A stretch of 64,000 nt of DNA from the NCBI GenBank assembly GCA_030425045.1, contig JAUHVL010000005.1, forward strand, positions 1-64,000, read 5' to 3'. The notes beneath the pieces were generated by a model that saw nothing but the letters and a program-made list of their open reading frames with translations, had not been told where the DNA came from and did no database searches. Below are positions 1 to 64,000 of this stretch, one piece after another. Numbering within the stretch: the first letter of the stretch is position 1; each line of letters begins with the position of its first letter. Made by a program: the position numbers and the translations under genes. The DNA comes from a bacterium (GTDB lineage: Bacteria; Bdellovibrionota; Bacteriovoracia; Bacteriovoracales; Bacteriovoracaceae).

Positions 1-2
1 TG

Positions 3-65
3 GAAGAGTATAAAAATGCGGTAAAAGGGATTGTGCTCACGCAATTTGCACCACCTGTTGAATAG
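3..65 (+). CDS. 3' end of an unidentified gene cut by the window edge
   Basis: One frame is open from base 3 to a TAG at 63-65 and ends in the residues GIVLTQFAPPVE. The gene begins outside the window. Twenty residues are too few to name a family. The stop is followed within 5 bp by the end of the minus-strand gene at 70, so the two genes converge. This could be chance, but the tight convergent spacing matches the rest of the window. Confidence 0.4.
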   Translation, partial: EEYKNAVKGIVLTQFAPPVE

Positions 66-69
66 TGGC

Positions 70-435
70 TTAAGGCTCAATTAATCTTTCAACCCAAAAG
101 ATGGCCTCATCATCGTTGTCATATTTGTATTGAAACTTTTGACGATAAAATGCCTCACCTTCAAAACAATAACGTTGTCCTTCTTCTAGTGTTGGCATGA
201 CTTCTCTTTGAAATTGAGTTCTCTTTGTCGCTATATAAAATACGACATGAGGATATAAATCTGTATTTAAAAACTCATACCCTAAGACATTATGAATTTT
301 CATAAAACGATCATTGTACTCATCCATAGAGGTCATTCGTACTTCATCACCGATGTGTCCACAAATTCGATCTTTGGGAAGGCCTTCTTCTTCAGTGGCA
401 TAAAGGAGAGATAAAAATAAGAATAAAATTTTCAT
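70..435 (-). CDS. small secreted protein of unknown function
   Basis: 121 residues. The first 13 (MKILFLFLSLLYA) form a short hydrophobic leader that looks like a signal peptide, followed by an acidic mature start. Two cysteines (in RICGH and RYCFEG) could form a disulfide in the periplasm. The mature part is polar and mixed alpha/beta with no motif I recognise. It stands alone, converging on the truncated gene at the window edge, with about 70 bp to the MBL hydrolase. Function unknown. Confidence 0.75.
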   Translation of the reverse strand: MKILFLFLSLLYATEEEGLPKDRICGHIGDEVRMTSMDEYNDRFMKIHNVLGYEFLNTDLYPHVVFYIATKRTQFQREVMPTLEEGQRYCFEGEAFYRQKFQYKYDNDDEAIFWVERLIEP

Positions 436-505
436 AAGAGTAGTTTAGAGAAAATCAGAATTGATTCATAGAGAGCAGGTAAAAATGAGCTGGGGCGTTT
501 AAAGA

Positions 506-1150
506 TTAGACAGTAGTATTATCAAGCACTTGGCTAAGATAAGGGTTCGTCTTTTTCTCGTGACCAATGGTCGTCTCGGGGCCATGGCCTGAATAGACAA
601 CCGTCTCATCAGGAATATGCAAAAACTTCTCTAGAGACTTCATGATTGTTGGATAGTCTCCACCAGGAAGATCTGTTCTTCCGATACTGCCAGCAAACAA
701 CGTATCTCCAACAAAGATATGCCCTGGAGTATAAAAACAAACTCCACCAGGAGTGTGCCCAGGAGTTTCAATCACGATAAATTCGTGTTCACCAAGATAT
801 AATTTATCACCTTCTTTAATCAAATGATCGATGGTTGGGACTTCAATATCGGGAACCCCAAACATCCTACCGGACTCGCTAGCATACCCTAAAACCATTT
901 CCTCTCCGGGATGCATCCAAAGCTCAACATTATATTTTCTCTTAAAATGCATAACCGCCCCGATATGATCGAGATGTGCATGAGTATTGATAATTCCCTT
1001 AACTTTTAAATTAAGCTCTTCTATTTTTTGCTCGATTGAAGCATCAAAGGCACCGGGGTCCAAAAGAAAGGCTTCTTTTGAAATATCATCCCATATCAAC
1101 AAGGGGTGCTGAGCGAAGGCACCAGCGGTATAGACTTCTACTTTTATCAT
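506..1150 (-). CDS. MBL-fold hydrolase, glyoxalase II/YcbL-like
   Basis: 214 residues, the normal length for small single-domain metallo-beta-lactamase-fold hydrolases. Metal-binding motifs are in order: THAHLDH (about residue 55), a later His in ETPGHTPGG (about 130), Asp in VGDTLFAG (about 148) and a final His in SGHGPETT (about 190). Family members hydrolyse thioesters such as S-lactoylglutathione in the cytoplasm. This short form lacks the C-terminal GloB substrate domain, so the substrate is open. It is divergent from cmoA with 50-55 bp between, so the two share a promoter region. No signal peptide. Confidence 0.9.
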   Translation of the reverse strand: MIKVEVYTAGAFAQHPLLIWDDISKEAFLLDPGAFDASIEQKIEELNLKVKGIINTHAHLDHIGAVMHFKRKYNVELWMHPGEEMVLGYASESGRMFGVPDIEVPTIDHLIKEGDKLYLGEHEFIVIETPGHTPGGVCFYTPGHIFVGDTLFAGSIGRTDLPGGDYPTIMKSLEKFLHIPDETVVYSGHGPETTIGHEKKTNPYLSQVLDNTTV

Positions 1151-1205
1151 GTCCTTAATTTAACGTTATATTGATCCTCGGTCAAAAATTTGATACTTAG
1201 TGTCT

Positions 1206-1934
1206 ATGAAAAAAGACCAGATTTTCAACAGTATTAAAGACACCATATCTCCTTTTGCATTTAATAGTGAAGTTGCTGATGTTTTTGATGATATGCTGGT
1301 TCGCTCTATCCCCTTTTACAAAGAAATACACAAGCTGATCATCGACCTAGTTGATAAGTTTTACACCGGAGAGGGTGTCATTTACGACTTGGGTTGTTCA
1401 ACGGGAACCACTATCGAGATTATCGACAAGCATCTTAAAGAGAAAGGTATTGCTGGAAAATATATTGGGATTGACATGTCCTCACCCATGATAGAAAAGG
1501 CAAAGGAAAAATTAAAAAACGTCAATAATGTAGAACTGATCAATGGAGATATGACTGAAATTGACTTCAGTAATGCTGAAGTTGTTATTTTGAATTATAC
1601 CTTACAGTTTTTAAAAGAAGAAAAAAGAGATGAGCTTTTAAAAACTATCTATCACGGATTAAAACCCGGAGGACTTCTTATCTTAAGTGAAAAAATAAAG
1701 TCACCAACTCAAAATATTCAAGAACTCATTACAGAGCTTTATTACGATTTTAAAAAGGCCAATGGATATAGTGAACTTGAGATTTCACAAAAAAGAGAGG
1801 CCCTTGAAAATGTTCTTGTACCACTAACAGCAAATGATCAAATTCACTTATTAAATCAATCTGGCTTTCATCATGCCGAGATGATTTTTCGTTGGTATAA
1901 CTTCGCCAGTTTTATTGGTATTAAAGATGCTTGA
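1206..1934 (+). CDS. cmoA: carboxy-S-adenosyl-L-methionine synthase CmoA
   Basis: Converts SAM and prephenate to carboxy-SAM, the donor for the cmo5U modification of tRNA wobble uridine. About 242 residues, the family's length. The class I methyltransferase motif VYDLGCSTGTT-like segment lies near residue 58. The VVILNYTLQFL and GYSELEISQKR segments match the CmoA signature I know from E. coli. The ATG at 1206 is preceded by an in-frame GTG at 1200; neither has a strong Shine-Dalgarno, so the start is uncertain by two codons. The gene overlaps cmoB by 8 bp, as expected for enzymes of consecutive steps. Confidence 0.95.
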   Translation: MKKDQIFNSIKDTISPFAFNSEVADVFDDMLVRSIPFYKEIHKLIIDLVDKFYTGEGVIYDLGCSTGTTIEIIDKHLKEKGIAGKYIGIDMSSPMIEKAKEKLKNVNNVELINGDMTEIDFSNAEVVILNYTLQFLKEEKRDELLKTIYHGLKPGGLLILSEKIKSPTQNIQELITELYYDFKKANGYSELEISQKREALENVLVPLTANDQIHLLNQSGFHHAEMIFRWYNFASFIGIKDA

Positions 1935-2877
1935 TTATTTAAAACCTTTAAAAGAAAAAGTTGAGTTCGAAAAACTTCTCGCTTTAAAAGAAGAAAGAGA
2001 GAGCTGGAAAGAACGTCCTCATTTTAAAGAAATAGAACAAGCATTAAAAAGTCTGCCTGATATCAATGGGCCAACAGATTATACACAAAGGGCCATTCAA
2101 ATAATCTCAAATCAAAAGGCACCAACCGAGGTGAAGGCATTGGCCGAAAAACTCATTCCATGGAAAAAAGGTCCCTTTGATTTATTTGATCTCAAAATTG
2201 ATGCTGAGTGGAGGTCTGATTTTAAATGGGAACGTTTAGAAAAAGCAGTCGGTAATCTCGAAGGCAAGAGAATAATCGATATTGGCTGTAATAATGGTTA
2301 TTTTATGTTCAAGATGGCCCAGCATAACCCTGAACTGCTATTAGGGATTGATCCTGTTCTCCCTTGTTATGCTCAGTTTAGTTTGATCCAACATTTTGCC
2401 AAAACACCAAATCTCTACTTTGAACTTTTTGGAGTAGAACACCTCAGTTTTTTTAAGAATTGTTTTGATACTATTTTTCATATGGGTATTGTTTATCATC
2501 ACCGCCATCCGATCCAACAGATGATCGATATCAGAGAGGCCCTTGCTCCTGGTGGTCAAGTGATTCTTGAAACAATTGGTATACCTGGAGAGGAGTCTTA
2601 CGCCCTTTTTCCAGAAGACCGTTATGCCAATATGAAAAACGTCTGGTTTGTTCCCACTCTTTCTTGTTTTATGAATTGGGTAAAAAAAGCGAAACTTGTC
2701 AACGTGGAACTTATCTGTGATTCAGAGATGACAACAGAAGAGCAAAGAAACACTTACTGGGCGCCACCACCAAAGCCATCGTTGATCGATGCTCTCGATC
2801 CACATGACCACTCAAAAACAAAAGAGGGACACCCGGCCCCTCGACGTTTTTTAATCTCTGCTAAAAAGAGGTTTTAG
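1927..2877 (+). CDS. cmoB: tRNA U34 carboxymethyltransferase CmoB
   Basis: Transfers the carboxymethyl group from carboxy-SAM to 5-hydroxyuridine at tRNA position 34, giving cmo5U and wider wobble decoding. 316 residues from the ATG at 1927, close to E. coli CmoB (323). Recognisable segments are DIGCNNGYF (SAM site, about residue 117), VYHHRHP (about 190), the PEDRYANMKNVWF stretch and the TTEEQR segment near the C terminus. An upstream in-frame TTG at 1915 is less likely because the ATG gives the usual N terminus. The stop overlaps the convergent minus-strand gene by 4 bp. Confidence 0.95.
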   Translation: MLDYLKPLKEKVEFEKLLALKEERESWKERPHFKEIEQALKSLPDINGPTDYTQRAIQIISNQKAPTEVKALAEKLIPWKKGPFDLFDLKIDAEWRSDFKWERLEKAVGNLEGKRIIDIGCNNGYFMFKMAQHNPELLLGIDPVLPCYAQFSLIQHFAKTPNLYFELFGVEHLSFFKNCFDTIFHMGIVYHHRHPIQQMIDIREALAPGGQVILETIGIPGEESYALFPEDRYANMKNVWFVPTLSCFMNWVKKAKLVNVELICDSEMTTEEQRNTYWAPPPKPSLIDALDPHDHSKTKEGHPAPRRFLISAKKRF

Positions 2878-3350
2878 TTTCTAAAACAAGTGAGTTTGAT
2901 ATCAGTCATGATTCTTCTAAGGTTATTTGTAAACCATAACGTAGCTTCACTATTTCGATTAATATTCTTAGCGAGCTTCGGTAGATTTAATAACAGTGTT
3001 GAGAAACCACTCAAGGTATCACCTAGCGGATAATCAACTCCACCAGTTGACGTTTTTTCTGCAGCAACATTTTTAAAAAAGACACTTCCAATCTCACCAA
3101 ACTTTTCCGTTTTTCCATAGCTAATAAGTTTTGTCGAAGTGTAATCATATTTAACTACAACATTTTCAATATCACTCATACGATCAGCATTTTTTCTTGG
3201 AACTGTAAACTCGATAGTGAGATCATGGTATGCGAGTAAACCATTTGTGGTATCAAAAGAAACCTCTTCATCTAACTCGCAAGAGTAAGTTCCCGGAAGG
3301 GCCATTGTTGAAAAAGAGAAGAGAAAAAGTACTAGTGTTAATAATTTCAT
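2874..3350 (-). CDS. small secreted protein of unknown function
   Basis: 158 residues. An N-terminal signal peptide (hydrophobic to about residue 17, cleavage likely after TMA) is followed by a mature protein of about 140 residues. Two cysteines, one just after the leader (YSCELD) and one four residues from the end (LTCFRN), could close a disulfide across the domain. Predicted as mostly beta. It is convergent with cmoB with a 4-bp overlap of stops and is a single gene. No family recognised. Confidence 0.8.
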   Translation of the reverse strand: MKLLTLVLFLFSFSTMALPGTYSCELDEEVSFDTTNGLLAYHDLTIEFTVPRKNADRMSDIENVVVKYDYTSTKLISYGKTEKFGEIGSVFFKNVAAEKTSTGGVDYPLGDTLSGFSTLLLNLPKLAKNINRNSEATLWFTNNLRRIMTDIKLTCFRN

Positions 3351-3507
3351 AAAGATACCTCATTTTTGTCTTGGCGTATCATACGTCAACTTTATTAAAA
3401 TTCTAGTACTCCTTACCAATTTACATTCTCTTTTTCAAAAAACTCTATTGACGAGAATTGAGAGACCTTGATACATGCACTCCAACAACGTAACTAAGGG
3501 GATTTTC

Positions 3508-3870
3508 ATGAAAACTCTTCTCATTACTCTTATTTTTATCACTTCATTTTCGCTTAAAGCTGAAGTGGTTGAGGGAACGATCAATGACGTTATCTGTGCT
3601 GAAATCAACCCATTTGTAATCGGTGATGCTTGTATTTTATTTTCTACCGATAAGAATACCGGAAATAAGGTCGGGCTCGTTTACAGCGACTATACTTGGG
3701 CCTACGAATATGCCAGTGAAAGTAATGACTGGAGTGTCTTTACGGGAAGAACTTTTAGCGCCTCTAGTTGTGATACTTTTACATCCTACGATGAAATTAG
3801 AGAGTTAAAAGAATATAACGCTGAATATTTTTATTATCGCTGTAATATTTTTGGTTTTAAATTCAACTAA
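3508..3870 (+). CDS. small secreted cysteine-containing protein
   Basis: 120 residues from the ATG at 3508, which opens a clear signal peptide (MKTLLITLIFITSFSLKA, cleavage before EVVEG). An upstream in-frame ATG at 3475 would add 11 polar residues ahead of the leader and is unlikely. The mature part has four cysteines (in VICAE, DACIL, SSCDT and YRCNI), suggesting two disulfides in an exported, aromatic-rich beta fold. It overlaps the convergent HCCA isomerase gene by 8 bp. Function unknown. Confidence 0.75.
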   Translation: MKTLLITLIFITSFSLKAEVVEGTINDVICAEINPFVIGDACILFSTDKNTGNKVGLVYSDYTWAYEYASESNDWSVFTGRTFSASSCDTFTSYDEIRELKEYNAEYFYYRCNIFGFKFN

Positions 3871-4507
3871 AAAGGTTATTAAAATCACCAAGGGTGCTCT
3901 GATCAATATTAAGATCACCCTTTAAAAATAATTTTAAATGCTCTATAGAGTTTACTCCCCAAAAAACATCCACAAGCTCATCGTCTCGATAAAGAGAAAA
4001 GGAAGGGACACCAAAAAGCTTTTCCTCAATGGCCTTTTTACTATTTATTTTTAATGTTTTTCGAGAGTATTTATCATGACATTGAGTTTTAACTTCTTCT
4101 GAAAAATCACTTTTTTCTAAAATTGCGGAAAGGTCTTCAGGGTCCATGGAGTCACACCAAACAGACTTAAAAATTAAATCTGTTAGAGCCCATTGTTCAT
4201 TTTTCATCTCACTTAAAGCGCAAGCAGAACGCAAAAGATCCGTTGAGATAAAAGGTAACTTCAGGGGAGCTTTGAAAGGTATATTCTCGATGGCAGAAAT
4301 ACGAAGGCATTCTTTTGTAAGGTAATCTCTTTTTACTGGAACTTCTGCGGGACCGACTGGTTGAAATTCTTTAATCACCATTGCCATCGCCACAGGTCTC
4401 AACTCAATCTCTAAGTCACTAAAACACTCTCGATCTCTTTTTAATAAATTAAAACAGAGATAAGAAAATGGCGAAAGAAAATCAAAGGAGAAAAAAAGCT
4501 TATACAT
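3863..4507 (-). CDS. 2-hydroxychromene-2-carboxylate isomerase-like DsbA-fold protein
   Basis: 214 residues of the thioredoxin-fold kappa-GST/HCCA isomerase family. The start FFSFDFLSPFSY matches the family's D-x-x-SPxxY start, with Ser in place of the DsbA CxxC cysteine. The end has a cis-Pro loop (FGVPSF) followed by the FWG motif (DVFWGVN). Family members isomerise hydroxychromene carboxylate in naphthalene degradation or act on glutathione conjugates; no naphthalene genes lie nearby, so the substrate is unknown. It is the last gene of a tight minus-strand operon, with its start overlapping the 63-residue gene's stop by 8 bp. Confidence 0.8.
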   Translation of the reverse strand: MYKLFFSFDFLSPFSYLCFNLLKRDRECFSDLEIELRPVAMAMVIKEFQPVGPAEVPVKRDYLTKECLRISAIENIPFKAPLKLPFISTDLLRSACALSEMKNEQWALTDLIFKSVWCDSMDPEDLSAILEKSDFSEEVKTQCHDKYSRKTLKINSKKAIEEKLFGVPSFSLYRDDELVDVFWGVNSIEHLKLFLKGDLNIDQSTLGDFNNLFS

Positions 4508-4691
4508 TTAAAACAATAACGGCAGCACCGATAACGGCAACACCGATAAAGACGACAATATAGAGGTGTCCCCACTTTTGCTTTTCGAGTTTTTCCTCAA
4601 CTGATTCGCCACTATTTTCTTGGGCCTTCAGTTGCTTTTTCTTTTCTTCTCTTTTTTTATTCTTTCTTTGTTTTTTGGGCATTTTAGGCAT
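4500..4691 (-). CDS. 63-residue basic protein with a C-terminal membrane anchor
   Basis: The N-terminal 45 residues are a highly charged Lys/Arg/Glu/Gln helix (PKKQRKNKKREEKKK) and the last 20 are one hydrophobic span (VVFIGVAVIGAAVIVL). This gives a tail-anchored or single-pass layout with a large basic cytoplasmic part that could touch RNA, ribosomes or phospholipid. The start overlaps the serS stop by 8 bp and the stop overlaps the next gene by 8 bp, so it is translationally coupled on both sides. No named family recognised. Confidence 0.75.
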   Translation of the reverse strand: MPKMPKKQRKNKKREEKKKQLKAQENSGESVEEKLEKQKWGHLYIVVFIGVAVIGAAVIVLNV

Positions 4692-5979
4692 TGGTCTCTC
4701 CTAAATTCTTTTTACCTTTAAGAACTTTTTGTCCCATCAAATAGGGTCTTAAAATTTCTGGAACTTTAATTGATCCATCAGCTTGTTGATGTACTTCTAA
4801 AAAACTCACCATAATACGAGGTGTAGCAATAGCTGTATTATTTAAAGTATGGCAGAAACGTACGTTACCTTCACGGTCACGGTAACGAGTATTTGTTCTT
4901 CTGGCCTGCCAGCTGTAAAGAGCAGAACAAGAATGTGTTTCTCTAAACTTTTGCTCACTAGGAACCCAGCATTCTACGTCATACATTCTAACTTTTCCGG
5001 CACCCATATCTCCCGTACAACATTCAATCACACGGTAAGGAAGACCTAGTTTTACAACTAATTCTTCAGCTGTTTCTAATAAGGCCTTATGCCATTTCTC
5101 AGACTCTTCAGAATCATTTTTACAGATAATATACTGCTCAACTTTCATAAATTGATGAACTCTCATCAGTCCACGAACGTCTCTCCCATAACTTCCGGCC
5201 TCTCTTCTAAAGCAAGGCCCGATTCCGGCATATAAAATAGGAAGATCATCTTCTTTTAAAATTTCTCCTGCATGAAGGTAATTTAATTGCACTTCAGCTG
5301 TTCCAGAAAGATAGAGGTCATCTTCTTGTAAGTGATAAACCTGATCTCTCCCTTCGGGGAAATGTCCGGTTCCAAAAAGGGCGCCCTCTCTCACCAGTGC
5401 AGGCATTGATACTAAGTTAAACCCTTTTTCCCTAAGCATATCGAGGGCCACTCTGTGCATGGCATTTTCAAGTAGCACCATTTCATCTCTTAAACTATAA
5501 CTTCGAGAGCCACAAACCTGTGCGACTTTTTCAAACTCGGCCCAACCATTCATCTCTAAAAGTTCAACATGATCTTTTGCAGTGAATTCGAAATCTGGCA
5601 TTGAACCTACTCTTTTGATTTCGATATTATCATTTTCATCTTTTCCAATGGGAGCATCTGGTGATGGAATATTGGGAACGCGATACAAATAGTCTTTTAA
5701 TTCTTCTTCTTTTTCATGAAGAGAAGGTTTGATCTCATCAATTTTTTTACCAATCTCTCTACCCTGCTCTATCAAGGCCGGTCTTTCTTCGTTGGTAGCT
5801 TTTGGTATTTTTTTAGAGTGAGAGTTTCTCTGCTCTTGTAAGGCTTGAAGATTCTTTTTAATCTCAGCGACTTCGGAATCGAGGGCAAGTAGTTTATCGA
5901 GATCGAGGTTTACTCTTTTTTGCTCGATTACAGATTTAATAATATCCGGGTTTTCCCTGACGAATTTAATGTCAAGCAC
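4684..5979 (-). CDS. serS: seryl-tRNA synthetase
   Basis: 431 residues, normal for bacterial SerRS, which charges tRNA-Ser (and tRNA-Sec where present). The N terminus MLDIKFVREN leads into the long antiparallel coiled-coil arm (about residues 30-110) that grips the tRNA variable arm. The class II core follows, with motif 2 in CFRREAGSYGRD (about 260-275) and motif 3 in ATPRIMVSFLEVHQ (about 385). It is first in a minus-strand operon with two overlapping downstream genes. About 70 bp of spacer precedes the next minus-strand gene upstream. Confidence 0.97.
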   Translation of the reverse strand: MLDIKFVRENPDIIKSVIEQKRVNLDLDKLLALDSEVAEIKKNLQALQEQRNSHSKKIPKATNEERPALIEQGREIGKKIDEIKPSLHEKEEELKDYLYRVPNIPSPDAPIGKDENDNIEIKRVGSMPDFEFTAKDHVELLEMNGWAEFEKVAQVCGSRSYSLRDEMVLLENAMHRVALDMLREKGFNLVSMPALVREGALFGTGHFPEGRDQVYHLQEDDLYLSGTAEVQLNYLHAGEILKEDDLPILYAGIGPCFRREAGSYGRDVRGLMRVHQFMKVEQYIICKNDSEESEKWHKALLETAEELVVKLGLPYRVIECCTGDMGAGKVRMYDVECWVPSEQKFRETHSCSALYSWQARRTNTRYRDREGNVRFCHTLNNTAIATPRIMVSFLEVHQQADGSIKVPEILRPYLMGQKVLKGKKNLGETNA

Positions 5980-6052
5980 AATAGCTCCAATTGTTAAGAT
6001 AGCGATAGAATTATAGCTTTTGTGATGCGTTTTTTCGAATTAAAAACTGAGA

Positions 6053-6937
6053 TTACTTGACGTTATCGAACATTTTTTTAACCGGAGAAACGGAGCGTCG
6101 TTTCCCTACTCGATAAGGGAGCACAATTTCTCTGGTTGAGTTAAGGTATCGAGGCTTGAGTTTACCACTCTTTTTTCCTCTCACTGGCGAACATTTAACT
6201 TTCAATTGCTTTTTATTGACTCCAATAACTCGAGAATAAAAGGCGATATCCTTATTGAGATCACTGGAGAAAAACTTCGTCGCAATCAGACCTTTTAGCT
6301 TTGTCGGGCAAGTGATAAGAGGAAAAGGAAGCAAGTCTACTTTATCTTTCAAATCTAACTCTACTGATTTTTTAAGGTAGAACTTTGATCTTATTTCACT
6401 CATCTCTTTAAGAAGTTGTCTAAAAGATGGCCTGTTAAACCAGTTATAATACTTCTCTCTGTCACTAAGTTCCTCTTTATCTCTTTGAGTGAGGACACCC
6501 GTGAGAACTCCTTGCAAGTCTTCAAGCTCCATAATAAAAGGAGAGCCTTCACTGAGAAGCACCTTGGCCGTTTCAATCTTCATATCGTTAAATTTTTGAT
6601 CGAGATAAGAACCTACATTTTTATAAAACTCAGATAGGTTATTTTCGCTATTTTCTTTTAATTCACTTTCTTGAGAGCGCCAAAGAATGTTTTCAATCTG
6701 CTTATTGGCCTTTTCTTCAAACTGACCAAGGTGAAGCACCCTTTCTAATGATCTATTTTTAAACTCGTTTTTAATCCATTCAATTTCATCAATTGAAGGA
6801 ACATGACAGCGCTCGAGTGAAGCACAACTGAATTTCCCTTTCTTGGCAAAAAAAGCTTCCTCAAAAGCTGTTATGTTTAGACTTGAAACAAGCATCACCA
6901 AACATAGGAAGAATTTTTTATAACCAACTGAAATCAC
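6053..6937 (-). CDS. secreted protein of unknown function
   Basis: 294 residues. An N-terminal hydrophobic segment (about residues 8-24, FFLCLVMLVSS) is a signal peptide. The mature start carries two cysteines (FSCASLERCHVP) and two more lie later (LITCPTK, KVKCSP). The centre is charged and helical, and the last 60 residues are strongly basic (GKRRSVSPVKK). Flanked by serS and the PilZ gene with over 70 bp on each side, so probably monocistronic. No family recognised. Confidence 0.7.
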   Translation of the reverse strand: MISVGYKKFFLCLVMLVSSLNITAFEEAFFAKKGKFSCASLERCHVPSIDEIEWIKNEFKNRSLERVLHLGQFEEKANKQIENILWRSQESELKENSENNLSEFYKNVGSYLDQKFNDMKIETAKVLLSEGSPFIMELEDLQGVLTGVLTQRDKEELSDREKYYNWFNRPSFRQLLKEMSEIRSKFYLKKSVELDLKDKVDLLPFPLITCPTKLKGLIATKFFSSDLNKDIAFYSRVIGVNKKQLKVKCSPVRGKKSGKLKPRYLNSTREIVLPYRVGKRRSVSPVKKMFDNVK

Positions 6938-7059
6938 TTATACCTCAATTTCTTTATAGGCTTATAATAGTTGATCGGAGTATTTTTATAAAGATTAATG
7001 AAAAATCTACTTTTATAGTCAAAAATTACGACAAAATTCCTAACTGGCTGTTTTTACAA

Positions 7060-7752
7060 TCAAAAATCTTTACAACGACGAGTGATTTCTAGAATTCTTG
7101 GCATTTTAACTAGTTTATCGAACCGAAAAGCGACTTGAATATAATCTGGTTCATCCTTGATCACATTAGTGAAAATAACTTCAGCAGTCAGGTCCTCAAT
7201 TTCAATGCCGGCGATATAGCGAAAAACAGCGGGATTTTCCTTTTTAAAGATTTTGCCATCCTCATATTTAAAAATAAGCAGGCATCCACCACGAGAAACA
7301 TTTTTGATAAATCCTTTCACCTCTTCTTTTTTCTTTAAATGGATCACTCTTGTTTTAGAGTTGGGTGAAATCTCTTCAAATTCAAACCTGGTGTGAACAC
7401 GCTTTTCAGTGAAGTTTTTAACTTTGGCGGTAATAACTGGCGCAGGGATGGTATTTTTTAAGGTCATCACTGCTTTATCAAACTTAATGATTAAGAAGTT
7501 TTTCTCCATGGAGTACTTACGAGAAGACACGGGAATATCGTAGTCGTCAAACTTGAGAATGATCTCTTTACCATTTTCCCCAAATAATAAATCTGGTGCC
7601 TCATCATCTTTACATTTTAAAATCGCCATACTTTCAGACTCTAAAAAGCAGACCATCTCGTAATAGCCTCTTTGGGCATAATGATCCAAATCTTGTTCGA
7701 TAACGACAGTTTTTCCAATTTCTATTTTTTCGAGGGCGTTAAATAGTCTCAC
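7060..7752 (-). CDS. PilZ-domain protein, probable c-di-GMP receptor
   Basis: 230 residues with a C-terminal PilZ domain from about residue 115. The c-di-GMP motif RxxxR is seen in KRVHTRFEF and the paired D/NxSxxG in KNVSRGGCLL. The N-terminal 110 residues form a second beta-rich domain, probably YcgR-like in layout. It is the last gene of an operon. Its ATG overlaps the Nudix-MBL stop by 4 bp, and the hybrid kinase gene lies upstream, so it may read c-di-GMP for the same output. Cytoplasmic; no membrane segment. Confidence 0.88.
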   Translation of the reverse strand: MRLFNALEKIEIGKTVVIEQDLDHYAQRGYYEMVCFLESESMAILKCKDDEAPDLLFGENGKEIILKFDDYDIPVSSRKYSMEKNFLIIKFDKAVMTLKNTIPAPVITAKVKNFTEKRVHTRFEFEEISPNSKTRVIHLKKKEEVKGFIKNVSRGGCLLIFKYEDGKIFKKENPAVFRYIAGIEIEDLTAEVIFTNVIKDEPDYIQVAFRFDKLVKMPRILEITRRCKDF

Positions 7753-9086
7753 GAGACAGTTCCTTCAGCTTTAATTTTTTTGATATGGGACTCAATTGTA
7801 GCGATGGCGTATTTTTTCAATTCTGGTTTTAAATCAAAATAAACTTCAGAGAATATCTCCTCAATATCTTTTCCTTTCTTTAACAAGTTTTTTATATGTT
7901 CTTCGCGCATTTTGCGATGATTGAGTGTTTTTTCAAGTTTATCGACTCCCCCTAGAGCGATTCCATGAGAGGGAAAGATGGCGGCAGGTTTTAAATCGAT
8001 CACACGTTGTAAACTTTGAAAATAAAGTGCCATATCAGCGCCTCTGCCCCCAACAAGCACAGTCCCTACGGTTTGAATAAGATCAGATACAATAAACCAT
8101 TTCAAACTTTTTGGAGCAAGACCTAATTGCCCGTCCGCATGACCGGGCTGCTCATAAACAACAATCTCTTCACCAAGGTATTGAGAAAGACAGTCTCCAT
8201 CTTTGGCATACTCAATTTCTATTCCTTCAAAATACTCTTGCCCATGATCTTTCGTTAACCAATAATGACAACGCTCACTCATGACCATAGGAAGTTTTAA
8301 TTCACGTGCGAGCTCAGTTGAAAACTCATGATGATCGGGATGATGGTGAGTTAAAAAAATCTTTTCCGGTCTTTCTTTGCTAATACTATTTTTGAGTTTC
8401 TGATATTCAGCACTATCTTTTGGAGAAGGGTCAACAATAAGCTTGGGAGACTCTCCAATGATAAAACAATTGGTTCGATTAGCAGGTGGAAATGTATTAC
8501 TAAGGGGCAAAAACTGTTTTACTCCATAAACGGTTTCAATCATAGGAACTTCTGTTTCCGGATCATAACCAAGTTTTAACTCAACCGTTTCTCCTCTCCA
8601 ACCCTCGAGAATCCCTCGACATGCCATAATGGTAGGAGGTACGGCCAGGATTTCTCCCTGGTTATATTGATCGAGAACTTCTTGAGGATCAAACCAGCCA
8701 TAACTTTGTGCCTCATCTTCAAGAGCGTGAATGTCGACAATTTCCTCTAGTTCAACCACGAAAAAAGAGGTCTCAAAACGAATGGGATTAAATTCTGGTG
8801 TGGTCGCCGTGGCCGATTTTTTTAAACTTTTAATATTGGCCTTTGTTAAATCAAACTCAGTCTCTTCTTTTAGTTCACGGACAAGAGCGTTTAATAGATG
8901 AAGAGGAATCGTCTTTTTATACTCTTCTAATCCCTTTAGCTCTCTATCATAGTCTTCGCGATCGACTTTTCCCCCGGGAAATGTGGTGTAACCGGGGAAC
9001 GCCTTAAGATAGTTCTGCCTTTTGATCACGAAAATTTTACCTTGAGCACTAAGAATAACAATAACGGCTTCGGGGAGTTTTTTCAT
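7749..9086 (-). CDS. Nudix hydrolase fused to an MBL-fold hydrolase
   Basis: 445 residues. The N-terminal half (1-165) is a Nudix domain: PGGKVD then an insertion, then RELKEETEF, which supplies the REXXEE metal-binding core of the Nudix box. The C-terminal half (about 190-400) is an MBL fold with THHHPDHHE, EQPGHADGQ, an Asp in VSDLIQ and a final His in FPSHGIALG. A C-terminal helical tail resembles LACTB2-type MBL proteins. Nudix domains cleave nucleoside-diphosphate-linked compounds, and LACTB2-like enzymes cut RNA or thioesters. The real substrate is unknown. One base separates it from the kinase gene and 4 bp overlap with the PilZ gene. Confidence 0.85.
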   Translation of the reverse strand: MKKLPEAVIVILSAQGKIFVIKRQNYLKAFPGYTTFPGGKVDREDYDRELKGLEEYKKTIPLHLLNALVRELKEETEFDLTKANIKSLKKSATATTPEFNPIRFETSFFVVELEEIVDIHALEDEAQSYGWFDPQEVLDQYNQGEILAVPPTIMACRGILEGWRGETVELKLGYDPETEVPMIETVYGVKQFLPLSNTFPPANRTNCFIIGESPKLIVDPSPKDSAEYQKLKNSISKERPEKIFLTHHHPDHHEFSTELARELKLPMVMSERCHYWLTKDHGQEYFEGIEIEYAKDGDCLSQYLGEEIVVYEQPGHADGQLGLAPKSLKWFIVSDLIQTVGTVLVGGRGADMALYFQSLQRVIDLKPAAIFPSHGIALGGVDKLEKTLNHRKMREEHIKNLLKKGKDIEEIFSEVYFDLKPELKKYAIATIESHIKKIKAEGTVS

Positions 9087-9087
9087 T

Positions 9088-11817
9088 TTATTCGCCTAAA
9101 CATTTTTCAATCATATCGTAGATGCTTTCATCTTCAAAAGGTTTATAAATATACCCATCGATTTGATTTTTAAACTCTTTGCCCAAATCTAAGTCAACTC
9201 CTCCGGTCATAAAAATAAACTTAGGTTTTGTTTTTTGATCATTTTCTTTTATGGCGTTTAAAAAGCTAGGTCCATCCATCACAGGCATTTTGACATCTGA
9301 GATAATGAGATCAATTTTCTCTTCTGATAAAAATAGATCTAACCCCTCTTTTCCATTTTCGGCAGAGACCACATCGAGCCCAAAGTCTTCTAGGACAATT
9401 TTTAATAATTCGAGGATATGGCTTTCATCATCAACAATTAAAACTTTTCCTTTAAGATTACCACCATCAGAACTGGTACTCGTTTCAACTTTTTCCTGAG
9501 TTGAGTTAATGGGAAAATTGAGAGAGATCTGAGTTCCTTCATTGAGCTCACTTGAAATGGTAATCTCACCATTCATCTCTCTAATAAAGTTTTGCGCTAA
9601 CGACAGTCCAATCCCTGTTCCTTCATTGACATCTTTAGTGGTAAAAAAAGGATCAAAGATTTTTTCGTGTAACTCCTTTGGAATCCCTTTTCCTGTATCC
9701 TTTATGATCACTTCTAAATGCCCATGGTTTTCATTACAAATAATATCGATTTGTTTCTTAGAGCTTTTTAAAACGGCATCCTTAGCATTTTTAAGTAAGT
9801 TCATGATAATTTGTTGGAACTTACCTGAGCTTCCATAAAGAAGAAGCTCTTTATGCTCTATTTTGTTATTAAAATTTATGTCGATATCTTGATTGCTATA
9901 AATCTCTCGAGTCATATTTAGGCAACTGTCGATAGCAATCACGGGGTCAAAGAGATCCATCTCAGCATCATCTGATATAGAAAACGTTCTTAATCCACCA
10001 ACAATATTTTCAATTCGTGTTGAGGCTTCATCAATTTTTTCTAAGTACATGATAAACTTTTGGTCAACACCGGAGTCTTCTTTTTTTGATCTTCTTTTAA
10101 GGGTATCAATATAACCTTTTATAATGGTCAAAGGATTATTAATCTCATGTCCCACACCGGCAGCGAGCTCACCTAGTGAAGCGAGTTTTGCCTGATGCTG
10201 AGCAATTTTAATTTGCTCATTGGCCTTATTTATCGCCCTTGTCTCTTTTGTGACGTCAATACTTACACCATTTACCAAAATTGGTTTTTTTGCATTATCT
10301 CTTTCGACAAATGCTTTTGCTCTAATAAATTTATCTCCAGACTTTGTCTTTATCTTAAACTTGATATCAAACTGATGATCCGTCATTAAGGATTGATTAA
10401 ATTCTTTTTCAACCCTATCCCTATCTTCTAGGTCGACATTTCTTAAGCAACTTTCAAAAGTGTTATCAAAATCGTTGGGATCAAGCTCATATATATGAAA
10501 CATGCTTTTATCCCAACTTAAAGTTTTTGATAGGGGGTCATAACTCCATATTCCAACAGCAACATTTTCAAGAATAAGTGAGAGATCCCTTGCGATTTCT
10601 TTTCTGGCCGTCACATCCATATGGGTCCCGGTAAAGCGGATAGGATTTCCTTCGTCATCAAAATCTGAAAACCGTCCTCGATCTAAAATATAAACCCAAT
10701 GGCCATCAGCATGTTTCATTCGATGGATATTTTCATAGCGATCAGTTTTTCCATCCATATACAATTTAATATCATCATAAGCTGACTGTAGGTCTTCTGG
10801 ATGCACACGATCTTCCCAAGTTGAAAGTTCCATATCAATCGCGTTTACATCAAGCCCAAGCATTTCGGCCCATCGTCTATCAAATTTCACTTCATTCGTT
10901 TTTAGATACCAGTCCCAAATACCGAGTCCTGCTCCCTCTAATGCAAGATCACGATACTGATTACTTTGAATTAAATCTGACTCTAACTCAATTTCTTTAG
11001 ACCTATTCCTGTGCTGATAAGCTAAAAATAAAAATCCGAAAAGAAAAACTACAAAGTAAACAAAGTGTCTTATCCAATAAGTTCTTCCACTTTTTTCCAT
11101 AACGACAGTTGAAGGAATAACGGAAAAAGTCCATTCTGTATTTCGAATTGGTATCGTTTTTTTCGTAAAGTATTTTTTATGATGCTCTTTTTTAATTTGT
11201 TTAAAAACTGATTCGTTATCAATTGAAACGTCTACATAGAAATTCTCATCTACAAACTTCGATAGAATTCTTTTAGCTTTGAAGACTCCGACAATATATC
11301 CCGATGTCTGATTATCTTTAAATGTTGGATGAATTGTTAAAAAGCCTAGTCCTCCCTGAACAAGTGTCAGAGGTTTAGTGATTGCCCCTTTTTGATATTT
11401 TTTTGCATAACTTAAGGCAAGGTCTCGACGACCTTCTTTGTTAAGAATAAGTCCAATGGCAGACTCATTACCCTCAGTAGGATAAATCCACTCTATTTTT
11501 GTTTCACTATTTGCCCATTCAATGGCCTGAAAAGTTTGAAAATGGTCATAGTAATTTTCAGCATCACTTTTCCATAGTTGAAAAAGATAATTTTCAGTAC
11601 CAAGATGTCTTGAGGCCATTCGATCGAGCGCCAACAACGTTTGGTTAATCGACTCATATAAAACATTTACATATTGCTCTTGTTGAAACGTTAGGTTGCG
11701 CTTAATTTTTTCAGACTCTTCTTTTTCTAAATAGAACCTAACTCCTAGGATTAATAAAAGCAGAAGGAGTACTTTAATAAAAAATGCTTTTTTTGAAATG
11801 AAACTTATTTTACTCAT
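9088..11817 (-). CDS. CHASE-PAS-PAS hybrid sensor histidine kinase with receiver
   Basis: 909 residues. TM1 is at about 13-27, followed by a periplasmic CHASE-like sensor (about 60-200, with FQAIEWAN and the Asn-Lys-Glu-Gly region before a GFLTIHP segment) and TM2 at about 245-265. Two PAS domains follow (about 290-405 and 415-530). HisKA has the phospho-acceptor His in GVGHEINNP near residue 557. The HATPase has DTGKGIP and GTGIGLSL, and a C-terminal receiver has the phospho-Asp in ISDVKMPVMDG near 840. CHASE domains sense small extracellular ligands. It is first in an operon with the Nudix-MBL and PilZ genes; no DNA-binding partner is adjacent. Confidence 0.92.
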   Translation of the reverse strand: MSKISFISKKAFFIKVLLLLLLILGVRFYLEKEESEKIKRNLTFQQEQYVNVLYESINQTLLALDRMASRHLGTENYLFQLWKSDAENYYDHFQTFQAIEWANSETKIEWIYPTEGNESAIGLILNKEGRRDLALSYAKKYQKGAITKPLTLVQGGLGFLTIHPTFKDNQTSGYIVGVFKAKRILSKFVDENFYVDVSIDNESVFKQIKKEHHKKYFTKKTIPIRNTEWTFSVIPSTVVMEKSGRTYWIRHFVYFVVFLFGFLFLAYQHRNRSKEIELESDLIQSNQYRDLALEGAGLGIWDWYLKTNEVKFDRRWAEMLGLDVNAIDMELSTWEDRVHPEDLQSAYDDIKLYMDGKTDRYENIHRMKHADGHWVYILDRGRFSDFDDEGNPIRFTGTHMDVTARKEIARDLSLILENVAVGIWSYDPLSKTLSWDKSMFHIYELDPNDFDNTFESCLRNVDLEDRDRVEKEFNQSLMTDHQFDIKFKIKTKSGDKFIRAKAFVERDNAKKPILVNGVSIDVTKETRAINKANEQIKIAQHQAKLASLGELAAGVGHEINNPLTIIKGYIDTLKRRSKKEDSGVDQKFIMYLEKIDEASTRIENIVGGLRTFSISDDAEMDLFDPVIAIDSCLNMTREIYSNQDIDINFNNKIEHKELLLYGSSGKFQQIIMNLLKNAKDAVLKSSKKQIDIICNENHGHLEVIIKDTGKGIPKELHEKIFDPFFTTKDVNEGTGIGLSLAQNFIREMNGEITISSELNEGTQISLNFPINSTQEKVETSTSSDGGNLKGKVLIVDDESHILELLKIVLEDFGLDVVSAENGKEGLDLFLSEEKIDLIISDVKMPVMDGPSFLNAIKENDQKTKPKFIFMTGGVDLDLGKEFKNQIDGYIYKPFEDESIYDMIEKCLGE

Positions 11818-11893
11818 AGTTAATAATTTAATTAATTTAACAACTTATCGAGTTATTATTAAATTTACTTTATTAGTTGAGTAAAGTGGTTAA

Positions 11894-14800
11894 CTAGGAA
11901 AGAACAGAAGCTTTTTGGTAACGAACTTCACGGTAACCTTTGATATTTTCGATTCGTTTTAAAGCGCTATAGATCTCACTTTCGGGCTTTTTCCAAAGAT
12001 GATTCACAATTTGATCACGAGTTTTTCTTGCGATTTCTTTTTCCTGACTGTGCCAATTAGGTAATATGATTCTAAGGATTCTCATATGCCTCATCAACTT
12101 TAGCATCCAGTCTTTTGGACTAATATCAAAAGAGTAACGTTTTCCAAAAATATCAAATTCAGGACGATTGATTCTTCTTAAGTCGTAACTTTTTCCGAGG
12201 CCCTCATACTCCTGGCGATCAATAAAACGTTTATAGGGTGAAATCATAATATGAGAAACAAAAACCTCATCTTTGATAAAGTAAGTCTTGGCCAATGTCC
12301 TTAAAGCTATTTCTCGTTCGAGATCATTTTTATAATTATGTCTTAACTCCAATGCCTCTTTAACAAAGTTTTCTGAGTTAACTCCACGATCATAAATATA
12401 AATATCATGGAGATATTGAGCGAGATAATCTCTTTTCATTTCGGGATACGCTTGTGCGAGCTTTTTTAACTGACTTTTATAACGATCAATGACCGTATCA
12501 GATCGATGCCAACTGAGAAGACTTTCTTTTAAACTATCAAACATCCACTTTTCTTTGCTAGGAGCTTGTTCACCTTTTATATTTTCCAGAAATGATTCTC
12601 TGCCCTCATACCAGGCCATACGACCGAGTTGGAATGCTTGCCAATTGGTTTCATATTCTTCCGGACGCATAGTATTTTTAAAAGCGTCTTTCATATTTTT
12701 TAAACTAAAAGGGAGACGACCTGTTTGATAAGCAGCACCTAAAACCATGGCCGAGGCATAAACACTTTTTCCAAAAAGTTTATAACAGCTGTCTTTGAAA
12801 GGAAGAAAAGCGATATTTTCCCCTAATCTTTCCTTTGCCATTTCTTTTAACACAGCTTCATTCTCAGGTGGTTTTTCTTCACCATTATCAAGCATAATAC
12901 TCAGTGGTACTTGAAACTTCTCATCAAAAATGGCGTATCCTTCACTGGCCAAAAACTGTATCTGATTCATCCCATCGAGAAGATCGGGAGATACCAAAAG
13001 ATCAGCAGTACCAAGAGGGGTGACGGCACCATAACTTTTATCTTTTCCAAAAATTGAAAGATGTCCTGTCACATTACCGTTACGTTGAGCGAGCCCTTTT
13101 TGATCGACAAATTTAAAATTGAGATCATCTCGACCATCCATTTCTCTTGCTGCTTCAGCTAGCACACGAGAAATGGTGGTAACACCAGAGCCACCAACAC
13201 CTGTCACAACCAATCGCCAGTCATGACCATTTGAAATTTCATCAAAGGTTTTCACAATTTTAGGTAGTGGAATATGAGTAAAATTCAAATTATTTTTTTT
13301 CTGCTTTGCAAACTTTGTCGGATGATAGTCGGTCACGATGACCTCTTCAAAAGAGGGACACGCCTTAATCATGGTGCAGTAACTATCGGCCACACAAATT
13401 TGAGGGTCAATTTTTACTTTTGTTCCGTAAGCATCAAAGACTTGTGTTAGTCCAGGGCATCCCGTAGCGTCGACACATGCACGACAGTCTTCACAGGCAT
13501 CTGTATTAATTTGATAAAAGCTCTGCTTTTCAATCGTTTTATTTGCAGAAAAGATTTTTCTCTCTTTGGCCTTTCTTCTACCGTGAAAGGTAAGCGCACA
13601 TTCTTTTCTTGAGACAATCACTTTAACACCAGGGCGTCTTACGTAATCACCCATTAAATTTTTATAAAAATAACGATCGCTTGGATTTACTTCAATAACG
13701 TCTTTTACTCCAAGCGATTTGGCCACTGAAACCATATCTTGCTTGGGTCTCTCTAAGCCTTGCACATTCATACCAGATGAAGGTGTCATTTGATGACCTG
13801 TCATAGCCGTATTTTCATTATCTAAAAGAATATAGGTAATATTATGTTCAGCTTGTAGAGAGTTTGAAACATCTGTCATACCACTATGAAAGAACGTACT
13901 ATCTCCCATTAAGATCACAGAAGGATTTTTAGTAAAGAGATCAACGCCAAGACCAAGCGCTCCTCCTTGCCCCATCGCCGAAAGATTGTGCATTTCTTTA
14001 AAGGGCGGCAAAAAACTTAAAGAGTAACAACCAACATCACCGTGAGTAATAAGGTCCACTCCCTCTTTTTTTAAATCAGCTCTTAATTCTTTTAATAAAC
14101 TTAACGTCTCTCTGTGGGGGCAACCCGGACAAAAAGTCGGTAAACGTCTGGGAAGTGCTTTATCCCAATTGGTAAGTTCGTGTTCAAGGTTTTGGCAGGT
14201 CGTAATTCCCAAATGGTGAAAGACTTCGCCCATTTTATTGGTAATAATTTCGTAATTAAGGCCACCATGCGCGGGAAAGCCTTCTTTATCCCCTATCTTT
14301 TTACCGAAAAGTTGGATTTGAATGCCATGGTCGAGACAAAATTTAGATAATTCTGTTTCTAAAAATTCTCTTTTCTCTTCGATCACAATGACTGTTTTTT
14401 TCGATTGCAACCATGGTTTTAATTTATGAGGAACGAGGGGGTAACTAGAAGCTAATTTAAATAACGAGATCGTTTCAATGGCATTGGACTCCTCCATCAC
14501 CTGCTTTACAGTCTCAAAGATAACACCTGAACTGATCACACCGACGTCACTATTTTCTGGACCAAAAACTTTATCGAGATCCAAGCTCGCCATCACATCA
14601 ATCACTTTTGGAAAGCGTTCGTTAATCATGGTGACATCAGCTTTTAGTGAGTTGGGTGGAACCATAACATTTTTTGAAAGATCAAACTCAGCGGGGTTTA
14701 AATCAACTTTACTGGAATCGACTTCCGCTTCTTGAAAAGTTTCAACTCGACCGCCCCCTTCCGCTAAAAAAGTGGTCAGCAAAAGCCCTTGGTAAACACT

Positions 14801-15313
14801 TGTTCTTCTCGAAATGTAAAGTGCGTGACCAATCCAATCTTTTAATTCTTGCGGATTCGATGGCTCTAAGAAGGGAATGTGGAGATGTTTATATAAGTAA
14901 CGACTATCGGCCGGTGTAGAAGTTGAGATCGACCATGGATCATCACCCACCACCACAACAACTCCAGGACTTAACTCTTCCTTAGTTTCAGGATCGACAA
15001 AAGTCTCACCGGGATTGGCAAAGTTACCTACCGAAAGAGCATCTGAGGCCACATGAAGCCCCATTGATTTCATCGCCAAAAGACAATCTCTTCCCGCTTG
15101 TTTTGAACCAGAGGCCATCGCAGCAGCATTGGCCTCAGAGTTGGCAATACAAACCTTGATCCCTTTACCTTCGAGCTCATTTCTTTTGTGATAGAGAATA
15201 TTAAAATAATCGGCAAGCGGTGAACCGGGATAACCTGTATAGAGACTAAAGCCCGCCTCAAGGCCCCCTTGGATAATTAACTCATTTCCATTTAATATCT
15301 CAAAATTACTCAT
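11894..15313 (-). CDS. fused indolepyruvate/2-oxoacid:ferredoxin oxidoreductase
   Basis: About 1139 residues. Converts aryl-pyruvates (or other 2-oxoacids) plus CoA to acyl-CoA, reducing ferredoxin. Order: IorA-like pyrimidine-binding domain (1-220), a transketolase-C-like domain, then a TPP domain (about 400-600) with FCPGCPHRE, a GDVGC segment and the Mg-TPP motif MGDSTFFHSG. A cysteine-rich [4Fe-4S] stretch follows (about 625-680), then an IorB-like gamma domain opening with VVTGVGGSGVTT (about 725-905) and a long C-terminal region typical of the large fused family. I chose the ATG at 15313 because TTGAGGGAATTC places a Shine-Dalgarno just upstream; an in-frame TTG at 15325 overlaps that site. 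Single gene. Confidence 0.9.
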   Translation of the reverse strand: MSNFEILNGNELIIQGGLEAGFSLYTGYPGSPLADYFNILYHKRNELEGKGIKVCIANSEANAAAMASGSKQAGRDCLLAMKSMGLHVASDALSVGNFANPGETFVDPETKEELSPGVVVVVGDDPWSISTSTPADSRYLYKHLHIPFLEPSNPQELKDWIGHALYISRRTSVYQGLLLTTFLAEGGGRVETFQEAEVDSSKVDLNPAEFDLSKNVMVPPNSLKADVTMINERFPKVIDVMASLDLDKVFGPENSDVGVISSGVIFETVKQVMEESNAIETISLFKLASSYPLVPHKLKPWLQSKKTVIVIEEKREFLETELSKFCLDHGIQIQLFGKKIGDKEGFPAHGGLNYEIITNKMGEVFHHLGITTCQNLEHELTNWDKALPRRLPTFCPGCPHRETLSLLKELRADLKKEGVDLITHGDVGCYSLSFLPPFKEMHNLSAMGQGGALGLGVDLFTKNPSVILMGDSTFFHSGMTDVSNSLQAEHNITYILLDNENTAMTGHQMTPSSGMNVQGLERPKQDMVSVAKSLGVKDVIEVNPSDRYFYKNLMGDYVRRPGVKVIVSRKECALTFHGRRKAKERKIFSANKTIEKQSFYQINTDACEDCRACVDATGCPGLTQVFDAYGTKVKIDPQICVADSYCTMIKACPSFEEVIVTDYHPTKFAKQKKNNLNFTHIPLPKIVKTFDEISNGHDWRLVVTGVGGSGVTTISRVLAEAAREMDGRDDLNFKFVDQKGLAQRNGNVTGHLSIFGKDKSYGAVTPLGTADLLVSPDLLDGMNQIQFLASEGYAIFDEKFQVPLSIMLDNGEEKPPENEAVLKEMAKERLGENIAFLPFKDSCYKLFGKSVYASAMVLGAAYQTGRLPFSLKNMKDAFKNTMRPEEYETNWQAFQLGRMAWYEGRESFLENIKGEQAPSKEKWMFDSLKESLLSWHRSDTVIDRYKSQLKKLAQAYPEMKRDYLAQYLHDIYIYDRGVNSENFVKEALELRHNYKNDLEREIALRTLAKTYFIKDEVFVSHIMISPYKRFIDRQEYEGLGKSYDLRRINRPEFDIFGKRYSFDISPKDWMLKLMRHMRILRIILPNWHSQEKEIARKTRDQIVNHLWKKPESEIYSALKRIENIKGYREVRYQKASVLS

Positions 15314-15436
15314 GAATTCCCTCAAATCACCGAAAAATGCAATCTGCTCCTATATATAGCAAATAATTCTAAAGTTTTTAGAGAATTATCCGACACATAT
15401 AGTCAAAGATACCTAAAGCCCGGAGCCAAGCCTAGT

Positions 15437-15769
15437 ATGGAGAATCATGTCGAAAATGTCCAAACCTTTGAAAATTCTGAGGAATCTTTCAAAGAAAATA
15501 CTAAGATTAATCTCCCAGACTACGGCCCCCTCAATAACTTTGACCTCTTGGTGCAAAAAAAAATCAGTGCGAGGGTCTACAAAAATATGAAAAAAGATCT
15601 CCCAAAACTAATCAACGAAGGCCTAACTTTCGAACAACTTCACGAATTGGTTCTCGATTACAATCTTCCCCATTCGCTACTTTTTGATTTTAAAAGAATT
15701 AGCGAAAGCAATAGTCAAAATTCTTTCGCTACTAGGTTACAGCTTTTCTTAAAAAATTTATTTAGGTAA
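15437..15769 (+). CDS. small cytoplasmic protein of unknown function
   Basis: 110 residues, rich in Asn, Glu, Lys and Phe, with no signal peptide or membrane span. The central part (about 35-90) looks helical, with a basic-hydrophobic pattern (LVQKKISARVYKNMKKDLPKL written here as motif ends only: LVQKK to LPKL). The start lies 12 bases after CGGAG, a weak ribosome site. The last 12 bp overlap the convergent lipoprotein gene. Divergent from the ferredoxin oxidoreductase. Function unknown; the coding call rests on codon-like composition and the open frame. Confidence 0.6.
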   Translation: MENHVENVQTFENSEESFKENTKINLPDYGPLNNFDLLVQKKISARVYKNMKKDLPKLINEGLTFEQLHELVLDYNLPHSLLFDFKRISESNSQNSFATRLQLFLKNLFR

Positions 15770-16690
15770 AACCACTCCCGAAAGTCGATAAGTTGTTCCG
15801 GCAGTAGATAACTTTGTCTGAATAATTAGTCGATAATTTGTAAAACGTTCAATTTGATCGATCAACCTCACTATCATCGGATGAGTTGAGAGATCGCCTG
15901 GCATTTGTCTGGTATTTAAATCAAAAAACATTCTTCCAGTTGGACTCATGCGAGGAATCGCTTGAGAGAGGATATAACTTAAAGCAACAATATTCTTATC
16001 TGGAGACTCAGACCAATCCGCTAATTGCCATCCTCCCTCTGGCCTCATCGTTATTAAGTCCATAGACGTGATATTTCTTTGACTCATAGATTGGTCTAAT
16101 TTTAACCAAGTATTGTGATTAATAATATCTCCTAATACTTCAGGTGGAACATCCTCAGGAGTCATCTCGACAAGTAATTCTCTATGGCTTGTATCTAATG
16201 GTCCCCAACGAAGTCCTGTTAAAGAACTCGCATTATCTCTATTGCTGACAAATAAAGCACTGCCAAAGAGATCGAGCACATGAGTACTCTCTCCTCGACT
16301 TTTTCTCTGACTTAAAAATCTTTCAAAATAGTCTTCACTCGGTCCCTCGCCGATTTTTTCAATGATTTCACTCATAGCTCTCTCGTAGCTTTTTTGAGCA
16401 AACTCTGGGCCATCAATAGACCATAATTCTGGTGGCCCATGACCATCATCAGGTTGAATATTTCTTCTTCTTAAAAATGCTAACGATTGTTCACCTAAGT
16501 CTTGATAAAACTCCTCAGCAGTTTCGAAATTCCGATCAGAACTTCCAAAAGAAAAAATACTTTTTAAGGCATGAGAACAAGTTGAGACGATATTACTTAG
16601 AGAGGATGGTTCTCTACGAGAAGAGTTTGACGAACAACTCGAAATTAAAATAGCCGACAAAAAAGATACGAAAACTATAGTTATCTTCAC
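15758..16690 (-). CDS. predicted lipoprotein of unknown function
   Basis: 310 residues. The N terminus ends in a lipobox (LISSC at about residue 16-20) followed by a Ser/Asn/Arg-rich linker, as in outer-membrane lipoproteins. The mature domain holds many acidic and aromatic residues (MTPEDVPPEVLG, MRPEGGWQLADW) and may be a globular alpha/beta domain of about 250 residues. No family recognised. The next minus-strand gene upstream lies 31 bp away, so the two may be co-transcribed. Confidence 0.8.
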   Translation of the reverse strand: MKITIVFVSFLSAILISSCSSNSSRREPSSLSNIVSTCSHALKSIFSFGSSDRNFETAEEFYQDLGEQSLAFLRRRNIQPDDGHGPPELWSIDGPEFAQKSYERAMSEIIEKIGEGPSEDYFERFLSQRKSRGESTHVLDLFGSALFVSNRDNASSLTGLRWGPLDTSHRELLVEMTPEDVPPEVLGDIINHNTWLKLDQSMSQRNITSMDLITMRPEGGWQLADWSESPDKNIVALSYILSQAIPRMSPTGRMFFDLNTRQMPGDLSTHPMIVRLIDQIERFTNYRLIIQTKLSTAGTTYRLSGVVLPK

Positions 16691-16721
16691 AATAGCTTAA
16701 CGGTAAATTAAAGAACTAAAT

Positions 16722-17291
16722 TTACTTCTTAGTAAGTTTTGCCACCAAACCATGATTCCATAGTTGAGAAAATTTTCTTCCCGTTAGGATTCTTGTTTGA
16801 AGAACATGCCAGATACGTTTTTTGTCGAGTTCAAACTTATCAAAAGAGCGAAGAGTCCATGCAACTCTAGGCCAGAGCGCTTCTGTTAGAAGACAGTATT
16901 CTGAAACTCTTGTTTTATTAATTTTTGAACAGTTGATTGCAGCTGCTTCAAGCTCGCTATCAGAAATTATTTTTCCTGTTTTTTTATCAGGTCTTAGGTT
17001 CACACTAAGAGTGTTAAAAATGCGAACTTCTGGGTACTGAATTCTTCTGAGTTCTAAAGTCATCAGCTGTTTATCGACTTCATCGAGGTTTTCAGGGATT
17101 CCCCCTCCCCACTCGATGGGCAGCGTAGAGTCAGAAATTGACCCATAGAGCATCTGTTCGAAACTACCAAAAGAGTTCACTATTTGCTCTAGCACCGCAG
17201 TAGAAGACATTTTCGTCGGAACCGCAGCATTAATGGATGTAAACTGGTAACCTGCTAATATTATGAGCAGATACACACCTATTTTTTTCAT
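16722..17291 (-). CDS. small secreted protein of unknown function
   Basis: 189 residues from the ATG at 17291, which opens a signal peptide (MKKIGVYLLIILAGYQF..., cleavage near INA). A longer frame to 17312 would add seven polar residues before the leader. The mature part has two cysteines (AINCSKI, SEYCLLT) and a tryptophan/arginine-rich helical C terminus. Sits 31 bp upstream of the lipoprotein gene on the same strand and is probably co-transcribed with it. Family unknown. Confidence 0.72.
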   Translation of the reverse strand: MKKIGVYLLIILAGYQFTSINAAVPTKMSSTAVLEQIVNSFGSFEQMLYGSISDSTLPIEWGGGIPENLDEVDKQLMTLELRRIQYPEVRIFNTLSVNLRPDKKTGKIISDSELEAAAINCSKINKTRVSEYCLLTEALWPRVAWTLRSFDKFELDKKRIWHVLQTRILTGRKFSQLWNHGLVAKLTKK

Positions 17292-17473
17292 ATAGGTGTC
17301 ATATCGCCCCACGCAATAATCTGTCTAGCAGTGTCCACAATGCATGTAAAAATGACAGCATTCTAACAAATAACTACATCTTTTGTGTGAAATCCAAAGT
17401 CGGGAGAGAATAGTATTAAGCAAAATAACGATCAAACGAATTGACGTTCCGAAACCACAATCAAGGAGGATTT

Positions 17474-18337
17474 ATGAAGTGGATTCTAGCGACGCTACTA
17501 CTCTTTGGATTATCACATAACAGTTTTTCATGTAGTCCTGATGGAAGCACAGGATTTATGCCAGAAAATGATATGAATATTCCAGTTGGGCACAGAAGTG
17601 CAGGTGAAATGACCGAAGAAGAGTTTCACCAAATTATCGACAAAGTCGAAAACCATTACTCTCCCATTATCAAAGATATGGGGGCGAGATTAAAAATCAA
17701 AAGAAACTGGAAAAGCGGAACCGTAAATGCTTTCGCTCAACAGAGCTGGTGGTTTGGAAAAATCTACAAAGTAACCATGTATGGTGGTCTAGCTAGACAC
17801 CCTGAAATCAACAACGACGGATTTGCCCTTGTTGTTTGTCATGAGCTTGGACACCATATTGGTGGAGCTCCTAAGAAAGGTGGAATGTGGGCCTCAAACG
17901 AAGGCCAGTCTGATTACTTCGCAAGCTTAAAATGTTTTAGAGCTGTTTACGAAAACGATAACAACATCGATATCGTAGCGAAGATGGATGTTGACCCCAT
18001 CGCAAGAGCAACTTGTGAGTCTCAATGGTCAGGAGCGAATGATCAGGCCCTTTGTATCAGAGCGGCCATGGGTGGTTACCATCTCTCAAGAGTTCTAGGT
18101 GGAGCAAAAACTGGTGTTGCTTTCGATACTCCAAGCAAAGCAGTCGTCAGCACTACAAACCACGCTCACCCTCAAGCTCAATGTCGTCTCGATACTTATT
18201 ACCAAGGTGCTCTTTGTACAATAGACCACTCAATCGATGTCTCAAATAAAAGTGCAACAGAAGGTATGTGTAACCGAGTTGATGGTGACGTCGTCGGTGT
18301 TAGACCACTTTGTTGGTATAAGCCAGAGGCCATCTAA
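17474..18337 (+). CDS. secreted HExxH zinc metalloprotease-like protein
   Basis: 287 residues from the ATG at 17474, which follows a perfect AAGGAGGA site; an in-frame upstream start at 17441 is thereby rejected. Signal peptide to about residue 18. A zinc-protease motif CHELGHHIGG lies near residue 127. A downstream NEGQSDYFAS segment (about 145) could supply the glutamate third ligand, as in gluzincin-type enzymes. Ten cysteines suggest a disulfide-rich exported protein. A strong terminator lies 30 bp after the stop. Likely an exported peptidase, with substrate unknown. Confidence 0.8.
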   Translation: MKWILATLLLFGLSHNSFSCSPDGSTGFMPENDMNIPVGHRSAGEMTEEEFHQIIDKVENHYSPIIKDMGARLKIKRNWKSGTVNAFAQQSWWFGKIYKVTMYGGLARHPEINNDGFALVVCHELGHHIGGAPKKGGMWASNEGQSDYFASLKCFRAVYENDNNIDIVAKMDVDPIARATCESQWSGANDQALCIRAAMGGYHLSRVLGGAKTGVAFDTPSKAVVSTTNHAHPQAQCRLDTYYQGALCTIDHSIDVSNKSATEGMCNRVDGDVVGVRPLCWYKPEAI

Positions 18338-18366
18338 AAACGAATACAATTGATCAGATCATAAAG

Positions 18367-18390
18367 CCCCTTTCTAAGGGGTTTTTTTTT
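18367..18390 (+). terminator. rho-independent terminator after the HExxH protease gene
   Basis: CCCCTT, loop TCT, AAGGGG (18367-18381), followed by nine T. Thirty bp past the stop at 18337, in the direction of that gene. It also insulates the downstream catabolic operon from read-through. Confidence 0.9.
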
Positions 18391-18490
18391 GTCGACAAGT
18401 CGTGACAAACCTTTGTTTTACGCCACGCACATGCTGAATTAAATCAATTTTAGTATAACCTTCTCTATTCACTATAAAGAGAGGACCACT

Positions 18491-19564
18491 ATGAGCTCAG
18501 TTATTTCTGCTGAAAACCCCTTAGGAATCATCGCTATCGATCACTTAGAATTTTGTTGTGACAATCTTAATACGCCAACAAAGGAATTGTTTTACCGGTT
18601 TGGTTTTTCCAAGGTTGCTGAAAATGATGACAAGACTTGTGAGCTTTTCACCCAAGGCCAAGTTCGTTTTGTTTTAAATAGCTCAAAAAATGGACATGCT
18701 CGTGATTATCTAAACAAACACGAAGAAGGTGTCAGCATGATGAGTTTTCTCGTAGAAGATTGTGAACATGCTTTTAACGAAGCCGTTAAAAGAGGTGCTG
18801 AAGCTGTCGGTGAAATTAAAGTTGAAGAAAATGAAAATGGTGTTTTTAAAACTGCGGCCATAAGAGGTTTTGGTGATGTTTTAAATGAGTTTGTTGAGAG
18901 GCCAATGAAGCAATTTCGTCCTTGTTATAACCATCTTGAAAGTGATGAAAGTGCTCAGCCACTTTCTGTGAGATGTTCTCGAATTGATCACCTCACAAAT
19001 AATGTTCCCAAAGGGGAAATGGCAAAATGGGTAGAATTTTACGAACGTGTTTATGGTTTTAAACAAACACGTTACTTCGATATCAAAGGTGTGAAAACTG
19101 GCCTTGAATCTAAAGTTGTTCAGCTAACTAATGGCAATGTTATTATTCCTATCAATGAGCCTGAAGTTGAAGATGGTAAATCTCAAATTCAAGAATTTTT
19201 AGATCGCCATAAAGGTGCCGGAGTTCAGCATATCGCTTTGACCACTCCTGATATTATTTCAACGGTGGGAGATCTTCAAAAAAGAGATATTAAGTTTCTC
19301 GATATTCCTCATACCTATTACGAAGACATTCCCAAACGTGGGTTTAACGTTGAAGAAGACCTCGGTATTTTAGAGGAAAGACAATTACTCGTTGATGGCG
19401 ATAGTGAAGGATATTTAATCCAAAACTTTACTGATACTTATGTCGGTCCACTTTTTTTCGAAATCATTCAAAGAAAAAATCACAATGGTTTTGGTGAAGG
19501 AAATTTCCAGGCCCTCTTTGATTCAATCGAGCGAGATCAGATGCAAAGAGGTTATCTTGAGTAA
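18491..19564 (+). CDS. hppD: 4-hydroxyphenylpyruvate dioxygenase
   Basis: 357 residues, the normal bacterial length. Converts 4-hydroxyphenylpyruvate to homogentisate in tyrosine breakdown, using Fe(II). Two VOC domains (about 12-140 and 160-320). The iron facial triad is visible as His in IDHLTNN (about 162), His in VQHIALTT (about 240) and Glu in FFEIIQRK (about 320). The C-terminal GFGEGNFQALF helix is the family signature. ATG at 18491 follows GAGGACC. First gene of an operon whose other members are CoA-ester beta-oxidation enzymes, which is not the usual homogentisate gene neighbourhood. Confidence 0.96.
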   Translation: MSSVISAENPLGIIAIDHLEFCCDNLNTPTKELFYRFGFSKVAENDDKTCELFTQGQVRFVLNSSKNGHARDYLNKHEEGVSMMSFLVEDCEHAFNEAVKRGAEAVGEIKVEENENGVFKTAAIRGFGDVLNEFVERPMKQFRPCYNHLESDESAQPLSVRCSRIDHLTNNVPKGEMAKWVEFYERVYGFKQTRYFDIKGVKTGLESKVVQLTNGNVIIPINEPEVEDGKSQIQEFLDRHKGAGVQHIALTTPDIISTVGDLQKRDIKFLDIPHTYYEDIPKRGFNVEEDLGILEERQLLVDGDSEGYLIQNFTDTYVGPLFFEIIQRKNHNGFGEGNFQALFDSIERDQMQRGYLE

Positions 19565-20327
19565 TATTATTGTTACCCCTTCTTACCGTGATCATCGAGG
19601 TATCGGGCTGATACAATTAAATCGCCCCAATGTTCTCAATGCTCTCAATACAGAAACACTTGTAGACATTGTGGAAACACTGGAGTCTTGGAGTGATATT
19701 AGGGCCGTTATTATAACGGGTAGTGATAAGGCCTTTAGTGCCGGTGCCGATATCAAAAAAATGGCCGAAGCTTCAGCAATGGATCAATTATTAGATCAGC
19801 GTGAAAAACTTTGGAAACGATTTAGTATGATCCGCTACCCGATTATTGCTGCCGTCAATGGTTTTTGTCTTGGTGGAGGTCACGAGCTTGCGATGAGTTG
19901 TGATCTTATTATTGCTGGAGACAAGGCAAAGTTTGGCCAACCGGAAATTAATATTGGAACGGTCCCCGGAGCTGGTGGAACTCAACGTTTTACCAAGGCC
20001 ATGGGAAAATCAAAGGCCATGTACTATGCTTTAACAGGAGAAATGATCAACGCTGCCGAAGCGAGAGAACTTGGCTTAGTGGCCAAAGTGGTTCCTGCCA
20101 GTACTCTTATGCAAGAAACATTTGTCGTGGCCAAAAGAATCGCAAGTAAATCTCCTGTTGCAAGTTCACTGATCAAAGAATCGATCAATCAATCTTTTGA
20201 AATGAGCTTGTCTCAAGGACTTATGTTAGAAAGGAGAAATTTCTATTTAACTTTTGCTTCTGACGATCAAAAAGAAGGCATGAATGCTTTTTTAGAAAAG
20301 CGAACACCAGATTATAAAGGAAACTAA
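19557..20327 (+). CDS. paaF: enoyl-CoA hydratase, PaaF type
   Basis: 256 residues from the TTG at 19557, which overlaps the hppD stop and has AGAGG six bases upstream; a longer in-frame start at 19440 inside hppD is rejected. Crotonase fold. Both catalytic glutamates of hydratases are present, in GGGHELAMS and FGQPEINIG, plus the oxyanion motif AFSAGADIK. In phenylacetate breakdown PaaF hydrates 2,3-didehydroadipyl-CoA. General short-chain enoyl-CoA hydratase is the alternative. Coupled on both sides by overlaps. Confidence 0.88.
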   Translation: MSNIIVTPSYRDHRGIGLIQLNRPNVLNALNTETLVDIVETLESWSDIRAVIITGSDKAFSAGADIKKMAEASAMDQLLDQREKLWKRFSMIRYPIIAAVNGFCLGGGHELAMSCDLIIAGDKAKFGQPEINIGTVPGAGGTQRFTKAMGKSKAMYYALTGEMINAAEARELGLVAKVVPASTLMQETFVVAKRIASKSPVASSLIKESINQSFEMSLSQGLMLERRNFYLTFASDDQKEGMNAFLEKRTPDYKGN

Positions 20328-21106
20328 TGCAATACTTGAAAATTGAAATAAAAGACTCTGTTCAAACTATAACGATCAATCGTCCAGAAGTTTATAATGC
20401 TCTTAACTACGATGCCAAATACGAAATCATCGGGGCCATAAGAGCGGCTAACAAAGATGAAAATGTAAAAGCGATTATTCTCACAGGAGAAGGAAAAGCA
20501 TTCTCATCGGGGCAAGATTTAAATGACCGGAAAGTATCAGGGGAAGATGGACCCGTAGACTTAGGTCATACATTAGAGACAGAATGGATTCCTCTCGTTG
20601 AGGCCATTCGAAATTCAAAAAAATTAATTATCGGTGCCATCAATGGTGTTTGTGCCGGTGCAGGCCTCTCTGTTGCTGTCGCTTGTGATTTTATTATCGC
20701 TAAACCCGGAGTTCGTTTCGTCTCTGGCTTTTCTCAGCTTGGTCTTATTCCCGATGCAGGCTCTAGTTATATCTTTAGTCGGGCCATGGGTTATCAAAAA
20801 ACGTTGGAGTTTTTTCTCTTTAATGAACCTCTCTATTCCGAAGATATGGAGAGATACGGACTTATTAACTTAGTTGATGAAAACTTTATGGAAAAAGCTG
20901 AGCAATGGGCCAAAAAAATTGCTTCGATGGCACCACTATCAATTGAATTTATCAAAAAGAATTTACAAGAAGGTCAGCAACAATCGATGAACGATATTCT
21001 CAAGCTTGAAGTTGCCGCTCAACGTTTTTGTGGAAATAGTGCTGACTATCAAGAAGGACTCAAGGCCTTCATGGAAAAGAGAAAACCAAATTTTCAAGGA
21101 AAGTAA
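20327..21106 (+). CDS. paaG: enoyl-CoA isomerase, PaaG type
   Basis: 259 residues, crotonase fold. The hydratase glutamate of GGGHE is replaced (GAGLSVAV), while the isomerase aspartate in LIPDAGSS is present, as in PaaG, which isomerises ring-1,2-epoxyphenylacetyl-CoA to the oxepin and later shifts a double bond. The ATG overlaps the preceding TAA by one base (TAATG). The product call comes from the active-site pattern plus the paaF/paaH/paaJ context; the epoxidase genes are not in the window. Confidence 0.85.
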   Translation: MQYLKIEIKDSVQTITINRPEVYNALNYDAKYEIIGAIRAANKDENVKAIILTGEGKAFSSGQDLNDRKVSGEDGPVDLGHTLETEWIPLVEAIRNSKKLIIGAINGVCAGAGLSVAVACDFIIAKPGVRFVSGFSQLGLIPDAGSSYIFSRAMGYQKTLEFFLFNEPLYSEDMERYGLINLVDENFMEKAEQWAKKIASMAPLSIEFIKKNLQEGQQQSMNDILKLEVAAQRFCGNSADYQEGLKAFMEKRKPNFQGK

Positions 21107-21108
21107 GC

Positions 21109-21972
21109 ATGGAAATTAAAAAGGTGGCCGTACTTGGTGCTGGAACAATGGGTAGAGGAATTGCTCAGTGGTTTGCTCAAGCTGGAGTCAAAGTTCAGCT
21201 GGCCGATCAAATGGAAGAAGTGGCTTTTAGTGCGGAAACAAAAGTCCATGAATCATGGGAAAAGCTACAAGCTAAAAATAAATTCACAAGTGATGACGTT
21301 GAAAAATTCAAAAAAAACTTCTCTGTCGCTGATCCTGAAAAATTTGACCAAGATACTGATCTTTTAATTGAGGCCATTATTGAAAAGATGGAAATTAAAC
21401 AAACAGTCTTTTCAAAATATGATTCTTATTTCTCTGAAAAAACCATTATCGCTTCAAATACCAGCTCTCTTTCAATTGATGAGATGGCCAAAGAGCTCAC
21501 ACATAAAGAGCGCTTCTTAGGGCTTCATTTTTTTAACCCTGCAACGATCATGAAACTCGTTGAGATCGTTCGTGGTTCTAAAACTGACAACAGTTTAGTT
21601 AACGATCTCTATCAATGGTTCGATCAAAAGGGAAAAAAACCGGCCATTTGTAATAATGCTCCCGGCTTTATCGTCAATAGAGTTGCTCGAAACTTTTACG
21701 GAGAATCCCTAAGACTTGTCGGTCATGAAAATACTGAAAAAATGCTCGAAGTCGATACCATTATGAAAGAAGTTGGTGGCTTTAAAATGGGTCCCTTTGA
21801 ATTGATGGATTTAATAGGGATCGATGTGAATTACGAAGTAACCAAATCGGTATGGAAGTCTTTTTATTTTGAAGACCGCTTTGCTCCCCATGCTCTTCAG
21901 AGAAAAATGGTTGAAAGTGGTAGGCTTGGAAAAAAAACCAAAGAAGGTTTTTATAACTACAAAAAAGATTAA
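21109..21972 (+). CDS. paaH: 3-hydroxyacyl-CoA dehydrogenase, NAD-binding half (PaaH type)
   Basis: 287 residues. A Rossmann start GAGTMGRGIAQ (about 9-19), the catalytic His in GLHFFNP (about 140), ASNTSSLSI and a single 3HCDH C-terminal domain ending in LGKKTKEGFYNY. This is the complete 280-residue FadB2/Hbd-like form, which oxidises 3-hydroxyacyl-CoA with NAD. Proteobacterial PaaH is about 475-505 residues with a second C-terminal 3HCDH domain; here that extra part appears as the next gene. Starts 2 bp after paaG and ends 12 bp before its neighbour. Confidence 0.92.
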   Translation: MEIKKVAVLGAGTMGRGIAQWFAQAGVKVQLADQMEEVAFSAETKVHESWEKLQAKNKFTSDDVEKFKKNFSVADPEKFDQDTDLLIEAIIEKMEIKQTVFSKYDSYFSEKTIIASNTSSLSIDEMAKELTHKERFLGLHFFNPATIMKLVEIVRGSKTDNSLVNDLYQWFDQKGKKPAICNNAPGFIVNRVARNFYGESLRLVGHENTEKMLEVDTIMKEVGGFKMGPFELMDLIGIDVNYEVTKSVWKSFYFEDRFAPHALQRKMVESGRLGKKTKEGFYNYKKD

Positions 21973-21984
21973 AAAGCAGGAAGT

Positions 21985-22653
21985 ATGATTAATATAATTA
22001 TAGCTAATAATTACCACCCTCTTTACTCAAAAGTTCAGGCCTTGGCCGATGTTTTTTTAAATATCAGTGATCCCGACTGGGAAAATCATGAAGCTTTTAA
22101 AAAGCCTCACCTCATCTTTGATTTTTGTGTGAACTCAGGAAGTGAAAAAGAGGCCATTTTTCAAAAGCTAAACTTTATCTCCAGTGCTCCTATTATTAGC
22201 GACCTCGCTTGCCACTGGGGAGATTACTTTATTAAACGATATCCAATAGCGGCTGCTCATAGTGCCAGTTTCTATTCACCAAAAAATAAAATTGAAATTA
22301 AGCTCATCGATCAAAGCCTAAAAAATCATATTGAAGACTTCTTTCAAAAGCTTGAATTAGAATTACTTTATGTCACTGAAGCGGGAATCGGTTTTCACTA
22401 TCCCCGAACGATCAGCATGATTATCAATGAAGCTTTTTTGGCCTACGAAGATCATTTGGCAGAAACAAAAGATATCGATCAGGCCATGAAATATGGAGTC
22501 AATTATCCGCAGGGGCCATTTGAATGGGCAGAAAAAATCGGTCCACGACCTCTCGTTATGCTACTCGATGAACTCTATCAAGTGACCGGATCACCTCGTT
22601 ATAGAGTGTCACCAAAGTTAAGATCTGAAATGCTACTAGGAAGTTATCTATAA
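21985..22653 (+). CDS. separate second 3HCDH C-terminal domain protein
   Basis: 222 residues. The C-terminal 100 match a 3HCDH C-terminal domain (MIINEAFLAYEDH, DQAMKYGVNYPQGPFEWA). The N-terminal 100 lack a GxGxxG nucleotide motif and may be a worn Rossmann domain. In proteobacterial PaaH this part is fused behind the NAD domain; here it is a free subunit directly after paaH, so the two may form a complex or the second domain may complete the substrate site. ATG follows GCAGGAAGT. Co-transcribed with the thiolase gene 19 bp on. Confidence 0.8.
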   Translation: MINIIIANNYHPLYSKVQALADVFLNISDPDWENHEAFKKPHLIFDFCVNSGSEKEAIFQKLNFISSAPIISDLACHWGDYFIKRYPIAAAHSASFYSPKNKIEIKLIDQSLKNHIEDFFQKLELELLYVTEAGIGFHYPRTISMIINEAFLAYEDHLAETKDIDQAMKYGVNYPQGPFEWAEKIGPRPLVMLLDELYQVTGSPRYRVSPKLRSEMLLGSYL

Positions 22654-22672
22654 TTAAAAGACAGGATTAAAT

Positions 22673-23866
22673 ATGAAAAAATGTTATATCGTTCACGCCA
22701 AAAGAACTCCCATGGGAAAGATCGGAGGCCTGCTTGCACCGGTAAGAGTCGATGACTTGATGGCCGAGTTGTTTAAAGATTATGCTAGTCAGATAAACTT
22801 CGACCCCAAAGAGATTGATGATGTGGTCGTAGGTTGTGCCAATCAAGCAGGCGAAGATAACCGTAACCTTGCGAGAATGTCTCTTCTTTTAGCAGGTCTT
22901 CCCATCGAAGTTCCGGGAACAACAATCAATAGGCTCTGTGGTTCTTCACTCGACGCTGTTATCGATGCCTGTGGACGAATTCAAATGGGTCTCGCCGATT
23001 GTATTTTAGTTGGTGGAGCGGAAAGTATGACCAGAGGACCTCTCGTTATCAGTAAAGGATCAACACCTTTTGGTCGTGATAGTAAAATGTATGATACAAC
23101 TTTTGGTTGGCGTTTTCCCAACCCTAAAATGGAAGAATTATTTACCCTTTATGGCATGGGGGAAACGGCAGAAAATGTTGTCGAGAGATATCATCTTTCT
23201 AGAGAGGAGCAAGATCAGTTTGCCCTCGCCTCTCATCAAAAAGCGTGCGCGGCTTGGGACCGAGGTGACTTCAATGACGAAGTCCTTCCTATCAACGTCA
23301 AACTTCGAAAAAAAGAATATACCGTTGATCGTGACGAAGGACCAAGGGCCGACACGAGTATGGAAGTTCTTGGAAAACTTCGTGCAGTTTTTAGAAAAGG
23401 GGGAACAGTCACCGCCGGAAATGCTTCAACAATGAACGATGGGGCGGCCATGGTGACGATTGTTTCAGAAGAGTTCCTAAAAAAATACAACCTTACTCCC
23501 CTTGCTGAAATAACAGGCTTTGGGGTCAGAGGAGTTCATCCCGACGTAATGGGACTTGGACCTGTTGAAGCAGTTAAGATGTTATGTAAAAGATATCTTA
23601 AGAAGATTGAAGATTTTGATTTAATTGAACTCAATGAAGCCTTTGCCGCTCAAGCGCTCGCTTGTATGAAAGACTTAAATATTGATCCTGAAAAAGTTAA
23701 TCAAAATGGTGGAGCAATTGCTATTGGACATCCACTTGGTTGCTCGGGAGCAAGAATTCTCACAACACTTACCCATAATCTTATTAAGAAGAAAAAAGAT
23801 CAAGGTTTGGCGACCATGTGTATTGGGGTCGGACAGGGAATTGCCGTCAGTATTAAACGAGTTTAA
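22673..23866 (+). CDS. paaJ: acetyl-CoA acyltransferase, PaaJ/PcaF type
   Basis: 397 residues, normal for degradative thiolases. The nucleophile Cys is in NRLCGSSLDA (about 91), the His in AIAIGHPLG (about 350), the second Cys in PLGCSGAR (about 380) and the NEAFAAQ motif in between. The GCANQAGEDNRN segment resembles beta-ketoadipyl-CoA thiolases of the PcaF/PaaJ group, which cleave 3-oxoadipyl-CoA to succinyl-CoA and acetyl-CoA. Last gene of the operon. A structured intergenic element starts 7 bp after the stop and takes the place of a simple terminator. Confidence 0.92.
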   Translation: MKKCYIVHAKRTPMGKIGGLLAPVRVDDLMAELFKDYASQINFDPKEIDDVVVGCANQAGEDNRNLARMSLLLAGLPIEVPGTTINRLCGSSLDAVIDACGRIQMGLADCILVGGAESMTRGPLVISKGSTPFGRDSKMYDTTFGWRFPNPKMEELFTLYGMGETAENVVERYHLSREEQDQFALASHQKACAAWDRGDFNDEVLPINVKLRKKEYTVDRDEGPRADTSMEVLGKLRAVFRKGGTVTAGNASTMNDGAAMVTIVSEEFLKKYNLTPLAEITGFGVRGVHPDVMGLGPVEAVKMLCKRYLKKIEDFDLIELNEAFAAQALACMKDLNIDPEKVNQNGGAIAIGHPLGCSGARILTTLTHNLIKKKKDQGLATMCIGVGQGIAVSIKRV

Positions 23867-23873
23867 TCGAAAT

Positions 23874-24191
23874 AAAGTGATACCTTTAATTTGCGATATG
23901 TTTTGTACATAATTTCTTAAAGTTTAATAGGTCTAAATACTTACATAAAACATGTTAAAACATCCATGTTTTGCGATAACCAATATTCGGCCATCCATGG
24001 CCTCACCCTAACGGGCAAGTATTGGCCATCTTTATAATTTAAGCGAATAGATATTTAAAACTTGCCCACAAAGTGGGTGCGACCACGACGGGAGCATTTT
24101 AAATGTCAAAAAACAGGGATGTTTTTTAAGAGACTACGCTGGAATGGCTAAAGTTCAAATATGAATTAAGAACTATTAAGTCCATCAGTTA
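23874..24191 (+). repeat. structured intergenic element, copy A
   Basis: 318 bp, filling the gap between the paaJ stop (23866) and the fimbrial tip gene stop (24192). Features: an AAAACATCC arm (23957-23965) matching GGATGTTTT (24117-24125); CCAATA (23980-23985) with TATTGG (24020-24025); a GGCCAT-CC-ATGGCC hairpin (23988-24001); GGGCAAG (24013-24019) complementary to CTTGCCC (24061-24067); CCCAC-AAA-GTGGG (24065-24077); and the longest conserved block, GTGGGTGCGACCACGACGGG. The ends read AAAGTGAT and ATCAGTTA, imperfect inverted repeats. Sister copies lie at 29884, 46644 and 51201. It is most like copy C. Confidence 0.85.
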
Positions 24192-25112
24192 TTAATCAAT
24201 ACTTGTGGCCGTCACTGTTATCGTATCTTGATACTGTCCTGCTGCTTTGTTTGTGGGATCGCCAATTTCAAAGTTTAAATTAAAGTTCACACCATTTTCA
24301 GGGGTCACGCCACTAGCTGTTCCGAGCACTAAAGGTGCTCCAGGGCCAGGAAAACTTTGATTGCCACCATTTACTTCTAATTGATAATTCACAAACTGTG
24401 CTTGAGAAAGGTGCTTCATGGAGCCGCCATTAGTTGACGTTATCTCAACGGTATAACCAGCATTAGAGCGAACTTTTAAGTCAACGGCTTGGCTTTCTCC
24501 TTGATCAAGGTTTCCAAAGTCCATTACATAAGATGTCGCATTTTTATCAAAGCTTCCTCCAGGATTAACCAAAGAAATATCAATTTCAGGAGGAATATTG
24601 ACAGTTATACTGAAAGTATCTGTTTCACTTAATGTGGAAGAAAACACACCTGTAGCTGTTGCTGTAATATTATCGAGATAACTTCCTTTTGCTAAAAAAG
24701 TTCTTCCATCGTTGGGAACGGGTAACCTAGCTTCAAAAGTAGTATTAATCGTACTTTGATTATTTTGAAAAAAGAAAATAAAAATATTTTCATCAAAACT
24801 AGAGTAATCTGCAATTGTTTTAAGTTGTGTATTTGTCGTGCTGTTACGAAAGATATTATACTCGAGATAATCTGAGCCTTTAAACATTCTTCGGTTATAG
24901 TTTCCTGCCAAACCTTGGGAAAAACCGACTCTAAAGTATCGGCATTGATTATTACGTCGACCTCTTCTAAGTGAGATATTTCCTGTTACCACCTGTGAAT
25001 TTCCATCCCAGGTAAAATTGATATCATCGACATTAAGAGTGAGACGACAATTAGTTTGGGCAAATAATTCAGCAGAGGCAAAAAGTACAAAAAGTAGAAT
25101 TACTGTTTTCAT
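24192..25112 (-). CDS. fimbrial tip/adhesin subunit with spore-coat-U-like domain
   Basis: 306 residues with a signal peptide (cleavage after LFA). The N-terminal part (20-180) is a Cys-paired beta domain (TNCRLTLNV, NNQCRYF), the likely adhesin or lectin part. The C-terminal 120 residues resemble a spore-coat-U (Csu-type) pilin domain that ends in an assembly strand, QYQDTITVTAT. This two-domain layout fits the tip subunit of archaic chaperone-usher fimbriae. Its ATG overlaps the usher stop by 4 bp. Ends exactly at element A. Confidence 0.78.
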   Translation of the reverse strand: MKTVILLFVLFASAELFAQTNCRLTLNVDDINFTWDGNSQVVTGNISLRRGRRNNQCRYFRVGFSQGLAGNYNRRMFKGSDYLEYNIFRNSTTNTQLKTIADYSSFDENIFIFFFQNNQSTINTTFEARLPVPNDGRTFLAKGSYLDNITATATGVFSSTLSETDTFSITVNIPPEIDISLVNPGGSFDKNATSYVMDFGNLDQGESQAVDLKVRSNAGYTVEITSTNGGSMKHLSQAQFVNYQLEVNGGNQSFPGPGAPLVLGTASGVTPENGVNFNLNFEIGDPTNKAAGQYQDTITVTATSID

Positions 25113-27538
25113 TTATTCTCCCAGAAGATAAATCCTTCACCTTCACTTGTCACGTTGATCACACCAAGGTTTTGCTCATTAACGATTACGTTATATTCTC
25201 CAAGTTCTATGGATTCAATGAGAAAACGTCCTTTTCGATTTGTAAAAAATGGAATTTTCACACTACCCTCTTTACTTGATTGGAGATGGCCTACCACTAA
25301 AGACATGGCGCCTTTTTCGTTATAAAGTTTTCCAACAACGGCACGATTTAATTTGGCGGTAAGATCTAAAAGGACACCTCCTCTAAAAGGCGCCATTAAA
25401 ACATACTCTGGTTTTGGTGAGTCAACACCGATAGGTACATTTCGCGTATCAATTTTAACAGGATAAAAACGATAGGCTTGTGCATGAGGTATGATGGCGG
25501 AGCCAAAAGGTGACGTTGAAGCCGTATAGTTTTCATCATTTCTATTGATAAAAAGTGGAACATCTTTTAACGCTTCTTTTGTATCGATCATAATAAATGA
25601 TTCACTAATAGGTCTTGAAACACTCCAGTGATCTCCAACAAAGGCAAGCGCTGTATGAAAATTCAAGTTAGTATTATTTTGTTCATTTGATCTCGACCCA
25701 TTATTGATTTCGTGACCTAAAGCAGCTGTGTACCATTGATCAAACCTCTCAACATCAAATTCATAACGTTGCTTTTTGGGAGCGTTAACAATATTGGCCC
25801 GTCCATTCCAACTTCCAGGGCGAGATCGTCCATTATAGGCCCAGTTCAAACTACTCTCCTTTGGAATGGAGTTGTAGTTCGCCGTTACAAACTGACCTCT
25901 TTCTGGAAGAGAATAATTTAACGTGAAGATTACCTGATGTTCATCTTCTCCACCTTTAAACTTTGAATAACTATACTGAGTTGAAACCTGATAGTTCCTT
26001 GAAATTAAAGCACTAAAGCCTGAATTGATATTATAAAACGAGCTAATATTGGGATTACTAAGATAGCGATACCGCGCACCTAATCTAATATTAATATTAT
26101 CGGAGATAAATTGACCATAAGTCAGTTCTGGTGAGACCGTCGCATACTGAGTGAACGTAGTATTTCCAATTCCTGTAAATCGAGGAGACAAATACTCTAA
26201 AGAAAGCTGCACGTTTTTTAATCTTCTTTGATTGCTATAATCGGTAAACCGATGAGATAGTTTTCCCGCAAAGCCATGACCTGATTCACCATTTGTACCA
26301 GTAAAAAGTTGAGACCTTGAAAGATTTAACTCTGTTAGCCCTATCGCATTTTGCAGCCGTCCGACGAGTCCTGTGACATTTTGTTGTCTGGTTCCATTAA
26401 TATTAAATCCAATATTGGAAAATTCTGTTGCTCCCCATATATGATTGGCGAGATAAAAAAATCGCTTATCTTCTTCGTTATATTTGATGAGGTTATTATC
26501 TTCGCGTGATGTTTTTCCAAGAGCATAAGAAAACTCATGAATATCTTTTTTGATGAGGGAATAACTAGTAAACCTTTCAAACTCAATCCTCTCCTCTCGC
26601 CCTCGGCCATCTAAAATTTCTAAGGTCACATTGTTTAGACCTTCATTGAGCGGGAGCTCATCAATAAGGTGTCTACCCGCAGGAAGTTTAATGGTTCTTA
26701 TCAAAATGGAGTTCACATAAATTTTTACCGTTGAAGGACTCTCTAAATAGATCTCTCTGTTGGCCGTAGGATTAAATAATCGGTAGGGATTTAGACTAAA
26801 ATCAGAGCTTACCATTAACCCTCCTGCGGGGATGAAGCTTTGATAAAGTTCTGTATTATATTTTAAATCTCCAAGCTGATATCGAATGAGTCTTTTTGGA
26901 TCATCAAAGGATAACCTCATATCTTGTCTTGAAAACTTACGTTGCTGATCGTTTTGGTAGGTAGACTGAAGGTAAAAAGACCATTTCTTATAATTAATAT
27001 TATAATTTTGATCACCAGTATAAAATGAGTTTTCTAAATCTCCTGTTTTCTTTTGATAATAATTAAAGAAATTTACGAAACCAGAAAAGCCACTTGGCAT
27101 GATCGCATCTTTGGCCCATTCGGGACGCTCATTAAAAGCAAGGTTTGTTTCTTTTACTTTAAGTATTTTATTATCGATATCTAATTTCAAAACAAGGCTC
27201 TGAACATCGTATTCTAAAATCACGCCACTACCATCGAGTACGTTTGTATTTAAAAAAAGAGAATCTTTTTCAAAAATTTTAGTCGATACTTTTTTATCGA
27301 TGATTGGAACAAGGATTTTCTGTAGCCCTTCTTTTTCAAACTCAGAAACACTATCAGTATTTATAATTTTTACTTTTAGATCACCAAGGTAGTTTCCACT
27401 ATTAATTACAGGAAGAGAGACCAAACTGGTCGTTGTCTTTTTAAAAACCTGCTTAAAAAGGTCTTCTTGTGCTTGAACAGAACACAACATCATCAAGACA
27501 AAAAGAGTAAATATATTTTTACTTTGAGATTTCAACAA
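25109..27538 (-). CDS. outer-membrane fimbrial usher
   Basis: 809 residues. Signal peptide, a short N-terminal domain that binds chaperone-subunit complexes (about 30-150), the 24-strand beta barrel with the plug in the middle (GLMVSSDF..., then GRHLIDELP and GLNNVTLEILDGRGREE, written as motif ends), and C-terminal periplasmic domains (GAMSLVVGHLQ, GRFLIESI). This is the archaic/sigma-class pattern that secretes Csu-like fimbriae. It overlaps the chaperone gene by 20 bp and the tip gene by 4 bp, a coupled operon. Confidence 0.92.
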   Translation of the reverse strand: MLKSQSKNIFTLFVLMMLCSVQAQEDLFKQVFKKTTTSLVSLPVINSGNYLGDLKVKIINTDSVSEFEKEGLQKILVPIIDKKVSTKIFEKDSLFLNTNVLDGSGVILEYDVQSLVLKLDIDNKILKVKETNLAFNERPEWAKDAIMPSGFSGFVNFFNYYQKKTGDLENSFYTGDQNYNINYKKWSFYLQSTYQNDQQRKFSRQDMRLSFDDPKRLIRYQLGDLKYNTELYQSFIPAGGLMVSSDFSLNPYRLFNPTANREIYLESPSTVKIYVNSILIRTIKLPAGRHLIDELPLNEGLNNVTLEILDGRGREERIEFERFTSYSLIKKDIHEFSYALGKTSREDNNLIKYNEEDKRFFYLANHIWGATEFSNIGFNINGTRQQNVTGLVGRLQNAIGLTELNLSRSQLFTGTNGESGHGFAGKLSHRFTDYSNQRRLKNVQLSLEYLSPRFTGIGNTTFTQYATVSPELTYGQFISDNINIRLGARYRYLSNPNISSFYNINSGFSALISRNYQVSTQYSYSKFKGGEDEHQVIFTLNYSLPERGQFVTANYNSIPKESSLNWAYNGRSRPGSWNGRANIVNAPKKQRYEFDVERFDQWYTAALGHEINNGSRSNEQNNTNLNFHTALAFVGDHWSVSRPISESFIMIDTKEALKDVPLFINRNDENYTASTSPFGSAIIPHAQAYRFYPVKIDTRNVPIGVDSPKPEYVLMAPFRGGVLLDLTAKLNRAVVGKLYNEKGAMSLVVGHLQSSKEGSVKIPFFTNRKGRFLIESIELGEYNVIVNEQNLGVINVTSEGEGFIFWENK

Positions 27539-28238
27539 GTCTTAAACTTACCTTTCTTTTTCCACGTAAGGACTTAGGTGTTTTAATCCGAAAGTTTCTC
27601 ACTTTCCCGGCCAGAAGGTTTTCACCAAACATTCCTTTAAGCGCCTTTTTCTCTAATAAAACTTTATTACCAGCAGAATTTAATTCGACATGATGTTTAT
27701 TGAGAATATGGTGAAGCGCTCCTTTGTTTTTTACTTTGACAACAAAGCTTTCGGCATCTAAATCGACAGAGCTTGTGAGAAGCTCAAGTTCGCTCTCCCC
27801 TTTTACGGGAGACACATAAACCGCTGCCACATATTTTAAAAGGATCTTGATATTGGTTCTTTTTTTCTTATCTTGATTGGCCACTTCAATAGGTAATTGC
27901 TCTGCAATCAATCGATAGGCCTTTTCAACGGAAATATTTTTGTCTCCAAGATAAGTCACTTTGACTGTTCTTTTTTGTCCGGCCTTAATAATCATCTGAT
28001 CCGGAAAAATAATAAACTGATCTTCAACTTCGGGATGCCTTTCTTTTCCCCACTCATCCATATTTCTTTGCGCGATCGTTAACTCAACAGCAATAGGAGA
28101 AGATGATTTGTTTTGAACATTAAAAAGCATATGCTGCTCACCATCTCCAGGAGTTAAGCTCTGGCTCATGGGTGAAAGCTTAAAAGCATAGGAGTTAAAA
28201 AAGAATAAAATAAGTAGTAGCGAAGAAATCCATTTCAT
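27519..28238 (-). CDS. periplasmic fimbrial chaperone
   Basis: 239 residues, signal peptide (MKWISSLLLILFFFNSYA) then a two-domain PapD-like immunoglobulin fold. The G1-strand pattern KAYRLIAEQLP with alternating hydrophobics is present, and the IKAGQKRTVKVTY loop precedes it. It caps subunits until they meet the usher. The long A1 stretch and lack of a Cys pair fit the archaic class. ATG preceded by AAGGATATTCG. Its stop lies 20 bp inside the usher gene. Confidence 0.9.
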   Translation of the reverse strand: MKWISSLLLILFFFNSYAFKLSPMSQSLTPGDGEQHMLFNVQNKSSSPIAVELTIAQRNMDEWGKERHPEVEDQFIIFPDQMIIKAGQKRTVKVTYLGDKNISVEKAYRLIAEQLPIEVANQDKKKRTNIKILLKYVAAVYVSPVKGESELELLTSSVDLDAESFVVKVKNKGALHHILNKHHVELNSAGNKVLLEKKALKGMFGENLLAGKVRNFRIKTPKSLRGKRKVSLRLVEISK

Positions 28239-28312
28239 CGAATATCCTTAAGATAAGTTGTCTTCTTCTATTGTAGTAAACTACTGAAAATAGCTGTAGA
28301 GGGAGGATTTTA

Positions 28313-28570
28313 CTAGTTGATCATGATGGTGATCACACGTACTTTTCCACGCTTGGTTTTTTTAGAATTTCTAAAAATTTTATAGCGATTTTTAGGAATA
28401 TTTGTTTTGAAACTAGCACCTAAATTCAAACGATTAGGAAAACTAAAAACAGGCGCGAAGCTGAACGTTGGAAAAACTCTTCCTGCTAGTATCAGATCTC
28501 CCTGATCAGCATTTAATTTCGGTCCTTGAAAGATAAGCAGGGTAAAAATGAAAAATACCCGACATAACAT
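28313..28570 (-). CDS. 85-residue mini fimbrial-like exported protein
   Basis: Between the major pilin and chaperone genes. It has an N-terminal leader (about 1-21) and then GDLILAGRV, which matches the GNLLLSGTV start of the mature pilin 65 bp upstream, and ends with a beta strand RVITIMIN. The rest is much shorter than a pilin, basic, and lacks the immunoglobulin-like middle. It could be an anchor, terminator or worn pilin. The ATG is inside a strong hairpin (28553-28590) and has no Shine-Dalgarno, so translation is probably low. Unknown otherwise. Confidence 0.6.
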   Translation of the reverse strand: MLCRVFFIFTLLIFQGPKLNADQGDLILAGRVFPTFSFAPVFSFPNRLNLGASFKTNIPKNRYKIFRNSKKTKRGKVRVITIMIN

Positions 28571-28590
28571 AGTGTTATTATCGGGTATTT
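28553..28590 (-). terminator. hairpin after the pilin gene, over the next start codon
   Basis: On the minus strand: AAATACCCGA (28590-28581) pairs with TCGGGTATTT (28562-28553), and inside it ATAACA pairs with TGTTAT around a 3-base loop. T-rich sequence follows, so it looks like an intrinsic terminator or attenuator. The start codon of the 85-residue gene (28568-28570) is in the loop region. This could let pilin be made in excess of the chaperone and usher. Confidence 0.75.
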
Positions 28591-28634
28591 CTCAATTATT
28601 CTTTAGTACTTTTTTAAGTAGTTGATTTTACGAA

Positions 28635-29105
28635 TTAGATAGCAGAGATCGTAAACGTTACTGTGTCAGTATACGTACCTTCGACCATTTCTGCTGCCGC
28701 TTTTCCAGTATAAGCAATATCAACATCACTATCGTAATCATAAACACCGGCCGTACTTTGTGTCTTAACTGTCTGATCAGTCGTAGTTAAAGAAACCATA
28801 GAACCACCATCATAGCTAATTTGATAAGCTAATTGGTCAAGTGATCCGTTCTTTAAAAGAGATCCGTTAGTAGACTTGGCCGAAATTGTATAACCCGTAT
28901 TTGAGTTAGAAACTTCATTAACAGTTGCTACTTTTAATGCTGTTGGTGATGCTGAAAGGTCTAGGTTAGAAGCACCAGCTTCAGCTGTAACAACAATAGC
29001 GAGCTCTTCAGCAACAGTTCCAGAAAGAAGTAGGTTTCCAGTTGTAGCAGCGTGAGCAGTTAAGGTTCCTAAAATGATTCCTGCAGTTGCAATTTTCTTT
29101 AACAT
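28635..29105 (-). CDS. major fimbrial pilin subunit
   Basis: 156 residues from the ATG at 29105, six bases after GGAGG; the in-frame ATG at 29111 touches that site and is unlikely. Signal peptide ends at AHA, then GNLLLSGTV opens the mature pilin. Small-residue and Thr/Ser-rich beta protein, no cysteine, with a C-terminal strand YTDTVTFTISAI that resembles the tip protein's last strand, as expected for subunits joined by donor-strand exchange. First gene of the fimbrial operon, divergent from msrA with a 270-bp spacer. Confidence 0.85.
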   Translation of the reverse strand: MLKKIATAGIILGTLTAHAATTGNLLLSGTVAEELAIVVTAEAGASNLDLSASPTALKVATVNEVSNSNTGYTISAKSTNGSLLKNGSLDQLAYQISYDGGSMVSLTTTDQTVKTQSTAGVYDYDSDVDIAYTGKAAAEMVEGTYTDTVTFTISAI

Positions 29106-29373
29106 ATTCATCCTCCCCGATGATATTTCTTATGATTCGGTAACGATTCAAAGTCACTATATTACAAAGAAGAGTTCTGTGGCAGATAGCTGGTAATAAT
29201 TACCCTAGGTGTTTACAAAGTCTGCAAACAGGCACTTCCTTGTAGTGATAATTACAATATCGGTGCCAATCAGCTTTCATTTAACATATGGATTTTACAT
29301 GGGAAACTTTGTCCAGTATTAGACCAGTGCAAAGCTAATTGACTCCTGTACAAAACATTTTCATAATGGGCCC
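29106..29373. promoter_or_regulatory. divergent intergenic region between pilin operon and msrA
   Basis: 268 bp that must hold the promoters of both operons. TAATAT (minus strand, about 29160) could be a -10 for the pilin gene, but no good -35 is 17 bases before it. I tested a sigma-54 -24/-12 pair and found the GG-GC spacing wrong. Nothing more can be assigned. Confidence 0.4.
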
Positions 29374-29880
29374 ATGGAAGAAAATACTTATAGTGAGAAG
29401 ATTAGTTTTGGAGCAGGTTGTTTTTGGGGCGTTGAGCTCACCTTTATGAGGCATGCTGGGGTTATTTCAACCAGAGTAGGTTATCAAGGTGGCCATACGG
29501 AAAACCCCAGTTATGAAGCTGTATGCTCGGGTAATACAGGTCATATCGAAGTCGTTGAAGTTTGTTTTGATACCACAAAAACAAATTTAAATAGTTTACT
29601 CGATCTCTTTTGGAGTATTCATAACCCTACTCTTGTTAATCAACAAGGACCTGATATCGGAACTCAATATCAGTCTGCTGTTTTTTATAATAATGAACAA
29701 CAAAAAGAAATTGTTGAAGCTGATATAAAAAAACTCACCGAATCAGGCGAGTATGATAAACCAATCAGCACTTTTGTTAAAACCGGTTTTCCTTTTTACC
29801 AAGCTGAAGAATATCATCAACGTTATCTCGAAAAAAACCCAAACGGTTATTGTCATATTCAGGGATTATTAAATAAATAA
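29374..29880 (+). CDS. msrA: peptide methionine (S)-S-oxide reductase
   Basis: 168 residues. Repairs oxidised methionine in proteins. The active-site motif GAGCFWGVE is at residues 12-20, with Cys15 the nucleophile. The QGPDIGTQYQSAVFY segment (about 91-105) is the family's second signature and FYQAEEYHQRYL the third. The lone mapped Cys in the C-terminal part (YCHI) could be the resolving cysteine. Cytoplasmic, no leader. A terminator-like hairpin at the left end of element B begins 10 bp after its stop. Confidence 0.96.
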   Translation: MEENTYSEKISFGAGCFWGVELTFMRHAGVISTRVGYQGGHTENPSYEAVCSGNTGHIEVVEVCFDTTKTNLNSLLDLFWSIHNPTLVNQQGPDIGTQYQSAVFYNNEQQKEIVEADIKKLTESGEYDKPISTFVKTGFPFYQAEEYHQRYLEKNPNGYCHIQGLLNK

Positions 29881-29883
29881 TTT

Positions 29884-30200
29884 AAACTGATCCCTCTAAA
29901 TGAGGGATTAGTTTTCAATATAAATTCGTATCAATTATAAAGTTTCAAAAACTTACAAATAATAAATTAAAACTTCCATGTTTTGCGATAACTAATATCG
30001 GGTCATCCATGCCCCGCCCCTTCGGGCAAGTATTAGTCATCTCCTATTTTAAAACTAAAGATGTTTAAAACTTGCCCGCGAAGTGGGTGCGACCACGACG
30101 GGAGCATTTTAAATGTCCAAAAACAGGAGGTTTTTTATAGGGTTATCAAAAATAGTTTAAATTTCAAAAATGAAACATATCCATTTAAGTACATCAGTTT
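29884..30200 (+). repeat. structured intergenic element, copy B
   Basis: 317 bp starting 3 bp after the msrA stop and ending 8 bp before the stop of the minus-strand protease gene. The ends AAACTGAT and ATCAGTTT are perfect inverted repeats. The left end carries ATCCCTC-TAAAT-GAGGGAT then TAGTTTTC (29890-29916), a terminator for msrA. The conserved core stem is CTAATA/TATTAG where the other copies have CCAATA/TATTGG, a two-base compensatory change. The GTGGGTGCGACCACGACGGG block is identical to copies A and C. Closest to copy D. Confidence 0.85.
29890..29916 (+). terminator. terminator hairpin of msrA at the left end of element B
   Basis: A 7-bp perfect stem (ATCCCTC/GAGGGAT) with a 5-base loop followed by TAGTTTTC. 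Ten bp after the msrA stop. In copies C and D the same position keeps GATCCCTCTAATTGG but the right arm is worn. Confidence 0.7.
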
Positions 30201-30208
30201 GTAAATAA

Positions 30209-31528
30209 TTAGTCTTCTTGCTGGCAAGTTCTAATTTTTTCATTTACTCCTCCCGCTCCATCAAAAGAATCATACTCATAATAAAATCCCGTTGAGTCCG
30301 TTTTTAAAATCGCCGTTCTTTCTTCTACTGAGCTGGGAGCTGAAAAGCTTTCAAAAACAGGCTCTAACTCATAAGACACGGATAATCTCACTTCATCAGC
30401 ATTGGCCTTCGCAATATCGATACGGTCAGGCAGATCATCTAAAGTAAGCCAGCTTAGAATACATTTAGGATAAACGGAAACAGCTGCATAGCTATTTTGC
30501 TCTAGAACTGTTTTATAAAAATCTTCACCTTCAAAGTTAAAATCAAAGATCTCGATCGACTGATCATAATTGCCAGAGATAAAAAAGTTCTCTTTTATTT
30601 TATTTTTAGTAACTTCCCAATCAATTCTTTGTTCTGCCATAAAACGTTCTTGAGAACTAAAGTTTTTTATCGCCTTATTAAAATATGTTATCCGATTTAA
30701 ATTTGTACCAAAAACAACTTTTTTCACTTCTCTAATAAAACTCTTTAAAATCTGACCTTCAGCGCTATCCGTGGGGATATCATCGTATTCAATGATTGAC
30801 TGAACCACACCAACAGCTTTTCCTGAGACACTATCAATCATGGCAGAACCAGAGTTGCCTGAGATAACATCACATTTAGAAAATTTTGATCGTGCAATTA
30901 ACGTCACGACAATATCTTCAGAAAGAACGTAATCAAAAAGAGAATTGAACTTCGTTTTGCAACGAGAAACTCTCAGGCGAGATTCATAACTTTGAGTAGT
31001 ATTATTGGGAAACATATTAACCGCATTAACGGTAATCTCTTTATTATTATCAATACCTTTAACGTCTATTTCGATTGGATTAAGGGGAACACTTTCTGTA
31101 AGCTCAATAATGGCAAAATCAGCATCACTTTTACTGGCATCACGAGAAGCCGAGATAACCTTTTTACAACTGCGTACATAGTGTTTTGAATTATCTCGAA
31201 AAACTATCCGAAAATCTTTATTACATCTATTGGCATCACTAAGAAAAGAACCATGGATACAATGTCGATTTGTCAAAATAACATTAGACTCTATTAAGTT
31301 TCCCGTACAAGTTCCAATTATATCGAGACCTGTTTTTTCATCTTCAGTATAGGAAATAATCTGCCCTACATATTCTGGTATATCGGAATCGAGCTTTAAA
31401 TTTAAAGCAAACTCATCAACACTTTCAACTTCTTGTGGATCAACCCTTGTTATAGGTGTATCACCTGACTTTTCTTTTTTTCCACAAGCCGTGAGCAGAA
31501 TTGTTATTAAAATTAAAACCTTAAACAT
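30209..31528 (-). CDS. trypsin-like serine protease lipoprotein
   Basis: 439 residues. A lipobox (LLTAC, Cys about residue 15) predicts a lipid anchor, followed by a charged linker. The chymotrypsin-fold triad is visible as His in LTNRHCIHG (about 94), Asp in SDADFAIIEL (about 138) and Ser in ISGNSGSAM (about 227). Cysteine pairs fit a V8/trypsin-like fold. The last 170 residues are a separate beta domain of unknown role. Probably an envelope protease. Single gene, next to element B. Confidence 0.88.
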   Translation of the reverse strand: MFKVLILITILLTACGKKEKSGDTPITRVDPQEVESVDEFALNLKLDSDIPEYVGQIISYTEDEKTGLDIIGTCTGNLIESNVILTNRHCIHGSFLSDANRCNKDFRIVFRDNSKHYVRSCKKVISASRDASKSDADFAIIELTESVPLNPIEIDVKGIDNNKEITVNAVNMFPNNTTQSYESRLRVSRCKTKFNSLFDYVLSEDIVVTLIARSKFSKCDVISGNSGSAMIDSVSGKAVGVVQSIIEYDDIPTDSAEGQILKSFIREVKKVVFGTNLNRITYFNKAIKNFSSQERFMAEQRIDWEVTKNKIKENFFISGNYDQSIEIFDFNFEGEDFYKTVLEQNSYAAVSVYPKCILSWLTLDDLPDRIDIAKANADEVRLSVSYELEPVFESFSAPSSVEERTAILKTDSTGFYYEYDSFDGAGGVNEKIRTCQQED

Positions 31529-31621
31529 TCTTTTCCTAAAAATAGTATGTGATTGTTTATCTTAAGATAAAAGTAAGATCAAAACCTTTAATTTGAATAA
31601 TTTTTAGAGAATGTTAAATGT

Positions 31622-31655
31622 TTAAACAAAGAAGCCCCAATCGTTTTTGAGGCTT
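31622..31655 (-). terminator. terminator after the frameshifted membrane-protein gene
   Basis: Minus strand: AAGCCTC (31655-31649), a loop of ten, GGGGCTT (31638-31632), then CTTTGTTT. Seven pairs with one G-T. It lies a few bases after the stop at 31662. Confidence 0.55.
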
Positions 31656-31661
31656 ATGATT

Positions 31662-32191
31662 TTAATAACCTACTAAGTGATTACTTAATTGCTTAACGAG
31701 GTAATCGTAATTTTTAACTTCGATTGTGCCATTTTTCTCATTTTCATTACAGTCATTTGCGGCATGATCAATTCTTCTGTAGTCATAACCATTTCTATAC
31801 TGACGTCCAGCTGCAAAGAACATACAGGCGCCAACAGCAATTCCACTCATCCAGCCAAGGGCCTCACCATCGTAATTTCCGGTATAAACAGCAGCACCAA
31901 GCCCAAAAGCAGCAAGCGTTCCAAAAATGATCGTGACAGCATCTAAAGTGAGTTTTTGAGTTCTCATATGCTTCATATAGTATTCATCTAATGCGGTTAG
32001 TGCATCACAGTCATGAGTACTAAGATCGCATAGATCAAAATGTAAAATATTATCAATCTTATGAACTTCTAAATAAGTATTGGCCTGTCCAGATTTATCA
32101 AAATACGTAATGTATTAAGTTCTACATCCGCTGCTAGAGCTGATTGAATAAGAAGAAAAAAACTTAACAGTGCCGTTATCACAACTTTCAT
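31662..32191 (-). pseudogene. exported membrane protein gene broken by a frameshift
   Basis: Reading down from ATG 32191 gives a clean signal peptide (MKVVITALLSFFLLIQSALA, then ADVEL) that stops at a TAG about 40 codons in. In another frame, from about 32118, the reading continues with TYFDKSGQANTYLEV... and runs into a 104-codon open frame (31976-31662) holding two hydrophobic spans (TIIFGTLAAFGLGAAVY and a second rich in Gly/Ala) and a polar tail with YDYRR. Total length 530 bp is not a multiple of three, so one base is missing between about 32105 and 32125. Either a real lesion or a sequencing error; family unknown. Confidence 0.7.
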
Positions 32192-32261
32192 TAATACCTC
32201 AATTTTTGATTTATCTCTTTATAGAGTAAAAACTCAAAAATCAATAGATGTCGTGAAAATT

Positions 32262-34946
32262 TTAGCCGACGACGATATTAATAATCTTTTTTGGCACCAC
32301 AATTACTTTTTTAATATTCTTACCATCGAGATATTTCTGAGACTGCTCCGCCTCGAGAGCCGCTTTTTCTAACTGATCTTTATTCCAATCAAGTGGCAAA
32401 TTGAGCGTAAAGCGCATTTTTCCATTGAAAGAAACGGGGTAATCCATAGAACTCTCAATTAAGTATTCTTCATTATGTGATGGCCATTGTACTGTTGAGA
32501 TCCCAGCCTGATGTCCAAATAAAGTCCATAACTCTTCAGCAATATGAGGAGCAAATGGTGAAAGAAGAACTGTTAAAGTTTCAAAAACTGATTTATTTTT
32601 ACTTTTAATCTTGGAAAGATCATTCATGGCAATCATAAAAGCGGCCACCGACGTATTAAAAGAAAAGTTTTCCATATCTTCACTGACTTTTTTGATACAT
32701 GTGTGAAGTATTTTTAACTCTTCCTTAGTCGGCACACTTTCTTCAAGTTCTCCTGAAGCTGTATTCCAGAATTTATTGAGAAAACGAGAGACTCCTTCAA
32801 TGCCGTTGGTGTTCCAAGGCTTCGATTGCTCAATAGGGCCTAAAAACATCTCATAGAGTCTGAATGTATCAGCGCCATATTTCTCAACCATGTCATCTGG
32901 ATTGACTACGTTATATTTTGACTTGGACATTTTCTCAATGGCCCAGCCACATTTATAAACGTCCTGACCACCTTCTTGTTCGGTAATAAATTTCGCGTCT
33001 TTAAAATCAGGTCTCCAAGCTTTAAAGGCCTCCATATCCAATTGATCATTACTTACAATATTGACATCAACATGAAATTCCTGAACATCGTATTGATCTT
33101 TGAGACCATGAGAAACAAATGTATTGAGATCTGATTTTAAACGATAAACAAAATTAGATCGCCCTTGAATCATTCCTTGGTTTATTAATTTTTGAAAAGG
33201 CTCCTCTTCGCAAATATATCCACGGTCAAATAAAAACATATTCCAAAAACGAGCATAGATAAGATGTCCTGTGGCATGCTCACTTCCCCCAAGATAGAGG
33301 TCGACATTTTTCCAATAGGCATTCACAGACTTATCGACAAGCGCTTGATTATTATTAGGGTCCATATAACGAAGAAAATAAGCAGAAGATCCTGCAAAGC
33401 CCGGCATAGTAGAAAGCTCAAGTGGATCTCCTCCACTCGTTTTCCAATTTTTAGCACGGCCTAGTGGTGGATCTCCGTCTTCTGTAGGTAAAAAGGCATC
33501 CACTTCAGGAAGCTCGAGTGGAAGTTCATCTTGAGCTAACATTTGCGGCTCACCATCTTTAAAATAAACGGGAAAGGGCTCACCCCAATAACGTTGACGT
33601 GAAAAGATCGCATCTCTTAGTCGATACTGAGTTTTCTTTTTACCAAGTCCTCGTGTCTCAACTTCACTATTGGTTTTCTCAATCGCCTCTTTGACTTCTA
33701 GCCCATTAAGAAAATCAGAGTTAATCATTTTTCCTTCTTTGGCATCGTATGAGCCTTGCTCAATATCTCCCCCATCGATCACAGGAATGATTGCTAAATC
33801 AAAATGTTTAGCAAAAGCGTAGTCCCTAGAGTCATGGGCCGGCACGGCCATAATAGCGCCAGTACCGTAACCTCCAAGTACATAATCACCGATCCAAATA
33901 GGAATTTCTTTATTGTTAAAAGGATTGATGGCGTAAGATCCTGTGAAGACACCGCTCACATTTTTTTGATCAGCTTCTCTTTCTCGTAGGCCTTTTTTCT
34001 TTGTCGCTTCAAGGTAAGTTTCGACATCAGCTTTTTGAGAATCCGTAGTCACCTCATCAACAAGATAAGATTCTGGCGCCAACACCATAAACGTCACACC
34101 AAAAATTGTATCTGGTCTGGTGGTAAAAATATCAAACTCTACATTTTTATCTTTAACTTTAAACTTAACTTCAGCCCCTACAGACTTTCCGATCCAATGA
34201 CGTTGCATCTCTTTTAGAGAATCACTCCAGTCAATATTTTCTAAACCATCAAGCAATCTCTTGGCATAGGCAGAAACACGGAGGTTCCATTGCTTCATCG
34301 TTTTTTGCTCGACCGGATGCCCTCCCCTAACAGAAAGACCATCTTTCACTTCATCATTTGCTAAAACTGTACCAAGTGCTGGACACCAATTCACTGGTGT
34401 GTCAGCAAGGTAGGCAATACGGTAATCATCGAGATCACGTTCTGTTAATTCAGGGTTTTTGGCCTTTAATTCTTCAATCGGCCTAGCACAATTTTTCTCA
34501 CTATCGTAATAGCTATTAAACATTTCAATAAATGCCCATTGAGTCCATTTATAATAAGAGGGATCACATGTTTTAACCTCACGGCTCCAGTCAAAACTAA
34601 GTCCCATGATATCGAGTTGCTTACGATACGTTTGAATATTTTTATCTGTGGTAACAGCGGGATGAGTTCCTGTCTCAATGGCGTACTGCTCAGCTGGTAA
34701 ACCAAAAGCATCATAACCCATTGGGTGAAGAACATTAAAACCACAATGTCTTTTATAGCGAGTATAGATATCAGAGGCGATATAACCTAAAGGGTGACCC
34801 ACGTGAAGTCCCGCTCCAGAAGGATAGGGAAACATATCGAGAACATAATATTTAGGTTTTTCACTATTATTTTCTGCTTTGAAAGTATGGTTTTCACTCC
34901 AAAACTTTTGCCATTTTTGTTCAATTTCGTTGGTTGAATAGGCCAT
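32262..34946 (-). CDS. leuS: leucyl-tRNA synthetase
   Basis: 894 residues, slightly above the 860-residue E. coli enzyme. Class I core: HIGH-type motif [10 protein letters not shown] near residue 47 and KMSKS in [11 protein letters not shown] near 675. The editing domain inserts in the middle ([12 protein letters not shown] and the [19 protein letters not shown] segment, about 270-360). The anticodon domain follows. Its length over E. coli comes from inserts in the middle (about 510-620). No overlapping neighbours. Confidence 0.97.
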
Positions 34947-35084
34947 CGTCGTCCTCTATCGCTAATCAATTTAATATGTGAATTGCCCCATCTTAACTGG
35001 AGCTTTGCTCTGTGACAACAGTCTATTAACTAAATAATTTCAATTCTTTAGATAACCCAACACATTTAAATAATAGTAAAAAAA

Positions 35085-35204
35085 CTAGTCTTGATCGAGA
35101 TAAGTGATACTCGAAATCTCGTCTCGAAACTCACCTTCAGATATCCAGATATTTCCCTGATCACATTCGAGATCATATCGATAACTATAACAACCCGTTC
35201 CTCA
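35085..35204 (-). other. in-frame continuation of the C1 protease past a TGA
   Basis: After the TGA at 35204-35202 the same frame stays open for 38 codons to a TAG at 35087-35085. It reads GTGCYSYRYDLEC..., which is what follows NSW in papain-like proteases, so the TGA replaces the expected Trp of NSWG (TGG to TGA). Two cysteines in this tail could form a disulfide. This is the original end of the protein, lost by a nonsense change or reached by read-through. Confidence 0.75.
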
Positions 35205-36518
35205 TGAATTTCTAATCATAAACTCACAACGACTTCTCTTCTCGTTCCATCTTCTCCCAACAACCGAACTCACATGATTTCCACCTTCACCAGATTGTTT
35301 GATAAAACTTGTGTGATAAGACGCTGAAAAAATCTGTTCATCATCCATAAGTTGATGGGCCAAGTCCAATCGACTAGAGGCTCGACTAAAAATTCCAAGT
35401 CCTGCAATTTCCCCTTCAAGAAAAATGGGGTTTTCACAACTGGCATTATTCATATTGGCCACAATCGAGCTGCGGCTACTATCGAGCACGACCTCAACTA
35501 TTTCATCTAAATTAGCGTGGGGAAAAAATTCCTTAAAAGTAGATAGGTTGCTACAAATCATCGATCTAGAAAAATGGTCTCTCAAGGAGTCAGCATCATC
35601 AAGAGATTCGATATAAGTTCTCACCTCGGGAGGAACTAGAATTCTATCTAACAAACTTGGATTTCTATTTAATCTTCTTTCGATACTTTGATAACTTGTG
35701 ACTCTTATAGGACTTTCTTCGGGATCACCTAGTCCTTCAACCACTAAGTCACGATAAAACTCATAAAGTGCCAACGTTTCCCAAAACTCATCTATAGCAT
35801 CTTCTAATTCTGTCATTCGAGTATAGAGGTTAACATCACCAGCAAGTGTTCCCGCCATCTGATCTTCTGAACAAAAGCCTTGCTGAAGACCTTGCCTTAA
35901 AGCAATATGATCAAAACCACCATCATGTTCTGACTCGCCTCCTCCTGGATCAAAAATTCTTTCCATAAAAATACGATTGTATTTAATAGCAAGATCGACA
36001 GGAGAAATATTTTGTCCAGTATGAAAACTTGCAATATCAGCTGCTGTAAACGAATAACACCAACCAATGGATCCCTGACTTCGAATGGGAGGTAAACGAT
36101 CTCTAATGTCTACTGAACCACACCGACCTCTTGCTTGCTCAAGATGAGGTCTCGCTCTTCTCTCTATGGCCTCGACTCTTTGTCCCGCTCTCTCAGCGGC
36201 AGCAAGTAAGCCCTCGAGGTCCATATTTCTGTAATTCATAAAATCATCGTGAAGACGAGTGTACTCTTGCATATTGCCACGTTGTCTTAAATTGCGAAGT
36301 CCGTTTGGACCAAGGCCAAAGTTTATGGGATTAAAGCCACATTGTTCAAAACTTAATTCTAGATTATCAAGATCCCAATTTGCTTCTCCATGCTCAACTA
36401 GCTCTCTAATGACTTCGATATTTCGATTAAAAGCAAAGCGATCACAGGGGATGAGAATATTAAACTCCTGAGCTTCTGTACTCAAAAGAAAGATGAAAAA
36501 AAGAAGATGGAGTTTCAT
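35202..36518 (-). CDS. secreted papain-like (C1A) cysteine protease, stopped by TGA
   Basis: 438 residues with a signal peptide (to about 17). The catalytic domain starts near 130: DIRDRLPPIRSQGSIGWCYSF holds the oxyanion Gln and nucleophile Cys (written here as motif parts DIRDRLPPIRS and QGSIGWCYSF), His in GGNHVSSVVG near 415, and Asn in MIRNS at the very end. The stop replaces the Trp of NSWG, so all three catalytic residues precede the stop but the C-terminal strand is lost. A helical pro-region lies ahead. Three bp after the zinc-ribbon gene in the same operon. Confidence 0.82.
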   Translation of the reverse strand: MKLHLLFFIFLLSTEAQEFNILIPCDRFAFNRNIEVIRELVEHGEANWDLDNLELSFEQCGFNPINFGLGPNGLRNLRQRGNMQEYTRLHDDFMNYRNMDLEGLLAAAERAGQRVEAIERRARPHLEQARGRCGSVDIRDRLPPIRSQGSIGWCYSFTAADIASFHTGQNISPVDLAIKYNRIFMERIFDPGGGESEHDGGFDHIALRQGLQQGFCSEDQMAGTLAGDVNLYTRMTELEDAIDEFWETLALYEFYRDLVVEGLGDPEESPIRVTSYQSIERRLNRNPSLLDRILVPPEVRTYIESLDDADSLRDHFSRSMICSNLSTFKEFFPHANLDEIVEVVLDSSRSSIVANMNNASCENPIFLEGEIAGLGIFSRASSRLDLAHQLMDDEQIFSASYHTSFIKQSGEGGNHVSSVVGRRWNEKRSRCEFMIRNS

Positions 36519-36520
36519 GA

Positions 36521-36739
36521 TTAGTTCAAAGAGCTGATGAGCTTTCTTTGTCCATAATTACATTGCGTACAAGTGGCGGTTTCTTTCACCACAAGGTTTC
36601 CGTAGTCGCAAGAATGAGTGAAGAAAAATTTTGAACCACAATGCGGACAGTTTTCAACAATGTCTTTAACTTTTTCTTCGCCACCAAAATACTTTTCGTA
36701 ATATTCTAGTTCGAAGTCAGCTTTATTTGCCTGGTCCAT
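36521..36739 (-). CDS. small zinc-ribbon protein
   Basis: 72 residues from the ATG at 36739, which has GGAG five bases upstream; a longer frame to 36766 lacks this. Two CxxC pairs, ENCPHCGSK (about 31) and TATCTQCNYG (about 56), predict one zinc ribbon. An acidic N-terminal helix (MDQANKADFELEYYEKYFGG, given as start and end) precedes it. No leader, so cytoplasmic. Three bp upstream of the secreted cysteine protease on the same strand; the pair may share transcription only. Function unknown. Confidence 0.78.
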   Translation of the reverse strand: MDQANKADFELEYYEKYFGGEEKVKDIVENCPHCGSKFFFTHSCDYGNLVVKETATCTQCNYGQRKLISSLN

Positions 36740-36789
36740 AATTCTCCAAATAGTGCCTAATAACATTACGGGGAGTTAATCATGAAACT

Positions 36790-37617
36790 TTAATTTTTAT
36801 CAAATAGTTGATGCTTCTCGGGGAGTGTATAATGGACTTTTTTCTTCAAGAATGGATCGTGAAACATCAACTCACTGGCCACAAGTTTTAGTCCCGATTC
36901 GTTTTTATTTCCTTTTCCATATTTGGGATCCCCCATCACGGGGAAACCAGCAATAGTGGCATGCCTTCTAATTTGATGATAACGACCAGATTTTAGCTCC
37001 ACTTCCATAAGAGTTGTTTTATCAGTACTTGAGTGCAGTAGATAATCTGTACGACAGCTCTTTTCATCGAGAGGATATGTCCAACTTCCTTTTTGATCTT
37101 GAAAAAGACCTTTTATTTCGATTTGATATTTCTTTAATGTCTGATTACTTTGCCATTGTTTAGAAAGCCCTCTCGCAGCATTTTTCGAATAACCAATTAC
37201 CATTAACCCGGAAGCCTCTCGATCGAGACGATGGATTAAAAAGACCTCTTTATTTTTGAGTTGCTCGACTTTTCTTAGAATAGAGTGAGAGTCGCCAAAC
37301 TTGGTTCCCTGAGAAAGAAGGCCCGCTGGCTTATACCAAACACCATAATGTTTATTTTCAGCTATAAGTTCAGGGTTAATCTCTTCAATTTTGAGAAGTT
37401 TTTGATCGTAATAAAACTCTAAGCGATCACCTTTTTTAAGAGGCGACTTTGCTCGTCTTAGTCTGTATTTCTTTTTCCCATTTCCCGGACAGATCCACAG
37501 GGCACCCGCAATCATCGCCCTTTTGATCTCTGCCTTAGATATTTCCACTCTATCTGCAACAAAATCAACGACTTGAGGATGATTTTTTGAAATGAGTTTT
37601 TTTAAAGTTATCTTCAT
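36790..37617 (-). CDS. RluA-family pseudouridine synthase
   Basis: 275 residues. The catalytic Asp motif is HRLDREASGLMV (about residue 130) and the later signature is GRYHQIRRHATIAGFPVMGD (about 210; given here as GRYHQIRRH and GFPVMGD). An S4-like N terminus is present but poor. Isomerises uridine in rRNA or tRNA; RluA, RluC, RluD and TruC share this core and I cannot tell which. Divergent from the ABC exporter with 30 bp between starts, so promoters overlap. Confidence 0.9.
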   Translation of the reverse strand: MKITLKKLISKNHPQVVDFVADRVEISKAEIKRAMIAGALWICPGNGKKKYRLRRAKSPLKKGDRLEFYYDQKLLKIEEINPELIAENKHYGVWYKPAGLLSQGTKFGDSHSILRKVEQLKNKEVFLIHRLDREASGLMVIGYSKNAARGLSKQWQSNQTLKKYQIEIKGLFQDQKGSWTYPLDEKSCRTDYLLHSSTDKTTLMEVELKSGRYHQIRRHATIAGFPVMGDPKYGKGNKNESGLKLVASELMFHDPFLKKKVHYTLPEKHQLFDKN

Positions 37618-37647
37618 ATATGCTCTCTCCTAAGATATATACATCTT

Positions 37648-38661
37648 ATGAATGCACCCGTCATTAGAGCTGATAAACTCTCTAAAAAATTTATATCGTA
37701 TAAGAAAGCCCCTGGAATAAAAGGTACTGTTTCTTCATTTTTTAAAAGAAAGCCTATAGAGAAATACGCCGTTAATAATTTTGATCTTACGATTAATAAA
37801 GGAGAGATCATAGGTCTACTTGGACCAAATGGAGCAGGTAAAACGACTTTAATGAAAATGTTTACCGGAATTATTGTTCCAAGCACCGGTGAACTCAATA
37901 TACTCGGTCACCGCCCTTCTGATCGCAATTTAGACTTTCGACGAAAAATTGCTCTTGTCATGGGACAGAAGTCTCAACTTTGGTGGGACATCCCTGCGAT
38001 GGATTCTTTTTTACTTTTACAAAAGTATTATGAAGTCAGCGAACAAAATTTTAAAGAGCGAATTGAGGAAATGGGAACCATTTTAAATGTGACCTCTCTC
38101 TTTCATATCCATGTGAGAAAACTCTCACTTGGTGAGAGAATGAAGTTAGAGTTAATGGCCTCTCTGTTACATAACCCTGAAGTTATTTTTCTAGATGAGC
38201 CTACCATTGGTTTAGACCTCGTCGCTCAAGAAAATATTCGTAACTTTGTTAAGCGCTATCATGAGAAAACAAATTGTACACTCATTTTAACATCTCATTA
38301 TATGCAAGATGTTTTAGCTCTTTGCAAAAGGTTGGTCCTCATTTTCGATGGAAAAAAAGGATATGATGGGGCCATCGGCGATTTTGAAAAAATTCTCGGC
38401 AATAATAAAACTGTGAACTTTAATTTTTCAAACTCTCAAAATATAGAAGAAGACTTTTGGAAGCAGTACAATCCACTTTGGAATGAAGACTCCACTCAAG
38501 TTGAAATTCAAGTACCTGAAGATGAAGTTAGAGCGGTAGGATTAGAGGTCTTAAAAAAATATCCTATCACCGATTTTCAAACGGAAAAAATGCCTATCGA
38601 GAGAGTTATGAAAACTCTCATGGAAAATCCCGATATCCTTAGGAATCAAAAAACGCCATGA
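37648..38661 (+). CDS. ABC-2 exporter ATP-binding subunit
   Basis: 337 residues. Walker A GPNGAGKTT (about 60), Q-loop MGQKS, signature LSLGERMK (about 160) and Walker B VIFLDEPT (about 180). Signature LSLGE instead of LSGGQ is typical of the COG4586-type group with two separate permeases. The last 90 residues are a regulatory tail. Followed by two permeases with a 4-bp ATGA overlap. Exports an unknown small molecule or glycan precursor. First gene of the operon. Confidence 0.92.
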   Translation: MNAPVIRADKLSKKFISYKKAPGIKGTVSSFFKRKPIEKYAVNNFDLTINKGEIIGLLGPNGAGKTTLMKMFTGIIVPSTGELNILGHRPSDRNLDFRRKIALVMGQKSQLWWDIPAMDSFLLLQKYYEVSEQNFKERIEEMGTILNVTSLFHIHVRKLSLGERMKLELMASLLHNPEVIFLDEPTIGLDLVAQENIRNFVKRYHEKTNCTLILTSHYMQDVLALCKRLVLIFDGKKGYDGAIGDFEKILGNNKTVNFNFSNSQNIEEDFWKQYNPLWNEDSTQVEIQVPEDEVRAVGLEVLKKYPITDFQTEKMPIERVMKTLMENPDILRNQKTP

Positions 38662-39458
38662 AAAACTATTGGCTAAAATGGTGGCAAACAATCAAGGTGA
38701 CTTGGGTTAAGCACACCGCTTATCGTTTGAACTTTTTTCTTCAAATCATAGGGCCTGGTCTTGTTTTCTTTTTTATCAAATATCAGCTTTGGAGTTCTAT
38801 CTATAGAGGTGACCAACAGACAATCATTGGCGGGTTTACCTTAGATCAAATGATTCAATATCATGTTTGGGGCTTTCTTGTAGCGCTTATCGCTCAGGCT
38901 AATGGTTCATGGAACTTAAGTGAAGATATCAGAATGGGTCGCATCAGTAGTTATCTAATTTATCCTTTTCAATTTCATGAGTACCACACAGCAAGTTTTG
39001 TCTCTTTTCAGTTCATCCAACTTTTTATAGCGACTTTTACTCTCGCACTTATTGTTCTCACTCAGCTCGCTTTTCTTCCCTCACTATACTATCTTATTCA
39101 AGGAACTCTTTTTACTCTGTTTATTAGCCTCTTTTGGTTTTTACTACAGTACCTTGTGGGTATCCTTGCTTTTTGGCTTGAAGAAACTTGGATTATTAGA
39201 GTTATTATCTCTATCGTCTCTTACTTTCTCTCTGGAGCAATCATCCCGCTAGATCTTTACCCAAAGTGGTTAACTCATATTTTGGACTACACTCCTTTTC
39301 CCTACCTCACGTATTATCCCATTCAAATTTTTATGGAAAGGCCAGTTCCCGTTTTTCAAGGTTACTTCGTTATCACTTTGTGGATGCTGATAACCATTTT
39401 CTTTATTAATTTCGTTTGGAAACGAGGAATTAAAATGTATACAGCGGCGGGTATGTAA
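38658..39458 (+). CDS. ABC-2 exporter permease subunit 1
   Basis: 266 residues with six predicted membrane spans and aromatic-rich loops. No signal peptide. The start overlaps the ATPase stop (ATGA) and the next permease begins one base after its stop. This matches the COG4587-type permease that pairs with COG4586 ATPases. Substrate not visible. Inner membrane. Confidence 0.88.
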   Translation: MKNYWLKWWQTIKVTWVKHTAYRLNFFLQIIGPGLVFFFIKYQLWSSIYRGDQQTIIGGFTLDQMIQYHVWGFLVALIAQANGSWNLSEDIRMGRISSYLIYPFQFHEYHTASFVSFQFIQLFIATFTLALIVLTQLAFLPSLYYLIQGTLFTLFISLFWFLLQYLVGILAFWLEETWIIRVIISIVSYFLSGAIIPLDLYPKWLTHILDYTPFPYLTYYPIQIFMERPVPVFQGYFVITLWMLITIFFINFVWKRGIKMYTAAGM

Positions 39459-39459
39459 C

Positions 39460-40263
39460 ATGAACTCGTTAATAAAAAGTGCATCTCATTATTTTTCAGT
39501 CTATAAAAACTTTGTTTCGACAAGCACACAAGTTCAAGCTAGTTTTCGTACCAGCTTTATTCTCCTCATTTTTATGGACTTATTTTTTTATATTTCATCT
39601 CTCGCTTCAGTCAGTTTTATTTTTGACCACGTCGAAACCATTGGCCCTTGGGGTCGTGAGCAACTCATGTTTTATATCTCTTATATGCTGGTGATTGATG
39701 CCATTCATATGATGATGTTTAGTCATAACTTCTGGCAACTTTCTCTCTATATAAGAAAAGGTGACCTCGATTTCATTCTATTAAAACCGCTCAGCTCAAT
39801 CTTTAGCTGTTTTTTTAGACATTTTAGAACCCCTGCCCTCATCACATTCCCCGTTGCTTTATTTTTACTCATTTATTATGGAATCGCTGTCGACATCTCT
39901 GCAATCGATTGGATGCTGATGCCCCTTTACCTCACCCTATCCATTACACTTATCATTCTTATTGAGTTTATTCTAAGCACTGCAATGTTTTGGATGGTGG
40001 AAGGAACGGGAATCAATTTTTTAAGGATGCAGATGCAACAACTGGCGAGATGGCCGAATTTTGTTTTTAGTGATTATATAAGAAAGTTTCTCACAACAAT
40101 TATTCCCGTTCTCTTGGTGGGCTCTGCTCCCGTCCAGTTTATTTACAACAAATCTCGTTTTGAATTACTCATCGTGATGATCGTCGCCCTAATTGTTTTA
40201 ACGAAAGTCCTTAACACTCTTTGGAAAGTCGCCCTCAATAACTATGAGTCGGCATCATCTTAA
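39460..40263 (+). CDS. ABC-2 exporter permease subunit 2
   Basis: 267 residues, six membrane spans, beginning one base after the first permease. It carries a long cytoplasmic N terminus before TM1 and matches the COG3694-like partner permease. Together with the two preceding genes it makes a complete ABC-2 transporter. Two hairpins (40288-40334) follow the stop. Confidence 0.88.
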   Translation: MNSLIKSASHYFSVYKNFVSTSTQVQASFRTSFILLIFMDLFFYISSLASVSFIFDHVETIGPWGREQLMFYISYMLVIDAIHMMMFSHNFWQLSLYIRKGDLDFILLKPLSSIFSCFFRHFRTPALITFPVALFLLIYYGIAVDISAIDWMLMPLYLTLSITLIILIEFILSTAMFWMVEGTGINFLRMQMQQLARWPNFVFSDYIRKFLTTIIPVLLVGSAPVQFIYNKSRFELLIVMIVALIVLTKVLNTLWKVALNNYESASS

Positions 40264-40287
40264 AAAATCTTAAAAAAAATCTTAAAA

Positions 40288-40338
40288 GCTGCCAACAAAG
40301 ATTGGCAGCACACTAGTATTAGGCTTGTACTAGTTTTA
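40288..40338 (+). terminator. double hairpin terminator after the ABC-2 operon
   Basis: GCTGCCAA, loop CAAAGA, TTGGCAGC (40288-40309), then ACTAGTA, loop of nine, TACTAGT (40312-40334), followed by TTTAAT. The second has the T-tail of an intrinsic terminator; the first may assist. Confidence 0.75.
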
Positions 40339-40363
40339 ATAAATTCAAAACTTTATAAATAAG

Positions 40364-40392
40364 TTGCCAAAAAATTTGCACAGTATTGTTAA
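40364..40392 (+). promoter_or_regulatory. possible promoter of the first PilZ paralogue
   Basis: TTGCCA (40364) with 17 bases to TGTTAA. The -35 is fair, the -10 weak. No other candidate fits ahead of the ATG at 40438. Confidence 0.3.
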
Positions 40393-40437
40393 AATCTAAT
40401 TAAACAAGATTGATTTGAGGAAATCAGAGAGGGGCAT

Positions 40438-41160
40438 ATGGTCAATTTAAATAAAAAAATAAATCTCCACAATTTAGTTGGAATACATAATAAAGATGAT
40501 ATTCACTCTCTTCTTATAACCTGTGCCAATGAAAAAAATGATCTTCTCTTTTGGCAGCAAATTGAAAACTCAAGAGAACGATTTGTCGGATCTATTTTAG
40601 AAATTGATAAAGGCTTAGAACAGATTGTCTTTAAGCTAAAAGATGGTGTTCCAAAACTCTGTGAACAAGCACCTCTTTATATTTATGAAGAAAAGAAGGG
40701 CTTTGTTACCAAGTCAGATTTATTCTTTATGAAAGATAATACACTACTTATCGGCACTCCTGATGAAATGAAATTAACGGAACTGAGAAAACATACTCGT
40801 TTTGATTTAACAGATAAAGAAAATAGGCTCGTTTATCATTCTAAAAAAATTGGCTTAGGTGAAAAAGTAAAACACTTCACATCAAGAATTAATGATGTTT
40901 CCCAGTGGGGAATGTCTCTCGAAATTCATCAGCACCAAAAAGGTCGATACAATATTGGAGATGAATTACAGATAAAAGAGATTGCCAATATCCCCATTAG
41001 CGACCTCAAAGGGAAGGTACTTTACTCATGTCCCCACTATAATCACCCCGAGGGAAAAAATGTTTTAAAAGCGGGAATTGTTTTTAATAGAATGATTGAT
41101 AAAGAATTAATTAAAGATATTTTTCTGAATAAAATAAATGATGACTTATTAGCTGCTTAA
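40438..41160 (+). CDS. PilZ-domain protein, tandem copy 1
   Basis: 240 residues. The PilZ motifs are RKHTRFDL (RxxxR, about residue 120) and NDVSQWGMSL (D/NxSxxG, about 156). The N-terminal 115 residues are a beta-rich partner domain without motif. c-di-GMP binding is the likely role. ATG follows AGAGGGGCAT. The neighbour at 41342 is a close paralogue across its whole length, so this is a tandem duplication. A terminator at 41188-41228 separates them, so each is its own unit. Confidence 0.88.
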   Translation: MVNLNKKINLHNLVGIHNKDDIHSLLITCANEKNDLLFWQQIENSRERFVGSILEIDKGLEQIVFKLKDGVPKLCEQAPLYIYEEKKGFVTKSDLFFMKDNTLLIGTPDEMKLTELRKHTRFDLTDKENRLVYHSKKIGLGEKVKHFTSRINDVSQWGMSLEIHQHQKGRYNIGDELQIKEIANIPISDLKGKVLYSCPHYNHPEGKNVLKAGIVFNRMIDKELIKDIFLNKINDDLLAA

Positions 41161-41187
41161 GAGAAGCAAACTATAATTACACTTTGT

Positions 41188-41228
41188 CATAAATCCTAGG
41201 TCTGATGCCTAGGATTTATGGCGTTTTT
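41188..41228 (+). terminator. strong terminator between the PilZ paralogues
   Basis: CATAAATCCTAGG (41188-41200), loop TCTGATG, CCTAGGATTTATG (41208-41220): a perfect 13-bp stem followed by GCGTTTTT. Ends the first PilZ transcript. Confidence 0.9.
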
Positions 41229-41341
41229 ACAAGTCCAGCTTTCACTGTCACCTCGTAATTTAAGGTACTTAAAGCAATTTTATAGAAATATAAGGATTTA
41301 GCTTAGTATAAGGTATCTTAATAATAATGGGGGCGAGAGCC

Positions 41342-42064
41342 ATGGTTGATTTAAAAAAGAAGATAAACCTACATAACCTTGTGGGTGTAAATAAGAAAGA
41401 TGATATTCACTCCATCCTGATTTCATGTGCAAAAGAAAAGCAGCAAATTTTATTTTGGCAGCTTCACAATATGGAGAGAAATAAATTTACGGCCAGTATT
41501 ACTGAAATCGATAAAGGCCTCGAGCAAGTCATATTTAAGATTAATGGGGTGACCCCTACTTTAGATGAACAACTCGCGCTTTTTATGTATGAAGAAAAGA
41601 AGGGCTTTGTAAGTAAGTCTGATCTCTTTTTCTTAAAAAACGATACGCTATTAATTGGAACACCTGATGAGATCAAACTGACTGAGCTGAGAAAGCACAC
41701 TCGTTTTGATCTCTCACATATAAAAAATAGACTCGTCTACCATTCCAAGAAGATGGGTCTGGGAGAGAAGGTGAAGCATTTCACATCTAGAATAAGTGAT
41801 GTATCTCAATGGGGGATGTCTTTAGAGATTCATCAACATCAAATCGGTCGTTATGCTATGGGGGACGAGCTTGCTATTAAAGAAATTGCGAGTATTCCCA
41901 TGGGGGATCTAAAAGGAACGATCGTTTACTCTAGCCCTTTTTATAATCACCCTGAGGGGAAAAACATTATAAAAGCGGGTATTGTCTTTGACAGAATGGT
42001 TGATAAAGAACTTATTAAAGACATCTTTCTCAACCAAGGTAGCGATGATCTCATCGCAGCTTAG
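41342..42064 (+). CDS. PilZ-domain protein, tandem copy 2
   Basis: 240 residues from the ATG at 41342 (an in-frame ATG at 41327 is preceded by no ribosome site, whereas GGGGGCGAGAG sits ahead of the chosen one). RKHTRFDLS and SDVSQWGMSL repeat the c-di-GMP motif, and most of the sequence matches copy 1. Differences cluster in the N-terminal partner domain, so the paralogues may differ in partner or ligand affinity. The spacer is 84 bp to mipA. Confidence 0.88.
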   Translation: MVDLKKKINLHNLVGVNKKDDIHSILISCAKEKQQILFWQLHNMERNKFTASITEIDKGLEQVIFKINGVTPTLDEQLALFMYEEKKGFVSKSDLFFLKNDTLLIGTPDEIKLTELRKHTRFDLSHIKNRLVYHSKKMGLGEKVKHFTSRISDVSQWGMSLEIHQHQIGRYAMGDELAIKEIASIPMGDLKGTIVYSSPFYNHPEGKNIIKAGIVFDRMVDKELIKDIFLNQGSDDLIAA

Positions 42065-42147
42065 CGCATTAAAAACCGTCAATTGAAGTACCACGGATGG
42101 TAGAGAGGATTAATTACAAGCCGTATTAAGTTTGTTAAATTGCTCTC

Positions 42148-42993
42148 ATGCTTTTTCAACTGCTTTTTACACTTTTGATTTCACTAACTCATGGTCAATT
42201 CCAAACCATGCGTGGAGATGAAGGACCTCCTCTTTACGAACTTGGTGGTGGTGCAGTCTGGAGTCAAATCCCCGATTACCCTGGGGCAAGGTTCAGTAAA
42301 AAACTCTTTATCCCTTTTCCTGCCGGACTCTACCGTGGAGAAAGATTACGAGCTGATGAAGACGGCGGAATGAGAAGCCGTTTTTTCTATAATGACTTTT
42401 ATGAAGTTAATTTAAGTATTGGTGGTTCCCTACCGGCCAAAAGCAAGGACAACCCCGATAGAGAAGGTATGCCTGGACTTGATACCGTTTTAGAACTTGG
42501 ACCGGGATTAATTTTACATTTTTATAAACTGACACCAAAAAATAGGTTTAAACTTTCACTTAACCTCCCCTTTCGTTCTGCTTTTTCATTTGATTCAGAT
42601 AGTTTAGTTGGGAGAGGTTTTATCTTTAATCCCATGCTCTATGGAATTTATGATCGAGTGTTTATAAAAAACCTCTCTCTTTTTACCAGCTTTGACTTCC
42701 GTTATGCCACTAAAAAAAATCAAGATTTCTACTATGGGGTAGGACCACTTCAGGCCAGAGATTTTAGACCTGTCTATACAGCAAAAGGTGGTTATATGGG
42801 CCTAGGTTATGGCCTTGGTTTTAATTATAATTATAAAAATCGAATCACCGTTTTTACTGGTGGTTATTATTCAAATTATCATGGTAGCGCTAATGAAGAC
42901 GCATTTTTACTGCGAAAAAAAGATACCCTAAGTATCGCTGTTGGCTTGGTTTGGTGGTTCTATCACTCCCCACAAAAAGGGGTCGCCCTATGA
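42148..42993 (+). CDS. MipA/OmpV-family outer-membrane protein
   Basis: 281 residues. Signal peptide to about 16 (MLFQLLFTLLISLTHG). The sequence matches the MipA/OmpV beta-barrel: GAVWSQIPDYPGARF, LRADEDGGMRSR and alternating hydrophobic strands, and ends in a Trp-rich last strand (VGLVWWFYHS). MipA bridges lytic transglycosylase and penicillin-binding proteins; OmpV-type members are porins. Which role applies here is not visible. Overlaps ybaK by ATGA. Confidence 0.85.
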   Translation: MLFQLLFTLLISLTHGQFQTMRGDEGPPLYELGGGAVWSQIPDYPGARFSKKLFIPFPAGLYRGERLRADEDGGMRSRFFYNDFYEVNLSIGGSLPAKSKDNPDREGMPGLDTVLELGPGLILHFYKLTPKNRFKLSLNLPFRSAFSFDSDSLVGRGFIFNPMLYGIYDRVFIKNLSLFTSFDFRYATKKNQDFYYGVGPLQARDFRPVYTAKGGYMGLGYGLGFNYNYKNRITVFTGGYYSNYHGSANEDAFLLRKKDTLSIAVGLVWWFYHSPQKGVAL

Positions 42994-43463
42994 ACCTAAC
43001 CGACAAAATAAAAAACCTCTTAAACGAAAATAAAATTGAATTTATCGAAATAGATCATGACCCCACTGTAACGAGCGAAGAATCTGCCAAAGCACGTGGA
43101 GAGGATATAAAAATTGGTGGCAAGACATTACTCATGAAAGATAAAACAGACTTCAGGCTTTTTGTTCTTTCTGCTGCCAAACAGGCTGACTCAAATAAGA
43201 TGAGAAAGATACTCAACTCTCAAAAACTTAGGTTTGCAACAGCAGAGGAATTAAACGAACGAGCAGGAGTAACAAAGGGCGCCCTTCCCCCCTTTGGGAA
43301 CCCCATACTTCCGTATGAACTCTATGTAGATCAATCCATATTAGAAAATGAAAAAATAGCTTTTAACGCCGGTCTTTTGACGAAATCAATCATTATGTCT
43401 GTTAAAGATTGGCAAAAACTTGTTACTTATCAATTATGTCAGTTTGCTAAGGAGATAGAATGA
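42990..43463 (+). CDS. YbaK/ProX-type aminoacyl-tRNA deacylase-like protein
   Basis: 157 residues from the ATG overlapping the mipA stop. Matches the YbaK/prolyl-tRNA editing fold, with the KTLLMKDK strand holding the catalytic lysine position and the GALPPFG loop (about 113). Editing enzymes hydrolyse mischarged tRNA in trans. ATGA-overlapped by menB downstream, which puts an editing enzyme between a porin and a quinone gene. Confidence 0.85.
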   Translation: MNLTDKIKNLLNENKIEFIEIDHDPTVTSEESAKARGEDIKIGGKTLLMKDKTDFRLFVLSAAKQADSNKMRKILNSQKLRFATAEELNERAGVTKGALPPFGNPILPYELYVDQSILENEKIAFNAGLLTKSIIMSVKDWQKLVTYQLCQFAKEIE

Positions 43464-44359
43464 GCACGATATCGCCAATTTTTAATGAAAACGAATGGAA
43501 CGAAGTCAGTGAGTTTAACTTTAACGATATCACTTATCATCGCGCCAAAAACCAAGGCACAGTAAGAATTGCTTTTAATCGTCCTGAGGTTCGCAATGCT
43601 TTTCGCCCCCAAACTGTCGATGAATTATATACCGCACTTGAACATGCTCGTACCGATTCTTCCGTCGGCTGTGTTCTTTTAACGGGAAACGGTCCCTCAC
43701 CTAAAGATTCAGGTTGGGCCTTCTGTTCAGGGGGAGATCAAAGAATTAGAGGAAAAGATGGTTATCAATATCAAGACTCCTCAGGAAGTATTGACCCGGC
43801 AAAGCTAGGCCGCCTTCATATACTAGAAGTCCAAAGACTGATTCGCTTTATGCCTAAAGTAGTTATTGCCGTAGTACCTGGCTGGGCCGTTGGTGGTGGG
43901 CATAGCCTTCATGTGGTTTGTGATATGACCATCGCTTCGAAGGAGCATGCAATCTTTAAACAAACAGATCCCGATGTGGCCAGTTTTGATTCAGGTTATG
44001 GATCAGCCTACCTCGCTAAACAATGTGGTCAAAAACGTGCTCGTGAAATTTTCTTTTTAGGGCTTAACTATAGCGCTCAAGAAGCCTTTGAAATGGGAAT
44101 GGTGAACAAAGTTGTTGAGCATGAACATCTTGAAGAAGTCGCTCTTGAATGGGGTAAATTAATTAATTCTAAATCACCAACAGCGATGAGAATGCTAAAG
44201 TTTGGTTTTAATTTACAAGACGATGGTTTAGTCGGACAGCAGCTCTTTGCAGGTGAAGCAACAAGGCTTGCTTATGGAACAGAAGAGGCGAAAGAAGGAA
44301 GAGAAGCCTTTGTCGAAAAAAGGGATAAAGACTTCTCAAATTTTCCTTGGCATTATTAA
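43460..44359 (+). CDS. menB: 1,4-dihydroxy-2-naphthoyl-CoA synthase
   Basis: 299 residues, crotonase fold. Converts o-succinylbenzoyl-CoA to DHNA-CoA in menaquinone synthesis. Signature segments: DSGWAFCSGGDQRIRGK (SGGDQ for CoA and oxyanion, about 85-101), the KQTDPDVASFDSGYG stretch and the C-terminal SNFPWHY, all typical of MenB. Downstream of ybaK with a 4-bp overlap. No other men gene lies in the window. Ends next to a convergent lipoprotein gene. Confidence 0.95.
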   Translation: MSTISPIFNENEWNEVSEFNFNDITYHRAKNQGTVRIAFNRPEVRNAFRPQTVDELYTALEHARTDSSVGCVLLTGNGPSPKDSGWAFCSGGDQRIRGKDGYQYQDSSGSIDPAKLGRLHILEVQRLIRFMPKVVIAVVPGWAVGGGHSLHVVCDMTIASKEHAIFKQTDPDVASFDSGYGSAYLAKQCGQKRAREIFFLGLNYSAQEAFEMGMVNKVVEHEHLEEVALEWGKLINSKSPTAMRMLKFGFNLQDDGLVGQQLFAGEATRLAYGTEEAKEGREAFVEKRDKDFSNFPWHY

Positions 44360-45328
44360 TTAAAAAGTAATGAAGAAATTGTAACCACTATTCCAAGTTC
44401 TCACATTACTAGAGTTGTAATAAAGATTTCCTTGGTTGTGTTCAAAGCTATACTGGTTATAAGCTGAATCAACGAGTTTTCCAGCATAGTTATATTTCTT
44501 AACAAGAAGAACTCTGTACTGTCCTCTTGCGGCCATAAAGAGGTATTCATACTGTAAGTTTTGTTGAAACTCATTATCGTACTTAATACCTTTAACTTTA
44601 AAAAATCTATTTTGGTTGTTTCTTCTCTCAAGTCTTTCAACCTGTAGACTATTTAATTGAGAAACAATGGTGTTTACATTAAATGAGTCATAATAATCAT
44701 TTAAGTTACCCTGATAGGCTCCATTAAAAGGCATCGTTGAGTAAAGACCACTACACTCACGTCGACCATCAATATTTACTTCATTCATATTGCTATTATT
44801 GGTAACCATCGTTCCGCTATAAACGTCGACAATTGTCATCGTTGAGTTCTTTAAAGCAGCACAACGGATTTCTCCACGACCAAAACCACTCATTTTCTTG
44901 AAATAAATTCTTTGTTGTTTGACAACAAGTCCTCGCTCAGCTGGAAGTTGACGTGTATCTTGGATGGCAATCATAAAATCGTTTTGACTAACAGGAGTCC
45001 AACGAGAATCGTTCATATCGACAGTTCTTACTCTATCTCTATTTACAAATGGTCTGACAAAAGAATTCGTCGCTTGAGTATGTCTATTAAACTGATCGCG
45101 ATACTGCCAGTTAACAACAGCACTCATATCAACATCAACCCGATTCCACGGATCAATATTTCCACCAGAACCTAAGCCTAGCCCATTTCCACTTCCATTC
45201 CCGTTTCCACCACCGCCGGCAGGAGGAGGAGCAATTGTCACGTCCGCAGCTTCATTATCTTTGTCGCCACATGAAGTAAGTGAAAGACCTAAAAGTACAA
45301 TGAGTAAAAGATTTAAAAACTTCTTCAT
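44360..45328 (-). CDS. predicted lipoprotein with Gly/Asn-rich linker
   Basis: 322 residues from the ATG at 45328; a frame to 45367 would add 13 polar residues before the leader. Lipobox LTSCG (Cys about 19) then a flexible linker of Pro/Gly/Asn/Ser (about 30-60), then a globular domain with many aromatic and Asn residues (about 65-322). Its ribosome site GGGG is in a small stem with CCCC (45334-45353). Convergent with menB by one base. Function unknown; a cell-surface protein is likely. Confidence 0.8.
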   Translation of the reverse strand: MKKFLNLLLIVLLGLSLTSCGDKDNEAADVTIAPPPAGGGGNGNGSGNGLGLGSGGNIDPWNRVDVDMSAVVNWQYRDQFNRHTQATNSFVRPFVNRDRVRTVDMNDSRWTPVSQNDFMIAIQDTRQLPAERGLVVKQQRIYFKKMSGFGRGEIRCAALKNSTMTIVDVYSGTMVTNNSNMNEVNIDGRRECSGLYSTMPFNGAYQGNLNDYYDSFNVNTIVSQLNSLQVERLERRNNQNRFFKVKGIKYDNEFQQNLQYEYLFMAARGQYRVLLVKKYNYAGKLVDSAYNQYSFEHNQGNLYYNSSNVRTWNSGYNFFITF

Positions 45329-45333
45329 AATTT

Positions 45334-45353
45334 CCCCAATTCTAAAAGTGGGG
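45334..45353 (-). promoter_or_regulatory. stem sequestering the ribosome site of the lipoprotein gene
   Basis: CCCCA (45353-45349 on the minus strand), a loop of ten, TGGGG (45338-45334), and then AAATTATG. The GGGG of the Shine-Dalgarno is one arm. Its effect is inferred. Confidence 0.4.
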
Positions 45354-45358
45354 CTATT

Positions 45359-45380
45359 CTGCCACAAGACGAAGTGGCAG
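45359..45380. terminator. perfect hairpin between the two minus-strand genes
   Basis: CTGCCAC (45359-45365), loop of eight, GTGGCAG (45374-45380). On the plus strand it is followed by TGGTGTTTT; on the minus strand by AATAG, so a weak or factor-assisted terminator of the 45409-46509 gene. Confidence 0.45.
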
Positions 45381-45408
45381 TGGTGTTTTCTAGCAATTTA
45401 TGTAAAAT

Positions 45409-46509
45409 TTACAGTTTTTTACATTCTGGCTGGTTTTCTAGGGGGATATTGAGATAACGAGTTTGCAATCGTATGTGCTTAGTTCTAGGTGATCCATCAC
45501 TAAAAACATAAAAATATTCAACTTCAACTTTAGTGGATTCTCTTACACCGACATCACCACTAACCGATAGCGAAATCTGCTTTTGTTTTTTGGACTCATA
45601 ACGGGCCATTATTTTCACGAGACGATATTTCTTTTCGCCAATTTTATACTTAAAAAGCTCTGACCAAATATGATTCTGCAGACCTGATTCTTCACAATAC
45701 TTAAGATCCATATCTTCTTGATTAAACTCAATACAATTATCCTTTTTGAAAGCCATTCTCACCACACCACCAAGTTTATCAGCAAAGAAGTCTAAAAATT
45801 CTTTAACTTCAGGTACGCTTGATTGGTCAACATCTTCAAAATATAAGGCCCGATCACTATTTTCGATTTCTTCACATTTTGTATGATCGTCTTCATCACA
45901 AACCACATCATTAGGTGTTGAGCGACTGACGGCCGTGGCAAAATAAACTCGATTGTCCATTTCATGAACGGTGGTTTGAGATCGAGGAATCCCTTCAAAG
46001 TTCATATCATTTTCTGTACATAAAAATTTTGGTCTGGTGGTAATATACTTGGCATTTAAACGATAAGAATCGATTCCAGAGATATCCCCTACAGGTAAGG
46101 AAATATTCATTGGAAAGACAGCATACTTATCTAATGGTCCCTCTGTCTCAAGATCAGTACACTCATCTAAAAGAACATACCCTCCACGATCTTGATGAGT
46201 CACAGGCATTTTAGCAACGGACAAACGTTCTGATTCTAAAATGATTGTCCCCACACATGTATGTTTTTTTCCCGCTTTTTTAAACGAGACAGCATAAAAC
46301 TCATGAACTTCGTTTTCATCAAAAGTTCTCGTTCTCGCTAACTCTTTAAACTTAGTGCTGACAAGTTCAGGTGGTGAGACAAGCGCCTCCACATCAGTAA
46401 TATCTTGATATTTATTCACCAAAAGGTCCTCAAAAAATAGAGATTTGGTAACATAAGCTTGCGTGCTCGCAAGAGAAATTAGCGCCAAGAAAACTGATTG
46501 TTTAAACAT
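45409..46509 (-). CDS. secreted protein of unknown function
   Basis: 366 residues, signal peptide (cleavage after TQA). Many cysteines, some as CE/CEE (VCDEDDHTKCEE) and others in KHTCVG and ECTDLE, suggesting several disulfides in an exported domain. Acidic, Asp/Glu-rich centre. No motif recognised. Preceded by 130 bp and element C on the upstream side, and followed by a hairpin and a lipoprotein gene. Confidence 0.78.
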   Translation of the reverse strand: MFKQSVFLALISLASTQAYVTKSLFFEDLLVNKYQDITDVEALVSPPELVSTKFKELARTRTFDENEVHEFYAVSFKKAGKKHTCVGTIILESERLSVAKMPVTHQDRGGYVLLDECTDLETEGPLDKYAVFPMNISLPVGDISGIDSYRLNAKYITTRPKFLCTENDMNFEGIPRSQTTVHEMDNRVYFATAVSRSTPNDVVCDEDDHTKCEEIENSDRALYFEDVDQSSVPEVKEFLDFFADKLGGVVRMAFKKDNCIEFNQEDMDLKYCEESGLQNHIWSELFKYKIGEKKYRLVKIMARYESKKQKQISLSVSGDVGVRESTKVEVEYFYVFSDGSPRTKHIRLQTRYLNIPLENQPECKKL

Positions 46510-46643
46510 AATTTGTCCTTTAATAGCGTTATTTTATAAGACAATAAGCTCTCATAGGGACGTTAAAGAGATATTTACAGAGGGTGTAAAAAGAGTTGCC
46601 ATAAAAAAATGACGTTAAGCTATTGAAACTACTTAAGCATCAT

Positions 46644-46965
46644 AAATAGATCCCTCTAATTGGAGATAAGTTTTCAACATTATTTCTGAAAACTTAAACA
46701 GTTCTAAATACTCACAAAAGATAAGTTAAAACATCCATGTTTTACGATAACCAATATTCGGCCATCCAAGGCCTCACCCTAAAGGGCAAGTATTGGCCAT
46801 CTCTACGATTAAAGCGAATAGATATTTAAAACTGGCCCACGAAGTGGGTGCGACCACGACGGGAGCATTTTAAATATCGAAAAACAAGGAGGTTTTTATT
46901 AAGGATTTTTAATAATTTGTTTTAAATTTCAATTAAGAACCATATCCATTTAAGTACATCACTTT
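46644..46965 (+). repeat. structured intergenic element, copy C
   Basis: 322 bp. The ends AAATAGAT and ATCACTTT are imperfect inverted repeats. Ends exactly at the stop of the minus-strand gene 46966-47388. Contains ATCCATGTTTTACG, CCAATA/TATTGG, GGCCATCC-AAGGCC and the shared block GTGGGTGCGACCACGACGGG. Its left neighbour is the start, not the stop, of a minus-strand gene 135 bp away. The 46510-46643 stretch has no feature I can name. Closest to copy A. Confidence 0.83.
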
Positions 46966-47388
46966 TTAAGCATCATACCAGGCTGGTTCTCTCGAAAGAT
47001 AATAGACTCCATCAACTCTTTTCATCAATTCATAAAACCCATAACTCATCAGCACATTATTTTTGTAGATACGAATAGCAAAAGTATAAGCGATAGGCTC
47101 ACCTAACTCATTAACCACTTCATAGACATCTTCATTTAGCTGATATTCAAAGCCAACATCAAAAAGATCAAAGGCAGTCGCAAATTCTATTAAGTCTTGA
47201 TAGGAGTCTTGAGCTAGCTGATTTATTTCAAGAGGTGTTTCACTTGATTCATGTACTGTTGCCCCTTCATAATAAAGAGGAGTCCTTTCGACCATTCTTT
47301 CGTGAAAAAGCTGAAGCGAGCTTTCATAAGAAGCAAAGAGATTAAATACAAATAAAAAATTAAGAAATAAAAAAGTAATGTGTTTCAT
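46966..47388 (-). CDS. small secreted protein of unknown function
   Basis: 140 residues from the ATG at 47388, preceded by CGGAGACAC. Signal peptide (to about 17: MKHITFLFLNFLFVFNLF, cleavage near ASYES). The mature part is acidic and beta-rich with no cysteine (PIAYTFAIRIYK, VLMSYGFYELMK). The stop touches element C. No family recognised. Confidence 0.72.
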   Translation of the reverse strand: MKHITFLFLNFLFVFNLFASYESSLQLFHERMVERTPLYYEGATVHESSETPLEINQLAQDSYQDLIEFATAFDLFDVGFEYQLNEDVYEVVNELGEPIAYTFAIRIYKNNVLMSYGFYELMKRVDGVYYLSREPAWYDA

Positions 47389-47458
47389 TGTGTCTCCGTG
47401 TTGGGCCAAAATTAACAGGAGACATAAGTGATGGCATCTAACTTAAGTTAACATCTCT

Positions 47459-49234
47459 TTAAATTTGATTATGTGAGTAAAGTTTATAGAATACGCCTTT
47501 TGCCGCGAGAAGTTGTTCAAATGGTCCTTCTTCAATGATCTCACCGTCACTAAAAGTTAACACCTTATCACAAATCTTTAGGGTATCGATGCGATGAGCG
47601 ATGATAAGACAGCTTCTCCCCTTCATCATTTTTTCAATACAGTGGTGAATCACTAGTTCTAACTCGGGGTCAATATTGGCCGTGGCCTCATCGAGAACGA
47701 GAATACGTGGGTCACTTAAAAGAACTCTGGTCAGCGCCAGTAATTGTCTTTCACCGACACTTATATTGGAACCTCTTCCATATAAAACCGTATCAAGGTT
47801 CATATTATTTCTTTTTAAAATTCTTAATAACCCTGTCTCTTCACAGGCATTTAAAACCTTTTGATCAGAAATCTTTCTTTCACAAACGAGATTTTCTCTT
47901 ATGGTTCCATTAAAAATAACCACATCTTGGCCAACAAAACCTAATGAGCTTCTAAGAAAACTACGGTTATAATCCCTAATGGAAAATCCATCGATCGTAA
48001 TATCACCTTTTTGAAAATCATATAATCTAGCGAGTAATGATATCGTTGTGGTTTTTCCACTTCCCGTTCTGCCAACAAGTCCTACTTTTTCACCCGGCGA
48101 TAATTTAAAAGAAACATTTTTTAAAATCTTTTGTTCTTCGCTGTAGCCCATTTCAATATTTTTAAATTCAATCACCCCTTTAAGCTGACCTTCTTTTATT
48201 TTACCGTCTTCCCCTAACAAATCTGTTTCGTCATGCTCTTGTAAAAAAGTCGTCACCCTTTCTGCTGACGTAAAGGCTTGCTGGATGACATGGATTTCTC
48301 TTAGAAGTGCCGTAAGCGGAAAAGAAAACCTTTCACAATAACGAATAAAGGCGACAAAAAGACCGATACTCATCGTTCCGGCGAGGACTTCCTTACCACC
48401 AAAATACAAAAGACCAATTGTGGGGAAAAGACATAATAAACTGAGAGGTGGTCGCGTAAAAGCATAGTAATGATTGGCCGCGAGAATACTATCTTTATAT
48501 TTATTAACGACATTATCGTAGCGCTCTTTTGCCCAATTCTCGAGGGCAAAGTAACGAATAACGGGAAGACCATTGAGGTATTCACTTAGTTTTGAATTAC
48601 AGCCAGAAGTATTAGCGCTAACTTCGCGATTAATTTCACGAATTTTTGCTCTACTTAAAAAAGTAAAAAGAGCTGCTGGTGTCATCGAAAGAACTAAAAT
48701 AATCCCCAAACTAAAATCTGTAGCGAGCATCGCAATCAAAGCGAGAGTAAATGTTAAGCTGGCACTAAGGACCCGCCCAAGGCTTGAAGTGAAAAAGTTT
48801 TCGAGCCCTTCAACATCGTGAGTAATTCTTGTGACCGTTCGCCCCTGCGGCTGTTTATCAAAAAAAGACATGGGAAGGGCTTGTAAGTGTGAAAATAAAG
48901 TTCTTCTAATATTTAAAATAAAAGAACAAGAGGCATCGGCCAAAATTCTTCGCCCATTCCATATACTTAAAACGGCGAGAGCTTCTACAGCAATAATAAT
49001 GACAGTAAACTTAATGGTAATATCCCAATCTTTCTGGGCCAAACCTTTTTCTACGAGCTGTCCGACAAACCAGGCAGAGGTAATATCAAAAGCACTTTTA
49101 CAAGCAAGTAATATGAGAGCGAGAGTTATCTTTAATTTCTCACTAGCGGCATACCTTAAAAGATAGGTAAAAGAATGAAAATCTCTGATCTCACCTTTAA
49201 CTTCGTCTTGTTCTAAATAACTAGTTTGCGCCAT
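47459..49234 (-). CDS. mdlB: heterodimeric ABC exporter half, MdlB-like
   Basis: 591 residues. Six-helix exporter domain (about 25-320) then an ATPase: Walker A GRTGSGKTT, signature replaced by ISVGERQL and Walker B ILVLDEATANID, with the catalytic Glu kept. This half therefore supplies the degenerate signature and the competent Walker B. The partner carries the mirror pattern. Its start overlaps the partner's stop by 14 bp. Multidrug or lipid export is the usual role. Confidence 0.93.
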   Translation of the reverse strand: MAQTSYLEQDEVKGEIRDFHSFTYLLRYAASEKLKITLALILLACKSAFDITSAWFVGQLVEKGLAQKDWDITIKFTVIIIAVEALAVLSIWNGRRILADASCSFILNIRRTLFSHLQALPMSFFDKQPQGRTVTRITHDVEGLENFFTSSLGRVLSASLTFTLALIAMLATDFSLGIILVLSMTPAALFTFLSRAKIREINREVSANTSGCNSKLSEYLNGLPVIRYFALENWAKERYDNVVNKYKDSILAANHYYAFTRPPLSLLCLFPTIGLLYFGGKEVLAGTMSIGLFVAFIRYCERFSFPLTALLREIHVIQQAFTSAERVTTFLQEHDETDLLGEDGKIKEGQLKGVIEFKNIEMGYSEEQKILKNVSFKLSPGEKVGLVGRTGSGKTTTISLLARLYDFQKGDITIDGFSIRDYNRSFLRSSLGFVGQDVVIFNGTIRENLVCERKISDQKVLNACEETGLLRILKRNNMNLDTVLYGRGSNISVGERQLLALTRVLLSDPRILVLDEATANIDPELELVIHHCIEKMMKGRSCLIIAHRIDTLKICDKVLTFSDGEIIEEGPFEQLLAAKGVFYKLYSHNQI

Positions 49235-50972
49235 TATTCATCTCAATAACTCGATCACAGTACTTAAGAGTCGAAGATCGATGGGCAACCCAAATCAATG
49301 TTGTCTCTTTCATTTCTTTATCGAGTCCGGTTAATATTTTTTCTTCAGTAACGGTATCAACCGCACTTAAGCAATCATCAAGCATAAGAAGTTTTGGTTT
49401 CGAAGCTAATGCTCTTGCCATGGTTAATCTTTGTTTTTGACCACCACTTAAATTAATCCCCCACTCTCCAAGCGGTGTCTCAAGTTTTAAAGGAAATTGT
49501 TCGACATCGTATTTTAAACCGGCAAGATCTAAATAATGATAAACTTCCTCATCACTCATATCAGAATTTAGAGAAACATTTTTCTTCACCGTATCGGCAA
49601 ACAAGAAAGCTTTTTGCGGTACTATTGCCATATATTCTCTAAGGGAGGGATGAGAATACTCTCTTAACGGACGACCATTAAAGAGTAACTCTCCTTGATA
49701 ATCTGGAATAAAACCAGAAAGAATATTTAATAAGGTTGTTTTTCCGGTACCAACGGGGCCAATAATTCCAATACGCTCTTTTTGATTAATTTCAAGATTA
49801 AGCCTATCAATTATTTTTCGCTCACCTTCAGGATAGGTGAAGTCGATATTTTTTAATTGAAAAACTTTTTCCGTCGCTTTTACATCTCTTCCCGTTGTTT
49901 TCAAATAAACAGCTTGGGGACGATTATAAACCTCACATAAACGCTCTAAAGATGTATAGGATCGTTGAAGTTCTGAGATGATAAATCCCAATTCCGCGAG
50001 AGGGTCTTGCATAATATAGATTAAACTTTGCATGGTAATAAACTCACCGACGGTTAAACTACCATTCATCACCATTTGAATACCGATAACAAACATCACG
50101 ATATAAGAAATGACGGTTGAACCACCAGTAAAAGGAAAGAAATAATAAGACGTAAAAAGTGCTTTCAATCGTCTCTTTCTAAATTCATCAGCAGAGCTGA
50201 CTAATTTCTTTTCCCAAAAAGATCCTGTTTGAGTTAACCGTTGCATTCTGATAGTGGCAACCGCTTGTGATCCTTGATCGTTAAACTTTGAAAGATAGTC
50301 TTGTGCCTCAGCGTAACGTTCCCCTTCTATTTTTGTTAGCTTTTTAACAGCAAAGGGTAAAAAGAGAAAAACGGCCATCGTCCAAAGAGTCATCTCCAAA
50401 CTAATCGTGATCATCGTAATGAGAGTGAAAAGTCCTAAAAATAAAACATCGAAGGCACCAATCAAGGTAAAGCCAAACATAAACCTGGCGGTATTCACAT
50501 CACTGGTAGAGTTATTCATTAAGTGACCAACGGTATACTTTTCATCGAGGTCTTTTTGGGTGAAAAATCTTGCCTTCTCCCAAATCTTTTTCTTTAACTC
50601 CACTCCAGCTTTATGAGTCTGTCTGGCAATTGTTAAACGCCATCCAATCCTCGCCACCATTTGTAATAAAACGACAACGACAAAAGTTAAAAACATAGTT
50701 TCAAATGTTTCCATCTTAGTCGTTTTTAGAAAGAAGGATGGAATGTGATCACCCCTTAAAAAATCGATGGCCCACCCCATAATACGAGGAATGGAAACTT
50801 GAGTAGCACAAGCCAGAGCGACAAAAAAGCCACCAAGAATATACATCCAGATATTATCTGCTAGATAATGACGCCATATTTGCCCAGGGGCCTTACCCCT
50901 GATGGCCAATTTATGAGAAAATGAATTTAATTTTATATATGCCTGCCTTTTTGAACTCTCAGATTTAAGCAA
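49221..50972 (-). CDS. mdlA: heterodimeric ABC exporter half, MdlA-like
   Basis: 583 residues from a TTG at 50972. Exporter domain (about 40-320) then an ATPase: Walker A GPVGTGKTT, canonical signature LSGGQKQR and Walker B LLMLDDCLSAVD, with Asp in place of the catalytic Glu. Together with the MdlB-like half this gives one degenerate and one active ATP site, as in other heterodimeric exporters. The N terminus lacks a clear ribosome site, so the start is a weak point. First gene of the pair. Confidence 0.9.
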   Translation of the reverse strand: MLKSESSKRQAYIKLNSFSHKLAIRGKAPGQIWRHYLADNIWMYILGGFFVALACATQVSIPRIMGWAIDFLRGDHIPSFFLKTTKMETFETMFLTFVVVVLLQMVARIGWRLTIARQTHKAGVELKKKIWEKARFFTQKDLDEKYTVGHLMNNSTSDVNTARFMFGFTLIGAFDVLFLGLFTLITMITISLEMTLWTMAVFLFLPFAVKKLTKIEGERYAEAQDYLSKFNDQGSQAVATIRMQRLTQTGSFWEKKLVSSADEFRKRRLKALFTSYYFFPFTGGSTVISYIVMFVIGIQMVMNGSLTVGEFITMQSLIYIMQDPLAELGFIISELQRSYTSLERLCEVYNRPQAVYLKTTGRDVKATEKVFQLKNIDFTYPEGERKIIDRLNLEINQKERIGIIGPVGTGKTTLLNILSGFIPDYQGELLFNGRPLREYSHPSLREYMAIVPQKAFLFADTVKKNVSLNSDMSDEEVYHYLDLAGLKYDVEQFPLKLETPLGEWGINLSGGQKQRLTMARALASKPKLLMLDDCLSAVDTVTEEKILTGLDKEMKETTLIWVAHRSSTLKYCDRVIEMNNGAN

Positions 50973-51120
50973 AAATTTCTCAATAATAAAAGTGATGTCA
51001 TAAGATATAAGTGTTCAATTTTAATCAGGATTTTTATCTCACTTTCGATGTAAGAACTTAAAAGCCCTTTGGTGATGGTTCCAACGCCAAATCAAGGTAT
51101 AACTTCTCAAGGAGAAAATA

Positions 51121-51192
51121 GTGAAAGAATATCTGGCCCTCATTATGCTTCTTTCAATAATGATGTTAATGGCGACCGTCTACGGGAGCTAA
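51121..51192 (+). CDS. 23-residue hydrophobic membrane peptide
   Basis: GTG start seven bases after AAGGAG. The peptide is Val/Met-KEYLALIMLLSIMMLMATVYGS: one membrane span with a charged N end and a small polar C end. The strong ribosome site argues for a real tiny gene, resembling KdpF-like or toxin-like membrane peptides in layout only. Element D begins 8 bp after the stop, as elements A and B do behind plus-strand genes. No homology claim can be made. Confidence 0.6.
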   Translation: MKEYLALIMLLSIMMLMATVYGS

Positions 51193-51200
51193 AATATCAT

Positions 51201-51517
51201 AAACTGATCCCTCTAATTGGAAATAAGCTTTCAATGTAAACTCGTAACATCTATAAAGTTCCAGGTACTTATAAAAAATAAATTAAAACTTCCATGTTTT
51301 GCGATAACCAATATCGGGTCATCCTGCCCCGACCCTTCGGGCAAGTATTGGTCATCTCCTAATTTAAAACAAGGGATATTTAAAACTTGCCCACGAAGTG
51401 GGTGCGACCACGAAGGGAGCATTTTAAATGTCTAAAAACAGGGACGTTTTTTTATAGAATTAACTAAAACAGTTTTAATTTCAAAAATTAAACATATCCA
51501 TCTAACTAAATAAGTTT
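51201..51517 (+). repeat. structured intergenic element, copy D
   Basis: 317 bp, beginning 8 bp after the 23-residue gene. Left end AAACTGAT; right end AATAAGTTT is worn. Core: TCCATGTTTTGCGATAACC, CCAATA/TATTGG, CCCTTCGGG (UUCG-type loop), CCCAC-GAA-GTGGG, and GTGGGTGCGACCACGAAGGG with one base different from the other copies. Closest to copy B. The right side is 86 bp from the golvesin-like gene and holds its GGAAGAGGAG ribosome site. Confidence 0.83.
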
Positions 51518-51603
51518 AAAAGTTTCAATTCCAAAACTGCTGCTCTTTGGCATTAGATTTGCTTATTAAATAGTAGGTTTAACGCAAGGAAGAGGAGTTA
51601 AAA

Positions 51604-52725
51604 ATGGAATTTATCGCTAAACATGTCATTAGATCGACAATTGTCTTAATTTTACTCATTACAGCTTTTGGATGCAGCGAAGATGACTCCACTGCAGGCA
51701 CTCAGACACCAGGAAATGGCCCCACTGAAGATGTCATTTCAACTCCCCCCATTGAGCCAGCTCCAGAAGATACAAATACCGTCATTATCGGAAAGAAGAA
51801 TATTATGATCGATAATAGGGCCAATAGTGTAACGGGGAAACCTAAAAAAGATCATAAAGGTTATGATCAAGAAGGAGTTTGGGAGCAATCAAATCTTTCA
51901 GGTCATAAAAACTCTATTTCTCGTTATTCATCAGACCCCACGGCCAAGGTGAGCTACATAACAGATAAAGTTGGAGAGCAGCGCTATTGTATTTCAGTTT
52001 ATCGAGTCACTCACGGTAATAGTATAGACAAAGCAAACTATGAAGTTTTTGACAGTGGGCAATCCCTTTCCTCAGTCGTTGTCAATTATAAGATGGATCA
52101 AGCTCATTCTGGCTGGTATCACCTTGGAGAATTTGAGTTTACCGGTACTAATGCCAAGGTTGAACTAACACGCCATCAAGATGCGGATAATGGTTATTTG
52201 CGAGCCGATGCACTTCGTTTTAAAAAGTTAAAAGAGGGTCATGATTGTTTGGGTAAAACTTTTAAAACCGTTAAGAAAAACGGCATTATTGATAACAGAA
52301 AAGATGAAAATAACCCGAGCTCAAAACGAGACACCGATGGTTATCGTGAATCAGGTTCGTGGGAGCAGTCTTCACTTGCTGGTTATAAAAGTTTTATCTC
52401 TCGCTATACTAATGAAACGGATGCCTTTGTTACTTACACCGCAAAAGTACAACAAAGAGAATATTGCCTTGGTGTTTATCGAGTGACTCACCCTAATAGT
52501 GTGGCAGCAGCTGACATTGCAATTAGTCAAAACAATACTTTGCTAGCCGCAATGCAGGTAAACTTCAAATTCCAGGTGAATCAAAGTGGATGGGTTGCCC
52601 TTGGCCGTTATCAATTTAATGAAGATGATATCGTCAGTCTTAAGATCAGTAGGCCTCAAGGTGAAGCAGGTGTTCTTCGGGCCGACGCAATTCGCTTTAG
52701 CTCCAAACTAAGCCTTTGTGATTAA
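51604..52725 (+). CDS. lipoprotein with two golvesin/Xly-like domains
   Basis: 373 residues. Lipobox TAFGC (Cys about 24), an acidic Pro/Thr linker, then two repeated domains of about 125 residues (about 60-205 and 220-372). Each has IDNR, GYxxxGxWEQSxLxG, SRYxxxxxA, a CISVYRVTHxNS-type strand, SGW and RADAxRF. This order is that of golvesin C-terminal/Xly carbohydrate-binding-like beta sandwiches. The Cys of the YCISVYR strand could pair with one near the domain end. Probably a surface binding protein for a polysaccharide or peptidoglycan. ATG follows GGAAGAGGAG. Confidence 0.8.
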   Translation: MEFIAKHVIRSTIVLILLITAFGCSEDDSTAGTQTPGNGPTEDVISTPPIEPAPEDTNTVIIGKKNIMIDNRANSVTGKPKKDHKGYDQEGVWEQSNLSGHKNSISRYSSDPTAKVSYITDKVGEQRYCISVYRVTHGNSIDKANYEVFDSGQSLSSVVVNYKMDQAHSGWYHLGEFEFTGTNAKVELTRHQDADNGYLRADALRFKKLKEGHDCLGKTFKTVKKNGIIDNRKDENNPSSKRDTDGYRESGSWEQSSLAGYKSFISRYTNETDAFVTYTAKVQQREYCLGVYRVTHPNSVAAADIAISQNNTLLAAMQVNFKFQVNQSGWVALGRYQFNEDDIVSLKISRPQGEAGVLRADAIRFSSKLSLCD

Positions 52726-52731
52726 CAATCA

Positions 52732-52760
52732 TTGGAATTTTCTCTGATAATGAGTATACT
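52732..52760 (+). promoter_or_regulatory. sigma-70-type promoter of the small acidic protein gene
   Basis: TTGGAA (52732-52737), a 17-base spacer, TATACT (52755-52760), 35 bp before the ATG at 52796. Good match and spacing. Confidence 0.6.
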
Positions 52761-52795
52761 TCTGTCACGTAAATATTCAGCATTAGAGGATACCA

Positions 52796-53029
52796 ATGGA
52801 AGTTGTTAAACAAACAAAAGAATTTACAGTCGTGAAAAAAAGATCTGGACGTTATGGTGTAAAAAACGCTCAAAACAAATGGATCAATGGTGATGAAAAA
52901 GTAAAGATTTTACTTGGCGAAGGTCTGATTAAAGCAGCGGCCCCAGCTCCAAAAGAAGAAGCACCTGCAGAGGAAGCTCCAGCAGAAGAAGCAGCTGCCG
53001 AAGAAACGACTGAAGAGGCTTCAGAATAA
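52796..53029 (+). CDS. small protein with Ala/Glu/Pro-rich tail
   Basis: 77 residues. The first 45 are a basic beta-like domain (EFTVVKKRSGRYGVKN, then KWINGDEKVKILLGEG), and the last 30 are low-complexity repeats of APAEE/AAEE type. The acidic tail is typical of flexible protein-binding or anti-nucleation tails. Cytoplasmic, no leader. The ATG follows GAGGATACCA. The channel gene begins 2 bp after its stop, so they share an mRNA. Function unknown. Confidence 0.78.
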   Translation: MEVVKQTKEFTVVKKRSGRYGVKNAQNKWINGDEKVKILLGEGLIKAAAPAPKEEAPAEEAPAEEAAAEETTEEASE

Positions 53030-53031
53030 AT

Positions 53032-53514
53032 ATGATCAGGGATACCTTTTTTGAAAATTATTTCAAAAAAGGTATCAGGATTAATCGGATACTTTTTTTT
53101 CTTGTCACGAGTACACCTTTCATCGCCATTACCATCATGGCAAACGGACTCGTTCTCTTTTTCTCTTCAACATTTTATTATATCGAAGCGGCAACCAACG
53201 ACAAGGTCCAATCTTTTCTCGATGCACTTTGGTGGGGATACGCCACGGCCACGACTGTTGGGTATGGCGATATTATTCCCGTTACTCCCACGGGAAAAAT
53301 TCTCGGAATCATTTTAATGGTCAGTGGAACAGCGCTCTTTGCCACCTACACCGCGCTTTTTGCTAACGCTATTTTAGAAGATGAAATGATTAAGTTTAAT
53401 ATCTATCCCAAAAAGAAATCTACCGATGACATCTTAAAAATGCTTGATAAACATAAAAGGGACCTCGAAGAGCATATTTCAGATCTCAACGCTCAAAATA
53501 ATTCAGATACTTAA
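53032..53514 (+). CDS. two-TM potassium channel
   Basis: 160 residues, the length of KcsA-like channels. TM1 about 18-45, pore helix and filter ATATTVGYGDIIP (TVGYGD, about 71-78), TM2 about 85-110, and a charged helical C-terminal tail (about 120-160) that may form a cytoplasmic bundle. The canonical GYG filter predicts K+ selectivity. No RCK domain, unlike the channel at 58047. Second gene of the unit with the 77-residue protein. Confidence 0.9.
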   Translation: MIRDTFFENYFKKGIRINRILFFLVTSTPFIAITIMANGLVLFFSSTFYYIEAATNDKVQSFLDALWWGYATATTVGYGDIIPVTPTGKILGIILMVSGTALFATYTALFANAILEDEMIKFNIYPKKKSTDDILKMLDKHKRDLEEHISDLNAQNNSDT

Positions 53515-53636
53515 TTGCCACTGTGTAAAAAATACACTGATTTCAAAACGAATAGCTAATTGACATCCACTCCTGTAATTGAAGAAGCTCATACATTTGT
53601 TGAAGTTGTTGTTGACCTTTTTTAAAGGATGTTGTC

Positions 53637-54602
53637 ATGTTGAAGTTGTTATTGGCCCTGTCGCTAGGGGCATCTGTGTGGGCAAATGTAATGGTAAGCC
53701 CACGTCCTCAAAAAAGACCAGAAAATTTAAATACGACGAAGCCTACGGCCGAAGGTGTTTTAATTGATGGCAAAATGAAGTTATCGATTCCTCTTATGGA
53801 TGCACTTTATTATCAAAGAGATAATAGAGAGCAAACCATTCCTCTTATCGATTACCTTCTCAATGAATTTCCCTCTGTTGATTTTAAGAGTTTGAAATTC
53901 AAAAAAATTATGGTTGTTGCGACGGCAAACTCAGACGCCGCAAATCTTTCTTTTATGTCGAGTAATGGCGTAGAGATTTTAAATTATGAAGTTCCAAGAG
54001 TTGCTGATCCCAATATTGTTTTTGGGGAGTATTCGCAAATCGTTCTTGAAGACTATCAAATTTTTAGTCCTCTAAGTTACCTCAGCGTCTCTGGTGCTCT
54101 TTGGATTAATAATATTATTATCGAAATGGAAACAGGGATTCCTAATTTTAACTTTGATGATCTTCCAATCGCGGGAAGACCAACGGGAGAGCTTTCAGGT
54201 GTCTTAAGAGCTGAATTTAATGAGCAAAGATACGATGAAATTTATAATGTCATCAATGGAATTGAAGACACTCCTGTTTTTAATCCACTATTTAACGAAG
54301 AACTCTTTATTGAAGAACCGGTTTATAATCCAGAATTTTCGGTATCTGTCCAAATGGGAAATATTAGAAATGATCGTGGTCGTTTAAATATTAATTTCAC
54401 AAGTGGAAGAGCTGATATTAAAGGTTTTGATGTTATCTTTGCCAATGGCTCACGTCAGACAATCGATATGAGTTATCAATTTCCTGCTGGAACCAATAGC
54501 GTCGATTTTGTTTTCAAAAACAGCTTTCGTAATGCTTGGGTTACGGTTTTATTCACCAACGCGACTGCTGATGCAAGAGCGGAAGTTACATTCAAAAGGT
54601 AG
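53637..54602 (+). CDS. secreted beta-rich protein of unknown function
   Basis: 321 residues. Signal peptide MLKLLLALSLGASVWA. The middle (about 25-210) is mixed, and the last 90 residues form a beta sandwich-like domain (SVQMGNIRNDRGRLNINFTSG, given as its ends, to AEVTFKR). No cysteine. Paired with the next gene 9 bp downstream, so probably co-expressed with the NlpC-like protein. A 22-bp near-repeat of the gene's first codons lies 40 bp upstream. No family recognised. Confidence 0.78.
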   Translation: MLKLLLALSLGASVWANVMVSPRPQKRPENLNTTKPTAEGVLIDGKMKLSIPLMDALYYQRDNREQTIPLIDYLLNEFPSVDFKSLKFKKIMVVATANSDAANLSFMSSNGVEILNYEVPRVADPNIVFGEYSQIVLEDYQIFSPLSYLSVSGALWINNIIIEMETGIPNFNFDDLPIAGRPTGELSGVLRAEFNEQRYDEIYNVINGIEDTPVFNPLFNEELFIEEPVYNPEFSVSVQMGNIRNDRGRLNINFTSGRADIKGFDVIFANGSRQTIDMSYQFPAGTNSVDFVFKNSFRNAWVTVLFTNATADARAEVTFKR

Positions 54603-54611
54603 GAGAAAGAA

Positions 54612-55934
54612 ATGAAATACTTTATATTATTATCAATCTTAATAAATATTGCCCATGCTGCGGTTTGGGACGCGAAGCCAGGTTTACACTGGGATCCATA
54701 CTGGGAAAAGAAGTATCAACAGTGGATTAAAGAAGACGTCGAAGGAGATTTCTTTAAAAAGCTTGGTGGTGCTTACGAACAACTCCCACTAGATTGTGCC
54801 GATGCTGCTTATGGATTAAGAATTTATTTTTCTTTCAAACATAAGCTCCCTTGGAAATCAGCAGGAGCTAAATGGGATCGTTACTACTCAGGTGAATTTA
54901 GTAATCAAATGACGGAATTTGATCACCTAGAAAATCCCGATGATAAAGTTGCGGCCTTAATTGAATTTTTACTAGACCGTATTGGAACCCATAGTTTAGC
55001 AGAAACAGATTCCTACTCTGTCGGTTTTAACGATATTAAACCTGGTGACGTCTTTATGTATAAATACTGTAAAGATGATAGCTGTACTCGTCACACTTAT
55101 ATTATTAAAGATATCAATGCCGATGGTACTTTCGATGTACTCTATGGAACTCAAAACAGAGCAAAAAAGAAGTGGCCCCTAGGAAGAACCAAAAGAGAAT
55201 ATCTTCAGCATAAGCCAGATTATTATGACTGGGGATTTAAAAGATTTAAAACAGATGTGGATGCTTACACCAGCTCTAGAAAAATCCTTCTCAATAACGA
55301 TGAACAGTATACGGTAGCAAACAGGTTAACTGAAGATCAATTCTTTGATTATGTAAACGCCTCGGTCAGAGTAATCGAAGAAACGGCAACGAAAAAGCTC
55401 GTTCGCTTAACAGAGTCTCTTTGTTATGCGCTTCAATCGAGAAATACTGTAGTTAGCGATGCCATCACGTATATGGAGGAAGAAGGAAATCGCTGTATGG
55501 ATGAAGCGACCTTTGATATCTACTCTACCCCAAGTCGAGACTCAGGCATTTATAAGCAGTATAAAAAATTAGAGCAGTATGTAAACTCTCTTACTCCCGA
55601 AACAAAGGTCAATGCTTGGATGCTCGATCTTGCTCAAGGAATTTTTCAACCAAATAGAACACGAAAGAATGAAAAAAGACAAAATGAGTTTTGTAAGTTG
55701 AATATCTCAAATGGTTATATGAGTAGAAGTATCAACCTCGCTACTTTTTATCATAAACTCATTGATGGAATGGTCTCCTATCACCCGAATGATAATGTTT
55801 TTTGGAGATGGGGAATTCCCGAAGGGAGAAAATCGACCTGTCATGCTTGGTATACCAGTGAACTCGATGGTGGCGTCAGTGGAAACCAAAGAAGCAGAAC
55901 AAATACAGGAAGAGGCTTGTTTGGACTCTGGTAA
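54612..55934 (+). CDS. secreted NlpC/P60- or CHAP-like hydrolase candidate
   Basis: 440 residues with signal peptide (to about 17). A Cys in LPLDCADAAYGLR (about 58) and a His in CTRHTYIIKD (about 160), separated by a GDVFMYKYC strand, follow the order of papain-like NlpC/P60 or CHAP amidases that cut peptidoglycan or amides. The C-terminal 250 residues (about 200-440) are helical and have no family I know. Strong terminator 27 bp later. The active-site call is inference from spacing. Confidence 0.6.
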   Translation: MKYFILLSILINIAHAAVWDAKPGLHWDPYWEKKYQQWIKEDVEGDFFKKLGGAYEQLPLDCADAAYGLRIYFSFKHKLPWKSAGAKWDRYYSGEFSNQMTEFDHLENPDDKVAALIEFLLDRIGTHSLAETDSYSVGFNDIKPGDVFMYKYCKDDSCTRHTYIIKDINADGTFDVLYGTQNRAKKKWPLGRTKREYLQHKPDYYDWGFKRFKTDVDAYTSSRKILLNNDEQYTVANRLTEDQFFDYVNASVRVIEETATKKLVRLTESLCYALQSRNTVVSDAITYMEEEGNRCMDEATFDIYSTPSRDSGIYKQYKKLEQYVNSLTPETKVNAWMLDLAQGIFQPNRTRKNEKRQNEFCKLNISNGYMSRSINLATFYHKLIDGMVSYHPNDNVFWRWGIPEGRKSTCHAWYTSELDGGVSGNQRSRTNTGRGLFGLW

Positions 55935-55960
55935 GATTTAAAATAAAAGTATAAAAAATG

Positions 55961-55987
55961 AAAGGTCACATATTCTGTGGCCTTTTT
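55961..55987 (+). terminator. strong intrinsic terminator before the GH31 gene
   Basis: AAAGGTCACA, loop TATTC, TGTGGCCTTT (10 pairs, one G-T) then TT. It sits 26 bp before the GH31 ATG, so the GH31 mRNA must start inside a very short space or arise by read-through. Confidence 0.82.
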
Positions 55988-56012
55988 CATCTTATCGATA
56001 TTTAATATTTCG

Positions 56013-57968
56013 ATGAAATCCATAATACTTTTAGTTCTTCTTTCAACCTCAATTCAGGCACTTCCCTTAAGAGAACATAACCCCGTTACACTGAGATTAG
56101 GAAAATGGGTTTTTAGAGAAAACAGCGGTCACTACAAAAAAGTTAGAAATATTATCAAGGTATGTCATGATTCTGTTTTAAAAGAAGATCAGATCATATT
56201 TAAAGATTGCCCTCATAAGGTTTCACTTAAAACGATTGGTCATCAAACTTTTTTTGACGTGAAACTAAAAGATACCTCATTACAAGCAAACCTCACCTTT
56301 CATTTTAATCAACAAAAAGATGAGATTTTCTACGGTGCTGGTACTCAATATACTCACCTCTCTTTGAATGGAAAAAAAATAGAATTTCTCTCACAAGAGC
56401 AAGGAAATGGTCGAGGGATTCAACCATTAAGTTTTTTTCAAGAGCTTCTCTTGCCAGGCCTCAGCGGATCTGAACAGACAACTTATGCCACAAGCCCCAT
56501 TATTTTAAGTTCAACCTATTATGCTCTTATTTTAGATAGCGATAACTACGCCACAGCATCTTTTGATAAAACTCATCATTTTGATTTAACTGTCTATGAT
56601 AAAAAGTTTTCTCTTCATTATTTCAAATCTCGTAACTGGTATTACCAGCTCAAAAACATAAGTAGTGTAACGGGTCGTATGCGCGTTCTTCCAAGCTGGA
56701 TTCAACAAGGGGCCATCATAGGTCTTATGGGAGGAGAAAAATCTGTCAGAAAAAAACTTGAACTTATAAAAAAATCTAAAACCGAAATTGCTGGAGTTTG
56801 GACACAAGATTGGGTTGGAATAAGAGAGACATTTCTTGGAACGAGATTGAAATGGGATTGGCAAAAAGATGAAAAATCTTATCCCTCGCTTGATTTTGGG
56901 TACCCAACTCTCACCTATTTCAATCCTTATATGACAGAAATTCCAAATTCAAAAAATCGCGTCTCACAATTAAAAGAAGCAAAGGAGAAACACTTTCTTC
57001 TCAAAATAGATAATAAATATGTTTTGTCTAACCAAGGCGGTTTTCACGCCTATTTAATAGATCTTTTTAACCCCAAGGCTTACCTTTGGTTAAAAGAAAA
57101 AATGAAAATCGCTATAAGAAAGCATAATGTAAAAGGATGGATGGCCGACTTTAGTGAAAACTATCCCATAACAGAGTTCGGAGGACAGCATCACCGCTAT
57201 ATTGAAAAATGGATTAAGCTCAACTACGAAATCGTTGAAGAAATTGACCCCGAAAACCTCACCTTTTTTAACCGCGCCTCCCATTTAAAAGTACCTGGTT
57301 TTTCGACTCTCTATTGGCTTGGCGATCAAACAAGCACCTGGGATAAAAACGATGGACTTCATTCTAGTTTGATAGGCCTCCTCACAAGTGGACTCAGTGG
57401 CAAGGTTTTTAATCATTCAGATATCGGAGGTTATGTCAGTTTAAAAATCTTTCCATTTGTTAATATCAAACGAAGTAAAGAACTTCTTCTACGCTGGATG
57501 GAGCTGAATGCTTTTACGGCACTTTTTAGAACGCACCCAGGTCTTAACCCTGAGTTGGCCGTTCAGGTTTATCACGATAAAGAAACTCTGCAAGCCTTTT
57601 CAAAGTGGAGTCGTGTTTACAAAGCACTTTATGAATATAAAAAACCCTTTATTCAGTTGGCCTCAGATTTTGGATGGCCTTTAATTAGACCGTTATTCTT
57701 AAACTATCCCCAAGATAAAAAAGTTCAATTGATTGATGACCAGTTTTTACTTGGTGATCACCTCATGGTGGCACCAATTCTTAAAGAGAAAGCAACAAAA
57801 AGATCTGTTTATCTGCCGAAAGGTTATTGGACTGACCTTTGGACGAACCGAGTATACATGTCAAAAGGAAAATATGTAGAAGTCAGTGCCCCACTTGGAA
57901 AACCTCCTGTCTTTGTCACTCCTAAGTTTCCAAAAGAGCTGCTAAACAGTATCCGCTCAATTAGATAG
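56013..57968 (+). CDS. exported GH31 glycosidase with sulfoquinovosidase signature
   Basis: 651 residues from the ATG at 56013 (leader MKSIILLVLLSTSIQA). Nucleophile Asp379 in GWMADFSEN, acid/base Asp438 in YWLGDQTST. Sulfonate-binding positions of E. coli YihQ (Q288, R301, W304, Y508) find Gln265, Arg278, Trp281 and Tyr474 at the same spacings, while the Q262 position is Met239 (in GLMGG). That supports sulfoquinovosidase or a near relative, here exported, whereas YihQ is cytoplasmic. Numbers for YihQ are from memory. No ribosome site ahead of the ATG. Confidence 0.8.
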   Translation: MKSIILLVLLSTSIQALPLREHNPVTLRLGKWVFRENSGHYKKVRNIIKVCHDSVLKEDQIIFKDCPHKVSLKTIGHQTFFDVKLKDTSLQANLTFHFNQQKDEIFYGAGTQYTHLSLNGKKIEFLSQEQGNGRGIQPLSFFQELLLPGLSGSEQTTYATSPIILSSTYYALILDSDNYATASFDKTHHFDLTVYDKKFSLHYFKSRNWYYQLKNISSVTGRMRVLPSWIQQGAIIGLMGGEKSVRKKLELIKKSKTEIAGVWTQDWVGIRETFLGTRLKWDWQKDEKSYPSLDFGYPTLTYFNPYMTEIPNSKNRVSQLKEAKEKHFLLKIDNKYVLSNQGGFHAYLIDLFNPKAYLWLKEKMKIAIRKHNVKGWMADFSENYPITEFGGQHHRYIEKWIKLNYEIVEEIDPENLTFFNRASHLKVPGFSTLYWLGDQTSTWDKNDGLHSSLIGLLTSGLSGKVFNHSDIGGYVSLKIFPFVNIKRSKELLLRWMELNAFTALFRTHPGLNPELAVQVYHDKETLQAFSKWSRVYKALYEYKKPFIQLASDFGWPLIRPLFLNYPQDKKVQLIDDQFLLGDHLMVAPILKEKATKRSVYLPKGYWTDLWTNRVYMSKGKYVEVSAPLGKPPVFVTPKFPKELLNSIRSIR

Positions 57969-58046
57969 GAAAATATCTCCCTTCCAAAATACTCAACTTA
58001 TAAATCTTAAACAACTCTCCGAAATAACTACTGAAGAGGAGAAATT

Positions 58047-59084
58047 TTGAGACTTAGTTCAACAGTTATGAAAATACTGCAAGTGAGCTTAATCGTTTTT
58101 GCGATTTTAATCATGGGTAGTATTGGCTATTGGAAAATCGAAGATTACGAATTTATCGATGCGGTCTATATGACGGTGATTACTCTCACCACGACAGGCT
58201 TTAGAGAAGTTCGTCCTCTCAGTGAAAATGGAAAAATATTTACTATATTTCTACTCTTAATGGGAATGGGTGTGGTTACCTACTCCATTTCAAGTATTGT
58301 TAGTTATATTACGAGTATCGATTTTTCCAAGAGGCGGAGGGACAAAATGGAAAAAAGAATTAATCTCTTTAAAAATCATACCATTGTGTGTGGTTATGGC
58401 AGGATGGGTGAAATTATCTGCAAAAGACTCGAAGAAGAAAACATCCCCTTTGTGGTCATTGAAAGAAGAGAAACTTTAGTTCAACTATTAAAACAAAGAT
58501 CTTATCACTATATCGAAGGTGATGCCGCCCACGATGAACATTTAATAAAAGCTGGAATTGAAAGGGCCAAAACTCTAGTCTCCGTGATCGATAATGACGC
58601 CGATGGATTATATATCGCTCTTGCGGCCAGATCTTTTAATGCTAATTTACAAATTATTGTTAGAGCTGGTGAACAAAACGCAAAGAAGAGAATCCTAAGA
58701 GCAGGTGCTGACAAAGTCATCCTTCCTTTTGTCATGAGTGGCTTAAAAGTTGCTGAATCAATCATCAATCCGGCCGTTGAGGACTTTCTCAATATTCCAG
58801 ATGCTCAAGGTGCGGAAGGAGAACCAATTCAATTAGCTGACCTCTACGTCACAGAAGAATCAACCATCATCGGAAAAGAGCTCGCAGAAGTTGGCCCGCT
58901 TGTTAAAAAGATTATTATTGTTGGCATCAGAAAAAAAGATCATACCTTTATCTTCAGCCCTGGAGGCGAGTATGTTTTTGAAATTGGAGATTGTCTGATT
59001 GCCATGGGTGAGCAACTCGCTTATAAACAAACTCAAGAGAAGTTTAATTTGAGTACTCATACTCCCCATCGAAATGCTGTTTAA
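58047..59084 (+). CDS. potassium channel with RCK (TrkA) domains
   Basis: 345 residues from the TTG at 58047, six bases after GAGGAG. TM1 about 8-26, filter TTTGFREVRP (about 49-58) in place of TVGYGD, and TM2 about 65-85. RCK N-domain GYGRMGEIIC (about 115, the nucleotide-binding Rossmann start) and RCK C-domain (about 250-330). The filter has Gly but a Phe-Arg-Glu exit, a variant seen in some prokaryotic K channels. Gated by ligand at the RCK. Second K channel in 5 kb. Overlaps no neighbour. Confidence 0.85.
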   Translation: MRLSSTVMKILQVSLIVFAILIMGSIGYWKIEDYEFIDAVYMTVITLTTTGFREVRPLSENGKIFTIFLLLMGMGVVTYSISSIVSYITSIDFSKRRRDKMEKRINLFKNHTIVCGYGRMGEIICKRLEEENIPFVVIERRETLVQLLKQRSYHYIEGDAAHDEHLIKAGIERAKTLVSVIDNDADGLYIALAARSFNANLQIIVRAGEQNAKKRILRAGADKVILPFVMSGLKVAESIINPAVEDFLNIPDAQGAEGEPIQLADLYVTEESTIIGKELAEVGPLVKKIIIVGIRKKDHTFIFSPGGEYVFEIGDCLIAMGEQLAYKQTQEKFNLSTHTPHRNAV

Positions 59085-59087
59085 TCT

Positions 59088-59774
59088 ATGACCCCTAACG
59101 ATTTTGGTCCCATCTATCGTGAAACAAATATGGCCGGCTTTCCCGTGGAGCCATGGAATACGGCCAGTAATTTAATTTTTCTTTTTACTTTTTTCTACTG
59201 GGCCTACCGAATCAGACATAGCTTTAAAGAACAGTATATGGTTGCTATTAGCTTACCTATCTTATTTATTGGTTGGGTTGGTGGAACCATTTATCACGCA
59301 ACCAGAAGTCATAATCTCTGGTTGTATATGGACTTTCTTCCCATTTATATTTTGGGTTTTATGCTGGCCTTTTATTTTTGGTATAAGCTCACAGGAAATG
59401 TTTTAAGAATTTTTATTCTCACTATTATCCCCTATTTTCTCTTAAACTTTGCAACTGTTTATATCGACATGTCTCAAAATGTTCGCGCCTCAACGGGCTA
59501 CTTTCTCATTTTTGTCATGGCCGCTTACCCTGTGATCAAATATGCCCTTAATAATAAAAGTAAGGTTAATACCAATTTAGTTTATGCCGTCATCTGTTTT
59601 GCACTGGCCATAACGGCAAGGATTGGTGATCAGTCTTTTCCTGAAACTTTTCTCACTCTTTTTCCTCAAGGAACTCATTGGCTATGGCATACCATCGGCG
59701 GGCTCACGACCTTTTTTATGTTTAAATTTGTTTTCGAAGATCGACAGCGAGAACTGAGCGCTATAACATCATAG
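59088..59774 (+). CDS. CREST-family ceramidase-like membrane protein
   Basis: 228 residues, about seven membrane spans. CREST metal-site pattern: Glu in VEPWNTASN (about 20), His/Ser region GTIYHATRSHN (about 66) with Asp in LYMDFLPI, and HxxxH in GTHWLWHTIGG near 205. Members are hydrolases such as alkaline ceramidases or adiponectin-receptor relatives. Substrate here is unknown; predicted sphingolipid or other amide hydrolase. ATG 4 bp after the channel gene. Converges on the propeller gene with a 14-bp overlap. Confidence 0.78.
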   Translation: MTPNDFGPIYRETNMAGFPVEPWNTASNLIFLFTFFYWAYRIRHSFKEQYMVAISLPILFIGWVGGTIYHATRSHNLWLYMDFLPIYILGFMLAFYFWYKLTGNVLRIFILTIIPYFLLNFATVYIDMSQNVRASTGYFLIFVMAAYPVIKYALNNKSKVNTNLVYAVICFALAITARIGDQSFPETFLTLFPQGTHWLWHTIGGLTTFFMFKFVFEDRQRELSAITS

Positions 59775-60693
59775 AAAATACTTTTCCATAACGACGAGGT
59801 CTTTTTTCTCCTTCAACTTTCTCTCGAATAAGTGAACAACCATAGACTTTATTTTGCTCAAAAATCAGATCGCCGCGAAACTGCACATATTGAAAGGTTT
59901 CACCCGCGGTGTGAGATAAACTATGCCACTTGGGAACAACAGTCTTTTGAGTCAGCTGTGCCTTATTCATTTCATGAATCCAACCACCATTATTTAAAAA
60001 GACAGAACCATCGACATAATATGCTGATGCATAATTATCGACGTAACCTGCTTTTATGGGATCAAACTGTACATAACGAATAATATTTTCTTCGACCGGA
60101 CTATAAACGGCGAGTCCATTAAGCGAGCCTTTTACATGACTTGATAGGGCAATATAAATATTACCTCGAGGATCTCCAGTCACGCTGACGGCCAAAGAAG
60201 GCCCAGCAAAACCATTGGCAGAAAGACTCAAAAGCTTATCAAATTTTTTAGTATTAAAATCAAAAACAGAAAGTCCTTCAGACTCAGCGGCAATATAAAC
60301 TTTATCTAAAAAGGGATGATAATAAACTCCCCTAGCTGAATTAAAATTTGAATATTGTCTTATCTGATTTCCAAACTCATTAAATTCCACGAGACCAGTT
60401 TCGCCAACAACCCAAAAAGATTGATCGATCACGACAAAATCTAAAACCCTTTTAATCTCACCTTTTAACTTAATTTTTCCAAGTTTACTTTTGACAAAGA
60501 AATCTCTTCCCTCTTTCTGAATAAAGTAATCGACACCATCAGACTTAAAATGATGGGCCTGATTAATTCGATAAAAGCCTGGCTTGGCCCCTTTTAAAAT
60601 AACCTCATCACAAATATTTTCCTGAAACCAAGTTTGATCAAAAGCATGAATTGAAAGAGAAAAAGCGAGAACGCACAGCAATATATATTTCAT
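59761..60693 (-). CDS. secreted beta-propeller-like protein
   Basis: 310 residues with signal peptide (cleavage after IHA). Several repeats with a strand-turn-Asp/Asn-Gly pattern: VDYFIQKEG, GLVEFNEFG, VYIAAESEGLSVFDF and IYIALSSHV (about every 45 residues), typical of SMP-30/NHL-like propellers. Two or three cysteines at the ends. Role unknown. Single minus-strand gene before the TonB-receptor regulatory region. Confidence 0.7.
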   Translation of the reverse strand: MKYILLCVLAFSLSIHAFDQTWFQENICDEVILKGAKPGFYRINQAHHFKSDGVDYFIQKEGRDFFVKSKLGKIKLKGEIKRVLDFVVIDQSFWVVGETGLVEFNEFGNQIRQYSNFNSARGVYYHPFLDKVYIAAESEGLSVFDFNTKKFDKLLSLSANGFAGPSLAVSVTGDPRGNIYIALSSHVKGSLNGLAVYSPVEENIIRYVQFDPIKAGYVDNYASAYYVDGSVFLNNGGWIHEMNKAQLTQKTVVPKWHSLSHTAGETFQYVQFRGDLIFEQNKVYGCSLIREKVEGEKRPRRYGKVFSMML

Positions 60694-60761
60694 TTAAAAC
60701 TCCATTTTCTTCTATTAGGACAGAAAAAAACGAAGCCTCCAAAGCGCACCGCAATATTCAA

Positions 60762-60787
60762 ATTGAAATCACTAGCGTAATTTCAAT
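60762..60787. promoter_or_regulatory. inverted repeat ahead of the TonB receptor gene
   Basis: ATTGAAAT (60762-60769), ten bases, ATTTCAAT (60780-60787), perfect 8-bp arms in a 259-bp spacer. Could be an operator for the receptor (166 bp from its ATG). Not a Fur-type box. Confidence 0.35.
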
Positions 60788-60952
60788 GATCTAAAAAAAA
60801 CCGATGAAGGTAGCAGTTTTACCTGACAAATGCACTCAATTTAAGTCTAAAAAACTCTATCAATTTAGTGTCAGGGTTATGCGATCAAGAATTTTTGTGG
60901 TGTAATTCTTTGCCAATGGAATATTAACAAGACCTTAACTTGAGGAGCGGTC

Positions 60953-63466
60953 ATGAATTCTTTAATCTCTTTTATCTTTTGCGCGCTCGCATTGATTGGC
61001 GTTAATGCGTTTGCACAATCCAGTAGCGGTACGATTAATATCAATACCGAAGATCTAACTCCAGATCGTCCAACCACATCAACAAGAAAAATTGAAAAAG
61101 TTGAGGTGATTGGTTCACACATTAAACGTGTCGACATCGAAGGGAACTCTCCTGTTCAAACACTCGACCGTGAATACATTGAAAGTTCTGGTTACAGTAC
61201 TGCTGGTGATATCCTAAGAGAAATTACCGCCAACACTTTTGGTTCTTTTAGAGAAGCCTCTGGTTACACAACAGCTGGTGCTTCTACAGTGAACCTAAGA
61301 GGTTTAGGTGCTTCAAATACACTAGTCCTACTCGACGGAAAAAGAATGGCCAAAGATGGTGTTCTTGGTGCTGTTGATATGAGTGTTATTCCTGCCGCTT
61401 CCATTGAAAGAATTGATGTACTTAAAGACGGTGCTTCTGCCGTTTACGGTTCAGATGCCCTCGGTGGTGTGATCAATATCATCACCAGAAAAGACTTTGT
61501 TGGTAACGAAGCTTCTATCAGACAAGAACTAACAGAGTTCTCTGGTGGTGAAAGAAGAGTTATCTCACTTGTTCATGGTAACTCGACAAACAGAGCTAGT
61601 TACACAACTTCTTTTCAGTACAGAAAAGTTGAAAAAGTAATGTCAAAAAGTAGAGGTCACTTCAAGGAAGGAATCAGTGAAGCTGCTCCTACTGCCAACT
61701 ACTATACTGCCGGTGGTGACTACTTACCTTCACCGGAATGTACACGTTTCAAAGCAAACGGTGCTTGTGCTTACGGTTATGCTGACGAATCTTCCGCTCT
61801 TCCAGATATTCAACAATTTAATAACATCACAAACTTTAGCTACGACGTTGCCTCTGACATGCAACTTAAAGGTTCACTAAGTGCCAGCTATAAAGAAACA
61901 AACTGGAACTTTGCTCCAGGTGTTGTCGTTTCAACAGTCAGTGGTCCTGTTATTGATAGCTATAATCTTCCTGGCGTAAACCCCGGTGAGGCCGTTACAG
62001 CAGTTTGGCGTTCACAGTCTTTAGGAACAAGAGATAATGAAGATATTGAAACTTCTTATGCTGGTAACGTTAGCTTAAATAAAGAATTCCTTGCCACTTG
62101 GGACGTTGAAGGAACCATCGGTGCCCAAAGATTAAAAAGAAGAAACCAATCTATTAACGGTTATGCTCTAGCAGACGTTATGCAAAGAGCGATTGAATCT
62201 GGTCAGATTAATCCATTTACAAACGAGATCACATCGATTCCTGAAGACTTAAAATACAACCCAACAGAAATCATGAGATCACAAAATACTTATGGTGAAG
62301 TTAAAACTTCTGGTGAATTATTTGATAACTGGGCAGGCCCGGTTAGTGTCGCCTTTGGTGGTGGTTACTCTTATGACAAATTCTCTAACGAATTTGATGC
62401 ACAATCATTAGCAGGAAACGTTGTTGGTGGTGGAGCCGGTGCAACTGGTTATGGTACTCGTCAATCGCAGCATGCTTTCACAGAGCTTGCCTTTCCTCTT
62501 CTCAGTAACTGGGATTTAAACATTTCAGGTCGTGCTGATAGATATAGTGACTTCGGTAACTCTTTTAACCCTAGAATCGCTACTAGTTTTCAACCAATTC
62601 AAGCTCTAAAATTAAGAGCGAGTATCGGGACTGGTTTTAAAGCCCCAGATCTTATTGATATGTATCAAGTATCTTCAGAAGGAAACCCAACAGTTGAAAG
62701 GCTTGATGGATCTGTTGGTCAAGTTAACGCTATTACAGCGGGTAACCCTGAGTTAAAAGAAGAGACATCAAAGTCTTATAATATCGGTATGATTGTTGAG
62801 CCTAGTAAGCATTTCAATATGTCTTTTGACTTCTTTAGAACAGATATCGACGATCAAGTTGGTGTAAGTTACCAAGGAATTGTTGATGCAGTAGCAAGAG
62901 GTGAAACAGCAGCTCTCGAGGCTTCTGGGACAACCATTGATTACAACACCAATGGATCTATTAGAACTATCAACACTCGTTTATCAAACGTTTCAACAAC
63001 AAAGATCTCAGGTTTTGATATCGAAGCCCAAGGGCGTTTTCATATTAGAAGAATTGGTAGTTTTGTTATCAGTGATCAGTACACGAGAATGTTAAAGTAC
63101 GAGCAATCAAACTTTATCACAGCTCCTGCAAAAGACCTTCTCGGAAGTGAAGGAACTCCACGTTGGAGAAACCAAGTTTCTGTTTCCTACGTTCCTACTG
63201 ATAGACTTGTTATTCGTAATAGCTGGTTAACTACGGGTAAATCAGACAAGAAAGTTGAATCAGAAGGTGAGATTCCTCATTACACAAGATGGGATACTCA
63301 AATCTCTTTTCAAGCGTGGAAAGGAAGCACAATCGCCGTTGGTGCTATTAACGTTCTTGGTGAAGATCCACCATGGGATAGAACTGATGCTACGAACTTT
63401 ATCGACTCTGATCTTTACGATCCAGTAGGTAGAAGATTCTTCGCTTCATACAAACAAAGATTCTAA
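60953..63466 (+). CDS. TonB-dependent outer-membrane receptor
   Basis: 837 residues. Signal peptide (cleavage after AFA). A TonB-box-like start region, then the plug (about 45-180): EVIGSHIKRVD, SAGDILREI..., RGLGASNTLVLLDGKR and GASAVYGSDALGGVINIITR (given as its ends), and a 22-strand barrel ending in aromatic SYKQRF (last residues), the C-terminal outer-membrane signature. Takes up siderophores, vitamins or peptides; substrate unknown. ATG follows GAGGAGCGGTC. Next gene is a DUF3450 protein of an energising complex. Confidence 0.95.
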   Translation: MNSLISFIFCALALIGVNAFAQSSSGTININTEDLTPDRPTTSTRKIEKVEVIGSHIKRVDIEGNSPVQTLDREYIESSGYSTAGDILREITANTFGSFREASGYTTAGASTVNLRGLGASNTLVLLDGKRMAKDGVLGAVDMSVIPAASIERIDVLKDGASAVYGSDALGGVINIITRKDFVGNEASIRQELTEFSGGERRVISLVHGNSTNRASYTTSFQYRKVEKVMSKSRGHFKEGISEAAPTANYYTAGGDYLPSPECTRFKANGACAYGYADESSALPDIQQFNNITNFSYDVASDMQLKGSLSASYKETNWNFAPGVVVSTVSGPVIDSYNLPGVNPGEAVTAVWRSQSLGTRDNEDIETSYAGNVSLNKEFLATWDVEGTIGAQRLKRRNQSINGYALADVMQRAIESGQINPFTNEITSIPEDLKYNPTEIMRSQNTYGEVKTSGELFDNWAGPVSVAFGGGYSYDKFSNEFDAQSLAGNVVGGGAGATGYGTRQSQHAFTELAFPLLSNWDLNISGRADRYSDFGNSFNPRIATSFQPIQALKLRASIGTGFKAPDLIDMYQVSSEGNPTVERLDGSVGQVNAITAGNPELKEETSKSYNIGMIVEPSKHFNMSFDFFRTDIDDQVGVSYQGIVDAVARGETAALEASGTTIDYNTNGSIRTINTRLSNVSTTKISGFDIEAQGRFHIRRIGSFVISDQYTRMLKYEQSNFITAPAKDLLGSEGTPRWRNQVSVSYVPTDRLVIRNSWLTTGKSDKKVESEGEIPHYTRWDTQISFQAWKGSTIAVGAINVLGEDPPWDRTDATNFIDSDLYDPVGRRFFASYKQRF

Positions 63467-63484
63467 GAAAAGGATAGATAGAAC

Positions 63485-64000
63485 ATGAAAAAGCTAATCG
63501 CTATTTTAACGTTAACATTATTGGTACAGGCAGAGGCTAATACTGACAAAGTGGTCAACACTCAGATGGGTGCCGATAATGATGCCCGTAACTCTCAAAA
63601 AAGAATTAATACTCTTGCTGATAGCAAAGACGAGCTTTTAAGAGAGTATCGAGTAACTCTTAAGAAAATTGAGAATGCTAAAGTTTATAACGATCAACTT
63701 CGTAAAATCATTGCTAATCAAGAAGTCGAACAAGAGTCGATCACAAAACAAATTGAAACATTAAAAGAAACAAATGAAGGGATTGTTCCTCTTACCTTAA
63801 GAATGGCCAAGAACCTTGAAACGTTTGTTGAACTTGATGTTCCTTTTTTACCAAAAGAAAGAAATAAGCGATTAGCTGATCTCAAGCTCATGATGGACCG
63901 AGCGGATATCTCTACTTCCGAGAAATTCAGAAGAGTTCTTGAGGCTTACCAAGTTGAAAATGAGTACGGAAGAACGATTGAAGCCTATAGAAGTGTTCAA
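63485..64000 (+). CDS. DUF3450 periplasmic protein, 5' part
   Basis: 172 residues visible; the gene runs off the window edge. Signal peptide (to about 18, LVQAEA) then a long coiled-coil (about 25-110, LADSKDELLREYR, NDQLRKII, ESITKQIETLKE) and a globular start (LDVPFLPKERNKRL). Matches DUF3450, commonly the first gene of TonB/ExbB/ExbD operons for TonB-dependent receptors. Eighteen bp after the receptor stop. Ribosome site AAAAGGAT. Confidence 0.85.
   Translation, partial: MKKLIAILTLTLLVQAEANTDKVVNTQMGADNDARNSQKRINTLADSKDELLREYRVTLKKIENAKVYNDQLRKIIANQEVEQESITKQIETLKETNEGIVPLTLRMAKNLETFVELDVPFLPKERNKRLADLKLMMDRADISTSEKFRRVLEAYQVENEYGRTIEAYRSVQ

Follow-up and report, generated by a model that had tools for sequence, protein, structure and literature searches.

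A lone in-frame TGA in the NSWG motif of a papain-like protease gene, with a base error or unrepresentative allele as the favoured explanation

Papain-like peptidases (MEROPS C1, PF00112) carry Gln, Cys, His and Asn in this order, together with an NSWG-type motif and the papain fold. The tryptophan following the catalytic Asn is functionally relevant: Trp177 of papain takes part in substrate coordination and covers part of the active site, and in MOA, which has the Trp/Gln pair swapped, variants of this pair lose activity (10.1016/j.crstbi.2020.04.003). Two bacterial recoding systems, the prfB frameshift and selenocysteine insertion, place an in-frame UGA ahead of a conserved continuation. UGA is also the leakiest bacterial stop codon and in E. 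coli is most often misread as Trp (10.1038/s41467-024-48387-x); position 27-43 of tRNA-Trp, when unpaired, has been linked to this misreading (10.1093/nar/gkag327). A similar arrangement arises from nonsense mutations, in young pseudogenes and from consensus errors in draft assemblies.

The gene described here lies in a 64,000-nucleotide stretch of a Bacteriovoracaceae contig (hereafter the window) and shares features with each of these systems. It has the residue order, the NSWG-type motif and the predicted fold of the papain family, but differs in that its N-terminal region is long and an extended insert separates Cys from His; in several of its relatives, the Trp is replaced by Tyr, Phe, His, Glu or Thr. 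It resembles bacterial UGA recoding in that conserved sequence continues past an in-frame UGA, whereas the stop is unconserved, the continuation lies in the same frame, no tRNA-Sec exceeds the cut-off and the downstream RNA is not structured. With one in-frame stop in an otherwise intact gene, a conserved downstream sequence and no counterpart in relatives, it fits a nonsense mutation, a young pseudogene or a draft consensus error. The locus is organised as follows:

35205..36518, minus strand: 438 open codons of the papain-like (C1-type) protease gene, ahead of the stop
35202..35204, minus strand: in-frame TGA, where most relatives have the Trp of NSWG
35088..35201, minus strand: conserved C-terminal tail of the family, 38 codons after the TGA, GTGCYSYRYDLECDQGNIWISEGEFRDEISSITYLDQD
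35085..35087, minus strand: TAG, the family's usual end, closing the frame of the tail

The open reading frame (36518-35202, minus strand) encodes 438 amino acids, starting with a sequence that by eye resembles a signal peptide, MKLHLLFFIFLLSTEAQ, and ending in CEFMIRNS immediately before the TGA (context TCA TGA GGA). The first-pass annotation had reported Gln, Cys, His and Asn in papain order ahead of a stop after MIRNS, and a frame that stays open for another 38 codons to a TAG. Both the coordinates and the reading hold: Gln148, Cys154, His415 and Asn437 all precede the stop, and the frame continues up to the TAG at 35087-35085, through a tail that contains the peptide DEISSITYLDQD.

Elsewhere in the window, positions 24192-29111 look, from their translations only, like a chaperone-usher type pilus cluster, in which small subunit-like proteins flank the following two genes on both sides:

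25109-27538: usher-like gene of the pilus-type cluster, from its translation
27519-28238: chaperone-like gene of the pilus-type cluster, from its translation

At 40438-42064, two closely similar proteins of about 240 amino acids each are encoded in tandem, a recent duplication.

The protease belongs to a large family. Profile searches recovered members in 109 of 129 genomes from the host's taxonomic family, and the genome under study has five, namely the window gene and four paralogues (L021, L022, L023 and L024, on contigs C8, C64, C13 and C91 of G000), none of which contains such a premature stop. Across 25 relatives, the catalytic positions are nearly fixed (Q148, the oxyanion Gln, and C154 identical in 24 each, H415 in all 25, and N437 in 22, the other three having Asp). 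A wider contig search returned a single motif match and no close relative: a distantly related protein with TGG in a Bdellovibrionales metagenome-assembled genome (L034). The truncated form matches no Pfam family at E = 1, and reading the stop as Trp yields a Peptidase_C1 (PF00112) match around NSWG of 14.9 bits, below the cut-off of 20.7. Members of this family often score under that cut-off, which three relatives exceed (20.9, 21.7 and 23.1 bits). The AlphaFold model of the read-through protein has a mean pLDDT of 79.5, with core and tail above 90, and Foldseek aligns it with C1 enzymes in the PDB (e.g. 5wdk, 6a0n and 1u9w; E down to 6.5e-07); a search with the family profile likewise matches cathepsins, ficin and others. 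Given that the Pfam cut-off is missed, the predicted fold and the motif carry the assignment, and on this basis the protein is a divergent branch of the papain-like C1 peptidases.

The sequence behind the stop belongs to the protein. A profile made from the tails of 25 relatives, with this one left out, gives the tail 44.3 bits, and none of 989 scored shuffles exceeded 11.8. It retains G440, G455 and W458, three positions that hardly vary in the family, and the ratio of its identity to that of the block before it (0.73) falls within the range of other family members (0.51-0.85). Among 63 free extensions of open reading frames behind stops, collected from 480 kb, this tail is the longest and the most coding-like. 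In the structural model, it forms predicted strands at 456-460 and 470-475 with pLDDT values of about 94-97. Judged by its sequence, the tail is genuine protein sequence of the family. Nor does the gene carry further damage, as all nearly invariant positions are kept, including the three behind the stop.

The TGG that the first-pass annotation had expected at the interrupted codon is present in most relatives: the alignment column of the NSWG tryptophan comprises 58 rows, with 38 TGG codons, 17 other sense codons (Tyr, His, Phe, Glu or Thr, and never Cys), two gaps and one stop, that of the window gene. Apart from this TGA, no stop was found among the 56 aligned sites. The column therefore excludes that homologues all end at NS, a possibility that the same annotation had raised, since no relative does so; from the alignment, the position appears to tolerate other residues but no stop. 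Inner TGA or TAA codons were flagged in several profile matches, yet none of those inspected lies at NSWG; they were ordinary gene ends, upstream sequence or, in one case (G101), a fragment beside a contig end.

UGA is an ordinary stop codon in this genome. It terminates 153 of 813 coding-like open reading frames in 880 kb of sampled sequence, and cmoA and ybaK, which had already been cited as evidence against a changed code, both end in TGA. The prfB gene, encoding release factor 2 (RF2), is present with a classical +1 programmed frameshift site, GGAGGTCACTTTGA (GGAGG TCA CTT TGA; L105:1526-1545, G000:C75); this site also occurs in many relatives of the family. No match to tRNA-Sec (RF01852) exceeds the gathering score in the genome. 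A single tRNA-Trp turned up in the 880 kb (L156:8045-8120, G000:C34), with the anticodon CCA and intact A9 and G24; a G27-U43 wobble sits at the top of its anticodon stem, which is still paired.

The 880 kb sample was also scanned for lone in-frame stops ahead of conserved tails, and only two clear genes emerged: the protease and prfB itself. The latter is located on the same contig, outside the window, and contains an in-frame TAA (G000:C75:177175-177177; L105:2392-2394) directly after KKRAEQDEV, about 61 codons short of the normal end. All 28 aligned relatives read through this column, mostly with Glu. A TAG that had also been flagged in prfB belongs to the wrong frame ahead of the +1 frameshift, and the TAA is the true in-frame stop. 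Other in-frame extensions past stops in the sample, all but a few of them inspected singly, were mostly neighbouring genes with starts of their own. RF2 is normally essential. Since UGA serves as a stop genome-wide, no other gene passes the prfB cut-off and the 28 relatives are intact, a prfB broken in this way is not plausible as a working allele, and its TAA is probably an assembly error.

How, then, is the protease TGA to be explained? Reassignment of UGA to Trp or selenocysteine has nothing in its favour beyond the protease codon itself, and is excluded by the use of UGA as a stop, a prfB with its frameshift site, the lack of a tRNA-Sec above cut-off and a tRNA-Trp(CCA) with A9 and G24; we accord it practically no probability. 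A code with UGA as Trp is further at odds with the scan, which over 880 kb turned up a single in-frame TGA ahead of conserved sequence, and a selenoprotein with both the tRNA-Sec search and a column that is never Cys. Read-through, programmed or tolerated, would insert Trp or another residue part of the time and yield two forms, one short and inactive, the other long and active. The conserved tail, the known propensity of UGA to be misread as Trp and the G27-U43 wobble at the tRNA position linked to such misreading are consistent with this scenario. However, no relative has a stop at the column, the RNA after the TGA shows no excess of structure (z = +0.98, with 171 of 200 shuffles folding equally well or better), the 880 kb yielded no second UGA ahead of a conserved tail, and the tRNA-Trp keeps A9, G24 and a paired anticodon stem. 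With no conserved stop, no stimulatory structure and no second case, programmed read-through, which has only the general leakiness of UGA in its favour, is unlikely, and we rate read-through of either kind as improbable. The first-pass annotation had offered a single G-to-A change or programmed read-through as the event that splits the enzyme; the single-base change stands, while the read-through half does not agree with an unshared stop, the absence of excess structure and the lack of recurrence.

A single-base change could be real or could reside in the assembly only. We favour the latter, and consider it somewhat better than an even bet that the TGA entered the 91-contig draft assembly as a consensus error or as a minority or otherwise unrepresentative allele. 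A single nonsense base interrupts a gene that is otherwise intact and belongs to a large family of papain-like proteases. Nonsense that cannot be functional is present in the same assembly, on the same contig: the unworkable prfB stop indicates that the assembly carries wrong or unrepresentative bases, so the protease TGA would most simply be one more of them. If about 4% of random substitutions create a stop, we estimate a substitution error rate of about 5e-5 from the two clear stops in the 880 kb; this is ordinary for a draft, and a guess from two cases. An error in prfB would be no proof of an error in the protease, which looks dispensable given its four paralogues, and a real nonsense mutation would be tolerated there. 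Such a recent mutation is the main rival, a serious possibility that we nonetheless rate as the less likely one. The enzyme would then end at NS and the gene would be a very young pseudogene, with the paralogues compensating; the tail, still conserved, would date the change as young. Considering the role of Trp177 at the active site of papain and the high confidence of the last strands in the model, a form without the Trp beside the catalytic Asn, and without the closing strands of the fold, would probably be inactive. Against a real mutation speak the premature stop in prfB, which shows that non-functional nonsense bases occur here, and the absence of other clear nonsense or decay in the protease gene. 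A naturally shorter enzyme that works without a relic tail would agree with catalytic Cys, His and Asn residues that all precede the stop, but every examined relative continues, the tail keeps the conservation of the family and is predicted to lie within the folded domain; we give this option next to no credence. Finally, both stops could be real and linked: the TAA would truncate or deplete RF2, termination at UGA would weaken, and the protease UGA would be read as Trp often enough for activity, capturing an early stage of UGA capture. We regard this scenario as very improbable.

Under the favoured explanation of a base error or unrepresentative allele, the true gene would encode a normal, predicted exported papain-like protease of 477 residues. 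If so, the case is a reminder to look for nonsense in essential genes of an assembly, and to take it into account, before a lone in-frame stop in a draft genome is put down to recoding. Should sequencing reads instead confirm the stops in both prfB and the protease gene, this genome would offer a rare opportunity to study weakened termination at UGA.
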